Source: Kitasatospora sp. NBC_00458 (GTDB lineage: Bacteria > Actinomycetota > Actinomycetes > Streptomycetales > Streptomycetaceae). From it: a stretch of DNA of 64,000 nt. The DNA is taken from NCBI RefSeq assembly GCF_036013975.1, contig NZ_CP107904.1, positions 2,728,001-2,792,000 on the forward strand, in the 5' to 3' direction. A program made the translations under genes and the position numbers. Positions 1-64,000 of the stretch are shown here, piece after piece. Each line of letters starts with the position of its first letter. The stretch's first letter is position 1. The notes under the pieces were generated by a model, which saw only the letters and a list, made by a program, of their open reading frames with translations, searched no databases and was not told the origin of the DNA.

Positions 1-7
1 ACCTCTC

Positions 8-2179
8 ATGAATGAGCGACTTGAGGACGGGCAGTCCAGTCCCCCTTGGCCGGATGTCCTGGACCGACTGCATCCTGTCCTGTTGCACCACATCGCCAAC
101 ACCCTCGGATGGCCCGACCTGCGGCCGCTGCAACGTGCGGCAATCGCCCCTCTGTTGGACGGCGATGACGCTGTTCTGCTTGCCCCCACTGCGGGCGGAA
201 AGACAGAGGCAGCCTGTTTTCCACTGCTCTCGGCCATGGAGCAGCACCGCTGGAACGCCCTGTCCGTGCTATATCTGTGCCCGCTCAAGGCATTGCTGAA
301 CAACCTGGTCACCCGGGTGGACACCTACGCGCAGTGGCTCGGTCGTCGGGCAGAGCTCTGGCACGGTGACACCGCAGAGAGTCGTCGCCGCCAGATCCGT
401 GCCGACCCACCCGACATCCTGCTCACCACGCCGGAATCCCTCGAGGCCATGCTGATCGGCTTCACCACGGACCATGGACACCTGCTCGGGAATGTCCGCG
501 CCGTAGTGGTCGACGAGGTACACGCCTTCGCCGGGGACGATCGCGGCTGGCACCTCCTCGCAGTACTGGAGCGACTGTCGCGAATCACCGGCCACCCGAT
601 CCAACGCATCGGCCTGTCGGCGACAGTCGGCAACCCTGATGCGCTGCTCACCTGGCTACAGGGCTCAGGTGCCGGCATGCGCCCCGGACAGGTGATCGCG
701 CCGGACGTTCCCATAGCCGGGACCGCAGCATCCAGCATTGCCGCCAGCCGGCCAGCCGGCGAGGTCGAACTCGACTACGTGGGCTCGCTCGACAACGCCG
801 CAAAGGTCATCGCCGCCCTGCACCGGGGCGAAAAGCGCCTAGTGTTCTGCGACTCCCGACGGCAGGTGGAACTCCTGGGGGCAGCGCTGCGTGAGCGGGG
901 AATCAGCACCTTCCTCTCACACGCTTCACTCTCGTTGGACGAGCGACGCCGTTCCGAGCTGGCCTTCGCAGAAGCCCGCGACTGCGTCATCGTGTCCACC
1001 TCCACACTGGAACTCGGCATTGACGTCGGCGACCTGGACCGGGTGATCCAGATCGACTCCCCGTCCACGGTCGCTTCTTTCCTCCAGCGGATCGGCAGGA
1101 CCGGAAGGCGCGCGGGGAGCAGCCGCAACTGTCTTTTCCTCACCACATCCGAGTCATCGCTCCTGCAGTCCTCCGGGCTTCTCGCACTCTGGGGCCGCGG
1201 CTGGGTCGAGCCGGTCGAACCGCCCCCGAATCCCCGGCATTTGGTGGCGCAGCAACTGCTTGCGCTGTGCCTGCAGAACCACAAGATCGGCGACAGGCTC
1301 TGGTCGGCGGAGTGGAATGGCCTCACGCCTTTCGATGGCTCCGCCGAGCCGATCCTGCGTCACCTCGTCGATTGTGGCTTCCTCAACGAGGACAGCGGTC
1401 TACTGTTCATCGGCCCGGAGGCGGAGAAGAAGTTCGGCCGACGCCACTTCATGGGTCTCACCGCAGCATTCACTGCGCCGCCGCAGTTCACCGTCCTCCT
1501 GGGACGCACCGAAGTCGGGCGGATCGATCCGACCGTGCTCACCGAGGAGCGCGCCGGTCCGCGCCGGCTGCTGCTCGCTGGTCGCAGCTGGCAGGTCACC
1601 CACATCGACTGGACCCGTCGCCGTACATTCGTCGAACCCGCAGATGGCGGTGGGGTGGCGAAGTGGAACAGTTCTGGCATCGGCGGTCTCTCCTTCGCCC
1701 TCACCCAAGCCATGCGGTCCGCCCTACTCGGCGAAGAGCCGCCCGTCCGCCTGACCCGCCGTGCCACCGCACAACTCGCTGGGATGCGCGAAGATACAGC
1801 GGCGGGCAGCGTCCATCCAGGGGGCACCTTGATCACTCGTGTCGGCGGCGACGTCCGATGGTGGACCTGGGGCGGCTATCGCGCGAACGCCACTCTCACC
1901 ACGACCCTGTCCGGCCTCGCCGATCAGACCCAGCGCCCGACGGACGCCTGGCTAAGGCTGCGTGAGGACCTCACTCCAGCCATGTGGCGCAAGGCCACCG
2001 CTGGAGCCGCCAACCGCATTGCACTCCCCAGCGTGGACCCACGTGCCGTTAAGGGATTGAAGTTCTCCGCGGCACTGCCACTACACCTGGCCTCAGCCGT
2101 AGTGGCCGAGCGCCTGGCGGATCTCGACGGTGCCGCGAGCCTGCTGGGCCACCCCGTACGCTTTGATTTCCGTCAGTGA
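8..2179 (+). CDS. Lhr-type DEAD/DEVH helicase, probable BrxHI of a type 2 BREX locus
   Basis: Superfamily 2 helicase, 723 aa. Visible motifs: Walker A PTAGGKT (res 60-66), DEVH (169-172), SAT (204-206), a second RecA domain with LVFCDSRR (about 278) and STSTLELGIDV, and motif VI QRIGRTGRRAG (360-370). The C-terminal third (VLLGRTEVGRID, LLLAGRSW, VEPADGGGVAKW) looks like the beta-rich domain of Lhr helicases. The ATG at 8 sits inside ATGAATGA; a TGA at 9-11 in another frame would give a 4-bp overlap with an upstream gene, suggesting translational coupling to something left of the window. Known: Lhr-like BrxHI is the last gene of type 2 BREX (Pgl) loci, after brxD. The identification as BrxHI is inference from family, size and the adjacent HNH gene; it could belong to another defence or repair operon. 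Confidence 0.8.
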   Translation: MNERLEDGQSSPPWPDVLDRLHPVLLHHIANTLGWPDLRPLQRAAIAPLLDGDDAVLLAPTAGGKTEAACFPLLSAMEQHRWNALSVLYLCPLKALLNNLVTRVDTYAQWLGRRAELWHGDTAESRRRQIRADPPDILLTTPESLEAMLIGFTTDHGHLLGNVRAVVVDEVHAFAGDDRGWHLLAVLERLSRITGHPIQRIGLSATVGNPDALLTWLQGSGAGMRPGQVIAPDVPIAGTAASSIAASRPAGEVELDYVGSLDNAAKVIAALHRGEKRLVFCDSRRQVELLGAALRERGISTFLSHASLSLDERRRSELAFAEARDCVIVSTSTLELGIDVGDLDRVIQIDSPSTVASFLQRIGRTGRRAGSSRNCLFLTTSESSLLQSSGLLALWGRGWVEPVEPPPNPRHLVAQQLLALCLQNHKIGDRLWSAEWNGLTPFDGSAEPILRHLVDCGFLNEDSGLLFIGPEAEKKFGRRHFMGLTAAFTAPPQFTVLLGRTEVGRIDPTVLTEERAGPRRLLLAGRSWQVTHIDWTRRRTFVEPADGGGVAKWNSSGIGGLSFALTQAMRSALLGEEPPVRLTRRATAQLAGMREDTAAGSVHPGGTLITRVGGDVRWWTWGGYRANATLTTTLSGLADQTQRPTDAWLRLREDLTPAMWRKATAGAANRIALPSVDPRAVKGLKFSAALPLHLASAVVAERLADLDGAASLLGHPVRFDFRQ

Positions 2180-2193
2180 GAGTCGGCTCACTG
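2174..2193 (+). terminator. Hairpin at the helicase stop codon
   Basis: CAGTGAG and CTCACTG form a 7-bp stem with a 6-nt loop that overlaps the stop codon of the helicase gene. There is no T run, as is usual in actinobacteria. It could end the presumed defence operon. Confidence 0.4.
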
Positions 2194-2343
2194 GGTGACG
2201 TGACCGACCTGGATCCAAACACGAACTTGTTCGATGCTTGGTAACACTACGTCGCACCCCTCCGCGAGCAACCAGCGCGACCTCCTCATCACAACTCGAG
2301 TGCTTCTCAACGTATTTAATTTATTAAGGCTGCCTCATTTTCT

Positions 2344-2430
2344 CTGGTCGTAAAATGATCTCCTCTTAGGTCAGCATTTCGGCAGACCAGACGCATTTTC
2401 GAGTATTACTGCTACCTATAAAGACCTCTC
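2344..2430 (-). pseudogene. Decayed coding fragment, copy A
   Basis: On the minus strand this stretch aligns without gaps to 3974-4060 (constant offset 1630). In the shared reading frame 15 of 29 codons encode the same residue, several others are conservative (I/L, L/I, Y/H, D/N), and several differences are synonymous (AAA/AAG, GTA/GTC), so the ancestor was protein-coding. Copy A has two in-frame stops (TAG at codon 5, TGA at codon 20). The parent family is not recognised; an insertion-sequence or other mobile gene remnant is possible. Confidence 0.55.
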
Positions 2431-2456
2431 CGATGCCTGCGCTAGAACAGGCATCG
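2431..2456. repeat. Hairpin next to fragment A
   Basis: CGATGCCTG (2431-2439) pairs with CAGGCATCG (2448-2456) around an 8-nt loop. It directly abuts the decayed fragment, just as a larger unrelated hairpin abuts copy B at 4071. Confidence 0.6.
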
Positions 2457-2586
2457 AGGGCCGGCGGTCTCGCAGTGTGAAATTGAAGTGAAATGAATTT
2501 GAGCTCGCCACAAAGCCCGAGGCCCCCGAATACCTGGACCACCAGGGATCTAACGCATATTTGAGCTAAATGCTGCTGAGGGTTTT

Positions 2587-2622
2587 CCAATCCGCCAGCA
2601 CCTCGAGGAGCCGGCGGATTGG
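2587..2622 (-). terminator. Hairpin downstream of the HNH gene
   Basis: CCAATCCGCC (2587-2596) pairs perfectly with GGCGGATTGG (2613-2622). It lies about 120 bases beyond the stop of the leftward HNH gene and is the best candidate for its terminator. Confidence 0.4.
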
Positions 2623-2740
2623 TTACGGGTCCAAGAACTCCATCGCGGGACCGTACTGCGCCTGCCGACGCTGCCTCATCTGCTCAAACGGGCAACCTGT
2701 CCGTCAAAGCGGACCCTCGGGGCCCCCGTCGCTCGACAGG

Positions 2741-3736
2741 TCAGCGGACGGTGAACTCTTTGAACGAGTGGGTACGGTGCCATGCGAAGTACTTCTCACG
2801 GTCCGGGTTCCACCATGAGACGGTGCGATTCGCGAGGATCTGGTCGACATGCTGCAGAACCGCAGCTGAGGCTTCGACTGCTGGGCTAACCAGGACTTCG
2901 CCGTCCGCTCCGACACTAATGAATCCCCGCTCGAAGAGCCCGTCACACCCGAGCAAACAGGCCAGCATAGCTATATTTCGGAAATCTCGCTTCTCCTCGT
3001 CCGTGCAGACCGAACGCTTCTTGATATGGGCAGCGACGAGGAAGGCCCGAGGAAGCGTCCGGCCACAGAGCGCACATTCGCCCTCTGCACCGGGGAGGAG
3101 CTGCTGCTTGAGCAGCGACTGCTCAGCTCGGTAAGCCCGCTGGGCGGTTCGCTCGAGCGGCCCGTCATACTCCTTGAGCGCACTCTCTGCATCTTCACGC
3201 TCCTTCGCTGACAACTCGCCGGTCGCACGGTCAAGGTTCAGCAGATCGTGAAGGAGCTCACTCGCGCTGTCACTCAGCGCCTGGAAGTTCCGGACGTGCC
3301 GGTTCTCGTTCTCCCACCCGAGAACCCGGCGAATCTCGACCATAGGGACGTCGAACGTCCTGCCGTCGGAGAACGCATACATGCACTCCCAGGTGCTGCC
3401 TCCCTCATCCGTGCCCCAGAGCCGAGTTGCGAGGAGGCGGTCTCGCCACACCACCCGCACCCTGCCGCCAAAGTACAGATGGTTGTCACCGGTGAAGAAC
3501 ACCCAGTCGCCTGGCTTCAACTGTCGGTAGAAATGGACGTTCCGCTCGCCCTTACCGGGAACAACGCCCCACATCTGGGCTACGCCCCGAGGGAACTCAT
3601 CGCTCAAGCGCTTCCTTACCTGCTCGTCCAGCAGGTCGGTGTGCTTCTCGATATCAACCGGACTGAGAACAGTGTCCCGGTAGTGGTCCATGATCAGCTT
3701 CTTCGAGAGCTTCGCGGGCTGAAGGAAGACTCGCAT
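2741..3736 (-). CDS. HNH endonuclease with an N-terminal PUA/EVE-like region
   Basis: 331 aa from the ATG at 3736; the frame stays open 66 codons further upstream, so a start further out is possible. The C-terminal third has an HNH pattern: a CALCGRTL cysteine pair (about res 219), AAHIKKRS (about 235), then RNIAMLACLLGCDGLFERG (about 255-272), the usual N and H/D part. The middle contains GDWVFFTG, typical in spacing and tone of small PUA/EVE or ASCH-like modules that read modified bases, but this part is only suggestive. Gene orientation is convergent with the helicase at 8-2179. HNH nucleases are common passengers of BREX and other defence islands; a type IV (modification-dependent) restriction role is inference. 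GC content is lower than in neighbouring core genes. Confidence 0.7.
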   Translation of the reverse strand: MRVFLQPAKLSKKLIMDHYRDTVLSPVDIEKHTDLLDEQVRKRLSDEFPRGVAQMWGVVPGKGERNVHFYRQLKPGDWVFFTGDNHLYFGGRVRVVWRDRLLATRLWGTDEGGSTWECMYAFSDGRTFDVPMVEIRRVLGWENENRHVRNFQALSDSASELLHDLLNLDRATGELSAKEREDAESALKEYDGPLERTAQRAYRAEQSLLKQQLLPGAEGECALCGRTLPRAFLVAAHIKKRSVCTDEEKRDFRNIAMLACLLGCDGLFERGFISVGADGEVLVSPAVEASAAVLQHVDQILANRTVSWWNPDREKYFAWHRTHSFKEFTVR

Positions 3737-3973
3737 CAGTGGTTCGTACCCCCGAAAATTGACATCAGGCGCTATGTATACCAGCAACCCCGGACAAGGT
3801 CGCCGGGTGTCAATGTCCACCCAACAGCTACAGCCCGGTCCCGCCTGCATTCGTGACGTCGGGCCAGCTTCCGCAGCTCCGCGTGGCGCTACGCGGAGGG
3901 CTGCCGACTCGACCTCGCGGTCTCCGCTCGGCACCTCTCACCGCATCTCATCGTCATCGCCGCCGCATGTGCA

Positions 3974-4060
3974 CTGATTGTGAAATGATCTTCCTTTAGG
4001 CTTCCATTTCCGCAGGTCAGAGGCATGTTCGATCAGAACTACGACCTGTAGGAAACCCTC
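3974..4060 (-). pseudogene. Decayed coding fragment, copy B
   Basis: Partner of the fragment at 2344-2430. The frame is open here and reads EGFLQVVVLIEHASDLRKW followed by KPKGRSFHNQ. The homology ends at the hairpin at 4071 on one side and near 3970 on the other, so only about 29 codons survive. The family is not recognised. Together the two copies form diverged direct repeats around the HNH gene. Confidence 0.55.
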
Positions 4061-4070
4061 CGAGCGGGTG

Positions 4071-4113
4071 ACGGCCTGTTGGGGCGCACTGATGGTGCGC
4101 CCCAACAGGCCGT
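4071..4113. repeat. Perfect 19-bp inverted repeat with 5-nt loop
   Basis: Arms 4071-4089 and 4095-4113 are exact reverse complements around the loop TGATG. It may be a strong bidirectional terminator or the end of a lost mobile element. It abuts decayed fragment B. Confidence 0.85.
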
Positions 4114-4309
4114 TACGGGCAGCGTCGGTTTCACAACCAGAAACGTCTCGGCAAAAGGTCGACCCCGGCGCCCTCGGGCACAGGATGGGGCTCCCTTGCA
4201 TGTGGGTCTCGGATGCACAATCGCCCGACACGGCCGCGATCATCCGCGGTGAGCAATACGGATCCTGGCCGCCGCTCGGCGGGCGATCGGAGACGGATCG
4301 CTTCCCTGT

Positions 4310-4355
4310 GCGGCGGTCACCAGAGCCGGGCGGAACGGGTACTGGTGACCGCCGC
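4310..4355 (-). terminator. 14-bp hairpin downstream of the 64-aa gene
   Basis: GCGGCGGTCACCAG (4310-4323) pairs with CTGGTGACCGCCGC (4342-4355) around an 18-nt loop. It lies about 150 bases beyond the stop at 4509 of the leftward two-gene unit and is its likely terminator. Confidence 0.45.
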
Positions 4356-4508
4356 CTTCCGCCGTGTCCGGTCGGTAGCGGTCCTCCGACCACTCAATCG
4401 GAGCGCTTCGGGCGCCGGTGGTGATCCAGCGCTCGCGCAGCAGCGGTGCGCCGAGTTCCCGACGGACCGGCGCAGAGGCCGGGGGTACCGGGGTGACCGG
4501 GCGGGCGC

Positions 4509-4703
4509 TCATCCGGTGTCGGTGTCCGGCTCGCTGTCGTGCCCGTCCGGGCCCGGCGCCGGGGCCCCGAGTTCCTGGCGCACCCGGCGCCAGGCGCGGA
4601 TGAGTTCGGGCAGTTTGGCCAGCACCTCGCGGATCTGGGCGAGCACGAGCATGACGCATCCGAAGGCCGCGAGGATGCCGAGGGTGATGCCGTCCCAGTT
4701 CAC
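4509..4703 (-). CDS. Small membrane protein, 64 aa
   Basis: Begins with GTG at 4703, which overlaps the TGA of the upstream 477-aa gene (GTGA, 4-bp overlap), so translation is probably coupled. The protein has one hydrophobic segment (about res 6-22, ITLGILAAFGCVMLVLAQI) followed by a basic amphipathic stretch (RAWRRVRQEL) and an acidic tail (HDSEPDTDTG). No family recognised. The coupling implies that it works with the 477-aa protein, perhaps tethering it to the membrane. Confidence 0.65.
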   Translation of the reverse strand: MNWDGITLGILAAFGCVMLVLAQIREVLAKLPELIRAWRRVRQELGAPAPGPDGHDSEPDTDTG

Positions 4704-6133
4704 CGCGGCACGTCCGCTTCCGGGACGAACACGCCCCGGCGGCAGAGCCAGTCGAGAGCGTCCGCGCCCAGTCGGTCCGGTGCTTCCCGGAGCGCGGCTT
4801 CGACGGCTGCGAGGTCGTGCAGCGTCCCGGGCGCGTCCGTCCGGTCCAGCGCGCCGGTCCTCCGCAGGGCAGTGGCCGCGACGGCGGGCCAGCCTGGCAT
4901 GCCGAAGTGGCCCCGGGTCTTGACGGCGGCCGACATCGCCCGGTGCATCAACGCGGTCCGCCACCCCAGTTCCTTCATCTGCTTGCCGGTGAACCAGATC
5001 CGGTTGTCGACGTCGTGGCAGAACTCCTCGGTGGGCTCACCGCAGGCCATCAGGGTGAAGGAGGAACCGCCCGCCCACCGCAGCCGCACGTCGGAGGCGA
5101 TCGCCTGGAACACGAGCAGTTCCTCCGGGCCGCCGTCCCGGGCGGCGAGCAGGGCCGCGCGGGCCGTCCGGTAGAGGTCAACGCTCTGGGCGAAGATCTC
5201 GCCGTCGGTCGGCCCGGTACCGGCCGCGTGAATCGCGTCCAACGGGCCGTCTCGCCAGACGTCGGCCACCAGCCCGACCGCAGCCGCGTCGACGAGTACT
5301 TCGGTGTTCTCGTGGTCGAGCCCGAAGTACGCCAGCACCTGCCCGTACCCGTCCACCAGTTCGTCCGGGTCGCCGTCGAAGCCGGTCAGCGGCGGTTCCT
5401 CCTCCGCCGGCGGTCTGCGCCGCGGCGGCGGGAGGTCATAGGGGCGTTCCAGCTCGATCCCGCGGCGGGCCAGGTCCTCGAAGACGGCGTCCGGTCCGCA
5501 GTCGATGTGTTCGCTGTCGTGGCGGCCGGAGCAGGACTCCGGGCACCCCGATTCCGCGCAGAACTCCGGTTCCGGCAGCGCGGCTTCGTTGATCAGGTGG
5601 TAGACGAGGCGTCCCGCCACGGCCTCGCGGGCGGAGATCATCTCCAGCGAGAGGCGGAAGCCCGCTTCCCGGAGTTCCTCATCCGCCGGCTCGGAACCGG
5701 GCGGCCGGGGAGCGTCCTCGGTGGTCCAGGCGTGCGCCGACTCCAGCGACACCAGCAGCCACGCCACCTCGAGCGGTTCGACGTCGTCGTCCGCGGCGAG
5801 ACCTGTCACGGCCTCCGCGGCCCGCCTCACGTGTTCCAGGGAGGCCAGGTGGCGGAGGCGGGTCGCGGTCCACGCCACCGACTGCGCGTGTGCCAAGTCG
5901 GCCTCCTGGACGAGCGCGCTGTCGCGATGCTGACGAGCCCGCTTCACCAGCCGGGTCAGGCAGTCCCGACACCCGAACAGACCCGTGGTCGGAGTCGGCC
6001 CGAGCGGGACGGCCACCCGACCGTCGAACGGCTGGTCACACAAGCAGCAGTCCAGTGAGGCCACTTGACGCGAAGTGGGTACCATCGGCAAGGCGGAGCG
6101 GATCGTGGCCCGGGCATAGGCGGGAATGTGCAC
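4700..6133 (-). CDS. Conserved-type unknown protein with N-terminal cysteine motif
   Basis: 477 aa from a GTG at 6133, chosen because GAGGAG lies about nine bases upstream. Residues C29/C30, C32, C55 and C58 give a CxxC...CxxC arrangement (CCLCDQPF, GCRDCLT), which looks like a small zinc ribbon. A second cysteine/histidine cluster occurs near residue 190 (CAESGCPESCSGRHDSEH). The rest is soluble, acidic and alpha-helical in character. No enzyme motif was recognised and no function is proposed. It is followed by an overlapping 64-aa membrane protein gene and is divergent from an HTH-like gene at 6322. Confidence 0.75.
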   Translation of the reverse strand: MHIPAYARATIRSALPMVPTSRQVASLDCCLCDQPFDGRVAVPLGPTPTTGLFGCRDCLTRLVKRARQHRDSALVQEADLAHAQSVAWTATRLRHLASLEHVRRAAEAVTGLAADDDVEPLEVAWLLVSLESAHAWTTEDAPRPPGSEPADEELREAGFRLSLEMISAREAVAGRLVYHLINEAALPEPEFCAESGCPESCSGRHDSEHIDCGPDAVFEDLARRGIELERPYDLPPPRRRPPAEEEPPLTGFDGDPDELVDGYGQVLAYFGLDHENTEVLVDAAAVGLVADVWRDGPLDAIHAAGTGPTDGEIFAQSVDLYRTARAALLAARDGGPEELLVFQAIASDVRLRWAGGSSFTLMACGEPTEEFCHDVDNRIWFTGKQMKELGWRTALMHRAMSAAVKTRGHFGMPGWPAVAATALRRTGALDRTDAPGTLHDLAAVEAALREAPDRLGADALDWLCRRGVFVPEADVPR

Positions 6134-6208
6134 AGGTGTGGCTCCTCGGGGACGGGACGCGGCCGCGGTCCGGCGCGTACGCCCATCCTCGACAGCGCCG
6201 CCAACAAC

Positions 6209-6226
6209 CTGTCACCATTCTGACAG
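6209..6226. promoter_or_regulatory. Operator-like palindrome CTGTCA-N6-TGACAG
   Basis: A perfect 6-6-6 inverted repeat lies between the divergent starts at 6133 and 6322; a further CTGACAG occurs near 6256. It could be an operator acting on both promoters; TGACAG also resembles a -35 box. Confidence 0.4.
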
Positions 6227-6321
6227 TCCACTCCCCGGAAAGTCTGGCGAAACCTGACAGCTGCCAAAGCAGGATCGTGCGGCCGTCCGGTATCCGGCCC
6301 AGGAAGGCGGTCTGTCGAACC

Positions 6322-7281
6322 GTGGCAGCCAATCCGTCCCATCAACCGACCCTCCCGCACCAGGAGTTGGTCCGGTCCTTGCAGGAACTGCAGCGCGCGG
6401 CAGGGCAGGTGAGTTCGCGTAGGATCAGTGCCCTGATCGCGGACCGCCCCGACCTCCCCGGCTGCCCCAGCCACGAAGGCGTCCGCACCGCCCTCAACGG
6501 CCTCCACGTACCGAAGTGGGACACCGTCCAGGCGATCGTCGCAGTGCTGGCCGACCAGTGCGCCCCGCCCAGGGACCCGCAGGGCGAGGTCCGGCGGTTC
6601 CAACGCCTGTGGCGGGCGGTGCACACCGGCGAAGCCGGCACCATGAGGTCCGCCCGGGAGCTGACGCTGCACGGCTGGGGCGGCGAGAACGGCGAGTGGA
6701 CACCGGAGTTGGTCGCCGGAATGCTGCTGAATCCGTTCAACGCCGTCGAGATCCACCCGTCCCTCGTCGTCCCGCACGAGCCCCAGCTCACGGAGGACGA
6801 CTGGGTCAGCTCCGGCGTCCGGCTCATCGAGGAGCACGGCGCGGAGTTCGCCCTGCGTGCACTGCTGCGCATCCTCAAGGGCGACTACATCGGGGCCGAG
6901 AGCGGCTCGCCCTACGGCTACCGGGACCCGGACTACGAGGCGCTGGAGATGCACCTCGGCTTCCGCTACGGCTGCCAGGAGATCGTCCGGCGCCTGCGTG
7001 CGGAGCCGAACCTGCTCCCGGCCTCGATCCGGGCCATGCACGCCGACGACACGATGGACCGCGAGGACCGCATCGAGATGCTGCGGGCCGAGGCCGACCG
7101 CAGCCTGGTGCGCGAGGTGATGACCCTGACCCCGGACACCTGGGACGAGATCTCAGAGGAGGCCCAGCACCAGGTCTTCGGCTACCTCGTGAAGAGCATG
7201 ATCCCGGTCGGCCGGCCCGGCCAGTCCCCGTCGGAGCGCTTCCTGATCACCTGGCGCATCCCGGAGACCCACAGCCAGTAG
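6322..7281 (+). CDS. Unknown protein with HTH-like N-terminus
   Basis: 319 aa from GTG at 6322; AGGAAGG lies about 14 bases upstream. The frame is open further upstream but without start signals. The N-terminal about 85 residues (LVRSLQELQRAAG ... ISALIADRP ... GVRTALNGLHVPKWDTVQAIV) resemble the XRE-like helix-turn-helix regions of many streptomycete proteins that start with a short peptide-like DNA-binding module. The remainder contains no recognised catalytic motif. It is divergent from the zinc-ribbon-like gene, with a palindrome in the shared spacer; it may regulate that unit (inference). Confidence 0.7.
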   Translation: MAANPSHQPTLPHQELVRSLQELQRAAGQVSSRRISALIADRPDLPGCPSHEGVRTALNGLHVPKWDTVQAIVAVLADQCAPPRDPQGEVRRFQRLWRAVHTGEAGTMRSARELTLHGWGGENGEWTPELVAGMLLNPFNAVEIHPSLVVPHEPQLTEDDWVSSGVRLIEEHGAEFALRALLRILKGDYIGAESGSPYGYRDPDYEALEMHLGFRYGCQEIVRRLRAEPNLLPASIRAMHADDTMDREDRIEMLRAEADRSLVREVMTLTPDTWDEISEEAQHQVFGYLVKSMIPVGRPGQSPSERFLITWRIPETHSQ

Positions 7282-7303
7282 CCCCTGCGCGCCCGGCCCC
7301 GTC

Positions 7304-7360
7304 GGGTGGGGAGGGTACGGGTCGGCGGGTCAGGTGGGGCGAGGGTGGGGAGGGTACGGG
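7304..7360. repeat. Two copies of an 18-bp G-rich direct repeat
   Basis: GGGTGGGGAGGGTACGGG occurs at 7304-7321 and again at 7343-7360. The G runs could form quadruplex structure. It lies between convergent genes. The spacer 7282-7518 holds nothing else recognisable. Confidence 0.8.
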
Positions 7361-7518
7361 CCCTCATCGTCGAGGGGTGCCAGGTGTACCGATAGGCCGG
7401 CATCCACGGGGCGGGCGGGCGGAGGGTCGGTTGTGGCCTCCGGACCAGTGCACGACCCGGGTGATCGGGGGTCGTCACCCTCCTCGCGGGGGGGGGACGC
7501 CCCCCGATCCGTGGCGGA

Positions 7519-8460
7519 CTACCGCGGGCGCGGGAGCACCCAGTCCGGTGTCCAGGTCCCGGGGGCGTCGTGGCCGGCTGTCGTGGCGGCGAGGTGGGTG
7601 CGGAGGGTGGCCAGCGCCGGGTGGGGGTTGTCGCGGTGCCAGAGGAGCGAGTGCGGGTAGACGGGCGTCGGGTCGGTCACCGGGATCCGGCGCAGGCCGT
7701 GGCCGGAGGGCCAGATGAGGCGGGTGTGCCCGCCCATGAAGGTGGCCAGGGCCGGGGTGTCGGCGATGGTGTCGAGGAGCGCGTCGGAGCCGAAGTTGGG
7801 GCCGGTCGCCTCGATGGTGAGGCCGAACTCGGCGACGAGGTCGTCGTAGTAGGCGCCCCACTCGGTACCGGGGACGATGCCGGGCATCCAGATCCGGTGT
7901 CCGACCAGTTCGGCGACGGTCACCGACCGGGCGCCCGCCAACGCGTGGGCGGGGCCGGTGAGCAGCTGGAGCGGCTCGTCGATCACCCGGACCGACTCGA
8001 TCTCCTCGGGCAGGGGCCGACCGGGCGCGGCGACGGCGCGGAAGGACGCGTCGATGGCACCGGACCGGACGGCGGTGACGGCCGTCTCGATGTCGAACAG
8101 CATCACCACGTCGAGTTCGATCTCGGGGTGCGCACGGTGGAAGCCGCGCATCAGGCCGGACTGCGCGCTGCGCGAGGCGATCACGTCGACGCGCAGCGGA
8201 CGGCTGCCGGGGCGCACGGACGCGGCCGCGCGCTCGGCGATCTGCAGCAGCTCGCGGGCGTGGGGCAGGAACGCCTGCCCGTCGATGGTGAGTTCGGCAC
8301 CGCGAGGGGCACGGGTGAACAGCCGGACGCCGAGGTCGCGTTCCAGCCCGGCGATGCGCTTGGAGACGGCCTGCTGGGTGATCGACAGGTCGGTGGCGGC
8401 CTTCTGGAACTGACCCGCTTCGACGACGGCGGCAAAGGTGCGCACTGCTTCGAGGTCCAC
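7519..8460 (-). CDS. LysR-family transcriptional regulator
   Basis: 313 aa from GTG at 8460, preceded by AAGGTGG at a normal distance; longer readings upstream lack similarity to the family. The first 65 residues (VDLEAVRTFAAVVEAG, QKAATDLSITQQAVSKRI, LERDLGVRLFTR) are a standard LysR winged HTH, followed by a periplasmic-binding-like effector domain (PLRVDVIASR, ELDVVM, LLTGPAHALAG). It is divergent from an MFS exporter 131 bp away, the classic arrangement for a regulator controlling both itself and the transporter. The effector is unknown. Confidence 0.92.
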   Translation of the reverse strand: MDLEAVRTFAAVVEAGQFQKAATDLSITQQAVSKRIAGLERDLGVRLFTRAPRGAELTIDGQAFLPHARELLQIAERAAASVRPGSRPLRVDVIASRSAQSGLMRGFHRAHPEIELDVVMLFDIETAVTAVRSGAIDASFRAVAAPGRPLPEEIESVRVIDEPLQLLTGPAHALAGARSVTVAELVGHRIWMPGIVPGTEWGAYYDDLVAEFGLTIEATGPNFGSDALLDTIADTPALATFMGGHTRLIWPSGHGLRRIPVTDPTPVYPHSLLWHRDNPHPALATLRTHLAATTAGHDAPGTWTPDWVLPRPR

Positions 8461-8478
8461 GCCGATCCACCTTAGTGA

Positions 8479-8521
8479 ACAACGGATGGTTGTGGCCCGT
8501 CGGCCGGGTGGTTGTTTGACC
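8479..8521. promoter_or_regulatory. LysR/MFS intergenic control region
   Basis: ACAAC (8479-8483) and GTTGT (8489-8493) form an inverted repeat, and TGGTTGT recurs 22 bp later (8509-8515), two helical turns away. TTGACC at 8516-8521 could be the -35 of the rightward MFS gene. These are plausible LysR sites but unproven. Confidence 0.35.
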
Positions 8522-8591
8522 CGCGGCGGTACCGCTCGCTTGGCTCTCACCGGTCAACGTCGGTTTGTCCGGGTGGGAGCTTCGGGTGGGA

Positions 8592-9842
8592 ATGCTGAGC
8601 GTGCCGGACAGGGCGCCGCTGGGCCGGGGGTTCGGCCGGCTGTGGGCGGCGTACGCGGTGAGCGCGTACGGCTCCGGGCTGGGGTTCGGGGCACTGCCGC
8701 TGATCGCCGTGCTGGTGCTGCACGCCGGACCCACCGAGGTGTCCGCGCTGTCCGCCGTGGGGCCCGCGGTGGGCGCGGTGATCGCGGTGCCGCTCGCGCC
8801 GTGGGTGGACCTCCGGCGCAAGCGCCCGGTCATGATCGCGATGGACCTGGCCCGGTTCGCCGCCATGGCGTCGATCCCGGTCGCCCATGCCTTCGGCGTG
8901 CTCGGCTTCGCCCAGCTGCTCGTGGTCTCGGCCGTGGTCTCCGCGGCCAAGATCGCCTTCAACGCGGCCAGTGGCGCCTACCTCAAAGCCCTCGTCCGGC
9001 CGGACCACCTGCTCGTGGCCAACGCCCGGTTCGAGTCCACGAACTGGAGCTCCATCGCGGTCGGGCCACCGCTGGGCGGGGCGGCGATCGGCCTGTTCGG
9101 GCCGGTCACCACCGTGGTGGCCGACGCGCTCAGCTACCTGCTCTCCGCGCTGGGCATCACCGCGATCCGCGGCCGGGAAGGAGCGCCGCGGACGACGGAC
9201 AGGAGCCCTGCCCGGGCCGGCGCGATGCTCGACGGCTGGCGGCACATCATGGGCGAGCCCGAGCTGCGGGCGCTCTACCTCAACACCGTGGCCGTCTCCG
9301 GTCTGATCATGGCCACCGAGCCGCTGCTGGCCGTACTCCTGCTCCGGCAGCTCGGGTTCCCGCCCTGGCAGTACTGCCTCGCCTTCGCCGCCCCCTGCCT
9401 CGGCGGACTCATCGGCTCACGGCTGGCCCGCCCCGTCGTGGCCCGCTACGGCCGGCAGCGGGTCTTCCGGACCGTCGGCACCCTGCGCGTCGTCTGGCTG
9501 ATCGGCCTCGCCTTCGTGCGCCCCGGCGTCGTCGGCCTCGTCACCGTGATGGCCGTCGAGCTGGCGATCATCGTCAACATGAGCCTGTACACCCCGGTGC
9601 TCGCCACCCGTCGGCTCGAACGCACCCCCGACCACCTCGTCGCCCGCACCCTGGCGGCCTGGTCCATCGGCCAGCAGGCGTCCATCGCCGTCCTCACCGC
9701 GCTCGGCGGGCTGCTCGCCGCCGCCACCGGACCGCGCACCGCCCTCGCGGTCGCGGGCCTGCTCGCCCTGACCACCCCGCTCCTGCTTCCCCGGAGCGAC
9801 CGCACGCCGCGGTGCGGGCCGGAACCGGCCCGTACCCGGTAG
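8592..9842 (+). CDS. MFS exporter (EntS/MFS_3-like)
   Basis: 416 aa from ATG at 8592, preceded by GGTGGGA; a TTG 27 bases upstream is a weaker choice. About 12 hydrophobic segments, with the loop-2/3 pattern APWVDLRRKRPVMIAMDLAR typical of MFS and the EntS-like AKIAFNAASGAYLKALVRP motif. Such proteins export drugs or siderophores; the substrate here is unknown. The divergent LysR gene is its probable regulator. No adjacent biosynthetic genes hint at a substrate. Confidence 0.88.
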   Translation: MLSVPDRAPLGRGFGRLWAAYAVSAYGSGLGFGALPLIAVLVLHAGPTEVSALSAVGPAVGAVIAVPLAPWVDLRRKRPVMIAMDLARFAAMASIPVAHAFGVLGFAQLLVVSAVVSAAKIAFNAASGAYLKALVRPDHLLVANARFESTNWSSIAVGPPLGGAAIGLFGPVTTVVADALSYLLSALGITAIRGREGAPRTTDRSPARAGAMLDGWRHIMGEPELRALYLNTVAVSGLIMATEPLLAVLLLRQLGFPPWQYCLAFAAPCLGGLIGSRLARPVVARYGRQRVFRTVGTLRVVWLIGLAFVRPGVVGLVTVMAVELAIIVNMSLYTPVLATRRLERTPDHLVARTLAAWSIGQQASIAVLTALGGLLAAATGPRTALAVAGLLALTTPLLLPRSDRTPRCGPEPARTR

Positions 9843-9986
9843 CCACCGGGAATCCGGCGCGCAGGCGGGCACCGACAGCTCGTGGCAGCGGTCCCGGTCG
9901 GCTCCGGTGGCCGCCCGGGCGGGCGGCGGCGGGCGGTCCGGGCGGCTGGGCGGGTGGGGCGGGGGGATGCGCGGGATACTGGGGGC

Positions 9987-10241
9987 ATGGCGAAGAACAC
10001 TCCGCCGCCGCACGGCCCGCCGACCGTCACGGTCAAGGGCAGGGATCTGCGGCTGCGTACGATCGGGATCGGCGTCCTCGCGGTCCTCGCTGTCTGGTTC
10101 ATCGCGGCCAACACGGATTCGGTGTCGGTCACGCTGTGGGTCGCCGACGTGACGATGCCCCTGTGGGTGGTCCTGACCGCGACCCTGCTGGTCGGCCTGG
10201 TGATCGGCTACTTCCTCGCCCGGCGTCGCCGGAAGCCGTAG
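9987..10241 (+). CDS. LapA/DUF1049 family small membrane protein
   Basis: 84 aa with two transmembrane segments (about res 27-45 and 54-75) and the FIAANTDSVSVTLWV core followed by a GYFLARRRRK basic end, as in LapA-domain proteins. The ATG at 9987 is preceded by GATACT and exactly six bases, so the mRNA may be leaderless. LapA-domain proteins are thought to help assemble the envelope in other bacteria; the role in actinobacteria is unclear. Confidence 0.85.
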   Translation: MAKNTPPPHGPPTVTVKGRDLRLRTIGIGVLAVLAVWFIAANTDSVSVTLWVADVTMPLWVVLTATLLVGLVIGYFLARRRRKP

Positions 10242-10257
10242 GACCACCGGAAGCGCT

Positions 10258-10341
10258 GGGCCCGGAACTGAGCCCGGGAGTGGGCCCGGGAGTGGGCCCG
10301 GGACTGGGCCCGGAAGTGGGCCCGGGAGTGGGCCCGAGCCT
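10258..10341. repeat. Seven tandem copies of a 12-bp unit
   Basis: The consensus GGGCCCGGGAGT is repeated seven times in register with few mismatches, between the stops of two convergent genes (10241 and 10349). Each unit contains a palindromic GGGCCC. It is non-coding here and may act as a terminator-like or slippage-prone element. Confidence 0.9.
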
Positions 10342-10348
10342 CAGGGGC

Positions 10349-11530
10349 CTACCGCCGGGGCGTGCGGGCCGGGGGTGCCGGACGCATGCGGGTCTTGGGG
10401 CGGGGCGGTGGCGCGGGGGCGTCGGCCGGTGTGGGGGCGAAGCGCAGGAGGAGCAGGGCGGCGTCGTCGTCCAGCGGGTCGCCGGTGTACTCGGCGAGGT
10501 CCCGCCGCAGGTCGGTGAGGGCCTCGGCGAGGTCCTGGCGGTCCAGGAGCGCGCCGCGTTCCTGGAGCGGGAAGAACTCCCCGGCCCTGTTGCGGGCCTC
10601 GGCGGTGCCGTCGGTGTAGAAGAGGATCCGGTCCCCGTGGCGCAGCCGGACCACGCAGGTGCCGGGCCCGTCGGCGTCGCGGAACGGCAGGCCCAGGGGC
10701 AGGCCGGGCAGGTCCGGCTCCGCGAGGCGGGTGGTGCCGTCCGCCCGGCGGACCAGGGGCGGCGGGTGGCCGAAGTTGACCACGGTGACCTGGCCGGTGT
10801 GGCTGCAGTCGGCGATCACGGCGGTGACGAACTCGTCGCCGCCGGTCCGGCGCGCCAGCCGCTCCTCGATGTGGTCGGCGATCGCCAGGAGGTCGTTGCC
10901 GGCGGCGGGGGCGGACTCGCGGAAGGCCTGGAGGACCGCGACGGCGCCGGTGACGGCCGGCAGGCCCTTGCCCTGGACGTCGCCGACGATGACGCGGACG
11001 CCGCCGGGCACCGGGATGGCCTCGTAGAAGTCTCCGCCGATCCGGGCGCCGGCCGCCGCGGAGGTGCAGGAGACGGCCAGGTCGAGGGAGCCGTTGCGGG
11101 CGGGCACCGGGCCGAGGATGACGTTCTGGGCGACGTCGGCGACGGCCTGGGCGGCCGCCAGGTCGCGTTCGGCGCGTCGGCGGTGCTCCTCGGCGTCCCT
11201 CCGGTGCGCCTCGGCCCGGCGGTGGGCACCGGAGGCGTAGGCGCCGGCGGCGGTGACCGCGACCACCGCGCCGTAGGCCACGAAGGCGCGCTGCGAGGCC
11301 GGGATCCCGTTGACGGTCGCCGCCGCCAGGCAGGCGAGGAGCGCGGTCGTTCCGACCAGGAGGACCTGCCGGGGTGCGGAGCCGACGGCGGCGAGGGCCG
11401 GCGGCGCCGCGAGCAGGGCCAGCAGGATCGTGGCGCCGACCACCATGTCCAGTCCGGTGACGGCGGCGATCAGTGCGTACGGCAGGAGGGCGTCCGTGGG
11501 TGTGCGGGGGCGCACGGGGCGGGCGTCCAT
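10349..11530 (-). CDS. Membrane-anchored SpoIIE-type PP2C phosphatase
   Basis: 393 aa from ATG at 11530, with GAAGGGA upstream. Residues 1-about 95 form three to four transmembrane helices (TDALLPYALIAAVTGLDMVV, ILLALLAAPPALAAV, LVGTTALLACLAAATV). A short coiled basic linker (HRRAEAHRRDAEEHRRRAER) follows, then a PP2C/SpoIIE domain with ARIGGDFYEAI, VIVGDVQGKG, GHPPPLVRR, ILFYTDGTAEARN and DDAALLLLR. The acidic metal-binding residues (GGD, GDVQGKG, TDG, DDA) are present. In streptomycetes such phosphatases dephosphorylate anti-sigma antagonists. The partner is not encoded nearby. Confidence 0.92.
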   Translation of the reverse strand: MDARPVRPRTPTDALLPYALIAAVTGLDMVVGATILLALLAAPPALAAVGSAPRQVLLVGTTALLACLAAATVNGIPASQRAFVAYGAVVAVTAAGAYASGAHRRAEAHRRDAEEHRRRAERDLAAAQAVADVAQNVILGPVPARNGSLDLAVSCTSAAAGARIGGDFYEAIPVPGGVRVIVGDVQGKGLPAVTGAVAVLQAFRESAPAAGNDLLAIADHIEERLARRTGGDEFVTAVIADCSHTGQVTVVNFGHPPPLVRRADGTTRLAEPDLPGLPLGLPFRDADGPGTCVVRLRHGDRILFYTDGTAEARNRAGEFFPLQERGALLDRQDLAEALTDLRRDLAEYTGDPLDDDAALLLLRFAPTPADAPAPPPRPKTRMRPAPPARTPRR

Positions 11531-11735
11531 CGGGTGTTCCCTTCGGGCGGGTGTTCGGGGAGCCGAACCCCGCCCGGCCGCGACGGGACGGCCGACGGGC
11601 ACCCCCCGGATCCCTCTCCTCCATGACAAAGGGTAGGTAAAACGACAGGGGAACGGGAGGATACCGGGGCGAATTCGGATGAATCGCCAAACGTCCTCCC
11701 CCGTGCGGAGAGGACGCGGCAGCCGCCCCGCGGCG

Positions 11736-12953
11736 TCAGCGGACCGTGACGGGAAGGGTCTCGTAGCCGCGCAGGACGAGGCGGTCGCGGCGGGTCGGGA
11801 CGCCGCCGGGGGCCAGCCGGGGGAAGCGGTCGAGCAGGGCGGGCACCGCGATGTCCGCCTCCAGACGGGCGAGCCTGCTGCCGAGGCAGAAGTGCGGCCC
11901 GCCGCCGAAGCTGAGCGGCTGGCTGTCGGTCCGGGCCGGGTCGAAGCGCTCCGGGCGGTGGTACCGGGCCGGGTCGTGGTTGGCCGCGCCCAGCATGACG
12001 AACACCACGGTGCCGGGCGGCGCGGACAGGTCGGCCACCGTCAGCCCGTCGGCGGCGGCGACCCGGGTGGTCAGCTGGACCGGGGAGTCGAAGCGCAGCA
12101 CCTCGTCGGTGAACAGCCCCGGGTCCAGCGCCCCGGTGCGCAGCCCGTCCGCCGCCTCCGGGTGGTGGAACAGCAGCGAGAGTCCGTTGCCGAGCAGGTT
12201 GGTGGTGGTCTCGAACCCGGCCACCAGCAGCAGGACCAGGTTGCTCAGCAGCTCCTGGCCGGTGATCCGGTCCGGCGAGTCCGCGGCGATCCGGGCCAGG
12301 TCGCTCACCAGGTCGCCGGTCGGGCGGGCCAGTCGCTCGGCGATCAACCCGGTGAAGTAGTCCGACAGTTCGTCGGCCGCGGTGTCGGCCGACGCCAGCT
12401 CGGAGAGGTCCTGGACCAGTTCCAGGGCGATGGTGAGGTCGGACGCCAGGGTGCGGAAGCGGTAGCGGTCCGCGGCGGGCACGCCGAGCAGCTCGCAGAT
12501 CACCTCGACCGGCAGCCGGAAGGCGAAGGCCTCCATGAAGTCGACCGGCGAACCGTCGGCGCCCTGCTCGGCCAGCCGGTCGAGCAGCCGGCCCACCGCC
12601 GTCTCGATCGACGGGCGGAGCGCGGCCACCCGGCGGGTATTGAAGGCCGAGGCGATCAGCGACCGGACCCGGGCGTGGTCGGGGGCGTTCCGCTGCAGGA
12701 CCGACTGGCTGAGCAGGGCGATCGACGCGTGGGCGAACAGCTCCTCGTCGGCTCCCGCCAGGGTCGCGGCGTCCTCCAGGGCGAAGGCGGGGTTGCGCAG
12801 CACCTGGTTGGCGGCGGTGTGACCGACCGCGAGGATCACGTCCGGACCGGCCGGTACGGCGGCGCCGAGCTCGTGGGCCCGCGCGTAGAGCGGATAGGGG
12901 TCGAGCCGCCCCTCGGTGGTCATGAGCTGCTCGACGATCGCTGCGCCGTCCAT
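11736..12953 (-). CDS. Cytochrome P450
   Basis: 405 aa from ATG at 12953, preceded by GGGGAG seven bases upstream. Diagnostic motifs: I-helix LLVAGFETTTN (about res 235), K-helix EVLR (about 279), and the heme loop FGGGPHFCLGSRLAR (about 346-360) with the cysteine thiolate ligand. Length fits class I bacterial P450s of secondary metabolism or xenobiotic oxidation. No ferredoxin or biosynthetic gene is adjacent, so redox partner and substrate are unknown. Confidence 0.95.
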   Translation of the reverse strand: MDGAAIVEQLMTTEGRLDPYPLYARAHELGAAVPAGPDVILAVGHTAANQVLRNPAFALEDAATLAGADEELFAHASIALLSQSVLQRNAPDHARVRSLIASAFNTRRVAALRPSIETAVGRLLDRLAEQGADGSPVDFMEAFAFRLPVEVICELLGVPAADRYRFRTLASDLTIALELVQDLSELASADTAADELSDYFTGLIAERLARPTGDLVSDLARIAADSPDRITGQELLSNLVLLLVAGFETTTNLLGNGLSLLFHHPEAADGLRTGALDPGLFTDEVLRFDSPVQLTTRVAAADGLTVADLSAPPGTVVFVMLGAANHDPARYHRPERFDPARTDSQPLSFGGGPHFCLGSRLARLEADIAVPALLDRFPRLAPGGVPTRRDRLVLRGYETLPVTVR

Positions 12954-13047
12954 CCGGTACTCCCCGTCCAGAGAAACCAACTCCCTTCGGACCAACCGTT
13001 GGTAGGGGCACGGTAGTTCCCGGCGGACGGGAGCGGCGGCGCTCGGC

Positions 13048-13112
13048 GGGAGGCGGTCCGGGAGACGGGGCAGGAGCCGGTCCGGGAGGCGGTCCGGGAG
13101 ACGGGGCAGGAG
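13048..13112. repeat. Direct repeat of 29 bp upstream of the P450 gene
   Basis: Identical 29-bp copies at 13048-13076 and 13084-13112, separated by 7 bp, forming a 36-bp period. They lie between the divergent P450 and ArsC-like genes and may be a duplicated regulator site or a replication-slippage product. Confidence 0.85.
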
Positions 13113-13190
13113 ACCGGGCGGCGGGGCCCGCGGGGCCGGGGCACGGCGCGGGTGGGGACCCGGCGGGCGGATGGTCGGTAGGCTGACGGG

Positions 13191-13547
13191 ATGGAGATCT
13201 GGATCAACCCGCGCTGCGGGAAGTGCCGTGCCGCGCTGGGCGCCCTGGAGGGCGCGGGTGCGAAGTACACCGTACGGCGCTATCTGGAGGATCCGCCGAG
13301 CGTCGCCGAGCTGGAGAAGGTGCTGGAGCGGCTGGCCCTGGAGCCGTGGGACATCACCCGGATCGAGGAGCCGGTGGCCAAGGAACTGGGCATGAAGCAG
13401 TGGAGCCGGGAGCCGGACGACCGGGCGCGCTGGATCGCGGCCATGGCGGAGCACCCGGTCCTGATCCAGCGCCCGATCATCACCGCTGACGACGGGCACG
13501 CCCTGGTCGCGCGGACTCCCGAGGCGGTCAGGTCCGTCCTGCCGTAG
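13191..13547 (+). CDS. ArsC/Spx family thioredoxin-fold protein
   Basis: 118 aa with the family hallmark near the N-terminus, NPRCGKCRAAL (CxxC, res 8-11), then YTVRRYLEDPPSVAEL and HPVLIQRPII. These features match the ArsC-like branch that includes arsenate reductases, Spx and YffB. A true arsenate reductase role is not shown; no ars genes are adjacent. The ATG at 13191 follows TAGGCT by exactly six bases, consistent with a leaderless transcript. Confidence 0.88.
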   Translation: MEIWINPRCGKCRAALGALEGAGAKYTVRRYLEDPPSVAELEKVLERLALEPWDITRIEEPVAKELGMKQWSREPDDRARWIAAMAEHPVLIQRPIITADDGHALVARTPEAVRSVLP

Positions 13548-13625
13548 GCCGCGACCCGTCGGCCCCGCCCGGCTCCGTCCCCGCCCCTCGCAACCCGGCG
13601 GGGTGGTGTGGCGGGCCGCCGGTCG

Positions 13626-14096
13626 TCAGCGGCGCTCGACCGTCCGCACCGGCTCGCCCGGGCGCCAGGAGCTGATCCGGACCGCGTCGCCCTCGACCGT
13701 GGTGTGCACGACCTGCTCCACCTCCAGCCTGAACGCCTGGTACGGGCCGGGCGGCGGCTCGGGGAGCTCGGCCTCGTAGGCGGCGCGTTCGGCCTCGCCG
13801 GTCACCTCGACGGCCCGGCCGGAGACCTTGGAGTCGCCGTCCGCGAGCGTCTCGTCGCTCGGGTTGCTGTGCAGCGCGAAGCGGGCGTCGCGCCGCAGGT
13901 CCAGGGCCTTGACCGCGCCGTCCATCGACCCGAGCATCAGGTCGGCCCCGATGAAGTCCACCTCGGTGCCGCTGACCCTCGGCGAGCCGTCCCGGCGGAG
14001 CGTCGCCAGGACGTGGTGCTTGTTCGCCTCGAACCGGGCCCGCACGGCGGGGGCGAGGTCCGGTGCCTCGTGCTCGAAATCCTGCCAGGTAGCCAT
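13626..14096 (-). CDS. Pyridoxamine 5'-phosphate oxidase-like (PPOX) protein
   Basis: 156 aa. The fold pattern VRARFEANKHHVLATLRRDG, SGTEVDFIG, GSMDGAVKALDLRRD, ARFALHS and KVSGRAVEV is that of split-barrel flavin or F420 binding proteins. Whether it uses FMN, F420 or heme cannot be told. The ATG at 14096 has no Shine-Dalgarno sequence but a PafBC-type promoter ending six bases upstream. It is divergent from the DUF1697 gene, with which it shares an inverted copy of the same promoter. Confidence 0.85.
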   Translation of the reverse strand: MATWQDFEHEAPDLAPAVRARFEANKHHVLATLRRDGSPRVSGTEVDFIGADLMLGSMDGAVKALDLRRDARFALHSNPSDETLADGDSKVSGRAVEVTGEAERAAYEAELPEPPPGPYQAFRLEVEQVVHTTVEGDAVRISSWRPGEPVRTVERR

Positions 14097-14125
14097 GGCG
14101 CCAGTCTGGCACCCGGTACCGACAG
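14097..14125 (-). promoter_or_regulatory. PafBC-type (RecA-independent DNA damage) promoter of the PPOX gene
   Basis: On the minus strand CTGTCGGTA (14125-14117), eight bases, then CAGACT (14108-14103), six bases, and the ATG. This matches the published actinobacterial motif TTGTCRGTG-N8-TAnnnT in seven of nine positions of the first box. The element is the inverted copy of that at 14214-14242. Confidence 0.6.
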
Positions 14126-14239
14126 TCGCCCGGGCGGGCGGGACGGGCTGGTGCGCCGCCGAGCCGCAGGTGCGCTGCGGCCGGGCGCGGCTCGGCGGGC
14201 GGGCGCGGCCGGGCTGTCGGTGCCGGGTGCCAGACTGGC
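14100..14239. repeat. 26-bp inverted repeat forming twin divergent promoters
   Basis: Arms 14100-14125 and 14214-14239 are reverse complements with one mismatch. Each arm carries the promoter of the gene it faces, so the PPOX and DUF1697 genes have nearly identical sequences upstream of their start codons. Confidence 0.9.
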
Positions 14240-14242
14240 CGC
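14214..14242 (+). promoter_or_regulatory. PafBC-type promoter of the DUF1697 gene
   Basis: CTGTCGGTG (14214-14222), N8, CAGACT (14231-14236), then six bases to GTG at 14243. Eight of nine positions match TTGTCRGTG and the spacing to the -10 is exactly eight. Confidence 0.65.
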
Positions 14243-14803
14243 GTGACCTCCACGACCACGTACATCGCCTTCCTGCGGGCCGTCAACGTCGGCGGAAGGA
14301 CGGTGCGGATGGAGCGGCTGCGCGCCCTCTTCACCGAACTCGGCCTGGACCGCGTCGGCTCCTACATCCAGAGCGGCAACGTCTTCTTCGCCGCCGACGA
14401 CCTCGACGGGGAGGGCCGTGCCGCGCTCACCGCCCGGATCGAGCAGCACCTCGCCGATTCGCTCGGCTACCCCGTGCCGGTGCTGCTGCGGACCGTCGAC
14501 GAGGTCGAGGCGGTGCTCGCCGCCGAGCCGTTCGCGGGCGTCGAGGTGACGCCGGACGTCCGGCTGACGGTGAACTTCCTCTCCGAGCCGCTGCCGGCCG
14601 ACTTCCCGGTCCCGTACACCTCCCCCAAGGGCGACTACGAGGTGATCGGGGCCGATGCCGGCACCGCCTACGTGGTGGTGCACCTGAAGGACGGCAAGTG
14701 GGTGACCAGCGGTTCGCTGTTCGGCAAGTCCTACGGCGGCACGGCGACTTCGCGCTTCCTGCACACCACCGTCAAGATCCTCGCGGCCGCCCGGAAGGCC
14801 TGA
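14243..14803 (+). CDS. DUF1697 family protein
   Basis: 186 aa with the DUF1697 signature YIAFLRAVNVGG, MERLRALFTELG and YIQSGNVFF at the N-terminus. The biochemical role of the family is unknown. The GTG start lies six bases downstream of a PafBC-type -10 element and lacks a Shine-Dalgarno sequence, so it is probably a leaderless message induced by DNA damage (inference). The next gene starts 27 bases downstream and may be co-transcribed. Confidence 0.9.
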   Translation: MTSTTTYIAFLRAVNVGGRTVRMERLRALFTELGLDRVGSYIQSGNVFFAADDLDGEGRAALTARIEQHLADSLGYPVPVLLRTVDEVEAVLAAEPFAGVEVTPDVRLTVNFLSEPLPADFPVPYTSPKGDYEVIGADAGTAYVVVHLKDGKWVTSGSLFGKSYGGTATSRFLHTTVKILAAARKA

Positions 14804-14829
14804 CCCTCCCCCCACCGACGGAGAACCCC

Positions 14830-16287
14830 TTGCCCCGATCCGCGCTCGCCGCCTTCGCCGCGCTGCTCGACCGCTCGCTCGTCCGGATCGCCGAGGCGGC
14901 CGCCGACGCGCGGACCTTCGACCGGGAGACCGTCGTGCGGTGCTCGGACGTCTGGGACAACAACACCCTTCCGCTGTGGGCCGCCGCCGGACGGCGGACG
15001 GCCCTGCGGCGGGAGGATGCCGCACGGCGCGGGCTGCGGTGGATGGCGGCAGCGGGCGCGGCGCGGCACGCGTGGACGGTGGAGCAGTCGGCGGCGGCCG
15101 GACACCCGGTGGCGGGGCTGTTGCCGGCCTCCGGGGCGGACTCCCTGCGGCACCCGTACAGGGGTTACACCGGGCAGCTCTTCCCGGTGACCGTGCCGCT
15201 GACGGAGGGGGCGGTGGCCGGGTACGACCTGGCCCGCTGCCGGTTCCTGAGCCTGGCTCTGGAGCTGGTCGGCGAGCGCCTGGACGCCCGGCTGACCCTG
15301 GAGGCCCCCCGCGCGTACGGTCTCGGAGGCCGAACCCCGGCACAGGAGCCCCTGTTGACGCTGACGCTCACCGACGTGTCGGAGGCCGAGTTCGAGTCCG
15401 GTGCCACCGTGACGGGTCCGGTCGGCCGGCGGATCGACGCGGCGGGCGTGGAGCTGACGCTCGCCGGGCGCGGGCGGCTGCGCGCGGCCCGGGCCGAGTG
15501 CCACGTCTCCGACGACCTCTGGCACCTGACCGAGGCCGGACGGGCCGCGGACGCCGCGACGCCGCCGTTCCGGCCGCCCGTCGCAGCCCGGCCGCCCGCC
15601 CCGCGGGGCCACCGGGTCGACCCGGTGGCGGCCCCGCTCCTGCACGGCGCGATGCTGGAGATCCGGACCGCGCGGTACGCCCACGTGGTCTCGCGGCGGA
15701 GGATCCTGGAGCTCTGCCGCATCTTCGAGGGAGCCGGGACGGACCTGGTGGCGGCCGCCCGGCGCGGCGGGGCCGGGCAGCGCGCGCTGGTCGAAGGATG
15801 GGTGGAGCGCGGCGGCTCCGAGTGGGCGGGCTGGTTCGCGGAACAGCTCGCCGTGCGGTGGCGCGCCGGACAGGGCGAGGACTGGGTCGGGCGGCTGATC
15901 GACGAGCTGCGCACGGCGCCGGAGGCCGACCGCACCCCGGCCCGGAGGCCCGGACACGCGGCGCTCCGCATGCTCCTGATCGGCTTCGCCGGCTCGGGGC
16001 ACGACCCGGACGAGCCCGCCTCGGCGGTCGTCCACCTCGCGGTGCCGCCGACGGGCCGGGACGGGAATGCAGGCGGGGATGCGGGCGCGGGCGACGGGCC
16101 GTGGGGGCTTCTCGTGGCACGGATCGCCCGGCTGGAGCGGCTGCGACTGGGGGCGGGGGCGGGGGCGTTCGGAACGGCGGACGCCGCGGGCGCGGTGCGG
16201 ACGGAGGGCGGGCTGCTGACCGTGGGCGCGGGGTTCGAGGCGGTCCGACGTCCCCGGAATCTGGACAGGTCGGCGGTGGCGAGCTGA
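14830..16287 (+). CDS. Unknown protein, 485 aa
   Basis: Start set at TTG 14830, which follows ACGGAGA at a good distance; no ATG or GTG with a ribosome binding site is available near the start of the conserved-looking frame. The protein is arginine/alanine rich, soluble, with no motif I recognise. It lies between DUF1697 and the FHA gene, all in the same direction with short spacing (26 bases before, 10 after), so it may be part of a three-gene unit. Codon use is fully typical. Confidence 0.6.
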   Translation: MPRSALAAFAALLDRSLVRIAEAAADARTFDRETVVRCSDVWDNNTLPLWAAAGRRTALRREDAARRGLRWMAAAGAARHAWTVEQSAAAGHPVAGLLPASGADSLRHPYRGYTGQLFPVTVPLTEGAVAGYDLARCRFLSLALELVGERLDARLTLEAPRAYGLGGRTPAQEPLLTLTLTDVSEAEFESGATVTGPVGRRIDAAGVELTLAGRGRLRAARAECHVSDDLWHLTEAGRAADAATPPFRPPVAARPPAPRGHRVDPVAAPLLHGAMLEIRTARYAHVVSRRRILELCRIFEGAGTDLVAAARRGGAGQRALVEGWVERGGSEWAGWFAEQLAVRWRAGQGEDWVGRLIDELRTAPEADRTPARRPGHAALRMLLIGFAGSGHDPDEPASAVVHLAVPPTGRDGNAGGDAGAGDGPWGLLVARIARLERLRLGAGAGAFGTADAAGAVRTEGGLLTVGAGFEAVRRPRNLDRSAVAS

Positions 16288-16297
16288 CAATCAGGCC

Positions 16298-16843
16298 ATG
16301 ACGTCTCCAGAGATCCGGACATCCGTGGTCCGGCCGTCCGAGGCCGAGCGGGAGCAGGTGCTCGACGCGCTGAGGGACGGCGCCGGCAGCGGCCGGCTGT
16401 CGCACGACACGTTCCTCGGGCGGCTGGACCTCGTACTCCACGCGGGCAGCCGGGCCGAGTTGAACGCCGCGATGGCGGGCCTGCCGGCCGGGAACCCGGT
16501 CGGGCGGTTCGTGCTGCGGGCGGTGGGCCGGGTCTCGGCGTTCGGGGTGCGGCTGCGCGGGGCGTGGCGGGTCGAGCGACTGCCGGGGCTGAGCCTCCCG
16601 CACGGCGGTGCAGGGCAGTTGACGATCGGCCGGATCCCCGGGTCGGGGCTGCGGCTGAACGACGCCTCGGTCTCCCGGCACCACGCCGAGCTGCGGCGCG
16701 AGGGCGAGGGCTGGGTGCTGTACGACCTCGGCTCGACCAACGGGACGCACGTGAACGGCCACCGGATCGCCGGAGGGGTGCGGGTGCGGCCGGGCGACCA
16801 GGTCCGGTTCGGCAACCTGGAGTTCAGGCTCGCCTCGGGCTGA
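16298..16843 (+). CDS. DUF1707-FHA protein
   Basis: 181 aa. N-terminal DUF1707 pattern VVRPSEAEREQVLDALRDG, GRLSHDTFLGRLDLVLHA (res about 10-60), then an FHA domain with LTIGRIPGSGLRL, SVSRHHAEL, YDLGSTNGTHVNG and RVRPGDQVRFG (about 103-175). Key phosphothreonine-binding residues (GR, SRHH, NGT) are present, so it probably reads Ser/Thr kinase phosphorylation. The kinase is not nearby. GACAAT sits exactly six bases before the ATG. Confidence 0.9.
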   Translation: MTSPEIRTSVVRPSEAEREQVLDALRDGAGSGRLSHDTFLGRLDLVLHAGSRAELNAAMAGLPAGNPVGRFVLRAVGRVSAFGVRLRGAWRVERLPGLSLPHGGAGQLTIGRIPGSGLRLNDASVSRHHAELRREGEGWVLYDLGSTNGTHVNGHRIAGGVRVRPGDQVRFGNLEFRLASG

Positions 16844-16996
16844 GCCGACGCCCGGGCCGACGCCCGGACGGTACCGACGGCCGGGGCGGCGCGAACGGTG
16901 CCGACTGCGTGGGGCGCCGACGGTGCGGCCCTCCGGCCGGGCGGGGCGCCGGCTCCCGCGGCCGATCGGCCGGGGCGCGCCTTCTGCGGCCCCCGG

Positions 16997-17959
16997 TCAG
17001 TGCGGGAACCGGCGGGCCGGACGCCGGACGGGCAGGTCGTCCTGGAACTCGCCGATGGCGGAGATGATCTGGCGCATCGACGTGGTCGGCTCCAGCCGGT
17101 CGAGGTAGCGGTGCTCGGCGGCCAGCGCCTCGACGGTGACACCGAAGTAGAGCGCCATCAGCGGATTGACGAAGAGCTCGCTGTACCTGGTGCGGTCGGT
17201 GAACCGGACATCGCCGAACTCGCCGCGCAGCGCCGCCGCCACCGAGCCCTGGACGATGCTCGGGTGCTCGGGGAAGGCCGCCCGGGCGTGTTCGACGGCG
17301 TCCAGGTAGAGCGTGCCCTCCCGGCTGTCGCGCGGGATCGAGAAGGCCCCGAGGTAGCCGCCGGCCCGGTCGAGCGCGGCGAGGTTCTCCAGCACCAGCG
17401 AATGGCTGACGCCGTGGTAGGCGTCGACGCCGAAGCCGAGGCAGGCGACCAGCCGCTCGGGCACCTCGGTCAGTCCGGCCACCGCCGCGAGGCTGGCCAT
17501 GTCCTCCTCCGGGGTGCCGAGGCCCGCCTCGTCGCCGCGCATCAGGATGTCGGTGCCGCCGTCGACGAGCAGGACGGCGTCGATGCCGAGGTGGCCGACG
17601 AGCGCGCGGTAGGCGTCCCGCAGCGGCCGCACACCGGACCGGGGGAACGCCCAGACGGTGTCGGGCATGCGGTGCGCACGGAGCCAGCGGGCCAGCGTGC
17701 GCTCCGGGAAGTAGCCCTCCGGGGCCGCCGTGTCGGGGCCGATCCGGGCCGCGTCGGGTGCCAGCCAGACGTCGAGGGGCAGGCTTTCGAGCGGGGCGAA
17801 GGAGAGGTTGGCGAGGTGGACCTCGCGGCCGGCCGCGCGCAGGGCGAGGGCCAGCGGCAGGCCCGCGTAGACGTCGAACCCGCCGCCGGCACCGGCGATC
17901 AGGATGCGCTCGGCGGCGAGCAGACGGGTGATCAGCGGTGGCTGGAGGAGGGAGGACAC
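16997..17959 (-). CDS. DUF1152 family protein
   Basis: 320 aa from GTG at 17959; the frame is open far upstream but only as antisense to the DUF6891 gene. The glycine-rich ILIAGAGGGFDVYAGLPLALAL near the start and VLLVDGGTDILMRGDEAGLGTPEEDM in the middle are characteristic of DUF1152 proteins. The first resembles a nucleotide-binding loop. Function unknown. Confidence 0.82.
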   Translation of the reverse strand: MSSLLQPPLITRLLAAERILIAGAGGGFDVYAGLPLALALRAAGREVHLANLSFAPLESLPLDVWLAPDAARIGPDTAAPEGYFPERTLARWLRAHRMPDTVWAFPRSGVRPLRDAYRALVGHLGIDAVLLVDGGTDILMRGDEAGLGTPEEDMASLAAVAGLTEVPERLVACLGFGVDAYHGVSHSLVLENLAALDRAGGYLGAFSIPRDSREGTLYLDAVEHARAAFPEHPSIVQGSVAAALRGEFGDVRFTDRTRYSELFVNPLMALYFGVTVEALAAEHRYLDRLEPTTSMRQIISAIGEFQDDLPVRRPARRFPH

Positions 17960-18005
17960 CCGGGGACGGTAGCACCGGGGACGCCCTCCGGAGCGGCCGG
18001 CCGGA

Positions 18006-18034
18006 TTGTCGGTGGCGGGTGCTTGGATACCGGC
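18006..18034 (+). promoter_or_regulatory. PafBC-type promoter of the DUF6891 gene
   Basis: TTGTCGGTG (18006-18014) is a perfect match to TTGTCRGTG; N8, then TTGGAT (18023-18028), then six bases to the ATG at 18035. Confidence 0.7.
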
Positions 18035-18637
18035 ATGGACCAGGACACCGTGCACACCACTCTTGCCGCCGAGGCGCTGCGGGACGCCGAGGAGCGGGCC
18101 CGTGAGCTGATCCGGTGCGGCTTCCAGGAGCCGGACGAGATAGCCGAGTCCCTGGTCGAGGACCTCGACGACCAGGGACTGACGGCGGAGGAGGCGGAGC
18201 GGATCGTCGCTCCGCTGTGGCGGGAGCGTCTGGAGGAGCAGGCGTCCTGGCCGGAGACGACCGACGTCGACCGGCTGGAGGCCGCCTTCGACGCCCTGGA
18301 GGAGCAGGGCATCGTCGCCGCGATGGACTTCACCTGCTGTGCGAGCTGTGGCTACGCGGAGATCGGCGGCGAGGCCGACGAGGACTCGCGCGGCTTCGTC
18401 TTCTTCCACCAGCAGGACACCGAACGGGCCGTCTCCGGCGGCTCGCTGATGCTGCGGTACGGCGGATTCCAGGTGGACGGCGAGTCGACGGAGGCGGCCG
18501 TCCGGCGGACGGTGGGGATCGGGCGCGCGGTGGCCGCGGCGCTCGGGGCGGCGGGGCTGCCCGCGGAGTGGGACGGCTCACCGGAGAGGGCGATCGCGGT
18601 CACGCCGATCACCTGGCTCAACCGCCTTCCGGAGTAG
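18035..18637 (+). CDS. DUF6891 family protein
   Basis: 200 aa. The central FTCCASCGYAEIGGEA and RGFVFFHQQDTE, and the C-terminal AEWDGSPERAIAVTPI, are the recurring features of DUF6891 proteins. Function unknown; the cysteine motif could bind metal. A perfect PafBC-type element lies directly upstream and the mRNA is probably leaderless. It is divergent from DUF1152 with 75 bp between the starts. Confidence 0.82.
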   Translation: MDQDTVHTTLAAEALRDAEERARELIRCGFQEPDEIAESLVEDLDDQGLTAEEAERIVAPLWRERLEEQASWPETTDVDRLEAAFDALEEQGIVAAMDFTCCASCGYAEIGGEADEDSRGFVFFHQQDTERAVSGGSLMLRYGGFQVDGESTEAAVRRTVGIGRAVAAALGAAGLPAEWDGSPERAIAVTPITWLNRLPE

Positions 18638-18872
18638 CCGCGTTCGGCGCCCGCCCGGCGGCGGTCGGCACCCCCGGCGCCCCGGCACCGCACCGTCGGT
18701 GGTGGCGGTCGAGGCGGGTCGTCGACGGCGGCGGGTCGTCGGCGGCCCCGGTGGCGTCCGGGCGGGCCCCGGCAGGTCGGCGCGGGTGACGGGGCCGGTC
18801 ACCGCGGACCGGCCGGCACCCGTTCACCGGCGGTGCGCGGGCCGGAGGACGGGCGGGCCGGCGGGTCTCCGG

Positions 18873-19310
18873 TCAGCGGACGACGTGGAGTTCGGCGGAG
18901 TGCTCGCGTGCGCTGGCGTGGCGGAGGGTGACCTTCGCCCCGCCGACGGCGGTCTCGGTGTCCTCGGTGAGGGTCTTGGTGTCCTCGCCGAGCTTCACCT
19001 CGGCCGTGGTGTCGGTGATCCGGCCGACGGTCAGCCGGACGGCCCGGTCCCCGCCGAAGACCTCGACGGTGTGGGTGGAGCCGGCGTCGTCGGTGCGGAC
19101 GACGACGTCGCAGCTGTCGTCGCTGAGGCAGAGCGAGGCGCCGCCCTTGCAGGCGGTGAGCCCGGCGCCGAGCAGCAGCACGGCGCCGGCCGCGAGTGCG
19201 GCCGACCGCACGGCCGCACTGCGGTGACGGGCGGGCCGGCGGGCGGGCCGGAGGTCGTGGTGACGGGCGGGTCGGCGGTCGTGGTGCGGAGCGGTGGGCG
19301 CGCTGGTCAT
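18873..19310 (-). CDS. Putative lipoprotein, 145 aa
   Basis: The start at ATG 19310 gives a basic N-terminus (HHDRRPARHHDLRPARRPAR), a hydrophobic stretch (AALAAGAVLLLGAGL) and a lipobox LTAC (Cys about res 50). The mature part is small, beta-rich and contains a second cysteine pair (SLCLSDDSCDVVV). A long positively charged leader of this type is unusual but fits Tat- or Sec-exported actinobacterial lipoproteins. No family recognised. Confidence 0.65.
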   Translation of the reverse strand: MTSAPTAPHHDRRPARHHDLRPARRPARHRSAAVRSAALAAGAVLLLGAGLTACKGGASLCLSDDSCDVVVRTDDAGSTHTVEVFGGDRAVRLTVGRITDTTAEVKLGEDTKTLTEDTETAVGGAKVTLRHASAREHSAELHVVR

Positions 19311-19427
19311 GGTTCCGACGGTAGGCGCGGGCCGGCAGTCGGCCATCGGCCATCGGCGGTATCCGCCCCCTGGCCGGCCCCGGACCGCGGCGACGGCCAC
19401 GACCCGGAGGCAGATGGGTCGAAACCC

Positions 19428-20081
19428 CTAGGGGGCGGCTGGAGTTGACCGACCGAGCAGGCTCTCCACGCCGGCCACCACGATGGCGACGCCGCGCTCG
19501 AAGCGCTGGTCGAAGCCGCCGAAGAGGTCCTGCCCCGCGGCGGCGGCCAGGCCGTGCTCGGGGGCGATGGCGGCGGCCCGCTGCTCGGGGTCGTACCCGG
19601 GGGCCCGCTCCCCCGGCAGCGGATGGACGGCCTGCTCCTCGATCACGAAGCCGATGGTGAACGCGTACGCGGTGGTGAACGCGAGGACGGCGTCCGCGAG
19701 TTCGAATCCGGCCCGGGTGAACGCGGCGAGCATGACGTGCTGCCCCTCGGCGTGCCCGTAGTCGGTGAGCCGGGTGCCGCTGAAGACCTTGGCGCCGTCG
19801 CGGTAGCCCAGCAGTCCCGCACGCAGGACGCGGCAGGTGCCGGTGACGGCCTCCTGCCAGGAGGCCGGGGGCTCGACCGGACCGGAGTACATCCGGCGGA
19901 GCATCTCGGTGGCCATCTCGTCCAGCAGGGCCTGCTTGTTCGCGAAGTGCCAGTACAGCGCCGGGGCCTTGACGTCCAGCGCGGTGGCGATCCGGCGGAG
20001 GGTGAGGCCCTCCAGCCCGGTCTCGTCGAGCAGGCGCAGGGCGGCGTCGACCACCTGCGCCCGGTCCAGCTTCGGCGGCAT
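19428..20081 (-). CDS. TetR-family repressor of the divergent monooxygenase
   Basis: 217 aa from ATG at 20081, with GAGAGGAA upstream. N-terminal HTH: DRAQVVDAALRLLDETG, LTLRRIATALDVKAPALYWHF. The motif LYWHF and the C-terminal region (FELADAVLAFTTAYAFTIGFVIEEQA) are those of the tetracycline-repressor-like TetR_C branch. Two matching operators lie in the 127-bp spacer before the divergent FAD monooxygenase, so that gene is its probable target. Confidence 0.92.
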   Translation of the reverse strand: MPPKLDRAQVVDAALRLLDETGLEGLTLRRIATALDVKAPALYWHFANKQALLDEMATEMLRRMYSGPVEPPASWQEAVTGTCRVLRAGLLGYRDGAKVFSGTRLTDYGHAEGQHVMLAAFTRAGFELADAVLAFTTAYAFTIGFVIEEQAVHPLPGERAPGYDPEQRAAAIAPEHGLAAAAGQDLFGGFDQRFERGVAIVVAGVESLLGRSTPAAP

Positions 20082-20138
20082 GCCGTTCCTCTCGCAGCGT
20101 CCCCGACCCGGCGCCCCTCCGTCCGCCCGATCCCGGCA

Positions 20139-20168
20139 TTGACAATTTAACACCGTTAAGCCCATGCT
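20139..20168 (+). promoter_or_regulatory. Promoter of the FAD monooxygenase with operator O1
   Basis: TTGACA (20139-20144) with CATGCT (20163-20168) 18 bp later. Operator O1, TTTAACACCGTTAAG (20146-20160), lies within the spacer, so repressor binding would block RNA polymerase. Confidence 0.6.
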
Positions 20169-20183
20169 TCCGGACGTCAGCTA

Positions 20184-20198
20184 CTTAACAACGTTAAG
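20184..20198. promoter_or_regulatory. TetR operator O2, CTTAAC-N3-GTTAAG
   Basis: Perfect palindrome CTTAACAACGTTAAG, 38 bp from O1 and immediately before the ribosome binding site AAGGAG. The paired, nearly identical palindromes indicate two repressor dimers. Confidence 0.7.
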
Positions 20199-20208
20199 GA
20201 GAGCGCTC

Positions 20209-21831
20209 GTGCCGCACGTCCGGATCCCCGAGCAGACCGACGTCCTGATCGTCGGCGCCGGCCCCACCGGCCTCACCCTCGCCTGCGACCTGGCCCGGCA
20301 AGGGGTGGGCGCCCTGCTGATCGAGAAGGCCGGGGCACTGTTCCCCGGCTCCCGCGGCAAAGGGCTCCAGCCCCGCACCCAGGAGGTCTTCGAGGACCTC
20401 GGGCTGATCGCCGCCGTCCGCGCCGCGGGCCGCCCCTACCCGCGGATGATGTCCTGGGAGGACGGCGAGCGGCAGGGCGAGTGGGACCTGGTCGAGACCG
20501 CCCGGCCCGACCCGACCGTCCCGTACCCGGCGGTCTGGATGCTCCCCCAGTGGCGCACCCAGGAGCTGCTGCACGACCGGCTCCGTGAACTCGGCGGGCA
20601 GGTCGCCCTCGGCACCGCGCTGACCGGCCTGGACCAGCACCCCGACCGGGTCGAGGCCCGGCTGACCGGGCCGGACGGCACCGAGCGGACCGTCACAGCC
20701 CGCTACCTGGTCGCCGCCGACGGCGGACGCTCGACCGTCCGCCGGGCGGTGGGCGTCCCGATGGCCGGCGAACAGGTCGACCCGCGCCCGTCCCTGGTCG
20801 CCGACGTCGAGATCGACGGCCTCGACCGCGACAACTGGCACATCTGGCCGAAGGCGCCCGGTGGCCCGCTGCTGCTCTGCCCGCTGCCGAGCACCACCGC
20901 GTTCCAGCTGTTCGCACAGTTCGGCGGCGCCGGTACGGGCGCCGGGGACGGCACGGCGGACGCCGAGGGCCCAGCGGACGCGACGGATCCGACGGGCGCG
21001 ACGGGCGCGACGGGCGCCACCGACGCGGAACAGCCGGACACCTCGGCGGAGGGCGTACGCCGGACCATCGCGGCACGCACCCACCTGCCCGCGTCGGCGG
21101 TCGGCCGGGTGCACTGGGCCTCCGACTTCCGCCCGCGGACGGCACTGGCCGAGCGGTTCAGGATCGGCCGGGTCTTCCTGGCCGGCGACGCGGCGCACAT
21201 CCACTCCCCGGCCGGCGGGCAGGGGCTCAACACCAGCGTCCAGGACGCGTACAACCTGGGCTGGAAGCTCGGCCGGGTGCTGCGTCACGGCGCGGACGAG
21301 GAGCTGCTGGACAGCTACGAGGCGGAGCGGCTGCCGATCGCCGCCGACGTCCTGGACATCTCCACCCGGCTGCACCGCGCGGGCGGGGTCCGGGCCGGCG
21401 AACTGCGGCGGGGGCCGCGGACCGAACAGCTCGGGCTCGGCTACGAGGGCGGCCCGCTGACCGTGGAGGCGCGCCCGGGCCTGGCCGAGGACGCGCTGCG
21501 GGCCGGTGAGCGGGCGCCCGACGCACCGCTGGGCGGTGCGTCACCGGCCGGTGCAGCGGAGGACGGGACGGCGGGGAGTGGGACGGCGGAGGGCCACGGC
21601 GCGCGACGGCTCTTCGACCTGTTCCGCGGCCCGCACGTCACCGTGCTCGCGGTGGGCTGCGAGCTGCCCGGGCTGCCGGCCGGCGTGCACGGCCACCGGA
21701 TCGACGGCGGCATCGCCGAGAGGACGTACGGGCGCGGGCTGTTCGTCGTCCGGCCGGACGGCTACCTGGGTCTGGCCACCCACGACCCGGCCGACCTGCC
21801 GGGGTACCTCGCCCGGCTCGGCCTGCGCTGA
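20209..21831 (+). CDS. FAD-dependent aromatic monooxygenase
   Basis: 540 aa from GTG at 20209 after AAGGAG. Class A flavoprotein hydroxylase: VLIVGAGPTGLTLACDLAR (FAD Rossmann, res 10-28), RGKGLQPRTQEVFEDLG (substrate/FAD), VAADGGRSTVRRA, and FLAGDAAHIHSPAGGQGLN (about 325). A C-terminal thioredoxin-like domain follows, as in phenol hydroxylases, polyketide hydroxylases and rifampicin/tetracycline monooxygenases. The order (TetR, two operators, hydroxylase) suggests detoxification of a planar aromatic compound. A low-complexity insert at about res 245-285 (ADATDPTGATGATGATDAE) is unusual. Confidence 0.92.
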   Translation: MPHVRIPEQTDVLIVGAGPTGLTLACDLARQGVGALLIEKAGALFPGSRGKGLQPRTQEVFEDLGLIAAVRAAGRPYPRMMSWEDGERQGEWDLVETARPDPTVPYPAVWMLPQWRTQELLHDRLRELGGQVALGTALTGLDQHPDRVEARLTGPDGTERTVTARYLVAADGGRSTVRRAVGVPMAGEQVDPRPSLVADVEIDGLDRDNWHIWPKAPGGPLLLCPLPSTTAFQLFAQFGGAGTGAGDGTADAEGPADATDPTGATGATGATDAEQPDTSAEGVRRTIAARTHLPASAVGRVHWASDFRPRTALAERFRIGRVFLAGDAAHIHSPAGGQGLNTSVQDAYNLGWKLGRVLRHGADEELLDSYEAERLPIAADVLDISTRLHRAGGVRAGELRRGPRTEQLGLGYEGGPLTVEARPGLAEDALRAGERAPDAPLGGASPAGAAEDGTAGSGTAEGHGARRLFDLFRGPHVTVLAVGCELPGLPAGVHGHRIDGGIAERTYGRGLFVVRPDGYLGLATHDPADLPGYLARLGLR

Positions 21832-22307
21832 GGCGGGCGGGGCACCCCGACGGGTCCGTCCCTCCGGGCGTGCGGGCCGGATGAGCGGGCGGCGCGCGGG
21901 GTCCACGCCATGGCGGCGGCCCGGGGACCCGCCGTCGCGAGGGCGGCTTCCGCCACCGGCCGGGGCGGCGGAAGCCGGGTCCGACCACGTTGCGGCGTCG
22001 GCGGGCGGCCGGGGCGAGGCCACGGGGGCGTTAGCCTCCGCGGCCTCGACCCGTCGAGCCGGTCGACGCGGGCAGATGCGGGCAGATGCGGGCCGGAGCG
22101 GGGCGATGGGAGCCGATGCCGGTCGACGCGGGCCGCCGCGTGCGGGCCGCCGGACGGGCGCCCCGCCGACACGGACCCGCGCGGGTGACGGGCGAGCCGC
22201 GGCCCCGACCGCGACGACGACACATCCGCACCGAGCGCGGGAACCGGCCGAGCGCACGGACCGGCCGGTCGACGCGGCCCACCGCATGCGGGCCGGGATG
22301 AAAGGTC
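21832..22307. other. GC-rich spacer with repeat copy R1
   Basis: No gene is supported. The left part is featureless; the right part contains short tandem GCAGATGCGG units (about 22072-22090) and the first copy of a repeat (22122-22229). The open frames here are artefacts of extreme GC. Confidence 0.6.
22122..22229. repeat. Dispersed intergenic repeat, copy R1
   Basis: Aligns with 22981-23084 at roughly 85 percent identity with one small gap: the first 31 bases differ at one position and the block GACGGGCGAGCCGC is conserved. The two direct copies bracket the 192-aa gene. Confidence 0.7.
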
Positions 22308-22886
22308 CTAATCACTCTGCGGCGGCGCACCGTATTCGACGGCCAGCTCGGCGGCATAGGCGTCCGGGACGAACCGGTCGCGGAAGACTTGCGGCAGCCA
22401 GGACGCCAGCGCACCGGCTGCGTCGACACACAGCCCGTACCGGACGCTCCACTCGCGCCGGGCGGCCCCGTCCGGGAGACCTCGGACGACGGCGACCTCC
22501 GGATCCCGCTCGCCCCAGCAGCCCCAACGGCCGGAGGGACCGGTCAGCGCGACGGTCCGCGCCGCGATGGTGATCGACTCCAGGGGTTCCCGGCCCGAGT
22601 CGAACCCGATCTCCGCCCAGTAGTCGTCCGGGGTGGCCTCGACGGACAGCGACAGTGCCGGTCCGGCGATGCCGTCCGCCTCGACCACGAGCAGGTCCAC
22701 CTGCTGGTCGCCGTGGAGTCCGGCCAGCGCGGCGAGCGCCGGCCAGGCGTCCGGCGTGAGCAGCGGATCGAACTCGCAGAACACCGCCTCGTCGGCGAGT
22801 TCCCGGAAGACCTGCGCGGGCAACCTGGCATCGAGATCGAAGACGGCGGCGGCACGGGCGCGGACGGCGTCCGGGTTCGAGGCCAT
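22308..22886 (-). CDS. Unknown protein, 192 aa
   Basis: Start at ATG 22886 (MASNPDAVRARAAAVFDLDARLPAQ). Soluble, acidic, tryptophan-rich in the C-terminal half (SGRWGCWGERDPEVAVVRGL). No motif recognised. It is bracketed by two copies of an intergenic repeat, so it may sit on a small mobile or recombining segment. Codon use is normal. Confidence 0.65.
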   Translation of the reverse strand: MASNPDAVRARAAAVFDLDARLPAQVFRELADEAVFCEFDPLLTPDAWPALAALAGLHGDQQVDLLVVEADGIAGPALSLSVEATPDDYWAEIGFDSGREPLESITIAARTVALTGPSGRWGCWGERDPEVAVVRGLPDGAARREWSVRYGLCVDAAGALASWLPQVFRDRFVPDAYAAELAVEYGAPPQSD

Positions 22887-22980
22887 GAAGCGGGGTCCTG
22901 GTCCTCGGTCCGGTCCGTGGTCGGCGTGAGCGGGCACCGGGCAAGCGTACTCACGTCATGATCGGCCGGGCAGCCCCCCG

Positions 22981-23084
22981 GTCGAAGCGGGCCGCCGCGT
23001 GCGGGCCGCCGCGCCGGCGGCCCTCCGACACGGGCCCACGCGGAGGACGGGCGAGCCGCAGCCCCGTCCGCGACGGCACATCCG
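22981..23084. repeat. Dispersed intergenic repeat, copy R2
   Basis: Second copy of the repeat at 22122-22229, in the same orientation. The rest of the spacer 22887-23240 shows nothing else. Confidence 0.7.
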
Positions 23085-23240
23085 GCCCGGAGGCGCGGGC
23101 GGCCGGACCGGGCGCGCGGGCGGCCGGACCGGAGGAGGCCCGCTGCCGAACCGCGGAGGCGCTCCCCCGGCAGGTGCTGTCGGCATAGGCCAGCGGCACG
23201 TGCCACGCGCGTAGAACGAAGACCGCGAAGAACCCGACGG

Positions 23241-23996
23241 TCAGTCGCCGGCCGCGTCCCGGGCCTCGGGCGTCCCCCAGAGCGGCGCCGTGCAGCGCTG
23301 GTAGGTCGCCTGCCAGTGCGGCCAGTGACGGGCCACCACGTCGTCGCAGTCGGCCAGCAGCCGCTCGATGACCGCCGGTTCGACGTCCTCCAGCAGCCAG
23401 GCGAGCGCGTCGGCGGTGCCCGGCCCGTCGGCCCCCCGCAGCACGTCCAGCAGCTCGGGGAGGCCGCCCACGCGGGAGTTCTCCGTGAAGACCCGCTCCA
23501 TCCGGGGCAGCAGCTGCCGCTCCTCGATCCGCAGGTGGGTCTCCAGCCGCGCCGCCAGGTCCTCGATCGCGTAGGCCACCGGCCAGACCGACCCGGTGTC
23601 CCGGCTGGCGATCCGGACCAGGGTGGTGACCCGGGTGAACGAGTGGTCGAGGTTGTGGTGGTCCGCCTCAAGCCAGTTGAGCAGCAGTCGCAGCTCGGGC
23701 GCGAAACGGCTGACGATCGGCCAGATCCGGGTGTCCTGCTGCTCGTGGTGGCAGGTCAGCATGGCGGTGAGGAAGTTCCAGTGCCGAAGCAGCGCGGCAC
23801 CCTTCTCGTCCTCGCCGGGCTGGATCAGCCGCAGCGCGTTGGGCAGCCGGGCGAGGTCGCGGCGGAGCGCGGCGTGCACCAGCTTCAGCCCGGCGAAACG
23901 GACGGCCTGCGGTTCCTCGTCGGCGGTGCGCTCGCGCGAGGCACCCCTCTGGGCGGGCACGGGCGGGGACGCTACGGGCAGGAGGTGGCTGGGCAT
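23241..23996 (-). CDS. Hemerythrin HHE-domain protein
   Basis: 251 aa from ATG at 23996. HHE pattern: LVHAALRRDLARLP, HWNFLTAMLTCHHEQQDTRIWP, WLEADHHNLDHSF and HLRIEERQLLPRMERVF. The histidines and glutamates (H...HHEQQD, EADHH, H...EE) form the expected non-heme diiron site for oxygen or NO sensing or storage. Divergent from the SigE-family gene, separated by a 288-bp spacer; a functional link to that sigma factor is not shown. Confidence 0.88.
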   Translation of the reverse strand: MPSHLLPVASPPVPAQRGASRERTADEEPQAVRFAGLKLVHAALRRDLARLPNALRLIQPGEDEKGAALLRHWNFLTAMLTCHHEQQDTRIWPIVSRFAPELRLLLNWLEADHHNLDHSFTRVTTLVRIASRDTGSVWPVAYAIEDLAARLETHLRIEERQLLPRMERVFTENSRVGGLPELLDVLRGADGPGTADALAWLLEDVEPAVIERLLADCDDVVARHWPHWQATYQRCTAPLWGTPEARDAAGD

Positions 23997-24284
23997 GGCA
24001 CTCTCTTCACGGCTTGGCTTGGCTGGGCTGGGCTCGACCTGGCACAGCTGGCGGGCCGGCTGTCCCACCACAGTGGGCAGAGCACATCAGGACGGAATCA
24101 ATGTCCGATTGACGTGCAGGTCAGCGGCCCGGAGCGGGGTTTCCCGGCTCCCTCCGGCGGGGCCACGCAACATTCCGCCGGGCTCGCTCCGTGTAGGAGG
24201 CGAGGGTGTGTGCGGTGGGGGTGCGCGCGGCGGGGCGCGTCCGACGACGGCGCACCGGGAGCGGACGAGGAACAGCGAGGCCGG

Positions 24285-24827
24285 ATGTCACCGGAACAGG
24301 AGCGGTCGTTCGACGAGTTCGTCGCGGGCCGGTACACGGCGCTGCGCCGCACCGGGTACCTGCTGTGCGGTGACTGGCACCTGGCCGAGGACCTCGTCCA
24401 GACCGCCCTGGTGAAGCTGTACGCCCGCTGGCCCCGGCTGCGCGAGCCGGAGGCGGCGTACGGCTACGCGCGGACGACGCTGGTCCGCGCCTACATCGAC
24501 ACCCGGCGGCGGCGCGGGTCGCACGAGGTCGCCTCGCCGGATCCCGGCGCGCTGCTGGAGGGCGGCGCGGACGGCAGCCGGGACGGCGGGCGGACGTGGG
24601 TGCAGCCCGCCCCCGATCGGCGGCTGGCGCTGCTCGCGGCCCTGGCGCAGGTCACCCCGGCGTACCGGGCGGTGCTGGTGCTGCGGTTCTGGGAGGACCA
24701 GTCGATCGAGTCGGCGGCGGCCACGCTGCGGCAGAGCACGGGCGCGGTGAAGTCCGCGACCAGCCGGGGGCTGGTCCAGCTGCGGGCGATCCTCGGCGAG
24801 TCGGTGCACGAGATCGCCGCGGAGTGA
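24285..24827 (+). CDS. SigE-family ECF RNA polymerase sigma factor
   Basis: 180 aa from ATG at 24285, GCGAGG upstream. Region 2: FDEFVAGRYTALRRTGYLLCG, LAEDLVQTALVKLYARW; region 4: LAALAQVTPAYRAVLVLRFWEDQS, AATLRQSTGAVKSATSRGL. This is the common actinobacterial SigE-like ECF type. No anti-sigma gene is adjacent, which is frequent in this group. Confidence 0.93.
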   Translation: MSPEQERSFDEFVAGRYTALRRTGYLLCGDWHLAEDLVQTALVKLYARWPRLREPEAAYGYARTTLVRAYIDTRRRRGSHEVASPDPGALLEGGADGSRDGGRTWVQPAPDRRLALLAALAQVTPAYRAVLVLRFWEDQSIESAAATLRQSTGAVKSATSRGLVQLRAILGESVHEIAAE

Positions 24828-24913
24828 GGGCCCGCACGGCCCGGGGCGCGCCGTCGCCCGGCCGCGGACCGCGGACCGCCCGGTGCGGCCGGTCCGGCCG
24901 GTGCCGCCCCGGC

Positions 24914-26065
24914 TCAGTCGCTCTGCGGCCCCGCGAGGTTCTTGGTGAGCCACTGCAGGGTGTCCGGGATCATCTTCTTGAAGTCGCTGGTCAGGTGCTT
25001 GCCGCCGGGCTGCTCGTAGTACTCGACGGTGAGCGGCGCCGCGGCCTTGGCGACCCACGCCTTGACCAGCTTCATCTCGTACGCGTTGGCGCCGCCCGCG
25101 GTGGCGAGCATCCTCACGTCGGCGGTGCCCTGAGCAACCATCAGCTCGGGGCTGTTGGCCTGCCGCTCCGCGTCGTGGCCCTTCCAGAGCGGCGAGTCCG
25201 GGACGAAGTAGCCGTCGATCGGGACGGCGGCCTTGAACTTGTCCGGGTGCTGGAGCGCCAGCTTGGCGCTGCAGAACGCGCCGGTGGAGGCGCCCATCAG
25301 GCCCCAGCCGTCGCGGCCCTTCACGGTGCGGAAGTTCGCGCGGACGAAGTCGGGGATGTCCTCGGCCATCCAGGTGCCCATCTTCGGCTGGCCCGGGATG
25401 TCGGCGCACTCCAGGGCCTTGGCCTCGTTGGAGTCGAGGTTCTGGACCGGCATCACCATGATGAAGGGGTGCGCCTTGCCCTGCTTGGACAGGTCGGCGT
25501 CGTACTCCTGGATCGGCAGCTGGTTGTCGGTCCAGGTGTTGTAGCCGGCGCTCTGGCCGCCCGCGTAGAGGGTGAGCACCGGGAAGCCGGTCCGCGCGTA
25601 CTTCGGGTCGTTGTACTCCGGCGGCAGCCAGACCCAGACCTTGCCGGAGACGCCGGACTTCGGACCGTTCAGCGTGGTCATCATGATCTGGCCGGCGGCG
25701 GTGTCCCGGGCCTTGCTGAAGGCGGCGGCCGGGCCGGTGGGCATCAGCACCTTGCCGGCGGCGGCCTGGGTGGGCGTGGCCGGGGCGTCGGGGGCCGGCG
25801 CGGAGGTCGAGGACGAGGCCGAGGCGGGCGGGGAGGCCGGGGCGGAGGAGGTCGTCGGGGAGCCGGGGGCCGAGGAGGCCGGGGCGCCCGAGGCCGCGGG
25901 GGCCGAGGACGAGGAGCCGCCGGCGCCGGTCGCGGCGGTGCCGCCCTTCACCGAGTCGCCCTTGGCGCTGCCGTCCGTACTACCGCAGGCCGCCAGTGCG
26001 GCGGCCAGGGTGAGGGCGGTGGCACCGGTCAGCACGGCGCGGAAACGGGTGGACTGCGGCTGCAC
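24914..26065 (-). CDS. Secreted esterase-like lipoprotein
   Basis: 383 aa from GTG at 26065 with GGAGAG upstream. Signal with lipobox LAAC (Cys about res 27), then an 80-residue Ser/Ala/Pro linker, then an alpha/beta hydrolase domain of the esterase D / antigen 85 type: KVWVWLPPEY, nucleophile elbow GLMGASTGAFCSA, DGYFVPDSPLWKG and a C-terminal HLTSDFKKMIP with the likely catalytic His. The substrate could be a cell-surface ester or siderophore. The frame stays open upstream but without a signal peptide. Confidence 0.85.
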   Translation of the reverse strand: MQPQSTRFRAVLTGATALTLAAALAACGSTDGSAKGDSVKGGTAATGAGGSSSSAPAASGAPASSAPGSPTTSSAPASPPASASSSTSAPAPDAPATPTQAAAGKVLMPTGPAAAFSKARDTAAGQIMMTTLNGPKSGVSGKVWVWLPPEYNDPKYARTGFPVLTLYAGGQSAGYNTWTDNQLPIQEYDADLSKQGKAHPFIMVMPVQNLDSNEAKALECADIPGQPKMGTWMAEDIPDFVRANFRTVKGRDGWGLMGASTGAFCSAKLALQHPDKFKAAVPIDGYFVPDSPLWKGHDAERQANSPELMVAQGTADVRMLATAGGANAYEMKLVKAWVAKAAAPLTVEYYEQPGGKHLTSDFKKMIPDTLQWLTKNLAGPQSD

Positions 26066-26549
26066 GGCGTGAACTCTCCGACCGGTGTCGCGCCCGCTCC
26101 TGGGGAGCACGGGCGGTGGCCCCCGGGTGGGGCCGGACAGGCCCGGGGCGCGGCTACCTGCGGGACCCCCGGGAGGCGGCGCGCCGCCCTTCGCGGTGGC
26201 GTGCCGTCCTGCGATCTTATGACGTGCACCGGGGTGGGCCGGTTGCGTGCGGACCACCGCCCGTCCAATGTTTGTTCCCGATCGGGTAAAGGCCGCCAAG
26301 CCTCCCGCCGGTCGGCGGGGGCCGCTCCCCGCCGGTCGGCGGGGGCGCCGGCCGGGCACCCGGACGTCCGAACGCGCGGGCAGGCGAGCGGCAGACGAGC
26401 GGGCAGGCGAGTGACGGGCGGCTGGAGGAGCGGGCCGGCGCACAGTCGTCCGACCGCCCGACGGGCCGGGTCTTGGAGCCTCGCACCAGTGACGCCGGGC
26501 GCGGGATCGGGAACGATCGAGCCACCCGCCGTCACCCGAGGAGCCCGCC
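26066..26549. other. Divergent spacer between esterase and SDR genes
   Basis: About 480 bases. TAAGAT (complement of 26214-26219) could be the -10 of the esterase gene. Two tandem hairpins occur at 26304-26346. No gene is seen. Confidence 0.5.
26304..26346. repeat. Two tandem 19-bp repeats, each a hairpin
   Basis: CCCGCCGGTCGGCGGGGGC at 26304-26322 and again at 26328-26346. Each contains CCCGCC-GGTC-GGCGGG, so two adjacent stem-loops form. Confidence 0.8.
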
Positions 26550-27362
26550 GTGCCCCAGCCGACCCCCGACCCCCGCACCGGACGCACCACCGCGCACCCC
26601 GCCGCCCACCCCGGCGGCCGCACCGCCGTCGTGACGGGTGCCGGCAGCGGTGTGGGCCGCGCCGTCGCGGCGGAGCTGGCGGCCGGCGGCTGGCGGCTGG
26701 TGCTCGCCGGACGCCGGGTCGACCCGCTGCGGGAGACGGCCCGGCTGTGCGGCGCCGGGGCGGACGACACCGCCGTGGTGCCGACCGACGTGACCGATCC
26801 GGCCGCGGTGGACGCGCTCTTCGCCGCGGGCGTCGCCCGGTTCGGCCGGATCGACCTGCTGTTCAACAACGCCGGCACCTTCGGAACCGCGGCCACGGTG
26901 GACGAGCTGGAGGTCGCCGAGTGGCGGGCCGTCGTGGACCTGAACCTGACCGGCGCGTTCCTCTGCGCACGCGCCGCCTTCCGGCAGATGCGGGCCCAGC
27001 ACCCGCAGGGCGGCCGGATCATCAACAACGGCTCGATCTCCGCGCACGTGCCGCGCCCGAACTCGATCGCGTACACCGCGACCAAGCACGCCGTCACCGG
27101 GCTGACCAAGTCGCTGTCGCTGGACGGCCGCCCGTACCGGATCGCCTGCGGGCAGATCGACATCGGCAACGCCGCCACCGAGATGACGGCGGCGATGAGC
27201 CGGGGCGTGCGGCAGGCGGACGGGCGGATCGCGGTGGAGCCGACCATGGACGTCGCGGACGTCGCCCGCACCGTGCGGCACATGGCGGAGCTCCCGCTGG
27301 AGGCCAACGTGCAGTTCGCGACGGTGATGGCGACGGCCATGCCGTACGTCGGACGCGGCTAG
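26550..27362 (+). CDS. SDR-family oxidoreductase
   Basis: 270 aa from GTG at 26550, preceded by CGAGGAG. Short-chain dehydrogenase: [17 protein letters not shown] (nucleotide-binding TGxxxGxG, about res 28-35), [14 protein letters not shown] and the catalytic YTATKHA (Y-x3-K). Preference for NADP(H) or NAD(H) and the substrate are not deducible. No functional partner is adjacent. Confidence 0.93.
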
Positions 27363-27649
27363 GGCCCGCAGGGCCCGCGGCGGCGGCCGGGTCCCGCCGG
27401 GGCCGGTCGCGGCAGGCCCCGGGGCGTCGACGCGCTCGCGGTGGCAGCCCGCCGCCCAGGTCGCCGCGGAGGACGAGATCCGGCCCACGGACGAGGACGA
27501 GGGCGAGGACAGCGGGGTCCCGCCCGCAGGTTCGGGTACCGGGAGGCCACCGGGCCGGGGAACGCCGGTCACGGCCGTCCCCGCCCCGCGGCGGGACCGG
27601 CCGCCCCCGGCGGGCGGGCCCTCCGAAGGCGGACGGCCCGCTCCGCGGC

Positions 27650-29401
27650 TCAGCCGCGCCAGGTGTCGTTCAGGCTCACCCGGCCCGAAGCGGGCACCGT
27701 CGCCGTCCGGTTGGCACCGGACTCCCAGGTGACGTTCCCCGCGGCGTCCTTGCGGATGTACTTGTAGGAGAAGGCCGTCCCGGCGGCCAGCGCGACGTCC
27801 GCCTTCCACACCGGGTAGGCGGCGGAGGAGAGCGGCACCGCCCGGCCGGTGTCCCAGCCGCCGAGCGCGGCGCTGTCGCCGACCACGTAGACGTTCTGGC
27901 CCCACGCGGTGGTCGCGCCGACGGCGAAGGACGCCCCGCCGGTCACCACCGCGCCGCTGCCGGGCGCGCCGACGTACAGCGCGATCGCGTCGCCCGCGCC
28001 GACGGTGGCGGTGAACCGGCCGTCCGGACCGACCGTGTAGGACGGGCCGGTGCAGCCGCCGGCCGCCGGGTCGCCGTGCTGGACGTCGCAGTAGCTCCCG
28101 GCCGGCAGCGAGGTCCGGAAGGTCTGGGTGACCGCTCCGCTCTCCCGGTTGACCGCGACGAAGCCCTTCGTACCGCGGCCGAAGGCGATCGCGTTGCTGC
28201 CGTTGGACCACCAGTCGGTCAGCCCGGTGCCGGCCACGGCGTTGCGGAAGCCGACCATGTTGGCCACCTGCCGCCAGGCGTGGGTGCAGTTCCAGCCGTC
28301 CTGGTAGCAGGCGTTGACGGTGCCGCCGTTCGGCGGGCCGTCGTCGTGCCCGGTGAACGCGTAGCCGGAGTGGACGTTGGGCGCGCCGTACGGGTGGGCC
28401 AGCATGAAGACGTTGGCCAGGGTGTACGCGGAGCCGTCCTTGTAGGTGAGCGTGGAGCCGTTGCGCTCGGTGTCCCAGTTGTCGACGAAGGTGCGGGCCC
28501 GGTCTGCGGGGAGCAGGCCGGAGCCCCAGCCGGACAGGTCGGCGAGCCGGCCGCCCTGGAAGGCGCTCTTCAGCCAGGTGCCGGAGCGGAACTCGTCGAC
28601 GTCGCCGGTGCCGGTGTACTCCGTGGGCAGGACCGGTTCGCCCGCGCCGTAGATGACCTCCTGCACCCAGTACGCCTGCGGGGCGGCCGTCCGGGCCTTG
28701 ATCGCGGCGAGGTCGGCGGCGGCGATGTGCTTGGCCGCGTCGATCCGGTAGCCGTCGACGCCGAGCGAGGCGAGGTCGTCGAGGTAGCGGGCGATCGTCT
28801 GCTGGACGTAGGCGCTGCCGGTGTTCAGGTCGGAGAGGTTGACCAGCTCGCAGTTCTGCACGTTGGAGCGGTCGTTGTAGTCGGTGATCGCGGTGCGGCA
28901 GGAGTGGAAGTCCTGGTCCTGGTACAAGCCGGGGTAGGTGTACTTGCCGTACGCGGTGCCGCCGGTGCCGGTGCCGGAGCCGGCGGACATGTGGTTGATC
29001 ACCGAGTCGGCGATCACCTTGACGCCGGCCCCGTGGCAGGTGTCGATCATGTTCTTGAAGGCGGTCCGGTCGCCGAGGCGCCCGGCTATCCGGTAGCCGA
29101 CCGGCTGGTAGGAGGTCCACCACTGGCTGCCCTGGATGTGCTCCTGGGGCGGCGAGACCTCGACGAAGCCGTAGCCCTTGGGGCCGAGGGTGTCGGTGCA
29201 GGCCTTGGCGACCGAGTCGAAGCGCCATTCGAAGAGCGTCGCCGTGACGTCCTTGCCGTTGCCGGGCGGGGCGGCCTGCGCGGCGGGGGCGGCGGCGAGG
29301 GCCGCGGTGAGGGCCGCGGTGAGCGAGAGCGCGAGGGCCGCCGAGGCGGCGAGTGCGCCGGCCGTCCGGACGGGCCGGCGGGCGGGGGCGGTGGTGACCA
29401 C
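27650..29401 (-). CDS. Secreted alpha-amylase (GH13) with C-terminal CBM20
   Basis: 583 aa from GTG at 29401 after CAGGAG. Signal peptide to about res 45 ([20 protein letters not shown] ... AQA). GH13 motifs: DSVINH (132-137), GYRIDAAKH with nucleophile D221, QEVIYG with acid E248, and FVDNWD with D310. About residues 487-583 ([46 protein letters not shown]) are a CBM20 starch-binding domain. This is the classic streptomycete extracellular amylase. Upstream sequence shows a -35/-10 and operator repeats. Confidence 0.96.
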
Positions 29402-29454
29402 GTTGTCTCCTGGGGTGGCTGGGGTGGGGGCAGCCCGGGTACCGCACGTGAAAG

Positions 29455-29516
29455 CTTGCTGAAACTTTCTGGAAACTTGCAGCGCTGAACCTAGGGTCGC
29501 CACCGGAACCCGTCAA
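29455..29516 (-). promoter_or_regulatory. Amylase promoter and operator repeats
   Basis: On the minus strand TTGACG (29516-29511) and TAGGTT (29493-29488) are separated by exactly 17 bp. At and just below the expected start point, read on the plus strand, are three 10-11-bp repeats: CTTGCTGAAA (29455), CTTTCTGGAAA (29465) and CTTGCAG (29476-29482). Such CTTGCAG-like repeats are the known targets of the maltose regulator MalR/Reg1 in streptomycete amylase promoters (recalled). The word CTTGCTGAAAC also occurs at the pullulanase promoter. Confidence 0.65.
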
Positions 29517-29832
29517 GAGCCTGGAAGGAACGTTTCGTCAGCTTCAGAAAGCTCGTGTGCGACTCTTCCCGCTCCCCGGCGTGGAAAGGAACGGCGGCCG
29601 GCCGGAGCACCCGAGGACACCGGGACCGGCACGGACGCAGGCGGACGCGCAGCCGAAGGCAACGGCACAGGCAGCAGGCACGACGACGGGGCGCGGCCAC
29701 CGTCTCGGTCGTCTCGGTCGAGGTGCACGGCCCGGCCTCGCAGGCCGCCGCGCCGACCTGCGGCCTCAGGACGGGCGCGGGGCGCGGGGCTGGGGGTACC
29801 GCTGCAGCAGCACCCCGAGGGCGGCACGGCGG
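29517..29832. other. Spacer upstream of the amylase promoter
   Basis: About 316 bases between the amylase promoter and the glnK terminator. Open frames on both strands are arginine-rich and lack start signals. Nothing is recognised. Confidence 0.5.
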
Positions 29833-29870
29833 CGGGGCCGGCCACCGCCGTGAGGCGGTGGCCGGCCCCG
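29833..29870 (-). terminator. Terminator of amtB-glnK
   Basis: A perfect 17-bp stem (29833-29849 with 29854-29870) and a GTGA loop, 22 bases beyond the glnK stop. Confidence 0.75.
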
Positions 29871-29891
29871 GCCGGCGGCGGCCCGCCGGGC

Positions 29892-31821
<1,930 letters not shown>

Positions 31822-31841
31822 GGCGCCGCCCGGGCACGCCA

Positions 31842-31874
31842 CAGGGCCCGGCGGCTTGGATCCGCCGGGCCCTG
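31842..31874 (-). terminator. Terminator of the M4 protease gene
   Basis: CAGGGCCCGGCGG (31842-31854) pairs perfectly with 31862-31874; loop 7 nt. It lies about 50 bases beyond the protease stop. Confidence 0.75.
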
Positions 31875-31924
31875 CCCCTGTCTTACCTGGTCCTACCCGG
31901 CTCCGCCGGTGCTACCGGCGCAGG

Positions 31925-34261
31925 TCAGCTGGTGGCGATCGCGGTGTCGTCGATCACGAAGCTGGTCTGCAGCGAGGCGTCCTCGGTGCCGGTGAACTTG
32001 AGGGTCACCGACTGGCCCGCGTAGGCCGAGAGGTCGAAGGTGCGCAGCTGGTAGCCGGCCGCGGCGTCCACGTTGGAGTAGGTCTTCAGCGCGGTGCCGT
32101 TGACGGTGACGGCCAGCTTGTCGTACTGGGTCGTGCCGGACTCCCCGGTGTCGATGTGCAGGTAGAAGCTGAGCGTGGCCTTGCAGCCGGCCGGGATGGA
32201 CACCGTCTGGGAGAGGGTGTCGGTGTGGGTGGAGCCGTAGCCGTTCAACCACGCCTTCCAGGTGCCGCCGTGCGGGGCCTGCGAGGCCGACTTGTCGACG
32301 ACGCCGCTGGAGGCGGTCCACGGCGTCGCGGTGCCGGTCTCGAAGCCCGCGTTGCCGAGCAGCTGCGCCGGGGTGCAGGTGCTGCTGGTGTCGGTGACCG
32401 TCCAGGTGAAGCTGGCGGTGCCGGTCTTGTTCGCCGAGTCCTTCGCGGTCACGGTGACGTTGGAGGTGCCGACGGTGGTCGGGGTGCCGGTGACCACGCC
32501 GGTGGAGGCGTTGATCGACAGGCCGGCCGGGAGGCCGGTGGCGGAGTAGGTGAGCGGGGCGGTGCCGCCGGTGGCCTTGATGGCCAGGTTGACGGCGGTG
32601 CCGACCTTGGTGCTCTGGTTGCCGGGGCTGGTGACGGTGACGCCGCCCGGGTTCGGGGGCACGGTACCGACGTTGACGCCGGCCCAGGCGGTGCCGACCG
32701 CGATCCACTCGGGGCTGTTCTCGCCGTACAGGTCCTTGGCGGCCTTGAGCGTCGCGTCACGGGCGGCCGAGTAGTTGGTGGTGGAGGTCATGTACGAGGT
32801 CAGCGCCTTGTACCAGACCTGCAGCGCCTTGTCCCGGCCTATGCCGGTGACGGTGACGTTGTTGGCGGTCGGGCTGTTGTAGCTGACGCCGTTGATCACC
32901 TTGGCGCCGCTGCCCTCGGCCAGCAGGTAGAAGAAGTGGTTGGCGACGCCGGACGAGTAGTGCACGTCCAGGTTGCCGACGCCCGAGTACCAGGAGTCGG
33001 CCGAGCGGCCGTCCTTGGAGGGCTTGTCCATGTAGCGCAGCGGCGTGCCGTTGCCGTTGATGTCGATGAGCTCGCCGACCAGGTAGTCCGGGTTGTCGGC
33101 GGCGAGGTTGGCGTAGAACTCGACGGCGTTGCCGAAGATGTCCGAGGTGGCCTCGTTGAGGCCGCCGGACTCGCCGGAGTAGTTGAGGTTGGCGGTGGCG
33201 GAGGTGACGCCGTGGCTCATCTCGTGGCCGGCCACGTCGAGCTCGGTCAGCGGGTGGGTGTCGCCGTCGCCGTCGCCGTAGGTCATGCAGAAGCAGTCGT
33301 CGTCCCAGAACGCGTTGACGTAGCCGCGGTCGTAGTGGACGCGGCTGAAGGCGCCGACGCCGTCGTTGCGGATGCCGCTGCGGCCGAAGGTGTTCTTGTA
33401 GAAGTCCCAGGTGGCGGCGGCGCCGTACTGGGCGTCGACGGCGGCGGACTCCTTGTTGCTCGCCTGCCCGTTGCCCCAGGTGTCGCTCGACTTGCTGAAC
33501 AGCGTGCCGTTGCCGGTCGTGCCGTTGTTCATGTTGGTCGTGTACTGGCCGCCGCGGGTGCCGTCCTTGAGCTGGTACGTGGACCCGCTCTGGGTGGTGG
33601 TCAGCGGCACGTTGCCGACGAAGACGCCCTGGCCGGTGCCGGTCTTGATGGCCTCGTTCTTGCCGAGGACGGCGCCGGTGGCGGCGTCGGTGACGACGCG
33701 CAGGCGGCTCGGGGTGCCGTCCGACTCCTTGCCGGTGACGACGGTCTCCCAGGCGAGCTTCGCGGCGCCGTCGGCGGCCCAGACGACCAGGCGCGGGGCG
33801 GCGTCGAGGGAGGAGCCGGCCTCGGAGGCGAGCGCGGCCTCCTGGGCCTTCGGGGCGGCGAGCTTCGGGGTGGTGCCGACGCCGGAGAGGACGGCGTCGC
33901 TGGCCTTGGTCACGCCCTGGGTGGCGCCGGTGGCGTCCTGGTGGACGATCAGGTCGCCGCCGAGCACCGGGAGGCCGGCGTAGGTGCGCTCGTAGCGCAG
34001 GTGGCGGGCGCCGTTGGCGTCCTGGACGACGTCCTTGGTGACCAGCTTCTCCTCGCCGGTCAGGCCGAGGGTCTGGGCGAGGCCGGCGGTCTGCTGGTTC
34101 GCGGAGGCGATCAGCTGGGCCCGGCTCGCCTGCTGCGCGGCGACGACCGCCGGCGCGTCAGCGGTGACCGCCTGCGCGATGACCGGGATGCCGGTCACCA
34201 GCAGCGCGGTGGTGGCGGCCATGACAACCGCTGCCTTCCGGGCGTGGGCGTAACGGGACAT
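31925..34261 (-). CDS. Secreted M4-family neutral zinc metalloprotease
   Basis: 778 aa from ATG at 34261, AAGGAG six bases upstream. Signal peptide (about res 1-33), FTP/PepSY-like propeptide (about 60-200), then a thermolysin-type peptidase: HEMSH (346-350) zinc site with E347, third ligand E370 in GGLNEATSD, and YSSGVANHFFYLL. Next an Ig-like putative domain (TVTSPGNQSTKVGTAVNLAI, about 565-650) and a C-terminal about 120-residue beta-sandwich (CTPAQLLGNAGFETGTATPW ... DDTAIATS), as in streptomycete neutral proteases. It degrades extracellular protein; the extra domains probably bind substrate. Confidence 0.95.
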   Translation of the reverse strand: MSRYAHARKAAVVMAATTALLVTGIPVIAQAVTADAPAVVAAQQASRAQLIASANQQTAGLAQTLGLTGEEKLVTKDVVQDANGARHLRYERTYAGLPVLGGDLIVHQDATGATQGVTKASDAVLSGVGTTPKLAAPKAQEAALASEAGSSLDAAPRLVVWAADGAAKLAWETVVTGKESDGTPSRLRVVTDAATGAVLGKNEAIKTGTGQGVFVGNVPLTTTQSGSTYQLKDGTRGGQYTTNMNNGTTGNGTLFSKSSDTWGNGQASNKESAAVDAQYGAAATWDFYKNTFGRSGIRNDGVGAFSRVHYDRGYVNAFWDDDCFCMTYGDGDGDTHPLTELDVAGHEMSHGVTSATANLNYSGESGGLNEATSDIFGNAVEFYANLAADNPDYLVGELIDINGNGTPLRYMDKPSKDGRSADSWYSGVGNLDVHYSSGVANHFFYLLAEGSGAKVINGVSYNSPTANNVTVTGIGRDKALQVWYKALTSYMTSTTNYSAARDATLKAAKDLYGENSPEWIAVGTAWAGVNVGTVPPNPGGVTVTSPGNQSTKVGTAVNLAIKATGGTAPLTYSATGLPAGLSINASTGVVTGTPTTVGTSNVTVTAKDSANKTGTASFTWTVTDTSSTCTPAQLLGNAGFETGTATPWTASSGVVDKSASQAPHGGTWKAWLNGYGSTHTDTLSQTVSIPAGCKATLSFYLHIDTGESGTTQYDKLAVTVNGTALKTYSNVDAAAGYQLRTFDLSAYAGQSVTLKFTGTEDASLQTSFVIDDTAIATS

Positions 34262-34805
34262 GCGGACTCCTTTTCCGACCGCCGCGGGGTTCGCGGACGG
34301 TGGACAGAACCTGGCCGCGGGGTCGCGGCTCAGTGGGGGCCCCCGCCGCCGGTGCGCGGCGCGGGTGCGGTTGCGGAGCTGATCTCTCGGCAGGGGGGAT
34401 GCGCTGTACCTGACCTGGGACAGCTGCACCGGGGGGTGGGGCCCCCTCGTCTGCAGCCGGAGGAATCGTGGCAGCAAACGAGCCGTGAATGACAGATGCA
34501 TGCCATGGATTGGCCGATTAGCTACCGACCCGTACATCCGTCAGACCCCCGCCCGTGTTACGGCCGTGGGAACTACCGGAGATCGTTTTCATCGTCGCCG
34601 GAAAGGTTCGATCACTCCCCGCGGGCACTGACCAGCGACTCCGGGCCGGAGCCGGGTCCGCGCACCGGACGACAGCGTCCGGCGGACGCGGCACATCACC
34701 TTTCCGGCCGTGCCAGGAGCGCTTTTCGGCCAACTCCATTCCCTGAATGGAACCGGGCCCCGCACCCGTGGGAACGGTGCGGGGCCCGGGGCCGACGGTG
34801 GCCCG
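34262..34805. other. Spacer between protease and pullulanase
   Basis: About 540 bases that must hold the protease promoter (leftward) and the pullulanase terminator. The region near 34480-34620 is less GC-rich. No small gene is convincing. Confidence 0.5.
34753..34789 (-). terminator. Terminator of the pullulanase gene
   Basis: CCGGGCCCCGCACC (34753-34766) pairs perfectly with 34776-34789 around a 9-nt loop, 17 bases beyond the stop at 34806. Confidence 0.8.
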
Positions 34806-37800
34806 TCAGCTCTGCACGAACACCGCCACCGTCCGGCCCGGAACGGTGAACGTGCCCGTGGCGGCGGCGAATCCGGCCTGCTTCACCACCGGGTCGGCGC
34901 CCCCGGCCTGGACCGGGTGGAGCGCCTGGGCCGTCCCCGCCAGCCCGGCGACCGTCTGGACCTGCGCGGTCGGCGTCGCGTTGAACACCACCGTGACGCC
35001 CTTCTCCGCACCCGCGAGACCGGCACCGTCCAGGTGCAGGGTGATCACCCCGGGCGTCTCGCCGGACGTCCCCGAGAGCGGGTAGGAGAGCCGCTGCTGG
35101 ACGGCGGCCAGGGTGGGCAGCGAGAACAGCGGCGAGGACCGCTTGATCCGCAGGAACCCCTGGTACTGCGCGCTCGCCGACCGGATGTCGGCGGCGCCCA
35201 CGGTCAGCCGCGGGTCGCCCAGCAGGGCCGCGGCGGCCGGCCACATCTCCCGGTTGTCCGCCGCCGGCGGCAGGCCCCGGCCCCAGCCGTTGCCCTGCGC
35301 GGCGTCCCAGTGGATGGCGTTGAACCAGTCGCCGGAGTCGTAGGAGTTGGCGTCCAGCGACTTGGAGCGCAGCAGGTCGCTGCCGGCCTGGGCGAAGCCG
35401 GAGCCCTGGGTGAGCGCGGTCAGCGAGAGCGCCAGCGCCTGCATCCGGGCCCGGTCCGCGGGCGCGGTGGCCGGCGGCAGCTTGTACGCCAGCGCGTCGA
35501 ACAGGTCGGCGTTGTCGTGCGCGTCCACGTAGCCGACCGCTTCACCGGGCCGGGCCGCGTACCCGGTCGGGGCGCCGTTGTAGTCGACGTCCCGGCCGGT
35601 GACGGACCGTCCGGAGCTGTCGGTGAAGGCGTAGCCCGCCAGGTTGCCGGTCAGCCCGACCTTCAGCTGGTCCATCTGCTGGAGCAGCCGGGCCTTCTGC
35701 TGCTCGGGCGTGCCGTTGGCGGGCGAGCCGTTCGGGTCGGTGAACAGGCCCGAGGCGAAGCCCTGCCGGGGGGCCGAGGAGAGCCGGAAGTCGCCGCCCC
35801 GGGCCGCGTCGCGCAGCCGGTCGTCGAAGGTGGCGATCCCGGTTCCCGCCATGGCGAGCTGGGTAGCCTGCTCGAACCGGGCGTCGTTCGCGACGACGCC
35901 GAAGTTCCAGCCCTCGCCGTAGAGGAGGACGTTCCGCCCGTCGACACCGTCCGACTCCGGGGTCATCCGGCGCAGCGCGGCCTGCACGTCCAGCATGGTG
36001 GACTTCGGGTCCAGGCCCATCAGGTCGAAGCGGAAGCCGTCCACCTTGTACTCGCGGGCCCAGGTGGTCACCGAGTCGACCACCAGGCGGTTCATCATGG
36101 CGTGCTCGGGCGCGGTGTCGGCGCAGCAGCTGTCGGTGGTCACCTTCCCGTCGGCGTCCAGCCGCTGGTAGTAGCCGGGGACGACCTTGTCCAGCACCGA
36201 GTGCTCGGCCTGGCCGGCGGCCGCGGTGTGGTTGTAGACGACGTCGAGGACCACCCGGAGCCCGGCCGCGTGGATCGCCTGCACCATCCGCCGGAACTGC
36301 ACGGTGCGCGCGGTCCCCTCGGGGTCGGTGGCGTACGAGCCCTCCGGCACGGTGTAGTGCAGCGGGTCGTAGCCCCAGTTGTAGGCGTCCTCGGCGGCGA
36401 CGGCGGCCACGCACTCCTGCTGCTTCCCGCTGTCGGCGGCCAGGGCGGCGAGGTCGCAGGCGGGCGGTTTCTGCTCGGCCCGGTTCTCCCGGATGGTGGC
36501 GATGTCGAAGGTCGGCAGCAGGTGGACGGTGGTGACGCCGGCCCGCGCCAGCTCGCGCAGGTGCTTCATGCCGGCCGACTCGGACTCCGTGAAGGCCAGG
36601 TAGGTGCCGCGCTCCGCGGCCGGGACGGTGGTGTCCGCCACCGAGAAGTCCCGGACGTGCAGTTCCTGGATCTGCTCCCGGCCGAGCGGGACGGCCGGCG
36701 GGACGGCGTGGTCCTCCCAGCCCGGCGGCTTGAGGCCCGCGGCGGCGAGGTCGGCGACCAGGCTGCGCCCGGAGTCGGTGGAGAGCGCGACCGAGTACGG
36801 GTCGGTGACGGTGTTGACCACCACCCGCTGGACCGACGGCGCCCAGACCCTGACCTGGTACAGGTAGTACTTGCCGTCCAGCTCCGCCCTGTCGCGGACG
36901 AGCTCCCAGACGCCCGTCTCGTCGTCGAGCTTCAGCGGCAGGGTCCTCGGGGTGCCGCCGGACGGCGTGTCGAAGACCTGGACGGAGACCTCCTGCGCGG
37001 TCGGCGCCCAGAGGGACAGCGCGACCTTGCCGTTGTAGTGGGCCGGGCCGAAGTCGACCCGGCCGGTGCGGCGGGCGTAGAGGTCGTCGAGCACGCCGGG
37101 GGTCTGCACGCCGGTGGCGGCCAGCACGGCGCCGCTGGGCAGGTGCTCGGTGAAGAGCAGTTGCCCGCGCAGGGCGGCGGGCACCCGGGCGGCGTCGCGC
37201 GGGTCGACGGTGAAGGCCCGGTAGCCGGCCAGGTGCGGGTACGCGGCCTTCTGCGCGGCGGTGAGACCGCCCGGGGCGGGCTCCAGCCGGATCCACTGCC
37301 CGGCCTTGGTCAGCGTGCCCTTCTCGGCGCGGATGCCGCCGGCCGGGTCGTACACCAGCTGGGCGCTGGTGCCGGCGGCGAGCGCGGCGTCACCGGCGCC
37401 GTAGTCCGCCGGGACCGCCACCGTCCTCGCGTCGATCCACTGCGCCTTGGCCGAGCCGGGGTCCAGCTGGGAGGAGGCGGCGGCGGTCTGCGGCAGCAGG
37501 TGGCCCTCGCGGCCGCCGAGGATCCAGACCTCGCGGCCGACGGCGGCGAGGTCGAGGGACTGGTCGTTCGGCAGGTCCTTGTCGTTGCCCCGGTGCAGGA
37601 TGTAGCCGAGGCTGGTCGCGCCGGGGGCGAGCGGCACCTCGAAGACGGCGCCGAAGGAGTCGCGGCGCACCGGCATCAGCGGGTCGCCCCAGTCGGTGGG
37701 GGTGGCGGCGCCGGTCCAGTCGTGCAGGCCCCAGCCGTCGTAGTCCCCGTCGGCCCGGTTGTAGTGGATCACCGCGGTGCCGGGCGGCTGGGTGTTCGCC

Positions 37801-40310
37801 GGTCCGGGGTTCGCGGTCAGGACGGCGGGGTCGCCCTCCTTGAGCCAGACCTCGCCGGTCGCGCCGATGTCGAGGTGGCGGTCGGCGTCGACGTCCTTGA
37901 CCCCGTCCTTCTCCACGATGAAGCCGACGTCGGAGGCGCCGGGCTTCAGCTTCACGTAGGCGAAGGCGCCGTAGGCGTCCCGGCCGGTGAATCCGTGGCC
38001 GGCCGGCCACGGGGTGGCCTCGCCGTCGGCGAGGTCGCCCCAGGCGTAGAGGTTCCAGCCGTCGTAGTCGCCGTTCTTGCGCTGGTAGTGGACGACGGCG
38101 TACGGGCGGGCGGCGGCGCTGGGCACCGGCACGGGCGCGGGGGTCCCGGTGGTGAAGCCGCCGGTGGCGGAGCTCAGCCGGCCGGCCGTGTCCTGGACGA
38201 CGGCCTTGTAGCGGACGGGCGTGCCGGGGGCGACGCCGGCGAGGTCCTGGGTGACGGCGTAGCGGCCGGTGTCCGAGGTGCCGAGCACCTGCCAGGGCCG
38301 GTCGCCGACCTGGGCGGCGAAGGTGACCCGGCCGAAGCCGCCGCCGGGCACGTCCGCGCCGACGGTGACGGTGCCGGTGGAGCCGTCGGCGGGGGCGCAC
38401 AGGGTGACGGCGGGCGCGGCGGCGGCCGGGGCGGGCTTCCCGGCGGCCTTGAGGACGACCGAGGAGAGCGCCGGCACGGTGACGGTGACCCTGCGGTCGG
38501 CGCCGCTGGTGGTCCGCTCGCCCGCGGCCGGGTAGATCCGGTCGAAGCCCTGGCCGGCCGAGAAGGTGTCCAGGGTGACGGTCTTCGGCTCGGCGGCGTT
38601 GTTGACCGCGACCAGGTACTCGACCTGCTGTCCGGCGTCGATCCGGGAGAAGGCGTAGACGCCCGGGCCGTCGGCGGCGTAGCGCTCGATCTGGGCGCCG
38701 TCGGCGAGGGCGGGGTGGTCGCGGCGCAGCTTCGCCAGGCCGGCGATGCCCCGGTACAGCTCGCCGTCCCGCCCGTACCGGTCGGCGGGGCCGGTGGCGC
38801 CGCCGAGCACCCGGTCGGTGTTGTAGGAGGCGGTCTGCGAGGCGAAGACGTCCTGGCGGGCGTCCTTGTCGCCGCCCGCGCCGGTGAAGCCCTGCTCGTC
38901 GCCGTAGTAGACGACGGGCTGGCCGCGGGTGAGGAACATCAGCTCGTTGCCGAGCCGGTCCTTGCGCAGCAGGGTCGCCTCGTCGGCGCCCGGGTTGTCG
39001 GCGAGCAGGAAGGAGCCGAACCGGCCCATGTCGTGGTTGCCGAGGAAGGTCGGCAGCTCGTAGGCGTCGGTGTCGGCGGTGGTGTAGCGGTGGTCCTGGC
39101 CGTAGACGTCGGCGAGGCCGCGCGCCGAGCCGCCCTGCGAGGCGTAGGAGCGGGCGGCGTTCTGGAAGGGGAAGTCGAGGGTGGCCTGGAGCCGGCCCTT
39201 GGTGACGTACGGCGCGGTGACCGCCGGGTCGCCGGAGTAGACCTCGCCGAACATGAAGAACCTCTTGTTCCCCTGCTTGGCGGCGAACTCCTTGAGCGAG
39301 GGCGCCCACTGCTGCCAGAAGGCCATGTTGACGTGCTTGACGGTGTCGATCCGGAAGCCGTCCACGCCGGCTTCCCGGACCCACTGCTGGTAGACCTTCT
39401 CGAAGCCCTTGACCACCCTGGGGTTCTGGGTGTCGAGGTCGTCGAGGCCGGAGAAGTCGCCCTCGGTGGCGGACTCGCCGGCGAAGGTGGAGTCGCCCCG
39501 GTTGTGGTAGAGCGCGGGGTCGTTGAGCCAGGACGGGGTCTTGGCGGCGGCGTCGGCCGGCTTGCGGAAGACCGGGCTGTAGGGGAAGGAGTCCCGGCCC
39601 AGCTTCGGCCAGGCGGCGTTCGCGTCGGCGAGCGCGGTCTCGTCGACCGGGTTGCCGTCGGCGTCCAGCACCGGGTACGCGCCGGTGCTGCGGTAGCCGT
39701 ACTGCTTCTGCCGGTAGTCGATGACGTCGGCGGTGTGGTTGGTGATGACGTCGAAGAAGACCTTGATGCCCCGCTGGTGCGCCCTCGCTATCAGCTCCTT
39801 GAGCTGCTCGTTGGTGCCGAAGTGGGGGTCGACCTGGGTGAAGTCGGTGATCCAGTAGCCGTGGTAGCCGGCGCTCGCGCCGTCGCCGGTGCCCTGGACG
39901 GGCTTGTTCCGGAAGATCGGCGCCATCCAGATCGCGGTGGTGCCGAGGTCCTGGATGTAGTCGAGCCGCTGGATCAGGCCGGCCAGGTCGCCGCCGTGGT
40001 AGAAGCCCTTGTCGGCCGGGTCGAGGCCGTGGTCGAGCCGGGTGCCGGTGATGCCCCCGGTGTCGTTGCCGCGGTCGCCGTTGGCGAACCGGTCCGGCAG
40101 GACGAAGTAGAACTGCTCGCGGGTGAGGTCGTGGCGCCCGGCGGTGGCGGCGAGCGCGGCGTCCGAGGGCGGTCCGGGCGGGGCGGCGGCGAGCGCGGCC
40201 GGGCCGGCGGTGCCGAGGGTGGCGGCGGTCAGCGAGGCGGCGAGCAGCACCGCCGTCCGGCCGGGTCTGCGGGGGGTGCTCCGCCTGCGGCGGGGCGGGA
40301 CTTCGGCCAC
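34806..40310 (-). CDS. Secreted bifunctional GH13 amylase-pullulanase
   Basis: 1834 aa from GTG at 40310, with AGGGAG six bases upstream. Signal peptide to about res 44. First GH13 domain: DVITNH (187-192), GFRID with D322, FGEVY with E356, FLGNHD (422-427). Then a beta domain, a Fn3/Ig-like stretch, two PUD-type modules (AVVHYQRKNGDYDGWNLY and AVIHYNRADGDYDGWGLH, each about 100 aa), a CBM48-like module, and a second GH13 domain of pullulanase type with YNWGYDP (about 1308), DVVYNH (about 1357), GFRFDLMG (about 1427), LLYGEGW (about 1464) and YVDAHDN (about 1597). It should cut both alpha-1,4 and alpha-1,6 bonds of starch and glycogen. Confidence 0.95.
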   Translation of the reverse strand: MAEVPPRRRRSTPRRPGRTAVLLAASLTAATLGTAGPAALAAAPPGPPSDAALAATAGRHDLTREQFYFVLPDRFANGDRGNDTGGITGTRLDHGLDPADKGFYHGGDLAGLIQRLDYIQDLGTTAIWMAPIFRNKPVQGTGDGASAGYHGYWITDFTQVDPHFGTNEQLKELIARAHQRGIKVFFDVITNHTADVIDYRQKQYGYRSTGAYPVLDADGNPVDETALADANAAWPKLGRDSFPYSPVFRKPADAAAKTPSWLNDPALYHNRGDSTFAGESATEGDFSGLDDLDTQNPRVVKGFEKVYQQWVREAGVDGFRIDTVKHVNMAFWQQWAPSLKEFAAKQGNKRFFMFGEVYSGDPAVTAPYVTKGRLQATLDFPFQNAARSYASQGGSARGLADVYGQDHRYTTADTDAYELPTFLGNHDMGRFGSFLLADNPGADEATLLRKDRLGNELMFLTRGQPVVYYGDEQGFTGAGGDKDARQDVFASQTASYNTDRVLGGATGPADRYGRDGELYRGIAGLAKLRRDHPALADGAQIERYAADGPGVYAFSRIDAGQQVEYLVAVNNAAEPKTVTLDTFSAGQGFDRIYPAAGERTTSGADRRVTVTVPALSSVVLKAAGKPAPAAAAPAVTLCAPADGSTGTVTVGADVPGGGFGRVTFAAQVGDRPWQVLGTSDTGRYAVTQDLAGVAPGTPVRYKAVVQDTAGRLSSATGGFTTGTPAPVPVPSAAARPYAVVHYQRKNGDYDGWNLYAWGDLADGEATPWPAGHGFTGRDAYGAFAYVKLKPGASDVGFIVEKDGVKDVDADRHLDIGATGEVWLKEGDPAVLTANPGPANTQPPGTAVIHYNRADGDYDGWGLHDWTGAATPTDWGDPLMPVRRDSFGAVFEVPLAPGATSLGYILHRGNDKDLPNDQSLDLAAVGREVWILGGREGHLLPQTAAASSQLDPGSAKAQWIDARTVAVPADYGAGDAALAAGTSAQLVYDPAGGIRAEKGTLTKAGQWIRLEPAPGGLTAAQKAAYPHLAGYRAFTVDPRDAARVPAALRGQLLFTEHLPSGAVLAATGVQTPGVLDDLYARRTGRVDFGPAHYNGKVALSLWAPTAQEVSVQVFDTPSGGTPRTLPLKLDDETGVWELVRDRAELDGKYYLYQVRVWAPSVQRVVVNTVTDPYSVALSTDSGRSLVADLAAAGLKPPGWEDHAVPPAVPLGREQIQELHVRDFSVADTTVPAAERGTYLAFTESESAGMKHLRELARAGVTTVHLLPTFDIATIRENRAEQKPPACDLAALAADSGKQQECVAAVAAEDAYNWGYDPLHYTVPEGSYATDPEGTARTVQFRRMVQAIHAAGLRVVLDVVYNHTAAAGQAEHSVLDKVVPGYYQRLDADGKVTTDSCCADTAPEHAMMNRLVVDSVTTWAREYKVDGFRFDLMGLDPKSTMLDVQAALRRMTPESDGVDGRNVLLYGEGWNFGVVANDARFEQATQLAMAGTGIATFDDRLRDAARGGDFRLSSAPRQGFASGLFTDPNGSPANGTPEQQKARLLQQMDQLKVGLTGNLAGYAFTDSSGRSVTGRDVDYNGAPTGYAARPGEAVGYVDAHDNADLFDALAYKLPPATAPADRARMQALALSLTALTQGSGFAQAGSDLLRSKSLDANSYDSGDWFNAIHWDAAQGNGWGRGLPPAADNREMWPAAAALLGDPRLTVGAADIRSASAQYQGFLRIKRSSPLFSLPTLAAVQQRLSYPLSGTSGETPGVITLHLDGAGLAGAEKGVTVVFNATPTAQVQTVAGLAGTAQALHPVQAGGADPVVKQAGFAAATGTFTVPGRTVAVFVQS

Positions 40311-40352
40311 TGAGGGCTCCCTTGCGAGGGAAGGGGTGAGCGAGTTGCCAGG

Positions 40353-40388
40353 ACGCTAGCGGCCTGCAATATGTTTCAGCAAGATGCA
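40353..40388 (-). promoter_or_regulatory. Pullulanase promoter/operator region
   Basis: The plus-strand word GTTTCAGCAAG (40373-40383) is the same 11-bp word as in the amylase operator (there on the minus strand), and CTGCAA and TGCAGAAAG flank it. TTGCTG (complement of 40377-40382) and TAGCGT (complement of 40353-40358) could be -35 and -10 with 18-bp spacing, overlapping the operator. Confidence 0.5.
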
Positions 40389-40566
40389 GAAAGGGTTTCG
40401 GGCGGGGACAATACGCCCGCCGCACCCCCGGCCGACCCCCGAATGAGCCGGTCGCCCCGCCCGGCGTGACAATGGGACGTATGCCCGTCCCACCGGTTCG
40501 CACCAGACTCGTCCCCGCCCCCTACCCCGGTGGGAGAAACCCCCTAGCCCTGAAGGGGGACATCCG

Positions 40567-41541
40567 GTGAAGAATCCACTTCCGGAGGATGAGCAGACGG
40601 CTACGGGACGTCTGGCAGACTTCTCGTCCATGGGGGAACCGACCGAGATCCAGCAGAACGGTGGCCGCATGCCCGACGGAGCCACCCGCGCGGCCCAGAC
40701 CCGTACCGCCGCGCTGCGCAGCCGCGTCCGCGAGCAGCGCCGCTCCCCGGCCCGGCCGCGGATCTGGTTCGAGCTGGCACTGATCGGCCTCAGCTACTGG
40801 ATCTACTCGCTGGTCCGCAACGCCGTCCCGGAGCAGGAGGCGATAGCGCAGAAGCACGCCACCTGGATCTGGGACTTCGAGCAGAGCCTCGGCGTCGCGG
40901 TCGAGCGTTCGGTGAACCACGCGGTGGACGGCGTCGGCTGGCTCATCACGGGGATGAACTACTACTACGCGACCCTGCACTTCGTCGTGACCATCGGTGT
41001 CCTGGTCTGGCTCTACCGCCGGCAGCCGGGCCGCTACGTGGCGGCGCGCACGGTGCTGTTCATCACCACCGGCATCGCCCTGGTCGGCTTCTACTTCTTC
41101 CCACTCGCCCCGCCCCGGCTGATGACCGACGGCGGCTTCATCGACACCTTGAAGACCCACGGCACCTGGGGCTCGATGGCCTCGGGACCGGCCACGCACG
41201 TCTCCAACCAGTTCGCGGCGATGCCCTCGATGCACATCGGGTGGTCGCTCTGGTGCGGGCTGACCATCTTCTTCCTCGCCCGTGCCACCTGGGTCCGGGT
41301 GCTCGGCCTGCTCTACCCGGCGGCCACCCTGGTGGTGATCGTGGCCACCGCCAACCACTTCTGGATGGACGCGGTCGGCGGCATCGCCTGCCTGGCGGTC
41401 GGCTTCACCGCGTCCCGGCTGATCTACCACGCCTGGCCCTACCGGCTGCCCCGGGTGCCCGCCCGGGAGACCTCCGAGGACAAGCCGGTCACGGTGCCCG
41501 AGCAGTGGAGCGAGCCCTCGGTGAGCGCCGGACGGCGCTGA
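40567..41541 (+). CDS. PAP2-type membrane phosphatase/transferase
   Basis: 324 aa from GTG at 40567 after AAGGGGGA; in-frame ATGs at 40630 and 40669 lack ribosome binding sites. Six or more hydrophobic helices. PAP2 signature residues: FPLAPPRL, PSMHIGW (motif C2 with H), and ANHFWMDAVGG (motif C3 with H and D). The arrangement is that of the PAP2_3 / inositol-phosphorylceramide-synthase-like group rather than classical PgpB. Lipid phosphate head-group transfer at the membrane is likely; the substrate is unknown. Confidence 0.85.
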   Translation: MKNPLPEDEQTATGRLADFSSMGEPTEIQQNGGRMPDGATRAAQTRTAALRSRVREQRRSPARPRIWFELALIGLSYWIYSLVRNAVPEQEAIAQKHATWIWDFEQSLGVAVERSVNHAVDGVGWLITGMNYYYATLHFVVTIGVLVWLYRRQPGRYVAARTVLFITTGIALVGFYFFPLAPPRLMTDGGFIDTLKTHGTWGSMASGPATHVSNQFAAMPSMHIGWSLWCGLTIFFLARATWVRVLGLLYPAATLVVIVATANHFWMDAVGGIACLAVGFTASRLIYHAWPYRLPRVPARETSEDKPVTVPEQWSEPSVSAGRR

Positions 41542-41551
41542 CCCCGTACGT

Positions 41552-41591
41552 GCCGAAGGGCCCCGCGATCTCGTTCGCGGGGCCCTTCGGC
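41552..41591. terminator. Bidirectional terminator between PAP2 gene and glnE
   Basis: A perfect 17-bp stem (41552-41568 with 41575-41591), 6-nt loop, between two convergent genes. Confidence 0.8.
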
Positions 41592-41691
41592 GTACGCCGG
41601 GGGCCGAGGGCTCGCCCGGGGGATTCCGGGCCCGCCCGGGGCCGGAGGCCGGACCGGGGCCGGGAGCTCGCCCGGCCCGGGGCCCGGGGGC

Positions 41692-44600
41692 TCACCCGTA
41701 GAACAGCCGCTCCACCACCGCCCTGGCCCGCCGCGTGGTCCGCCGGTAGTCGTCCACCAGCTCCCCGCTGTGCCCGGCGCCGTACCCCAGGTAGCGGGCC
41801 ACTCCGGCCAGCTCCCGGGCGTCCGCGGGGAACGAGTCCCCCGGTCGCCCGCGGACCAGCATCACCGCCGACCGCACCCGGGAGGCCAGCACCCAGGCGG
41901 CGTCCAGCACCTCCGCGTCCCCTTCGTCGACCAGCCCCGCCGCCACCGCCGCAGCCAGCGCCGCCCTGGTCCGGGTGGTGCGCAGCCCCGGCAGCTCGTG
42001 CCCGTGCCGGAGCTGGAGCAGCTGCACGGTCCACTCGACGTCGGCCAGCCCGCCCCGGCCGATCTTGGTGTGGGTGGTCGGGTCGGCGCCGCGCGGCAGC
42101 CGCTCCGCCTCGATCCGGGCCTTGATCCGGCGGATCTCCACCAGGTCCCGCTCCGGCACCCCGGCGCCGGGGTAGCGCAGCGGGTCGACCAACTGCCGGA
42201 ACCGCTCCCCCAGCGCCGCGTCCCCGGCCACCGGATCGGCCCGCAGCAGCGCCTGGCTCTCCCAGGCGTGCGACCAGCGCCGGTAGTACGCCGCGTACGA
42301 GGCGAGGCTGCGCACCAGCGGGCCGTTGCGCCCCTCCGGCCGCAGGTCCGCGTCGACCTCCAGCGGCGGCTCGGTGGACGGCGCGGCCAGCAGCGAGCGC
42401 AGCTCGTGGCAGACCGCCTGGGCGGCCCGGGCCGCGTCCTGCTCCAGCGACCCGAGCAGCGGCTCGTGGACGAAGAGCACGTCCGCGTCGGAGCCGTAGC
42501 CGAGCTCGCGCCCGCCGAACCGGCCCATCGCGATCACCGCGATCCTGGTCGGCAGCGCCCCGTTCCGGGCCTCCCAGCCGGCCACGCAGGCGCGCAGCGC
42601 ACCCTGCAGGGTGGCGGCGTTCAGCGCGGTGAGCGCCTCCCCGGCGGCGTCCAGCGCCTCGGCCGGGTCGTCGCCGAGGCGCCCGAGCACGTCCGCGGCG
42701 GCGGTGCGGAACAGCTCCCGGCGGCGCACCGAGCGGACCGCGGCCACCGCGGCGGCGGTGGAGTCGGCCCGGCCCACGGCGGCCAGCACCTCCTGCTCCA
42801 GCGCGGTCCGGCCGCGCGGCACCAGCCCCTGCGGGTCGCCGAGCATGGCGACCGCCTCGGGGGCGCGCAGCAGCAGGTCGGGGGCGAGCCGCCCGGCCGA
42901 CAGGACCCTGGCCAGCTGCTCGGCGGCGGCGCTCTCGTCGCGCAGCAGCCGCAGGTACCAGGGGGTGCGGCCGAGCGCGTCGGAGACCTGCCGGAAGTTG
43001 AGCAGTCCGGCGTCCGGGTCGGCGGAGTCGGCGAACCAGCCGAGCAGCACCGGCAGCAGGGTCCGCTGGATGGCCGCCTTGCGGCTGACCCCGGAGGCGA
43101 GCGCCGAGAGGTGCCGCAGGGCGGCGGCCGGGTCCGCGTACCCGAGCGCCTCCAGCCGGGCCCGGGCCGCGTCCGCGGTGAGTCCGGCCGCGCCGGGCGG
43201 CAGTTCGGCGACGGCGTCCAGCAGCGGACGGTAGAACAGCTTCTCGTGCAGCCGCCGCACCTCGACGGCGTGCCGCTTCCAGTCCCGCTGGAGGGCCGCG
43301 ACCGGATCGGCCCGGGTGTCGCCGTTGATCAGCGGGGCGAGCGAGCGGGCCAGCCGGCGCAGGTCCTCCTCGCCGGTGGGCATCAGGTGGGTGCGGCGCA
43401 GCCGGTGCAGCTGGATCCGGTGCTCCAGCGAGCGCAGGAACCGGTAGGCGGCGTCCAGCGAGGAGGCGTCCGCCCGGCCCACGTACCCGCCCCGGGAGAG
43501 CGCGGCCAGCGCCTCCAGGGTGTTGCCGCTGCGCAGCGCCGGGTCGGTGCGGCCGTGCACCAGCTGGAGCAGCTGGACGGAGAACTCGACGTCGCGCAGT
43601 CCGCCCGGGCCGAGCTTGAGCTGGCGGTCCAGCTCGGGGGCGGGGATCGACTCGATCACCCGGCGGCGCATCTGCTGGACGTCGGTGACGAAGTTCTCCC
43701 GGGCGGCGGCCTGCCAGACCATCGGGGCCAGTGCCGCCGTGTACGCCTCGCCGAGGTCGGCGTCCCCGGCCACCGGGCGGGCCTTCAGCAGCGCCTGGAA
43801 CTCCCAGGTCTTGGCCCAGCGCTGGTAGTACGCGAGGTGGCTGGCCAGGGTGCGGACCAGCGGGCCGTTGCGGCCCTCGGGGCGCAGGTTGGCGTCGACC
43901 GGCCAGATGGTGCCCTCACCGGTGGTGTCGGCGCAGAGCCGGGTGAGTGCGGCGGCGAGCCTGGTGGCGGCCTTGACCGCCTCGTGCTCGTCGACGCCCT
44001 CGCGCGGCTCAGCGACGTAGATGACGTCCACGTCGGAGACGTAGTTGAGTTCGCGCCCGCCGCACTTGCCCATGCCGATGACGGCGAGCCGGCAGGCCGC
44101 GTCGGCGTCCGGGTCCTGCTCGGCGGCGATGTCGAGGGCGGTCTGCAGGGTCGCGCCGGCCAGGTCGGCGAGCTCGGCGGCGGTCTGGGCGAGGTCGGTG
44201 GTGCCGGTGAGGTCGCGGGCGGCGATGGCCAGCAGGCAGCGACGGTAGGCGATCCGCAGCGCGTCGGCCCGGCCGCGGGCGCCCGCGTCCTGCTCCCAGA
44301 CGCCCTGGCGGAGCGCGCGGAGGAAGTCCTCCGGCCCGGGGTGCATGTCGCGCAGCTCGAAGGTGACCAGGACGTGCCAGTCGTGCGGGTGCCGGGCCAG
44401 GTGGTCGGCGAGCGCGGTGGACGCGCCGAGCACCCCGAGCAGCCGGTCGCGCAGCGGCTTGCTGGTGGTCAGGGTGTCGCGCAGGGTGTGCCGGTCGGAC
44501 TCCTCGGCGGCCTCCAGCAGCCGGGCCAGCCCGAGCAGGGCGAGGTCCGGGTCGGCGGTGGCGCCGAGCGCGTCCAGCAGCACCGGGTCCCCGGCCAGCC

Positions 44601-44721
44601 CCTCCAGGGCGGGGTCGGCGAGCAGCCGCACCGCCCGTGCGGGGTCGGTGAACCCGCGTCTGACCAGCCTGATCTCCGGTCGGCTGACCCGGCTCCCGGC
44701 CCGCTGTTCCTCCACCGCCAT
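41692..44721 (-). CDS. glnE: Bifunctional glutamine synthetase adenylyltransferase/deadenylase GlnE
   Basis: 1009 aa from ATG at 44721, GGAGGGG upstream. Two nucleotidyltransferase domains with GMGKCGGRELNYVSDVDVIYV (about res 217) and AMGRFGGRELGYGSDADVLFV (about 732), each with the GG(S/R)...SD.D metal motif. Both are followed by a NLRPEGRNGPLVR or DLRPEGRNGPLVR loop and helical DUF294/PII-uridylyltransferase-like sequence. It adenylylates GlnA1-type synthetases under nitrogen excess. The nearby glnA2-type gene appears to lack the target tyrosine loop. Confidence 0.95.
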   Translation of the reverse strand: MAVEEQRAGSRVSRPEIRLVRRGFTDPARAVRLLADPALEGLAGDPVLLDALGATADPDLALLGLARLLEAAEESDRHTLRDTLTTSKPLRDRLLGVLGASTALADHLARHPHDWHVLVTFELRDMHPGPEDFLRALRQGVWEQDAGARGRADALRIAYRRCLLAIAARDLTGTTDLAQTAAELADLAGATLQTALDIAAEQDPDADAACRLAVIGMGKCGGRELNYVSDVDVIYVAEPREGVDEHEAVKAATRLAAALTRLCADTTGEGTIWPVDANLRPEGRNGPLVRTLASHLAYYQRWAKTWEFQALLKARPVAGDADLGEAYTAALAPMVWQAAARENFVTDVQQMRRRVIESIPAPELDRQLKLGPGGLRDVEFSVQLLQLVHGRTDPALRSGNTLEALAALSRGGYVGRADASSLDAAYRFLRSLEHRIQLHRLRRTHLMPTGEEDLRRLARSLAPLINGDTRADPVAALQRDWKRHAVEVRRLHEKLFYRPLLDAVAELPPGAAGLTADAARARLEALGYADPAAALRHLSALASGVSRKAAIQRTLLPVLLGWFADSADPDAGLLNFRQVSDALGRTPWYLRLLRDESAAAEQLARVLSAGRLAPDLLLRAPEAVAMLGDPQGLVPRGRTALEQEVLAAVGRADSTAAAVAAVRSVRRRELFRTAAADVLGRLGDDPAEALDAAGEALTALNAATLQGALRACVAGWEARNGALPTRIAVIAMGRFGGRELGYGSDADVLFVHEPLLGSLEQDAARAAQAVCHELRSLLAAPSTEPPLEVDADLRPEGRNGPLVRSLASYAAYYRRWSHAWESQALLRADPVAGDAALGERFRQLVDPLRYPGAGVPERDLVEIRRIKARIEAERLPRGADPTTHTKIGRGGLADVEWTVQLLQLRHGHELPGLRTTRTRAALAAAVAAGLVDEGDAEVLDAAWVLASRVRSAVMLVRGRPGDSFPADARELAGVARYLGYGAGHSGELVDDYRRTTRRARAVVERLFYG

Positions 44722-45087
44722 CGCCCCTCCGGCTTCCGGCCCGCTTCCGGTCCGCCCGGCCAGGGGCGGGCCCGCCCCAGCAGCGTACGCGGCCGCGCCG
44801 CCACCGGCGCGCGACGGCACGGCGCGGGCCGCACCGCACGGGCCGCACCGCACGGGCGGCGGCGTGCTCCCCGGGCGGGCCGCGGCCACGGTTGCACGCC
44901 GAGGTGGACGACGCCTTCGCCAAGGGCACGGTGCGGTTCGACCAGGGCATCGGCCTCCTGCACCGACCCCGCTCCGGACGCGTGTCCCCGACCGGCCCCG
45001 GCTCGTTGGAACCGGGGCCGGTCCGTTCCCGCCCGCCCCTCCCCCGTCCCCCTCCCTCTCCCCCGTCTCCCGTCCCCCGGAGCCCCG
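44722..45087. other. Divergent spacer between glnE and acyltransferase
   Basis: About 365 bases. A hairpin (44990-45023) lies near the acyltransferase end. A stretch around 44892-44970 can be read as a short peptide on the plus strand, but it has no start with a ribosome binding site and no stop before the hairpin, so it is not called. Confidence 0.5.
44990..45023. terminator. 12-bp hairpin upstream of the acyltransferase gene
   Basis: GACCGGCCCCGG (44990-45001) pairs perfectly with 45012-45023, loop 10 nt. It could end a transcript coming from the left or act as an attenuator of the acyltransferase gene. Confidence 0.5.
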
Positions 45088-46257
45088 ATGCCCACCCGCC
45101 TGCCCTCCCTCACCGGGCTCCGGTTCTGGGCCGCGCTGCTGGTCGTCGTCTACCACCTGGCCCGCAAGGTCGGCGAGCTGCCGGTGCTGGGCCCGCTGGG
45201 CTGGTACGGCCGGAGCGGGGTGACCTTCTTCTTCGTCCTCTCCGGCTTCGTCCTCGCCTGGACGTACGACGGGGTGCCGACCACCCTCCGGCGCTTCGCC
45301 CGCCGCCGCTTCGCCCGGATCTGGCCGCTGCACGCGCTCACCACCGCGCTCTCGCTCGCCGCGGGGACCGCCCTGGGCGCGGCCCTCCCCCTCGCGGCGG
45401 TGCTCTGGTCGCTGCCGCTGCTGCACACCTGGGCCCCGGGCACGGTCTTCGGCGGCAACCCGGCCGCCTGGTCGCTGGGCGCCGAGGCCTGGTTCTACCT
45501 GCTCTTCCCCTTCCTGCTGCGGGCGCTGGCCGGACGCCGCAGGCTCTGGGCACCGCTCGCGGTGCTCTGCGCGACGGCCGGCCCGGCGCTCTGGCTGGCC
45601 GGACCGCTGCTGCCGGCCGACCCGGCGGTCCGCGGCTGGCTGCTCGACTACCTGCCGCTCACCCGCACCCCGCAGTTCGTCCTCGGCGTGGTCGCCGGAC
45701 TGGCCGTCCGGCACGCGCCGCTCCCCCGCCTCCGGCTCGCTCCGGCCGCCGCGGCGGTGGCCGGCTGGCACCTGCTGCTGGTGCCGTGGCACGCGGCCGC
45801 GCCGGACTCCGTCTGGTGGGGGCCGTACAGCGCCGCGCAGCTCTTCCCGGCCCCGCTGTTCGCCGCCCTGCTGGTGGCCGCCGCGCAGCGGGACCTGGGT
45901 CCGTCCGGCGGGCCGCGGCTGCTGGCCGGGCGGACGGCGGTCCGGCTCGGCGAGTGGTCGTACGCCTGGTACCTGGTGCACGAGATCGGCATCCGCTGCT
46001 GGCTCGCCGCCGCCGGCCGGCCCGCCCCCGGGGCGGTGGCGGCGACGGCCGCCGTCTGGCTGCTGCTGGCCGGCGCCTCGCTGCTCGCCGCGGCCGCGCT
46101 GTACCACGGGGTGGAGCGCCCCTGCGAGCGCCTGCTGCGCGGCGCGGCGCGCCACGGCGGAACGCCGCTGCCGCACCACCCGGTGCGGGTGGTGCGGCAG
46201 CGGAGCTCGCCGGTGACGCGGGATCAGCCCTCCAGCGAGCCGTCCAGGTTCACGTAG
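45088..46257 (+). CDS. OafA/YrhL-type membrane acyltransferase (Acyltransferase_3)
   Basis: 389 aa from ATG at 45088, CCCGGAG upstream. About ten transmembrane segments. Family features: LRFWAALLVVVYHL with the conserved H, SGVTFFFVLSGFVLA, RRFARIWPLHALT, AWSLGAEAWFYLLFPFLL, and GEWSYAWYLVHEIG. It probably O-acetylates a sugar or antibiotic head group; the target is unknown. The last about 15 codons overlap the convergent DUF3344-like gene by 34 bp, and a strong hairpin lies within its 3' coding region. Confidence 0.88.
   Translation: MPTRLPSLTGLRFWAALLVVVYHLARKVGELPVLGPLGWYGRSGVTFFFVLSGFVLAWTYDGVPTTLRRFARRRFARIWPLHALTTALSLAAGTALGAALPLAAVLWSLPLLHTWAPGTVFGGNPAAWSLGAEAWFYLLFPFLLRALAGRRRLWAPLAVLCATAGPALWLAGPLLPADPAVRGWLLDYLPLTRTPQFVLGVVAGLAVRHAPLPRLRLAPAAAAVAGWHLLLVPWHAAAPDSVWWGPYSAAQLFPAPLFAALLVAAAQRDLGPSGGPRLLAGRTAVRLGEWSYAWYLVHEIGIRCWLAAAGRPAPGAVAATAAVWLLLAGASLLAAAALYHGVERPCERLLRGAARHGGTPLPHHPVRVVRQRSSPVTRDQPSSEPSRFT
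46165..46203 (-). terminator. 18-bp hairpin inside the acyltransferase 3' end
   Basis: 46165-46182 pairs perfectly with 46186-46203; the loop is only 3 nt (GTG). It lies 21 bases beyond the stop of the convergent gene at 46224 and is probably that gene's terminator, yet it is translated as part of the acyltransferase. Confidence 0.75.
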
Positions 46258-47435
46258 GCGTAGAAGACGCCCAGGTCGTAGCCGTCCTTGTCGGTGTCGA
46301 ACTTGATGGAGATGTCGGTGTCCCCGTTGCGCAGGTAGGGCGAGATGTCCCAGCGGTTGGAGTCGTAGCCGAAGTTGTTGCGGTTGTACGGGTTCCGCGC
46401 GAACTGGTCGGCCGGGGTCAGCTCCTCGATGGTGGAGTTGAACGAGTCGTCGACCGGGTGGTTCACGTCCTGGAAGGGCGTCAGCGGGCCGTTGGTGGAC
46501 TTCATGGCGAGGGTGTCGCCGGTCCACTTCAGGTCGCCGTCGTAGACCACGAAGCCGAGCTTGCCCGCGACCGGCCCGGTGGCCGGGGTCTGCAGCCCGG
46601 TGAGGTCGAACTCGCGCGGCGGGCTGTCCGGCAGCTCGACCTGGAAGCCGTCCCACAGGTGGATGTGGCGCAGCGGCTTGCACGGGTTCTCGTACGCGAC
46701 CACGATCGTCCAGCCGCCCCAGCTGTGCGGCTTGACCACGGAGTCCATGTTGGCCGCGGTGTAGGTGCCGTTGCCGTGCTGCTTGACCAGGTCGGTGATG
46801 TCGGCGGAGGCCTGGTAGCTGCTCTCCTCGGTGGTGGTGATGTAGCCGATGGAGGGCTGGTCGTTGGCGATGTTGGTGTACTGGCTGTCGCCCGGGAGCT
46901 TCAGGTAGATCTCGTCGATCCGGCTCTCCGGCAGCACCGTGTCGCCGATGCCCCGGGTGCCGCCCCAGTACAGCCGGGCGTACTTGATCTGGGAGCCCTC
47001 CAGCAGGCCGAGGTCGGCGGAGCTGGCCGAGTAGATCGGGTCGCCCAGCGGGCCGACCGAACCGGGGTCGATGTTGATGTACTTCATCTGGTAGTTGTTG
47101 TTGATCGGCCGGCTGCCCGCCCCGGTGCGGGCCTGCTCGCACGGCGGCTGGGCGGGGTCGACCGGGGGCTGGCTCTCGTCACAGGTCATCAGCGAGTTGC
47201 TGATCCGGGTGACCGACCCGTGGAAGTCTCCCTGGAACCGGGTGGTGAAGGGCAGCGGGTTCGAGGAGATGGTGTCGGCGCGCAGCTCCGGCCCCTTCGG
47301 GCCCGACCCGCGGGCGTCGGCGACCGGGCCGGACAGCAGCTGTCCCGCGACGGCGGCGACGGCCACCCCCGCGATCCCGATCCGACGGGCGAACAGGCGG
47401 GAGGCGGCGGCGCGGCTGACGATGGAGGAGGGCAT
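46224..47435 (-). CDS. Secreted DUF3344-like protein
   Basis: 403 aa from ATG at 47435, AAGAGGA upstream. Signal region (RLFARRIGIAGVAVAAVAGQLLSG, about res 14-36, cleavage near ADARG). Mature part: IKYARLYWGGTRG, ASADITDLVKQHGNGTYTAAN, GGWTIVVAYENPCKPLRHI, and WDGFQVELPD; these resemble the DUF3344 core seen in some surface proteins. No catalytic motif. It could be a spore or hyphal surface protein. Followed by a strong hairpin. Confidence 0.65.
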   Translation of the reverse strand: MPSSIVSRAAASRLFARRIGIAGVAVAAVAGQLLSGPVADARGSGPKGPELRADTISSNPLPFTTRFQGDFHGSVTRISNSLMTCDESQPPVDPAQPPCEQARTGAGSRPINNNYQMKYINIDPGSVGPLGDPIYSASSADLGLLEGSQIKYARLYWGGTRGIGDTVLPESRIDEIYLKLPGDSQYTNIANDQPSIGYITTTEESSYQASADITDLVKQHGNGTYTAANMDSVVKPHSWGGWTIVVAYENPCKPLRHIHLWDGFQVELPDSPPREFDLTGLQTPATGPVAGKLGFVVYDGDLKWTGDTLAMKSTNGPLTPFQDVNHPVDDSFNSTIEELTPADQFARNPYNRNNFGYDSNRWDISPYLRNGDTDISIKFDTDKDGYDLGVFYAYVNLDGSLEG

Positions 47436-47539
47436 GAGGTCCTCTTCAGGTGGGAGGGGTTGATCACGCTTATCGGATCACAACCCACCGTCACACTCTC
47501 ATCACATTCCGCCATCAGGGTCCGCCGCAACCCGAACGG

Positions 47540-47577
47540 CGGGCCCGCCGTCGTCCATTCGAACGACAGCGGGCCCG
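47540..47577 (-). terminator. Terminator of the glutamine synthetase gene
   Basis: CGGGCCCGC (47540-47548) pairs with 47569-47577, continued by GTCGT/ACGAC with one mismatch. It begins 25 bases beyond the stop at 47602. Confidence 0.65.
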
Positions 47578-47601
47578 GAGATACTTGACTCGGCGTCAGA
47601 C

Positions 47602-48963
47602 TCAGAGCACCTGGAGGTTCTTCCGCAGCTCGAAGGGGGTGACCTCGGAGCGGTACTCCTCCCACTCCTGGCGCTTGTTGCGGAGGAAGAAGTCGAACAC
47701 GTGCTCGCCCAGGGTCTCGGCGACGAGTTCGCTGCGCTGCATCAGGTCGATGGCCTCGCCGAGGTTCTGCGGCATCGGCTGGATGCCGAGGGCGCGGCGC
47801 TCGGCGTCGGTGAGCGCCCAGACGTCGTCGTCGGCGCCGGGCGGGAGCTCGTAGCCCTCCTCGATGCCCTTGAGGCCTGCGGCCAGGGTGACCGCGTACG
47901 CGAGGTACGGGTTGCAGCCGGTGTCCAGCGAGCGCACCTCGACCCGGGTGGAGCCCTGCTTGCCGGGCTTGTACATCGGGACGCGGATCAGCGCGGAGCG
48001 GTTGTTGTGACCCCAGCAGATGTAGGAGGGGGCCTCGCCGCCGGCGCCGGCGGTGCGCTGCGAGCCGCCCCAGATCCGCTTGTAGGAGTTCACCCACTGG
48101 TTGGTGACGGCGGCCGTCTCGGCGGCGTGCTTCAGCAGGCCGGCGATGAAGGAGCGGCCGACCTTGGAGAGCTGGTACTCCGCACCGGACTCGTGGAAGG
48201 CGTTGCGGTCGCCCTCGAACAGCGAGAGGTGGGTGTGCATGCCCGAGCCCGGGTGGTCGGAGAAGGGCTTCGGCATGAAGCTGGCGTGCACGCCCTGCTC
48301 CAGCGCGACCTCCTTCATCACCAGCCGGAAGGTCATGATGTTGTCGGCGGTGGAGAGCGCGTCGGCGTACCGCAGGTCGATCTCCTGCTGGCCGGGCGCG
48401 CCCTCGTGGTGCGAGAACTCCACCGAGATGCCCATCGACTCCAGCATGGTGATCGCCTGGCGGCGGAAGTCGTGGCCCACCCCGCGCGGGGTGTGGTCGA
48501 AGTAGCCGGACTGGTCGGCGGGGATCGGCGCGGTGCCGTCGCCGGGGAGGTTCTTCAGCAGGAAGAACTCGATCTCGGGGTGGGTGTAGAAGGTGAAGCC
48601 CTGGGCGGAGGCCTTCTCCAGGGTCCGCTTCAGGACGAACCGCGGGTCGGCGAAGGACGGCGAGCCGTCGGGCATCAGGATGTCGCAGAACATCCGGGCC
48701 GTACCGGGCGTCTCCGAGCGCCACGGCAGGATCTGGAAGGTGGTCGGGTCCGGCTTGGCGATCATGTCCGACTCGTAGACCCGGGCGAACCCCTCGATCG
48801 CCGAGCCGTCGAAGCCGATGCCCTCCTCGAACGCCTGCTCCAGTTCGGCCGGGGCCACCGCCACCGACTTCAGGAACCCCAGCACGTCGGTGAACCACAG
48901 CCGGACGAACCGGATGTCACGCTCTTCGAGCGTCCGAAGCACGAACTCCTGCTGCTTGCCCAT
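47602..48963 (-). CDS. glnA2: Type I glutamine synthetase, GlnA2-like
   Basis: 453 aa from ATG at 48963, with GAGGTGAG upstream; the frame is open 25 codons further. GS signature residues: FDGSAIEGF (substrate loop), THPEIEFFLL, GQQEIDLRYADAL, MHTHLSLFEGD, NSYKR, NNRSALIRVPMYKPG (ATP site), and ARVE-like TRVEVRSLD. The adenylylation loop NLYDLPP of GlnA1 is replaced by a shorter GYELPPGADDDVW. By sequence feel and its position near nadE, panB and glnE it matches S. coelicolor GlnA2, reported as a gamma-glutamylpolyamine synthetase (recalled). Ordinary glutamine synthesis is the alternative. Confidence 0.85.
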   Translation of the reverse strand: MGKQQEFVLRTLEERDIRFVRLWFTDVLGFLKSVAVAPAELEQAFEEGIGFDGSAIEGFARVYESDMIAKPDPTTFQILPWRSETPGTARMFCDILMPDGSPSFADPRFVLKRTLEKASAQGFTFYTHPEIEFFLLKNLPGDGTAPIPADQSGYFDHTPRGVGHDFRRQAITMLESMGISVEFSHHEGAPGQQEIDLRYADALSTADNIMTFRLVMKEVALEQGVHASFMPKPFSDHPGSGMHTHLSLFEGDRNAFHESGAEYQLSKVGRSFIAGLLKHAAETAAVTNQWVNSYKRIWGGSQRTAGAGGEAPSYICWGHNNRSALIRVPMYKPGKQGSTRVEVRSLDTGCNPYLAYAVTLAAGLKGIEEGYELPPGADDDVWALTDAERRALGIQPMPQNLGEAIDLMQRSELVAETLGEHVFDFFLRNKRQEWEEYRSEVTPFELRKNLQVL

Positions 48964-49101
48964 GGGGACAGTCTCACCTCTGCTCTTTACGTTCGTGTTA
49001 CGCCCGGAAACCACCCCGACAGCGACTGCCCCCATCATGGCGGATCACCACGGCGGAGGGCAGTGGCCACCCCGGCCGCGACATTTCGTCAGATCGACGA
49101 T

Positions 49102-49114
49102 TAGACTCGGGACC
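49102..49114 (+). promoter_or_regulatory. nadE -10 box with leaderless start
   Basis: TAGACT (49102-49107), then seven bases, then ATG at 49115. There is no Shine-Dalgarno sequence, so the message is probably leaderless. The region just upstream is A/T-richer than usual. Confidence 0.55.
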
Positions 49115-50869
49115 ATGCCCAATCTCCGTCTCGCCCTCTGCCAGACCGACCCGTGGGTCGGTGACATCGCACGCAACGGCGATGAGGTGGCGCACTGGAC
49201 CAGGCAGGCCGTCGAGGCCGGTGCCCAGCTGGTGGCGTTCCCCGAGATGGCCCTCACCGGGTACCCGGTCGAGGACCTCGCCCTGCGCCGCTCCTTCGTG
49301 GAGGCGTCCCGGTCCGGACTGGTGGAGCTGGCCGGGCGGCTCGCCGCGGAGGGGCTCGGCGAGGTGCCGGTGGTGGTGGGGTACCTCGGGCGCTCCGAGC
49401 AGGCCTCGCCCCGGTTCGGGCGGCCCGCCGGCTCGCCGCAGAACTGCGCGGCGGTGCTGCACCGGGGCGGGGTGGTCACCCGGTTCGCCAAGCACCACCT
49501 GCCGAACTACGGCGTGTTCGACGAGTACCGCTGGTTCGTCCCCGGCGACCAGCTGCCGGTGCTGCGGCTGCACGGGGTGGACGTCGCCCTGGCGATCTGC
49601 GAGGACATCTGGCAGGACGGCGGCCGGGTGACCGCCGCCCGCGAGGCCGAGGCCGGCCTGCTGCTGGTGCTCAACGGCTCGCCGTACGAGCGGAACAAGG
49701 ACGACACCCGGCTGGAGCTGGTCCGGCGCCGGGCCGCCGAGGCCGGGTGCGCGCTCGCGTACGTCAACATGGTCGGCGGCCAGGACGAGCTGGTCTTCGA
49801 CGGCGACTCGATCGTGGTCGGCCCGGACGGCGGGGTGCTGGCCCGTGCGCCGCAGTTCGAGGAGCACCTGGTGGTGCTCGACCTCGACCTGCCGGCCGCC
49901 AGCAGCGACCACACCGACGGGCTGCTGCTCGCCGACGGCCTGCGCCTGGTCCGCACCGAGCTGGGCGGGGAGCCCGGGGCCGCACCGGCCGAGCGGGCCC
50001 GGGCCGGGGTCGCGCCCCGGTCGAGCGACGAGGCCGAGATCTGGTCGGCGCTGGTCGCCGGCACCCGGGCGTACGTGCACAAGAACGGCTTCCGCTCGGT
50101 GCTGCTCGGCCTGTCCGGCGGCATCGACTCGGCGGTGGTGGCCGCCGTCGCGGTGGACGCGGTCGGCGCCGGGAACGTGCACTGCGTCTCGATGCCCAGC
50201 CGCTACTCCTCGCAGCACTCCCGCGACGACGCGGCCGAACTGGCCCGCCGCACCGGGCTGGAGTTCCGGACGGTCCCGATCACCCCGATGTTCGACGCCT
50301 ACCTGGCGGCCACCGAGCTGACCGGGCTGGCCGAGGAGAACCTGCAGTCCCGGCTGCGCGGCACGCTGCTGATGGCGATCTCCAACCAGGAGGGGCACCT
50401 GGTGCTCGCGCCCGGCAACAAGAGCGAGCTGGCGGTCGGCTACTCCACGCTCTACGGCGACTCGGTGGGCGCGTACGGCCCGATCAAGGACGTCTACAAG
50501 TCGCTGGTCTTCCGGCTGGCCGCCTGGCGCAACGAGGAGGCCGAGCGGCGCGGGGAGGTGCCCCCGATCCCGGAGAACACCCTCACCAAGCCGCCGTCCG
50601 CCGAGCTGCGACCGGACCAGAAGGACACCGACTCGCTGCCCGACTACGACCTGCTGGACGCCGTGCTCGACCTCTACGTGGAGGGCGACCAGGGCCGGGA
50701 CGCGATCGTGGCGGCCGGCTTCGACCCGGCGGTGGTCGACCGGGTGGTCCGGCTGGTCGACACCGCCGAGTACAAGCGCCGGCAGTACCCGCCGGGTCCG
50801 AAGATCTCGGTGAAGGGCTTCGGCCGGGACCGCCGCCTCCCGATCACCAACCGGTGGCGGCGCGGCTGA
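49115..50869 (+). CDS. nadE: Glutamine-dependent NAD+ synthetase
   Basis: 584 aa. N-terminal nitrilase-type glutaminase with the triad FPEMALTG (E), AKHHLPNYGVFDE (K) and ALAICEDIW (C), followed by a synthetase domain with the P-loop LGLSGGIDSAVV (about res 330) and APGNKSELAVGYSTLYGD. The tail KYKRRQYPPGPKISVKGFGRDRRLPITNRW is typical. It makes NAD from deamido-NAD with ammonia tunnelled from glutamine. Start ATG 49115 is probably leaderless. A terminator follows. Confidence 0.97.
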   Translation: MPNLRLALCQTDPWVGDIARNGDEVAHWTRQAVEAGAQLVAFPEMALTGYPVEDLALRRSFVEASRSGLVELAGRLAAEGLGEVPVVVGYLGRSEQASPRFGRPAGSPQNCAAVLHRGGVVTRFAKHHLPNYGVFDEYRWFVPGDQLPVLRLHGVDVALAICEDIWQDGGRVTAAREAEAGLLLVLNGSPYERNKDDTRLELVRRRAAEAGCALAYVNMVGGQDELVFDGDSIVVGPDGGVLARAPQFEEHLVVLDLDLPAASSDHTDGLLLADGLRLVRTELGGEPGAAPAERARAGVAPRSSDEAEIWSALVAGTRAYVHKNGFRSVLLGLSGGIDSAVVAAVAVDAVGAGNVHCVSMPSRYSSQHSRDDAAELARRTGLEFRTVPITPMFDAYLAATELTGLAEENLQSRLRGTLLMAISNQEGHLVLAPGNKSELAVGYSTLYGDSVGAYGPIKDVYKSLVFRLAAWRNEEAERRGEVPPIPENTLTKPPSAELRPDQKDTDSLPDYDLLDAVLDLYVEGDQGRDAIVAAGFDPAVVDRVVRLVDTAEYKRRQYPPGPKISVKGFGRDRRLPITNRWRRG

Positions 50870-50878
50870 CCCGGCACC

Positions 50879-50912
50879 GGCCGGGGGCCGGACCGGCGAG
50901 CGGCCCCCGGCC
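50879..50912 (+). terminator. Terminator after nadE
   Basis: GGCCGGGGGCCG (50879-50890) pairs perfectly with 50901-50912, loop 10 nt, just after the nadE stop; it also lies near the convergent phosphoesterase gene end. Confidence 0.7.
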
Positions 50913-50956
50913 CCGGTCGGGCCTCGGCCGGGCCCCCGGCCGGGACAAGGTCCCGG

Positions 50957-52006
50957 TCACTGGTAGCGGTAGGTGGCGGCCACCGCGAGGTGGTCGCTGC
51001 CGTCCCGGTCCAGGGTGCGGGAGTCGGTGGGCTTCAGGCCGCCCTTGCTCATGATCTGGTCGATCCGGGCCATCGGGAAGGACGCCGGCCAGCTGAAGCC
51101 GAAGCCGTCGCCGGCCGCGCCCTGGGCCGAGCGCATCTGCGAGGTGATCGGGGCCAGACTGCGGTCGTTCATGGTGCCGTTGAGGTCGCCGAGCAGCAGG
51201 ACCTTCTTCAGCCGGTCCGCCTGGATGGCGTCGCCGAGGGCCTGGGCGCTGGCGTCCCGCTGGTTGACGGTGAAGCCGCCCTCGGCCCTGAGCCGGACCG
51301 ACGGCAGGTGGGCCACGTACACCCCGACCGGGCCCTGCGGGGTGGTGACCTGGGCACGGAACGCCCTGGTCCAGCCCATCTTGATGTCGACCACGTCGAC
51401 CTCGCCGATCGGGTACTTCGACCACAGGCCGACGGTGCCCTCCACCGCGTGGTACGGGTAGGTGTCGGCGAGCCCGGTCTCGAAGGTACGCCGGGCCTTC
51501 GACTCCAGCTCCTGGAGCGCGACGATCTGCGCGCCGGACTCCTTCAGCAGCCGCACGGTGCCCGGCAGGTCGGTGTTCCCGGCGGCCACGTTGTGGCTGA
51601 CCACCGTCCAGTCGCCGGCGCCGCCGCTCTTGTCGGTGAGCAGGCCGCCGAAGAGGTTGGACCAGATCGCCACCGGCAGCAGCAGGGCGATCAGCGCGGT
51701 GGCGGAGCGGCGCAGCAGGGCGGGGACGAGCAGGACCGGCACGGCCAGGCCGAGCCAGGGCAGGAAGGTCTCCAGCAGGCTGCCCAGGTTGCCGACGCTG
51801 TTCGGCACCTCGGCGTGGAGGACCAGCAGGGCGGCGGTCAGCAGGGCCAGTACGGCGATCACCAGGCCGCGCCGCCAGGTGTCGCTCCCCCGGGCGTCCC
51901 GGCCCCAGCCGCGCAGGGCGAGGAAGCCGGGCGCCGGGCGCCGGGCGGTCCCCTGGTCACCGGCCTCCGCCGCCGCCATGAGATCCGTCCTGTCCGCCTG
52001 CGCCAT
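50957..52006 (-). CDS. Membrane-anchored EEP-family phosphoesterase
   Basis: 349 aa from ATG at 52006, GGGAG upstream. Three transmembrane helices (about res 48-65, 78-100, 102-122) precede an endonuclease/exonuclease/phosphatase domain: VVSHNVAAGN, IVALQELES, LWSKYPIGEV, VYVAHLPS, LLLGDLNGTMND, RIDQIMSKG, SDHLAVAATYR. The catalytic D...N (GDLN) and SDH motifs are intact. Extracellular phosphodiesterase activity on DNA, sphingolipid or nucleotides is possible. Confidence 0.9.
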   Translation of the reverse strand: MAQADRTDLMAAAEAGDQGTARRPAPGFLALRGWGRDARGSDTWRRGLVIAVLALLTAALLVLHAEVPNSVGNLGSLLETFLPWLGLAVPVLLVPALLRRSATALIALLLPVAIWSNLFGGLLTDKSGGAGDWTVVSHNVAAGNTDLPGTVRLLKESGAQIVALQELESKARRTFETGLADTYPYHAVEGTVGLWSKYPIGEVDVVDIKMGWTRAFRAQVTTPQGPVGVYVAHLPSVRLRAEGGFTVNQRDASAQALGDAIQADRLKKVLLLGDLNGTMNDRSLAPITSQMRSAQGAAGDGFGFSWPASFPMARIDQIMSKGGLKPTDSRTLDRDGSDHLAVAATYRYQ

Positions 52007-52309
52007 ACCGTGGCTCCCGTCGTTCGCGCCGTCTGTCCGGTCCGATGCCGGCCCCCGCCCGGTGACGGAGGACGTGCCGGACTGGTGCCGGTTTGGTCGG
52101 ATTCCCGGCTCAGCCTATGCCGGGACAGACGTCCGGTCGGTGGACCGGGGTTCCGGCGCGGCCGGGTTTGGTGAGCCAGGCCACGTCGACCGGCGCGCAC
52201 GGGTGCCGGGCCCCGGGCGGACGGCCGCCCGCGGCACCCGACGGGCCGGGCGGGCCGGACCGGACGGGCGGCACCGCGCGGGCGCCGCCCGTCCGGTGCC
52301 GCCCGCCGC
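52007..52309. other. Spacer between phosphoesterase and TetR genes
   Basis: About 300 bases, GC-rich. TAGGCT (complement of 52112-52117) may be a -10 of the phosphoesterase gene, and a TetR terminator lies at 52265-52305. Nothing else is seen. Confidence 0.45.
52265..52305 (-). terminator. Terminator of the TetR gene
   Basis: CGGGCGGCACC (52265-52275) pairs with GGTGCCGCCCG (52295-52305), loop 19 nt, starting just beyond the stop at 52310. Confidence 0.55.
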
Positions 52310-52951
52310 TCAGGCGCCGCCGGCCCGGTGCGCCGGTCCGCCGAGGCCGTCCAGCAGCGAGTCGACCATCCGGACCGCCAGGTCCGGGTCCTCCAGGTCG
52401 GAGTCGTCCCAGAGGATGCTGCGGGCGAGGATCGGGCCGAGCAGCATGTCGCCGAGCAGTTCCTCCTCAAGGTCGGCGCGGAGCAGGCCCTCGGCGATGC
52501 CCCGCCGGACCACCTGCCGGGCCATCTGCCGGCGCGGGCCGATCACCCGTTCGCGGTACGCGGCGTGCAGCTCCGGCCAGCTCTGCATCTGGCCGAGCGC
52601 GACCTTGAGCACCCAGCGGGACCGCTTGGCCAGGCCGCGCATCCGCATGTACTCGACCATCGCGACCAGGTCGTCGCGGGCGGAGCCGCCGGTCGGCTCG
52701 GGGACGGGCGTCTCCATCCGGTGGAGCATGTCGACCAGCAGGGCCTCCTTGTTGGGCCAGCGCCGGTAGATGGTGGCCTTGCCGACGCCGGCGGCGGTGG
52801 CGATGCCCTCGATGGTCAGCTCGGACAGGCTGGTGCCCGCTGCCATCAGCTCCTCGACCGCGGCGAAGATGGCCTGTTCGGCGGCCTCGCTGCGGGGCCG
52901 GCCGCGGCGCGGGCCGGCGAAGGTCGGCGCGGCCGTCGGGTCCGTCTTCAT
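52310..52951 (-). CDS. TetR-family regulator of a DHA2 exporter
   Basis: 213 aa from ATG at 52951; GGGAGAAG lies upstream. HTH: AIFAAVEELMAAGTSLSELT, IEGIATAAGVGKATIYRRWP, KEALLVDMLHRM. The C-terminal part (TetR_C-like) contains no recognised ligand motif. It follows the exporter in the same direction 183 bp later and probably represses it through the operator at 54905-54926. Confidence 0.93.
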   Translation of the reverse strand: MKTDPTAAPTFAGPRRGRPRSEAAEQAIFAAVEELMAAGTSLSELTIEGIATAAGVGKATIYRRWPNKEALLVDMLHRMETPVPEPTGGSARDDLVAMVEYMRMRGLAKRSRWVLKVALGQMQSWPELHAAYRERVIGPRRQMARQVVRRGIAEGLLRADLEEELLGDMLLGPILARSILWDDSDLEDPDLAVRMVDSLLDGLGGPAHRAGGA

Positions 52952-53134
52952 CCCGGTCTTCTCCCTGGCTCCTCGCGGACGCACGACGTCGTTCCACTCC
53001 CGATTCTCCCGCCCGCGGCCGGAACGGGTGCGGGCCCGGCACGGACGGCGGCCCCGCCGTCCCGGACGGACCGGAACGGGCAGGGCCCCCATTGTCGCTC
53101 AGCGGTGTTGCAGGTCAGCCGTCCACCGGTCCGC

Positions 53135-54808
53135 TCAGGCGCCCGCGGCCGCGGCCTTCCGGTCCGGACCGCCCTGGGCGGGGAGCTGCTTCCCGTCGGC
53201 CGCCGCGGCGCCCGGACCGCCCGGACCGCCCGGACCGCCCGGCGCGCCGGGGGCTCCCGGACCGCCGGCCGGCACCCGGCCGGGCAGCAGGAACCAGGCC
53301 AGCAGGGCCCCGACGGCTATGATCCCGGCGGAGAGCCCGGCCACCACGTGCATGGCGTGGATGAAGGCGTCGTCGGCCGGGCCGACCAGGGCCCGGCCCT
53401 GCTCCCCGAGCCTCCCGGCGACGGCCAGGGTGGCCTCCAGCGACTCGCCCGCCTTGGCCCGCAGCTCCTCGGTGGGCAGCTGCGCCAGCTGGTCGGACAT
53501 GCCGTCGCGGTAGACGGTGGAGAGCACCGCGCCGAGCACCGCGACTCCGAGCGAGCCGCCGACCTGGCGGAAGGTGTTGTTGACCGCCGAGCCGGCCCCG
53601 GCCTTCTCGCGCGGCAGCGAGCCCATGATCGCGACGGTGACCGGCGGCATGACGTGGGCCATGCCGGTGCCCATCAGCAGGCCGAGCACGATCAGCACCC
53701 AGATCGGGGTGGTGGCCCCCAGCAGCAGGTAGCCGAGAAAGCCGGCCGCCATCAGGGCCATGCCCCCGGAGCAGGTGGCGCGGACGCCGAACCGGTCGAC
53801 GACGAGCCGGGCCCGCGGGGCGAACAGCAGCTGGGCGACGGCCAGCGGCAGCATCAGCAGACCGGCCTGCAGGGCGCTGTAGTCGCGCACGCTCTGGATG
53901 TAGAAGACGCCGAAGAAGGAGACGCCCATCAGGGCGAAGAAGACCACGCCGACGACGACCACCGAGGCGCTGAAGACCTTGTCGCGGAACCAGGTGACGT
54001 CCAGCGCGGGGTGTGCGGTGCGGCTCTCGAAGATCACGAAGGCGGCCAGTGCCACCACGCCGACCAGGACCGGCCCCCAGGCCTCGACGGCGGTGAAGTC
54101 GGCCAGCTCGCCGCCCTTGATGATGCCGTAGATCAGCGCCACCAGGCCGATGATGGAGAGCAGCACGCCGACCGGGTCGAGCCGGCCCGGGTTCGGGTCC
54201 TTGGACTCGGGGACGAGCAGCACCATCGCGATGATGGCGACGATCACGATCGGCACGTTGATCAGGAAGACCGAGCCCCACCAGAAGTGCTCGATCAGCA
54301 GGCCGCCGGTGATCGGGCCGATGGCTATGGCCAGGCCGACGGCGCCGGCCCAGATGCCGATCGCCTTGGGCTGCTCGGAACGCTCGAAGACGTTCATGAC
54401 GATGGCCAGCGTGGCGGGCATCGCCAGGGCGCCGCCGACGCCCATCACCGCGCGGTAGCCGATGAGTTCGCCCGGCGTGCTGGCCAGCGCGGAGAGCAGC
54501 GAGGAGACCCCGAAGACCGCCATTCCGGCCACCAGGGCCCGCTTGCGGCCGAAGCGGTCGCCGAGCAGGCCGGAGGTGAACAGCAGCCCGGCGAAGACCA
54601 GGGTGTACGAGTTGATCGACCATTCCAGGTCGCTCTGGCTGGCGCCGATCCCGGTGGGCGCCGGCGACGCGATGGTCTTCATCGCGACGTTGAGGATCGA
54701 GTTGTCGAGCACGACGACGAGCAGGGCGAGCACCAGGGTGCTCAGGATCGCCCAGCGCCGGCGGTGGATGGCTTCGGGCACGCGGGGTGGCGCGGCTGCG
54801 GTGGTCAT
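53135..54808 (-). CDS. DHA2-family MFS multidrug exporter (14 TMS)
   Basis: 557 aa from ATG at 54808, GGGAAG upstream. About fourteen hydrophobic helices. DHA2 features: [18 protein letters not shown] (motif with D in TM1), [13 protein letters not shown] (loop 2/3), [39 protein letters not shown] and PSVN-like [19 protein letters not shown]. It should export drugs by proton antiport (EmrB/QacA type). An unusual Gly/Pro tail occupies the last about 40 residues ([17 protein letters not shown]). The adjacent TetR gene and operator suggest induction by its substrate. Confidence 0.95.
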
Positions 54809-54863
54809 TGGTCTTCCCGTCCGTGGTACGACGTGGCACTGGCGGGTATTTCCGAGCCGCGAG

Positions 54864-54926
54864 CGTCTCGTAACCCCCCTCGGTCAGCGTAGCGCCCTTT
54901 TCGATACGAGACGAATCCGTTTCGTA
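54864..54926. promoter_or_regulatory. Operators in the DHA2 exporter promoter
   Basis: TACGAGACG (54905-54913) and CGTTTCGTA (54918-54926) form a 22-bp palindrome with one mismatch per arm. The half-site recurs as CGTCTCGTA at 54864-54872. These are probable sites of the TetR regulator. Confidence 0.6.
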
Positions 54927-55094
54927 AAGACCGGGCAAAGGTCCGCCCCCGGTTTCCCGGCGGTCCGGTGTGTCCTGGATCGCACCGTGCGGCACGCGCG
55001 CCTCTTTGCGCCCGCGCCGGGGCGTGCAAGCATGGAGGGGATCCGGGGACGCCGCACGGCGCCACGAGACGACAACCCTTCAGGAGCCTGTTCG

Positions 55095-55964
55095 ATGAAC
55101 GCTTCTTCGCCTTCGCCTGCCCAGAACCAGGCGTCGACCGCCACCCTCTACGGTGGGGTCGCCAACCGCCGCGTCACCGTCCGCGACCTCGCCACCGCCA
55201 AGCAGCGCGGCGAGAAGTGGTCGATGCTGACCGCCTACGACGCCCTCACCGCAGGCGTCTTCGACGAGGCCGGCACGCCCGTCCTGCTGGTCGGCGACTC
55301 CGCCGGCAACTGCCACCTCGGCTACGAGACCACCGTCCCGGTGACCATGGACCAGATCGTCATGCTGGCCGGCGCCGTCGTGCGCGGCACCAAGCGGGCC
55401 ATGATCGTCGCCGACCTGCCGTTCGGCTCGTACCAGGAGTCCCCCGCCCAGGCCATGCACAACGCGGTCCGCCTGATGAAGGAGGCCGGGGTCGGCGCGG
55501 TCAAGCTGGAGGGCGGCGAGCGCAGCGCCCGCGCGATCGAGCTGCTGGTCGAGGCCGGCATCCCGGTGATGGCGCACATCGGCCTCACCCCGCAGTCCGT
55601 GCACGCGCTCGGCGGCTACCCGGTCCAGGGCCGCGGCGACGAGGCGGCGCACCAACTGCTGCGCGACGCCAAGGCGGTGCAGCAGGCCGGCGCCTTCTCG
55701 GTGGTCCTGGAGGCGGTGCCCGCCGAGCTGGCCGCGCAGGTCACCGAGCAGCTCGCCGTCCCGACCGTGGGCATCGGCGCGGGCCCGGACACCGACGCCC
55801 AGGTGCTGGTCTGGACCGACATGGCCGGCATGACGGCGGGCCGGGTGCCCAAGTTCGTCAAGCAGTACGCCAACCTGCGGGCCGTGCTCGGCGAGGCCGC
55901 CCGCGAGTTCGCCGAGGACGTGCGGGGCGGCTCCTTCCCCGCGCCGGAGCACACCTTCCACTGA
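55095..55964 (+). CDS. panB: 3-methyl-2-oxobutanoate hydroxymethyltransferase
   Basis: 289 aa from ATG at 55095, after CAGGAG. PanB motifs: [17 protein letters not shown] (about res 44-60), [61 protein letters not shown] and [18 protein letters not shown]. Known role: makes ketopantoate from ketoisovalerate and methylene-THF, first step of pantothenate synthesis. GDSA...G and EGG residues needed for metal and substrate binding are present. A perfect palindrome follows the stop. Confidence 0.97.
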
Positions 55965-55973
55965 CGCGGCACC

Positions 55974-56013
55974 CCGCCGTGGTGCCGTCGGCCGGCCGAC
56001 GGCACCACGGCGG
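55974..56013 (+). terminator. 20-bp perfect palindrome after panB
   Basis: 55974-55993 and 55994-56013 are exact reverse complements with no spacer. It lies 10 bases beyond the panB stop and probably ends its transcript. Confidence 0.8.
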
Positions 56014-56066
56014 CGGGCACCACGGCGGCGGACACGGCGGCGGCGGACACCCGCACCGGCCGCGCC

Positions 56067-56135
56067 GACAGCGGCGTGACAGCGAGCCGACAGCGGACCG
56101 GGCGGACGACCGGGCACTGACAGCGGGCTGACAGC
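56067..56135. repeat. GACAGC repeats upstream of the DrrA-type gene
   Basis: TGACAGCGRGCYGACAGC occurs twice (56077-56094 and 56118-56135, 16 of 18 identical, 41 bp apart), each holding two GACAGC boxes 11 bp apart, and a fifth box lies at about 56067. The regular spacing near the promoter suggests a cooperative regulator site. Confidence 0.6.
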
Positions 56136-56156
56136 CGGGCCGGGCAGCCTGAGGGC

Positions 56157-57191
56157 ATGACACGAATCGCCACCGCCCCGAACGACCGGGGGCCCGCCGC
56201 GGGAAATGCCGTCGAGGTCCGCGGCATCGTCAAGCACTTCGGCGCCACCAAGGCGCTCGACGGTGTCGACCTCAGCGTCCGCGAGGGAACCGTGCTCGGC
56301 GTGCTCGGCCCGAACGGCGCCGGCAAGACCACGCTGGTCCGCGTCCTCTCCACGCTGATCAAGCCCGACGCCGGCACCGCCTTCGTCGGCGGCTACGACG
56401 TCGTGCGCCAGCCCAAGCAGCTGCGCCGCACGATCGGCCTCACCGGCCAGTACGCCTCGGTCGACGAGCTGCTCTCCGGCTACGAGAACCTCTACCTGAT
56501 CGGCCGGCTGCTCGACCTCTCCCGCAAGGACGCCAAGGCGCGCGCCACCGAGCTGCTGGAGCGGTTCTCGCTCACCGAGGCCGCCAAGCGCGTCGCCAAG
56601 ACCTACTCCGGCGGCATGCGCCGCCGCCTCGACCTGGCCGCCTCCATGATCGGCCGCCCCCGGGTGCTCTACCTGGACGAGCCCACCACCGGCCTGGACC
56701 CGCGCACCCGCAACGAGGTCTGGGACGAGGTGCAGCGGATGGTCGCCGAGGGCGCCACCGTGCTGCTCACCACCCAGTACATGGAGGAGGCCGAGCAGCT
56801 CGCCCAGGAGCTGACCGTCATCGACCGCGGCCGGGTGATCGCCAGCGGCGGCGTGGCCGAGCTCAAGGCCAAGGTCGGCGGCCAGACCCTCCAGGTCCGC
56901 CCGACGCACCCGGCCGAGCTCCCCGAGATGGCCCGCTGCCTGCACGACACCGGTATCGCGACGGCCACCTTCTCCGCCGACACCGGCCTGCTCTCGGTGC
57001 CCCTCACCTCGGACGACCAGCTGACCGCCGTGGTCGGCGTCCTCGGCACCCGCGGCTTCGGCATAGCCGGCATCGACACCAAGGTGCCCAGCCTCGACGA
57101 GGTCTTCCTCACCATCACCGGCAAGCCCGCGGACGCCGCGGACCTCACGGACACCGCCGCCCCCAGCCTCGCCAAGGAGCCCGTCGCATGA
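56157..57191 (+). CDS. DrrA-type ABC exporter ATP-binding protein
   Basis: 344 aa from ATG at 56157 (CAGCCT plus six bases upstream, so probably leaderless). Nucleotide-binding domain: Walker A LGPNGAGKTTLV (about res 53), Q-loop TIGLTGQYAS, signature SGGMRRRLDLA (about 151), Walker B VLYLDEPTTGLD, and H-loop region TTQYMEEAEQLA. Its Drr-type C-terminal domain continues to about 330. The stop overlaps the next gene by ATGA. DrrA/DrrB exporters confer self-resistance to antibiotics; the substrate here is not known. Confidence 0.95.
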   Translation: MTRIATAPNDRGPAAGNAVEVRGIVKHFGATKALDGVDLSVREGTVLGVLGPNGAGKTTLVRVLSTLIKPDAGTAFVGGYDVVRQPKQLRRTIGLTGQYASVDELLSGYENLYLIGRLLDLSRKDAKARATELLERFSLTEAAKRVAKTYSGGMRRRLDLAASMIGRPRVLYLDEPTTGLDPRTRNEVWDEVQRMVAEGATVLLTTQYMEEAEQLAQELTVIDRGRVIASGGVAELKAKVGGQTLQVRPTHPAELPEMARCLHDTGIATATFSADTGLLSVPLTSDDQLTAVVGVLGTRGFGIAGIDTKVPSLDEVFLTITGKPADAADLTDTAAPSLAKEPVA

Positions 57192-58018
57192 CCACCGCCA
57201 CGCTCACCCCGACCCCGGGCGCCCGGACGACGGCGGCCGAGGACGGCCGGATCGGTCTGGGGGCCAACCTCCGCCACGTCGGCGCGCTGACCCGCCGCAA
57301 CCTGATGCGGATCAAGGCCGACCCGGAGTCGATGTTCGACGCGGTGCTGATGCCGATCATCTTCACCGTGCTGTTCGTCTACGTCTTCGGCGGCGCCGTC
57401 TCCGGCGACCAGGACGCCTACAAGCAGTACATGATCCCCGGTCTGATGGGCCAGACCGGCCTGACCCTGGCGATGGCCGTCGGCACCGGGCTGAACAGCG
57501 ACTTCCAGACCGGGGTGATGGACCGGTTCCGCACCCTGCCGATCGGCCGGGCCTCGGTCCTGCTCTCCAAGATCGGCGCGGAGACCTGCCGCGCGCTGCT
57601 CTCCTTCGCCATCATGATCGTCTTCTCGCTCTGCATCGGCTTCGACCTGAACGGCGGCCTGCTGCCCACGCTGGCCGCGGTCGGGCTCTCGCTGCTCTTC
57701 GGCATGTCGATCGTGTGGATCTCGATGCTGCTGGGCATGTCGCTGCGCAGCGCCCAGGCCGTCCAGGGGGTCTCCATGCTGGTCCTGATGCCGATGCAGT
57801 TCGGCAGCTCGATCTTCGCCCCGGTCGACACCATGCCGGGCTGGCTCCAGTCCTTCACCAAGGTGAACCCGCTCTCGGCCCTGGCCGACGCCTGCCGGGG
57901 CCTGATGAACGGCGAGGGCGCGGTGGCGCACCCGGTGCTCATCGTGCTGGCCTGGTCGATCGGCATCACCGCGGTCTTCGCACCGCTCGCGGTCGCCCGG
58001 TTCCGCAAGCGGACCTGA
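57188..58018 (+). CDS. DrrB-type ABC-2 exporter permease
   Basis: 276 aa; ATG at 57188 overlaps the TGA of the ATPase gene (4 bp). Six hydrophobic segments with the ABC-2 motif (ALTRRNLMRIKADPESMFDAV, MIPGLMGQTGLTLAMAVGTGL, GVMDRFRTLPIGRASVLLSK, and STPVGAM-like MPMQFGSSIFAPVDTMPGWL). Partner of the upstream ATPase. Confidence 0.95.
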   Translation: MTTATLTPTPGARTTAAEDGRIGLGANLRHVGALTRRNLMRIKADPESMFDAVLMPIIFTVLFVYVFGGAVSGDQDAYKQYMIPGLMGQTGLTLAMAVGTGLNSDFQTGVMDRFRTLPIGRASVLLSKIGAETCRALLSFAIMIVFSLCIGFDLNGGLLPTLAAVGLSLLFGMSIVWISMLLGMSLRSAQAVQGVSMLVLMPMQFGSSIFAPVDTMPGWLQSFTKVNPLSALADACRGLMNGEGAVAHPVLIVLAWSIGITAVFAPLAVARFRKRT

Positions 58019-58121
58019 GCGACGGGCAGCGGCCTGAGCCGCGACCCGCACGGCCGCCCGAGCGGCCACCCGCCGGCCGGGGACACCCGAGGGGAGTGCC
58101 CCGGGTCGGCGCCACGGAACG

Positions 58122-58170
58122 GGCCGGCCGGCCCGGGGGCGACGGGACGGACCCCCCGGGCCGGCCGGCC
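58122..58170. terminator. Bidirectional 18-bp hairpin
   Basis: 58122-58139 and 58153-58170 pair perfectly around a 13-nt loop, between the convergent stops of the exporter (58018) and the SARP gene (58200). Confidence 0.75.
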
Positions 58171-58199
58171 GATCGAGCCGGTCGGTCCGGTCGGTCGGA

Positions 58200-61100
58200 T
58201 CAGCCGACCGGACCGGCCGGCGAACCGCTCACCAGGTCGAGCAGCTCGCCGGTCTCCGTCGCCGACAGCCCGCTGCCCTCGGCGAGCGCCGCCTCGAAGG
58301 CCTCGTCACCGAGCAGCCCGCGCAGGCTCTGCTCCGCACGCTCCCGCTCCGTCCGGTCCAGGTAGCCGCCCTTCGGCCCGATCAGCCCGGCGTGCGCACC
58401 GAGCAGCATCGTGGCCCGGCGGGCGACCGCCCGGTCCCCGTCGCGCCGGGCGAACGCGTCCAGCACCCCGATCACCGACGGCACCAGCATCACCGACATC
58501 TGCTCGACGAAGCCCGTCGCGCGCTCCTGCACCGCCCGGAGCAGCCGGCGCCCCTCCTGGACCAGCTCCAGCCCCCGCTCCGGATCCCCGGCGAGGGCGG
58601 TGATCCCGCCCCGGGTGACGGACAGCATCCCGCCCATCACGTCCGGGGCGAACAGGCCGAGCCTGGTCCAGCTGAGCTGGTCGAGCTCGGCCAGCGCCTC
58701 CTCGTAGGCGCCCCGCTGGGCGGCGAGGCCGCAGAGCATCAAGCGCCCGAACAGCAGCGCGCCGTTCGCCGCCTGGTTCTGCCCCGGCTCGACCCCGGCC
58801 AGCGTCTCCCGGATCAGCCGCTCCCCCTCGGCCGGGTCGCTGCCCAGCAGTGCCGACCCCAGGTGCACCCGGAGCATCGGCACCTCCTGCGGCGCTCCCA
58901 GCTCCTCGGCCAGCCCGATCGCCCGCCGGTACGCCTCGGCCGCCTCCTCCGAGCGGCCCTGGTTGGCCAGCGACTCGCCGCGCGCGGCCAGCGCCTGGGA
59001 CATCCCCCACCGGTCGCCGGACTGGCGGAACAGCTCCAGCGACTCCTCGCCGTCCCGGATGCTCTGGTCGGCACCGCCCGGCCAGTCGTTCATCATCTTG
59101 GCCCGGATCTGCAGGATGAACGCCAGGTCGCCGGCCGCGCCGTGCACCCGGCAGCCCTCGACGGCCTCGTCCAGCATCGCCTTCATCCCGCTGAGCTCGC
59201 CGACCAGGAAGGCCCCGAAGACCCGCATCAGACCCGGGAAGCGGTAGGACTGCGGCAGGTCCGGGGTGTAGGCCTCGGTGATCAGGCGGGCGGTGGCGAT
59301 CGCCACCGGATCGGCGAGCACGTCCAGGTTCGCCTCGAACAGGCTGACCAGCCGGTAGATGATGATCGCCCGGCGCGCCTCGGCGACGGCCGCCTCGGGC
59401 ATCGGCTGCCGGTACTCCAGCACCCTCAGCTCCAGCGGGGCCGGCGGCGGGGCCCCCGGCGCGAACGGGTCCGGCCCGAGCGCCAGCACCGCGTCGTACC
59501 AGCCCCGGGCCTCCAGGCTGAAGCCTCGCAGCGACCAGTACCAGCTCATGCCCAGGGCCAGGACCAGCGCCTCGGCCTCGTCCCGCAGGTCGACGGCCCG
59601 GCGCAGCGCCGCGCGGATGTTGTCGTGCTCCCGCTCCAGCACGGTCAGCCAGTACGGCTGCTCCGGGCCGTGGATGCTCAGGTCGGCGACCCGGACCAGC
59701 TCGCGGAAGTGGGCGACGTGGCGGCGCTCGGTCGTCTCCGCCTCCCCCGCCTCGGCGAGCCGCTCGACCGCGTACTCGTGGATGGTCTCCAGCATCCGGT
59801 AGCGCGGCGGGCCGTCCCGGCCGAGGTCGGCGACCAGCAGCGACTTGTCGACCAGCGACAGCAGCAGGTCGGCGAACTCCTCGCGGGGCACCTCGGTGTC
59901 GTCCGAGCAGACCGCCTCGGCGTCCTCCAGGGTCCAGCCGCCGGCGAACACCGCGAGCCGGCGCAGCACCGCGCGTTCGCGCTTGCCGAGCAGGTCCCAG
60001 CTCCAGTCGACCACCGCGCGCAGCGTCTGCTGGCGCGGCAGCAGGGTGCGGCTCCCGGCGGTGAGCAGCGCGAACCGGCCGTCCAGCCGGTCGGCGATCT
60101 GCCGGGCCGTCATCACCCGCAGCCGGGCGGCGGCCAGTTCGATGGCGAGCGGCAGACCGTCCAGGCGCCGGCAGATCTCGGCGCAGGCCTCCGGCTCGCT
60201 CCGCGGGTCGAAGCCGGGGCGGGCGGCGGCCGCCCGCTCGGCCAGCAGCCGCAGCGCCACCGGGTCGGGCAGCGGCTCGACCGGCAGGACCGTCTCGCCG
60301 GGCACGCCGAGCGGCTCGCGGCTGGTGGCCAGCACGGTCAGGCCGGGGCACTCGGTGAGCAGGGTGTCGGCGAGGTCGGCGGCGGCCTGGATCAGGTGCT
60401 CGCAGTTGTCCAGGACCAGCAGCATCCGGCGGCGGCCGCAGTGCTCGACGAGCCGGCGCACCGGGTCGTCGCCGCGGGGCTCGATCACCTCCGCGACCAT
60501 GCTGCCGGTGGTGTGCAGGACGGTCTCCCGCAGGCCGAGCGCCGAGACCACCGCGCCCGGCACCGCGCCCGGGCGCTCCACCGGGGCGAGCTCGGCCAGC
60601 CAGACGCCGTCCGGCCAGTGCCCGGTGGCCTGTTCGCCGCGGCCGGCCTCGACCGAGAGGCGGGTCTTGCCGGAGCCGCCGGGGCCGGTCAGGGTGACCA
60701 GCCGGCTGACCGACAGCGCCGCGCGCAGGGCGGCGAGGTCGCTCTCGCGGCCGACGAAGCTGGTGAGCCGGCCCCGCAGGTTGCCCGCGCCGCGGGCCGG
60801 CGGCGCCGGTTCGGGCACCGGTCCGGCGGCGGGAGCGGAGCCGGGCGCCGCGGCGGAGCCGGCTCTCCCGGCGCCGGAGGCGGGAGCCGCGCCCGCGGCG
60901 GGCCCGCGGGCCGGCTGGTCACCCGCGTCCGCCGGGGCCAGCAGCTCCGCGTAGAGGGACTGCAGCCGGCGGCCCGGGTCGACACCGAGCTCGTCCGCGA
61001 GGAGGCGCCGGGTGCGCTCGTAGTGGCGCAGCGCCTCGGCGGTCCGGCCGCTCTCGTGCAGCGCCCGCACCATCAGGTACTGGACCGGCTCGTCCAGCGG

Positions 61101-61643
61101 CTGCTGTTCGGCGAGCTCGGCGAGCTCGGCGACCAGCTCGGCGGCCCGGCCGAGGCCGAGGTCGGCGGTGATCCGGTGCCGGCGGGCCTCGTCGCGCTGC
61201 GCCTCCAGCCGGGTGGCCGGGCCGCTGCGGTCGGGCAGGTCGGCGAGGGCCGGGCCGCGCCAGAGCGCCAGGGCCGCCCGCAGCCGTTCGGCGGCCGACA
61301 CGTGGTCGCCCTGCTCCAGGGCGCCTCGCCCCTCTCCGGCCAGCCGCTGGAACTCGGCGAGGTCGGTGTCCGGGTCGGTCAGCCAGTACCCGGCGGGGCC
61401 GGAGCCGACCTGGTCGCGGCCGATGGTCCGGCGCAGCCGGCCGACCAGGGTCTGCAGCGCGGCCGAGGAGTCCTGCGGCGGCTCGGCCTCCCACACCTCG
61501 TCCACCAGGAGGTCGGCCGGGACCGGTCGCCCCTGCCGCAGGGCCAGCGCGGCGAGCAGCGCCCGCAGCCGGGCGCCGCCGAGTGGAACCGGGGTGCCGT
61601 CGTCGTGGTGGACCGTGGTGGTGCCGAGGATGCCGTAGTGCAC
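58200..61643 (-). CDS. AfsR-like SARP regulator (BTAD, NB-ARC, TPR)
   Basis: 1147 aa from GTG at 61643; CAGAAT sits six bases upstream and no Shine-Dalgarno sequence is present, so it is probably leaderless. Domains: OmpR-type winged HTH (HYGILGTTTVHHDDG, ADLLVDEVWEAEPPQ, res 1-90), BTAD (AEFQRLAGEGRGALEQGD to RLQSLYAELLAP, about 95-240), an Ala/Pro linker, an NTPase with Walker A TGPGGSGKTRLSVE (about 320), LLVLDNCEHL (Walker B) and LPLAIELAAARL, then TPR-like helices to the end. Known relatives such as AfsR activate secondary metabolism in response to kinase or ligand signals. No biosynthetic cluster is visible nearby. Confidence 0.93.
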   Translation of the reverse strand: MHYGILGTTTVHHDDGTPVPLGGARLRALLAALALRQGRPVPADLLVDEVWEAEPPQDSSAALQTLVGRLRRTIGRDQVGSGPAGYWLTDPDTDLAEFQRLAGEGRGALEQGDHVSAAERLRAALALWRGPALADLPDRSGPATRLEAQRDEARRHRITADLGLGRAAELVAELAELAEQQPLDEPVQYLMVRALHESGRTAEALRHYERTRRLLADELGVDPGRRLQSLYAELLAPADAGDQPARGPAAGAAPASGAGRAGSAAAPGSAPAAGPVPEPAPPARGAGNLRGRLTSFVGRESDLAALRAALSVSRLVTLTGPGGSGKTRLSVEAGRGEQATGHWPDGVWLAELAPVERPGAVPGAVVSALGLRETVLHTTGSMVAEVIEPRGDDPVRRLVEHCGRRRMLLVLDNCEHLIQAAADLADTLLTECPGLTVLATSREPLGVPGETVLPVEPLPDPVALRLLAERAAAARPGFDPRSEPEACAEICRRLDGLPLAIELAAARLRVMTARQIADRLDGRFALLTAGSRTLLPRQQTLRAVVDWSWDLLGKRERAVLRRLAVFAGGWTLEDAEAVCSDDTEVPREEFADLLLSLVDKSLLVADLGRDGPPRYRMLETIHEYAVERLAEAGEAETTERRHVAHFRELVRVADLSIHGPEQPYWLTVLEREHDNIRAALRRAVDLRDEAEALVLALGMSWYWSLRGFSLEARGWYDAVLALGPDPFAPGAPPPAPLELRVLEYRQPMPEAAVAEARRAIIIYRLVSLFEANLDVLADPVAIATARLITEAYTPDLPQSYRFPGLMRVFGAFLVGELSGMKAMLDEAVEGCRVHGAAGDLAFILQIRAKMMNDWPGGADQSIRDGEESLELFRQSGDRWGMSQALAARGESLANQGRSEEAAEAYRRAIGLAEELGAPQEVPMLRVHLGSALLGSDPAEGERLIRETLAGVEPGQNQAANGALLFGRLMLCGLAAQRGAYEEALAELDQLSWTRLGLFAPDVMGGMLSVTRGGITALAGDPERGLELVQEGRRLLRAVQERATGFVEQMSVMLVPSVIGVLDAFARRDGDRAVARRATMLLGAHAGLIGPKGGYLDRTERERAEQSLRGLLGDEAFEAALAEGSGLSATETGELLDLVSGSPAGPVG

Positions 61644-61649
61644 CGGACC

Positions 61650-61655
61650 ATTCTG
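61650..61655 (-). promoter_or_regulatory. -10 element of the SARP gene
   Basis: CAGAAT on the minus strand, exactly six bases before the GTG at 61643; it supports that start over the upstream ATG at 61682. Confidence 0.45.
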
Positions 61656-61889
61656 GTCGATCGGCGCGGCGCCCACGCACATTTGTCCGGGACCGTCCCG
61701 CCGCCGCTCCCCCACCGGAACCGGGCGCGGGCCGCCGGAACCCGGCACCGGGCCGCCGGAACCCGGCGCGGGGCTCCGTACGTTCACCCGGAACGGCTTG
61801 TCCGGTGGCGGGCAGGCCCGGCATGATCGACCCTCGCCCGCATTCCGGACCCGTACACACCGTTCCCAGACTCCCGGAGCTCCCACGCC

Positions 61890-62705
61890 ATGACCTTCGC
61901 CGCCACGCAGCGCTCACGCAGCGAGGACCGCCGGATCAGCCCGGTGTTCTGGGTGCTGCTCGCGATCCTCGTCACCTCCGGCTGGGCGGTCTCCCAGGGC
62001 TACGGCAACGCCCGGTTCGGCGTCTTCCTGTTCGTGGTGGCCGGCTGGATGGTCTCGCTCTGCCTCCACGAGTACGCGCACGCGCGGACCGCGCTGCACG
62101 GCGGCGACCTCACCGTCGGCGCCAAGGGCTACCTGACCCTCAACCCGTTCAAGTACGCGAACGTGCTGCTGAGCTTCGTCCTGCCGATCGTCTTCGTGCT
62201 GCTCGGCGGCATCGGCCTGCCCGGCGGCGCGGTCTGGATCGAGCGGCACCGGATCCAGGGGCGGCTCAAGCACAGCCTGATCTCGGCCGCCGGGCCGCTG
62301 GTCAACCTGCTCGCCGCCGTGGCGCTCCTGGTCCCGGTGGGTGCCGGCTGGCTGGACGACCCCGAGGTGCACGCGTTCTGGAACGGCTACGAGCTGAACG
62401 TCTCGCCGCTGGCGCTGGCGCTGGGCTTCCTCGGCATGCTCCAGCTGAGCGCGACCCTGCTCAACCTGCTCCCGGTGCCCGGTCTGGACGGCTACGGGAT
62501 CGTCGAGCCCTGGCTGTCGCACAAGACGCGGCGGGCCATCGAGCCGTTCGCGCCGTACGGCATGCTGGCGGTCTTCGCGCTGCTCTGGCAGCCCGAGGTC
62601 AACCACTGGTTCTTCGAGGCCGTGTACGGCGTGATGGACCTGCTCGGTGTCGACCGGATCTACCCGCAGCTGGGCCGCGAGCTGTTCACGTTCTGGAAGG
62701 ACTGA
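61890..62705 (+). CDS. M50-family site-2 protease-like protein
   Basis: 271 aa from ATG at 61890, CGGAG upstream. Metalloprotease motif HEYAH in SLCLHEYAHARTALHGG (about res 58-62) and the second metal region NLLPVPGLDGYGIV (about 194-207) with the third ligand D. About six transmembrane segments. Such proteases cut within membranes and often release sigma factors. No anti-sigma gene is adjacent. It is divergent from the SARP gene by about 250 bp. Confidence 0.92.
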   Translation: MTFAATQRSRSEDRRISPVFWVLLAILVTSGWAVSQGYGNARFGVFLFVVAGWMVSLCLHEYAHARTALHGGDLTVGAKGYLTLNPFKYANVLLSFVLPIVFVLLGGIGLPGGAVWIERHRIQGRLKHSLISAAGPLVNLLAAVALLVPVGAGWLDDPEVHAFWNGYELNVSPLALALGFLGMLQLSATLLNLLPVPGLDGYGIVEPWLSHKTRRAIEPFAPYGMLAVFALLWQPEVNHWFFEAVYGVMDLLGVDRIYPQLGRELFTFWKD

Positions 62706-62755
62706 GGTCCGGGGCCGCGGGGCCGCCCTCCGCGGGGGCCGCCCCCGCCGGCGCG

Positions 62756-62959
62756 CTACGCGCCGGCGCTCTGCGCGGCCCGCTCGGCGGCGGCCCGGGA
62801 CTGCTTCTCGCGGCGCAGGTTCATCCAGAGCACGTTGCTGGCGATGCCCGCCAGCGGGAGCCAGATCAGGCCCGGCCACCAGCCCTGCACCAGGGAGACC
62901 ACGGAGGCGGCCAGCGCGAGGACGACGACGATCGAGGCGAGCAGGGACGTGCGGGGCAT
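62756..62959 (-). CDS. Small membrane protein, 67 aa
   Basis: Start ATG 62959 with TAGGAG upstream. Two hydrophobic helices (about res 5-25 and 28-46, VVVLALAASVVSLVQGWW, LIWLPLAGIASNVLWMNL) followed by a basic/Ala-rich tail (RREKQSRAAAERAAQ). It lies downstream of the F420 reductase gene on the same strand, after a terminator. No family recognised. Confidence 0.7.
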   Translation of the reverse strand: MPRTSLLASIVVVLALAASVVSLVQGWWPGLIWLPLAGIASNVLWMNLRREKQSRAAAERAAQSAGA

Positions 62960-63005
62960 GGCGGGAGGCTCCTAGGGCCGGAGGACGGACGGCCCCATTG
63001 TCGCC

Positions 63006-63040
63006 GACCTCACCCCCGGAGCGGGTCCAGGGGTGAGGTC
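63006..63040 (-). terminator. Terminator of the F420 reductase gene
   Basis: GACCTCACCCC (63006-63016) pairs perfectly with 63030-63040 around a 13-nt loop, about 100 bases beyond the stop at 63142. Confidence 0.65.
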
Positions 63041-63141
63041 GCGTCCTCCGGGACGGCGGCCCGGGGGCGGTGTCCGGCCTCCGCCGCGGACGGGGACGGC
63101 GGCGGCGGGGACGTCGGCGGCGGACGTCGTGGGGACGCCGG

Positions 63142-63834
63142 TCAGACGTCGGTGATCCGCAGGCCCGCGTGGGCCTTGTACCGGCGGTTCACCGAGATCA
63201 GGTTGGCGACCAGCGCCTCGACCTGGTGCGCGTTGCGCAGCCGGCCCGCGAAGATGCCGCGCATGCCGGGGATCCGCCCGGCCAGCGCCTGCACGATGTC
63301 GGTGGCGGCCCGCTCCTCGCCGAGCACCATCACGTCGGTGTCGATCCGCTCGACGGACTCGTCCTGCAGCAGCACCGCCGAGAGGTGGTGGAAGGCGGCG
63401 GTGACCCGGGAGTCCGGCAGCAGGGCGGCTGCCTGCTGGGCGGCGCTGCCCTCCTCCGGGACGAGTGCGTAGGCGCCCTGCTTGTCGAAGCCGAGCGGGT
63501 TGACGCAGTCCACCACGATCTTGCCGGCCAGCTCCTCGCGGAGCGCGGTCAGCGTGGCCGCGTGCCCGTCCCAGGGCACCGCGACGATCACGATGTCGCT
63601 CTCCCTGGCGGTGGTGGCGTTGTCGGCGCCGCGCACCCCGAGGCCGATGTCGGCGGCCGAGGCCTCCGCGCGGGCCGCGTCGCGCGAACCGATGATCACC
63701 TGCTGGCCGGCCTTGGCCAGCCGGAGGGCCAGCCCCCGCCCCTGGTCGCCGGTGCCGCCGAGGACACCGACCACCAGCTGCGAGACGTCCGGCAACTCGT
63801 GGGCCGGGTTTGTCGCTGAATCGAGGGAAGTCAT
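63142..63834 (-). CDS. npdG: NADPH:F420 oxidoreductase
   Basis: 230 aa from ATG at 63834; CAGGAT lies six bases upstream, so it is probably leaderless. NAD(P)-binding: LVVGVLGGTGDQGRGLALRLAKAG (GxGxxG-like, about res 20-40), IIGSRDAARAEA (the SR motif recognises the NADP phosphate), IVIVAVPWDGHA, VVDCVNPLGFDKQGAY, and VTAAFHHLSAVLL. This is the Npd/Fno pattern. It exchanges hydride between F420 and NADP, feeding F420-dependent enzymes. Confidence 0.92.
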   Translation of the reverse strand: MTSLDSATNPAHELPDVSQLVVGVLGGTGDQGRGLALRLAKAGQQVIIGSRDAARAEASAADIGLGVRGADNATTARESDIVIVAVPWDGHAATLTALREELAGKIVVDCVNPLGFDKQGAYALVPEEGSAAQQAAALLPDSRVTAAFHHLSAVLLQDESVERIDTDVMVLGEERAATDIVQALAGRIPGMRGIFAGRLRNAHQVEALVANLISVNRRYKAHAGLRITDV

Positions 63835-63881
63835 GGGCCGATCCTGCCAAACCGGCGGCCCGCCGCGACATCCTGTCCGCC

Positions 63882-64000
63882 ATGGACGCGGTGAGAGTTT
63901 CGGCACTCCGGGAGCGGCTGACCGGAACCGGCTGGCTGGAGGCGGTCGGCGGCTTCGCCGGCGAGCTGCGGCACGCGGTCTCCCGGCGCGGCGCGGACGG
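63882..64000 (+). CDS. Partial gene, product unknown (truncated by window end)
   Basis: Starts at ATG 63882, 47 bases from the divergent npdG start, and runs off the right edge. The first 39 residues (MDAVRVSALRERLTGTG, AVGGFAGELRHAVSRRGAD) show codon use typical of this genome. Too short to name. Confidence 0.6.
   Translation, partial: MDAVRVSALRERLTGTGWLEAVGGFAGELRHAVSRRGAD

Follow-up and report, generated by a model that had tools for sequence, protein, structure and literature searches.

Candidate back-to-back PafBC-type promoters between divergent PPOX and DUF1697 genes in Kitasatospora

The window, i.e. the whole stretch of 64,000 nucleotides from Kitasatospora sp. NBC_00458 analysed here, contains at 14097..14242 (no strand assigned) an intergenic region of 146 bp with two putative divergent promoters, which is exactly the gap between a PPOX and a DUF1697 gene delimited in the initial annotation. 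On the minus strand, 13626..14096 encodes a PPOX-fold protein of 156 aa (PNPOx_N, PF01243), which also matches the F420-dependent family TIGR03618 with a score below its cut-off, and on the plus strand, 14243..14803 encodes a DUF1697 protein of 186 aa (PF08002). By themselves, the two proteins provide no independent tie to DNA repair. The gap is bordered by the arms of a 26-bp inverted repeat, the left arm (14100..14125, minus strand) representing the putative PPOX promoter and the right arm (14214..14239, plus strand) that of DUF1697. The arms are 25/26 (96%) complementary and 88 nt apart, confirming the repeat with one mismatch described previously; it extends to 3 bases before each start codon, however, and it is the hexamer, not the repeat, that ends six bases away.

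Oriented to its own gene, each arm reads CTGTCGGT(A/G)-N8-CAGACT. The left promoter consists of an upstream (-26) element CTGTCGGTA at 14117..14125, a TGC at 14109..14111 and the -10 hexamer CAGACT at 14103..14108 (all minus strand), located 6 nt before the ATG, while the right promoter has the upstream (-26) element CTGTCGGTG at 14214..14222, a TGC at 14228..14230 and CAGACT at 14231..14236 (all plus strand), 6 nt before a GTG. A TGC directly 5' of the hexamer constitutes an extended -10 element, and both were read from the sequence. The pattern (C/T)TGTCGGTR-N8-CAGACT, as originally noted, is exact in both arms. When YTGTCGGTR-N8-CAGACT is searched in the window allowing up to two mismatches, 2 matches are recovered, one per arm and both exact, as compared to 0.20 expected per shuffle and two matches in 1/100 shuffles, a post hoc test as the pattern is derived from the same two arms. 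A sigma-70 consensus promoter search of 14000-14350 returned none. LexA (SOS) operators are of the GAAC-N4-GTTC type, and neither GAAC nor GTTC is present in 14097-14242, by reading. A perfect 12-bp inverted repeat is also located mid-gap (14156-14167/14187-14198, with 19 nt between its arms), and is absent in the relatives L032-L034, again by reading.

The arms resemble the RecA-NDp (P1, PafBC-dependent) promoters of actinobacteria, the consensus for LexA/RecA-independent damage genes of M. tuberculosis being given as tTGTCRgtg - 8 nt - TannnT (PMC5656591). Repair genes among those downstream and the presence of pafB and pafC are further points of likeness in the window's genome. Both arms match the capital positions TGTCR and have the 8-nt spacing to the -10; at the weak consensus positions both start with C, and the left arm ends with A. 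In CAGACT, A2 and T6 of TannnT match, whereas T1 does not, the latter being missing at 35/60 motif sites of the window's genome. These sites were obtained with YTGTCRGTR-N9-A-N3-T, which has 60 matches in the 8.0-Mb genome, while the reversed pattern has 1. With the spacer 1 base shorter there are 6 sites, and with a spacer two bases longer likewise 6, one of which is also correctly spaced. The RecA-NDp-type motif is real and spacing-specific in this genome. Homologues of PafB and PafC are encoded there by tandem genes, whose closest solved relatives are PafB and PafC (E-values of 4e-53 and 9e-50).

Many repair genes follow the motif. The first 10 downstream proteins scanned include RecA, SbcD, Lhr and two AlkZ-like glycosylases (3/10 without any family), and 10 more include a Fpg/Nei-like glycosylase, PolA, UDG, a UvrD-like helicase and an exonuclease/endonuclease-family protein (2/10 without family), where the proteins were hand-picked from the 60 sites, some for their repair-gene look, and so give no unbiased rate, and where downstream genes were assigned by mechanical rules that are wrong in places. 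UvrB is also encoded after a motif site. The proposed assignment to a PafBC-type motif thus appears largely right, in spacing, downstream genes and presence of pafB/pafC, with the reservation that CAGACT lacks the first T of TannnT. As a separate observation, two different AlkZ-like DNA glycosylase genes (L027 and L029) in G000, the window's genome, each have an ATG 6 or 7 nt past a motif site. A duplicate motif site with the same downstream frame is found at G000:C1:14398 and 65327, on opposite strands, about 51 kb apart and near the contig end.

The motif extends beyond this genome. TTGTCAGTG-N9-A-N3-T is present in 25/25 genomes of the genus, with 319 matches vs 3 reversed (summed), and YTGTCRGTG-N9-A-N3-T yields 1,473 matches vs 120 reversed (summed) in 20 chosen genomes from nine genera of the family, ten of which belong to a large genus (g10), probably Streptomyces, with 868 matches vs 62 reversed; as the reversed control lets codon usage vary, these family and genus ratios are rougher than the spacing controls. 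A previous initial search reports, in the accessible portion of that paper, that the M. smegmatis PafBC motif is not conserved in S. venezuelae (PMC9380542). In contrast to this remark, motif matches in these genomes of the family greatly outnumber those of the reversed control.

The place of the hexamers relative to the start codons indicates how transcription may begin. Among 59 distinct sites in the window's genome, an ATG lies 6-8 nt after the hexamer 13 times vs 1.57 expected per three offsets, an approximately eightfold excess, with the reservations that recA possibly does not begin at its ATG at +8 and that one of the 13 opens a 41-codon frame only, while GTG is found at this distance 4 times vs 3.44, without clear excess. 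This suggests that a share of PafBC-type genes may have leaderless mRNAs. Both window genes are of the short hexamer-to-codon kind, and the six bases between -10 and codon leave no room for a ribosome-binding site; hence, the mRNAs would be leaderless if the promoters are used. The predicted starts are 14096 for PPOX and 14243 for DUF1697. Initiation with the first base of the start codon, as anticipated in the initial annotation, fits the hexamer-to-codon distance of 6-7 nt.

The lack of T1 coincides with the extended -10. TG precedes the hexamer at 15/35 sites without T1 vs 1/25 with T1 in the window's genome (p 0.0008), and at 13/33 vs 1/25 when the two arms are left out (p 0.002). For the genus, at least 150 matches comprising 132 distinct words give 21/60 vs 3/72 (p 6e-6) with orthologues kept in; after harsh clustering, with words ending in CAGACT or CACACT also dropped, 3/20 vs 1/23 is not significant. 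As a side observation, the sites appear to fall into two classes of promoter: hexamers of the form TAnnnT mostly have no TG, whereas those with C, A or G at position 1 are more often preceded by TGN. In a clade with the hexamers TACACT/TAGACT, TG is present in 0/16 arms. L083, L098, L102 and L103, from one clade, have both arms of the TAnnnT class.

Sequence past the hexamer permits a different reading, in which a dedicated repressor binds the CCAG-A-CTGG dyad of each arm, so that the repeat provides two operators. In many of the group's genomes both arms indeed end in CASACTGG, and GG directly follows the hexamer in 12/59 sites of the window's genome, both arms among them. However, a dyad-breaking C occupies the third hexamer place in 15/45 left and 19/45 right arms, and the TACACT/TAGACT clade has no such dyad, rendering the operator reading highly unlikely.

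Turning to the Kitasatospora group, DUF1697 is found in 69/70 genomes of the genus, G022 being without a DUF1697 match, and a divergent PPOX gene lies beside it in 48/69 fetched stretches. A hexamer ending in ACT precedes DUF1697 in 61/69 and PPOX in 45/48 cases. All 63 (DUF1697) and 47 (PPOX) hexamers found, searched at 5-9 nt, are positioned 6 or 7 nt from the start. Start codons were taken from the in-frame candidates close to the aligned start according to the best promoter score, a choice that favours the motif. Allowing up to two mismatches, the upstream element is retained in 37/48 genomes for DUF1697, 41/48 for PPOX and 31/48 for both, and allowing up to one mismatch in 30/48, 33/48 and 22/48, respectively.

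These counts bear on the possibility that the housekeeping sigma factor uses the arms mainly as constitutive promoters of leaderless mRNAs, relying on the extended -10, with -26 elements of little weight. Both the -10 and its spacing from the start codon do persist despite a decayed -26 in L036, L046, L053, L072, L073 and L079 (with PPOX), and likewise in L089, L091, L092, L095, L096, L100 and L104 (without PPOX), but the -26 retention at up to two mismatches in most genomes, together with the genome-wide specificity of the spacing, argues against such promoters, and we consider them improbable here. The DUF1697 -26 element is degraded in 11/48 genomes with PPOX, and is kept in 6/21 genomes without vs 37/48 with PPOX (Fisher p 0.0003), or 5/21 vs 30/48 at up to one mismatch (p 0.004). 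A link between PPOX absence and DUF1697 -26 loss was considered and rejected, 5 independent pairs on supported branches being not significant. By reading, apparent PPOX remnants are found beside DUF1697 in L045 and L052. L181 (G034) has a stop inside PPOX, and L200, from G022, has an apparent leftover DUF1697 start facing PPOX.

Arms of 26 bp flanking 88 nt also resemble a short insertion, and the repeat could in principle mark the ends of a small mobile element as its terminal inverted repeat, or form a hairpin or attenuator. Yet, among the 60 genome sites none besides the arms has their spacer and hexamer (at that search stringency), and in relatives the arms stay beside the start codons while the aligned start-to-start gap ranges from 31 to 165 nt. 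A hairpin is countered by the arms being untranscribed if the mRNAs are leaderless, and by an Rfam search of 13900-14400, which returned nothing at gathering threshold. We attach next to no probability to either of these.

Why, then, do the arms look alike? Among the 59 distinct motif sites of the genome, the window's two arms form the closest of 1,711 pairs (14/15 free positions), and their likeness exceeds what the genome-wide motif gives. Beyond the published motif, the arms share GGTGCCASACTGG in many genomes. Left and right arms were compared in 45/48 genomes with both anchors (L097, L099 and L101 were dropped), 30 of which have a gap of at least 70 nt. Left-right identity within vs between genomes is 0.779 vs 0.763 for the 8-nt spacer (p 0.10), 0.748 vs 0.717 for the upstream 9-mer (p 0.036), 0.70 vs 0.55 for the third hexamer base (p 0.066), 0.507 vs 0.447 for the 10 nt upstream (p 0.006) and 0.442 vs 0.404 for the 20 nt upstream (p 0.016), with p values from shuffles that ignore relatedness. 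The window's own arm identity, 27 over 35 columns, is equalled or exceeded by 228/870 between-genome pairs, and on the DUF1697 tree of 45 genomes no position displays significant co-change of the arms. Repeats of at least 26 nt with up to one mismatch occur in 5/32 cases within genomes (L055, L090, L078, L033 and the window) vs 28/992 between. Permutation inside two coarse groups yields p 0.005 for their count and 0.0003 for the mean run, while the comparison of own arms to those of the three nearest relatives, 17 to 14, is not significant.

Steady gene conversion or a recent duplication of the arms was consequently rejected, the within-genome identity being barely above the between-genome identity and the co-change not significant. 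This bears on the suggestion in the initial annotation that a promoter had been duplicated as an inverted repeat, an interpretation that is only partly supported overall: duplication in the window is unproven, with left and right arms nearly as alike between genomes as within them, and in 6/16 loci of other genera PPOX has such a promoter with no DUF1697 gene alongside. An ancient copying of the promoter at the base of the group is possible. Nor is a divergent pair of such sites unique, sbcD having one in the same genome. In this second pair (G000:C1:7333716-7333833, L132), flanked on one side by sbcD, the first bases of the two sites lie 95 bp apart and the spacers differ. The likeness of the arms mainly reflects shared constraint, and the arms probably read as an inverted repeat because both promoters are held to the same tight consensus. 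The excess of long repeats within genomes hints at occasional re-symmetrising, which would be at most sporadic; repeat arms are known to be homogenised by template switching (PMC8604942, PMC7202029).

Loci outside the genus inform on the order of gain. For DUF1697, 20 relatives were fetched of 21 listed, and these 20, from other genera, have no PPOX in the stretch, nor, on the gene's strand, any motif match (up to two mismatches allowed) whose end lies 50 nt or less from the start. The 20 PPOX loci fetched comprise four from the window's genus (L199, L200, L216 and L217) and 16 from other genera. Of the latter, L201 and L209 have the exact motif 6 nt before the ATG, and L198, L202, L204 and L213 a two-mismatch motif at 6-7 nt; all six are without DUF1697 in the fetched stretch. 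In the other 10/16, including all six of g10, no motif with up to two mismatches is found on the gene's strand. As 6/16 PPOX loci of other genera carry the motif without DUF1697, and the DUF1697 relatives there are without it, the PPOX promoter is probably the older, and the DUF1697 promoter would have been gained in the lineage of the genus.

Based on these analyses, we propose that the gap likely holds two separate, back-to-back RecA-NDp-type promoters, for PPOX and DUF1697, which would be driven by PafBC, leaderless and co-induced, with that of PPOX probably older. Upon DNA damage, PafBC loaded with single-stranded DNA would allow the housekeeping polymerase to use the -26 element (CTGTCGGTR) and the extended -10 (TGC-CAGACT), following the PafBC mechanism as outlined in the accessible sections of PMC11804915. 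The first base of each start codon would then be the first one transcribed, yielding two leaderless, jointly induced mRNAs. With 147 bp between the predicted start points, both promoters could be occupied simultaneously. The DUF1697 promoter would have been gained beside the older PPOX promoter in the Kitasatospora lineage. Damage co-induction of PPOX and DUF1697, as previously put forward, stands as a sound prediction. If correct, two genes of unknown role join the likely streptomycete DNA-damage regulon, which would have a clear spacing-specific motif in the family, and some of its mRNAs may be leaderless. Among the matches listed from the open-access literature, available in part, there is no report of DUF1697 in the damage response.

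Several relatives have shorter gaps. In L069, L071, L080 and L088 only 38-40 nt separate the genes, and the divergent promoters interlock, while in L057 and L058 (51 nt) a single central box is the upstream element for both genes. L071 (G050) has a perfect palindrome of 46 nt that spans from start codon to start codon and holds both promoters; its close relatives L069 and L080, in one supported clade, share its left half (L080 with a single base changed) but have a different right half. L071, which lies outside the window, is the clearest putative case of re-symmetrising. We read the overlap as possible because TGTCAG and TGCCAG both conform to the palindromic CTGNCAG. Several overlapping forms have G or A in the upstream element at the consensus T, and PafBC action there is putative.

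Tentatively, and with considerable doubt, PafBC-type promoters might become two-way, the -26 TGTCAG and the extended -10 TGCCAG both being versions of the palindromic box CTGNCAG. Each box in L069, L071, L080 and L088 would serve one gene as -26 and the opposite gene as -10, and the lone central box of L057 and L058 would serve both genes as -26. Polymerases that exclude each other would switch on two damage-inducible leaderless genes, and template switching between the arms would now and then restore symmetry, as may have occurred in L071. In the window, the overlapping core elements shared by both directions that define a symmetry-based bidirectional promoter of the E. coli type are absent, the arms being 88 nt apart. 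If the proposal of two PafBC-type promoters is right, the group supplies natural promoters that range from separate through overlapping to a perfect palindrome, in which to study how an activator-dependent promoter turns two-way. Divergent or overlapping PafBC promoters are not reported among the listed open-access matches, as far as their available text extends.

Compared to known systems, the separate promoters proposed for the window resemble RecA-NDp promoters and are expected to work in the same way, PafBC-dependence being the strict criterion for that class; the window differs in having two in mirror image at one gene pair, an extended -10, C for T at the first base, and a -10 directly before the start codon. 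Symmetry also lets one stretch drive divergent transcription in the bidirectional promoters of E. coli, as described in the excerpted text of PMC12825309. The window promoters are, in contrast, separate, and it is the overlapping forms of the relatives that should likewise show polymerase competition, although their shared boxes would be the -26 and extended -10 of an activator-dependent promoter. In Caulobacter, a WYL-domain damage regulator activated by single-stranded DNA, DriD, similarly acts at a two-way promoter; in the available portion of that work, DriD is a homodimer, binds DNA without polymerase and activates one side (PMC12340889). Unlike this DriD target, as far as described there, each side in the window has its own PafBC-type element. 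A RecA-NDp-type promoter in a streptomycete is that of the macrodomain gene SCO6735 of Streptomyces coelicolor, which according to the accessible text is UV-inducible and has a single such promoter, as opposed to the pair in the window (PMC5087735). In the window's genome, L114 has a weak, below-cut-off DarG match and a single motif site, and our guess is that it is the counterpart of SCO6735.
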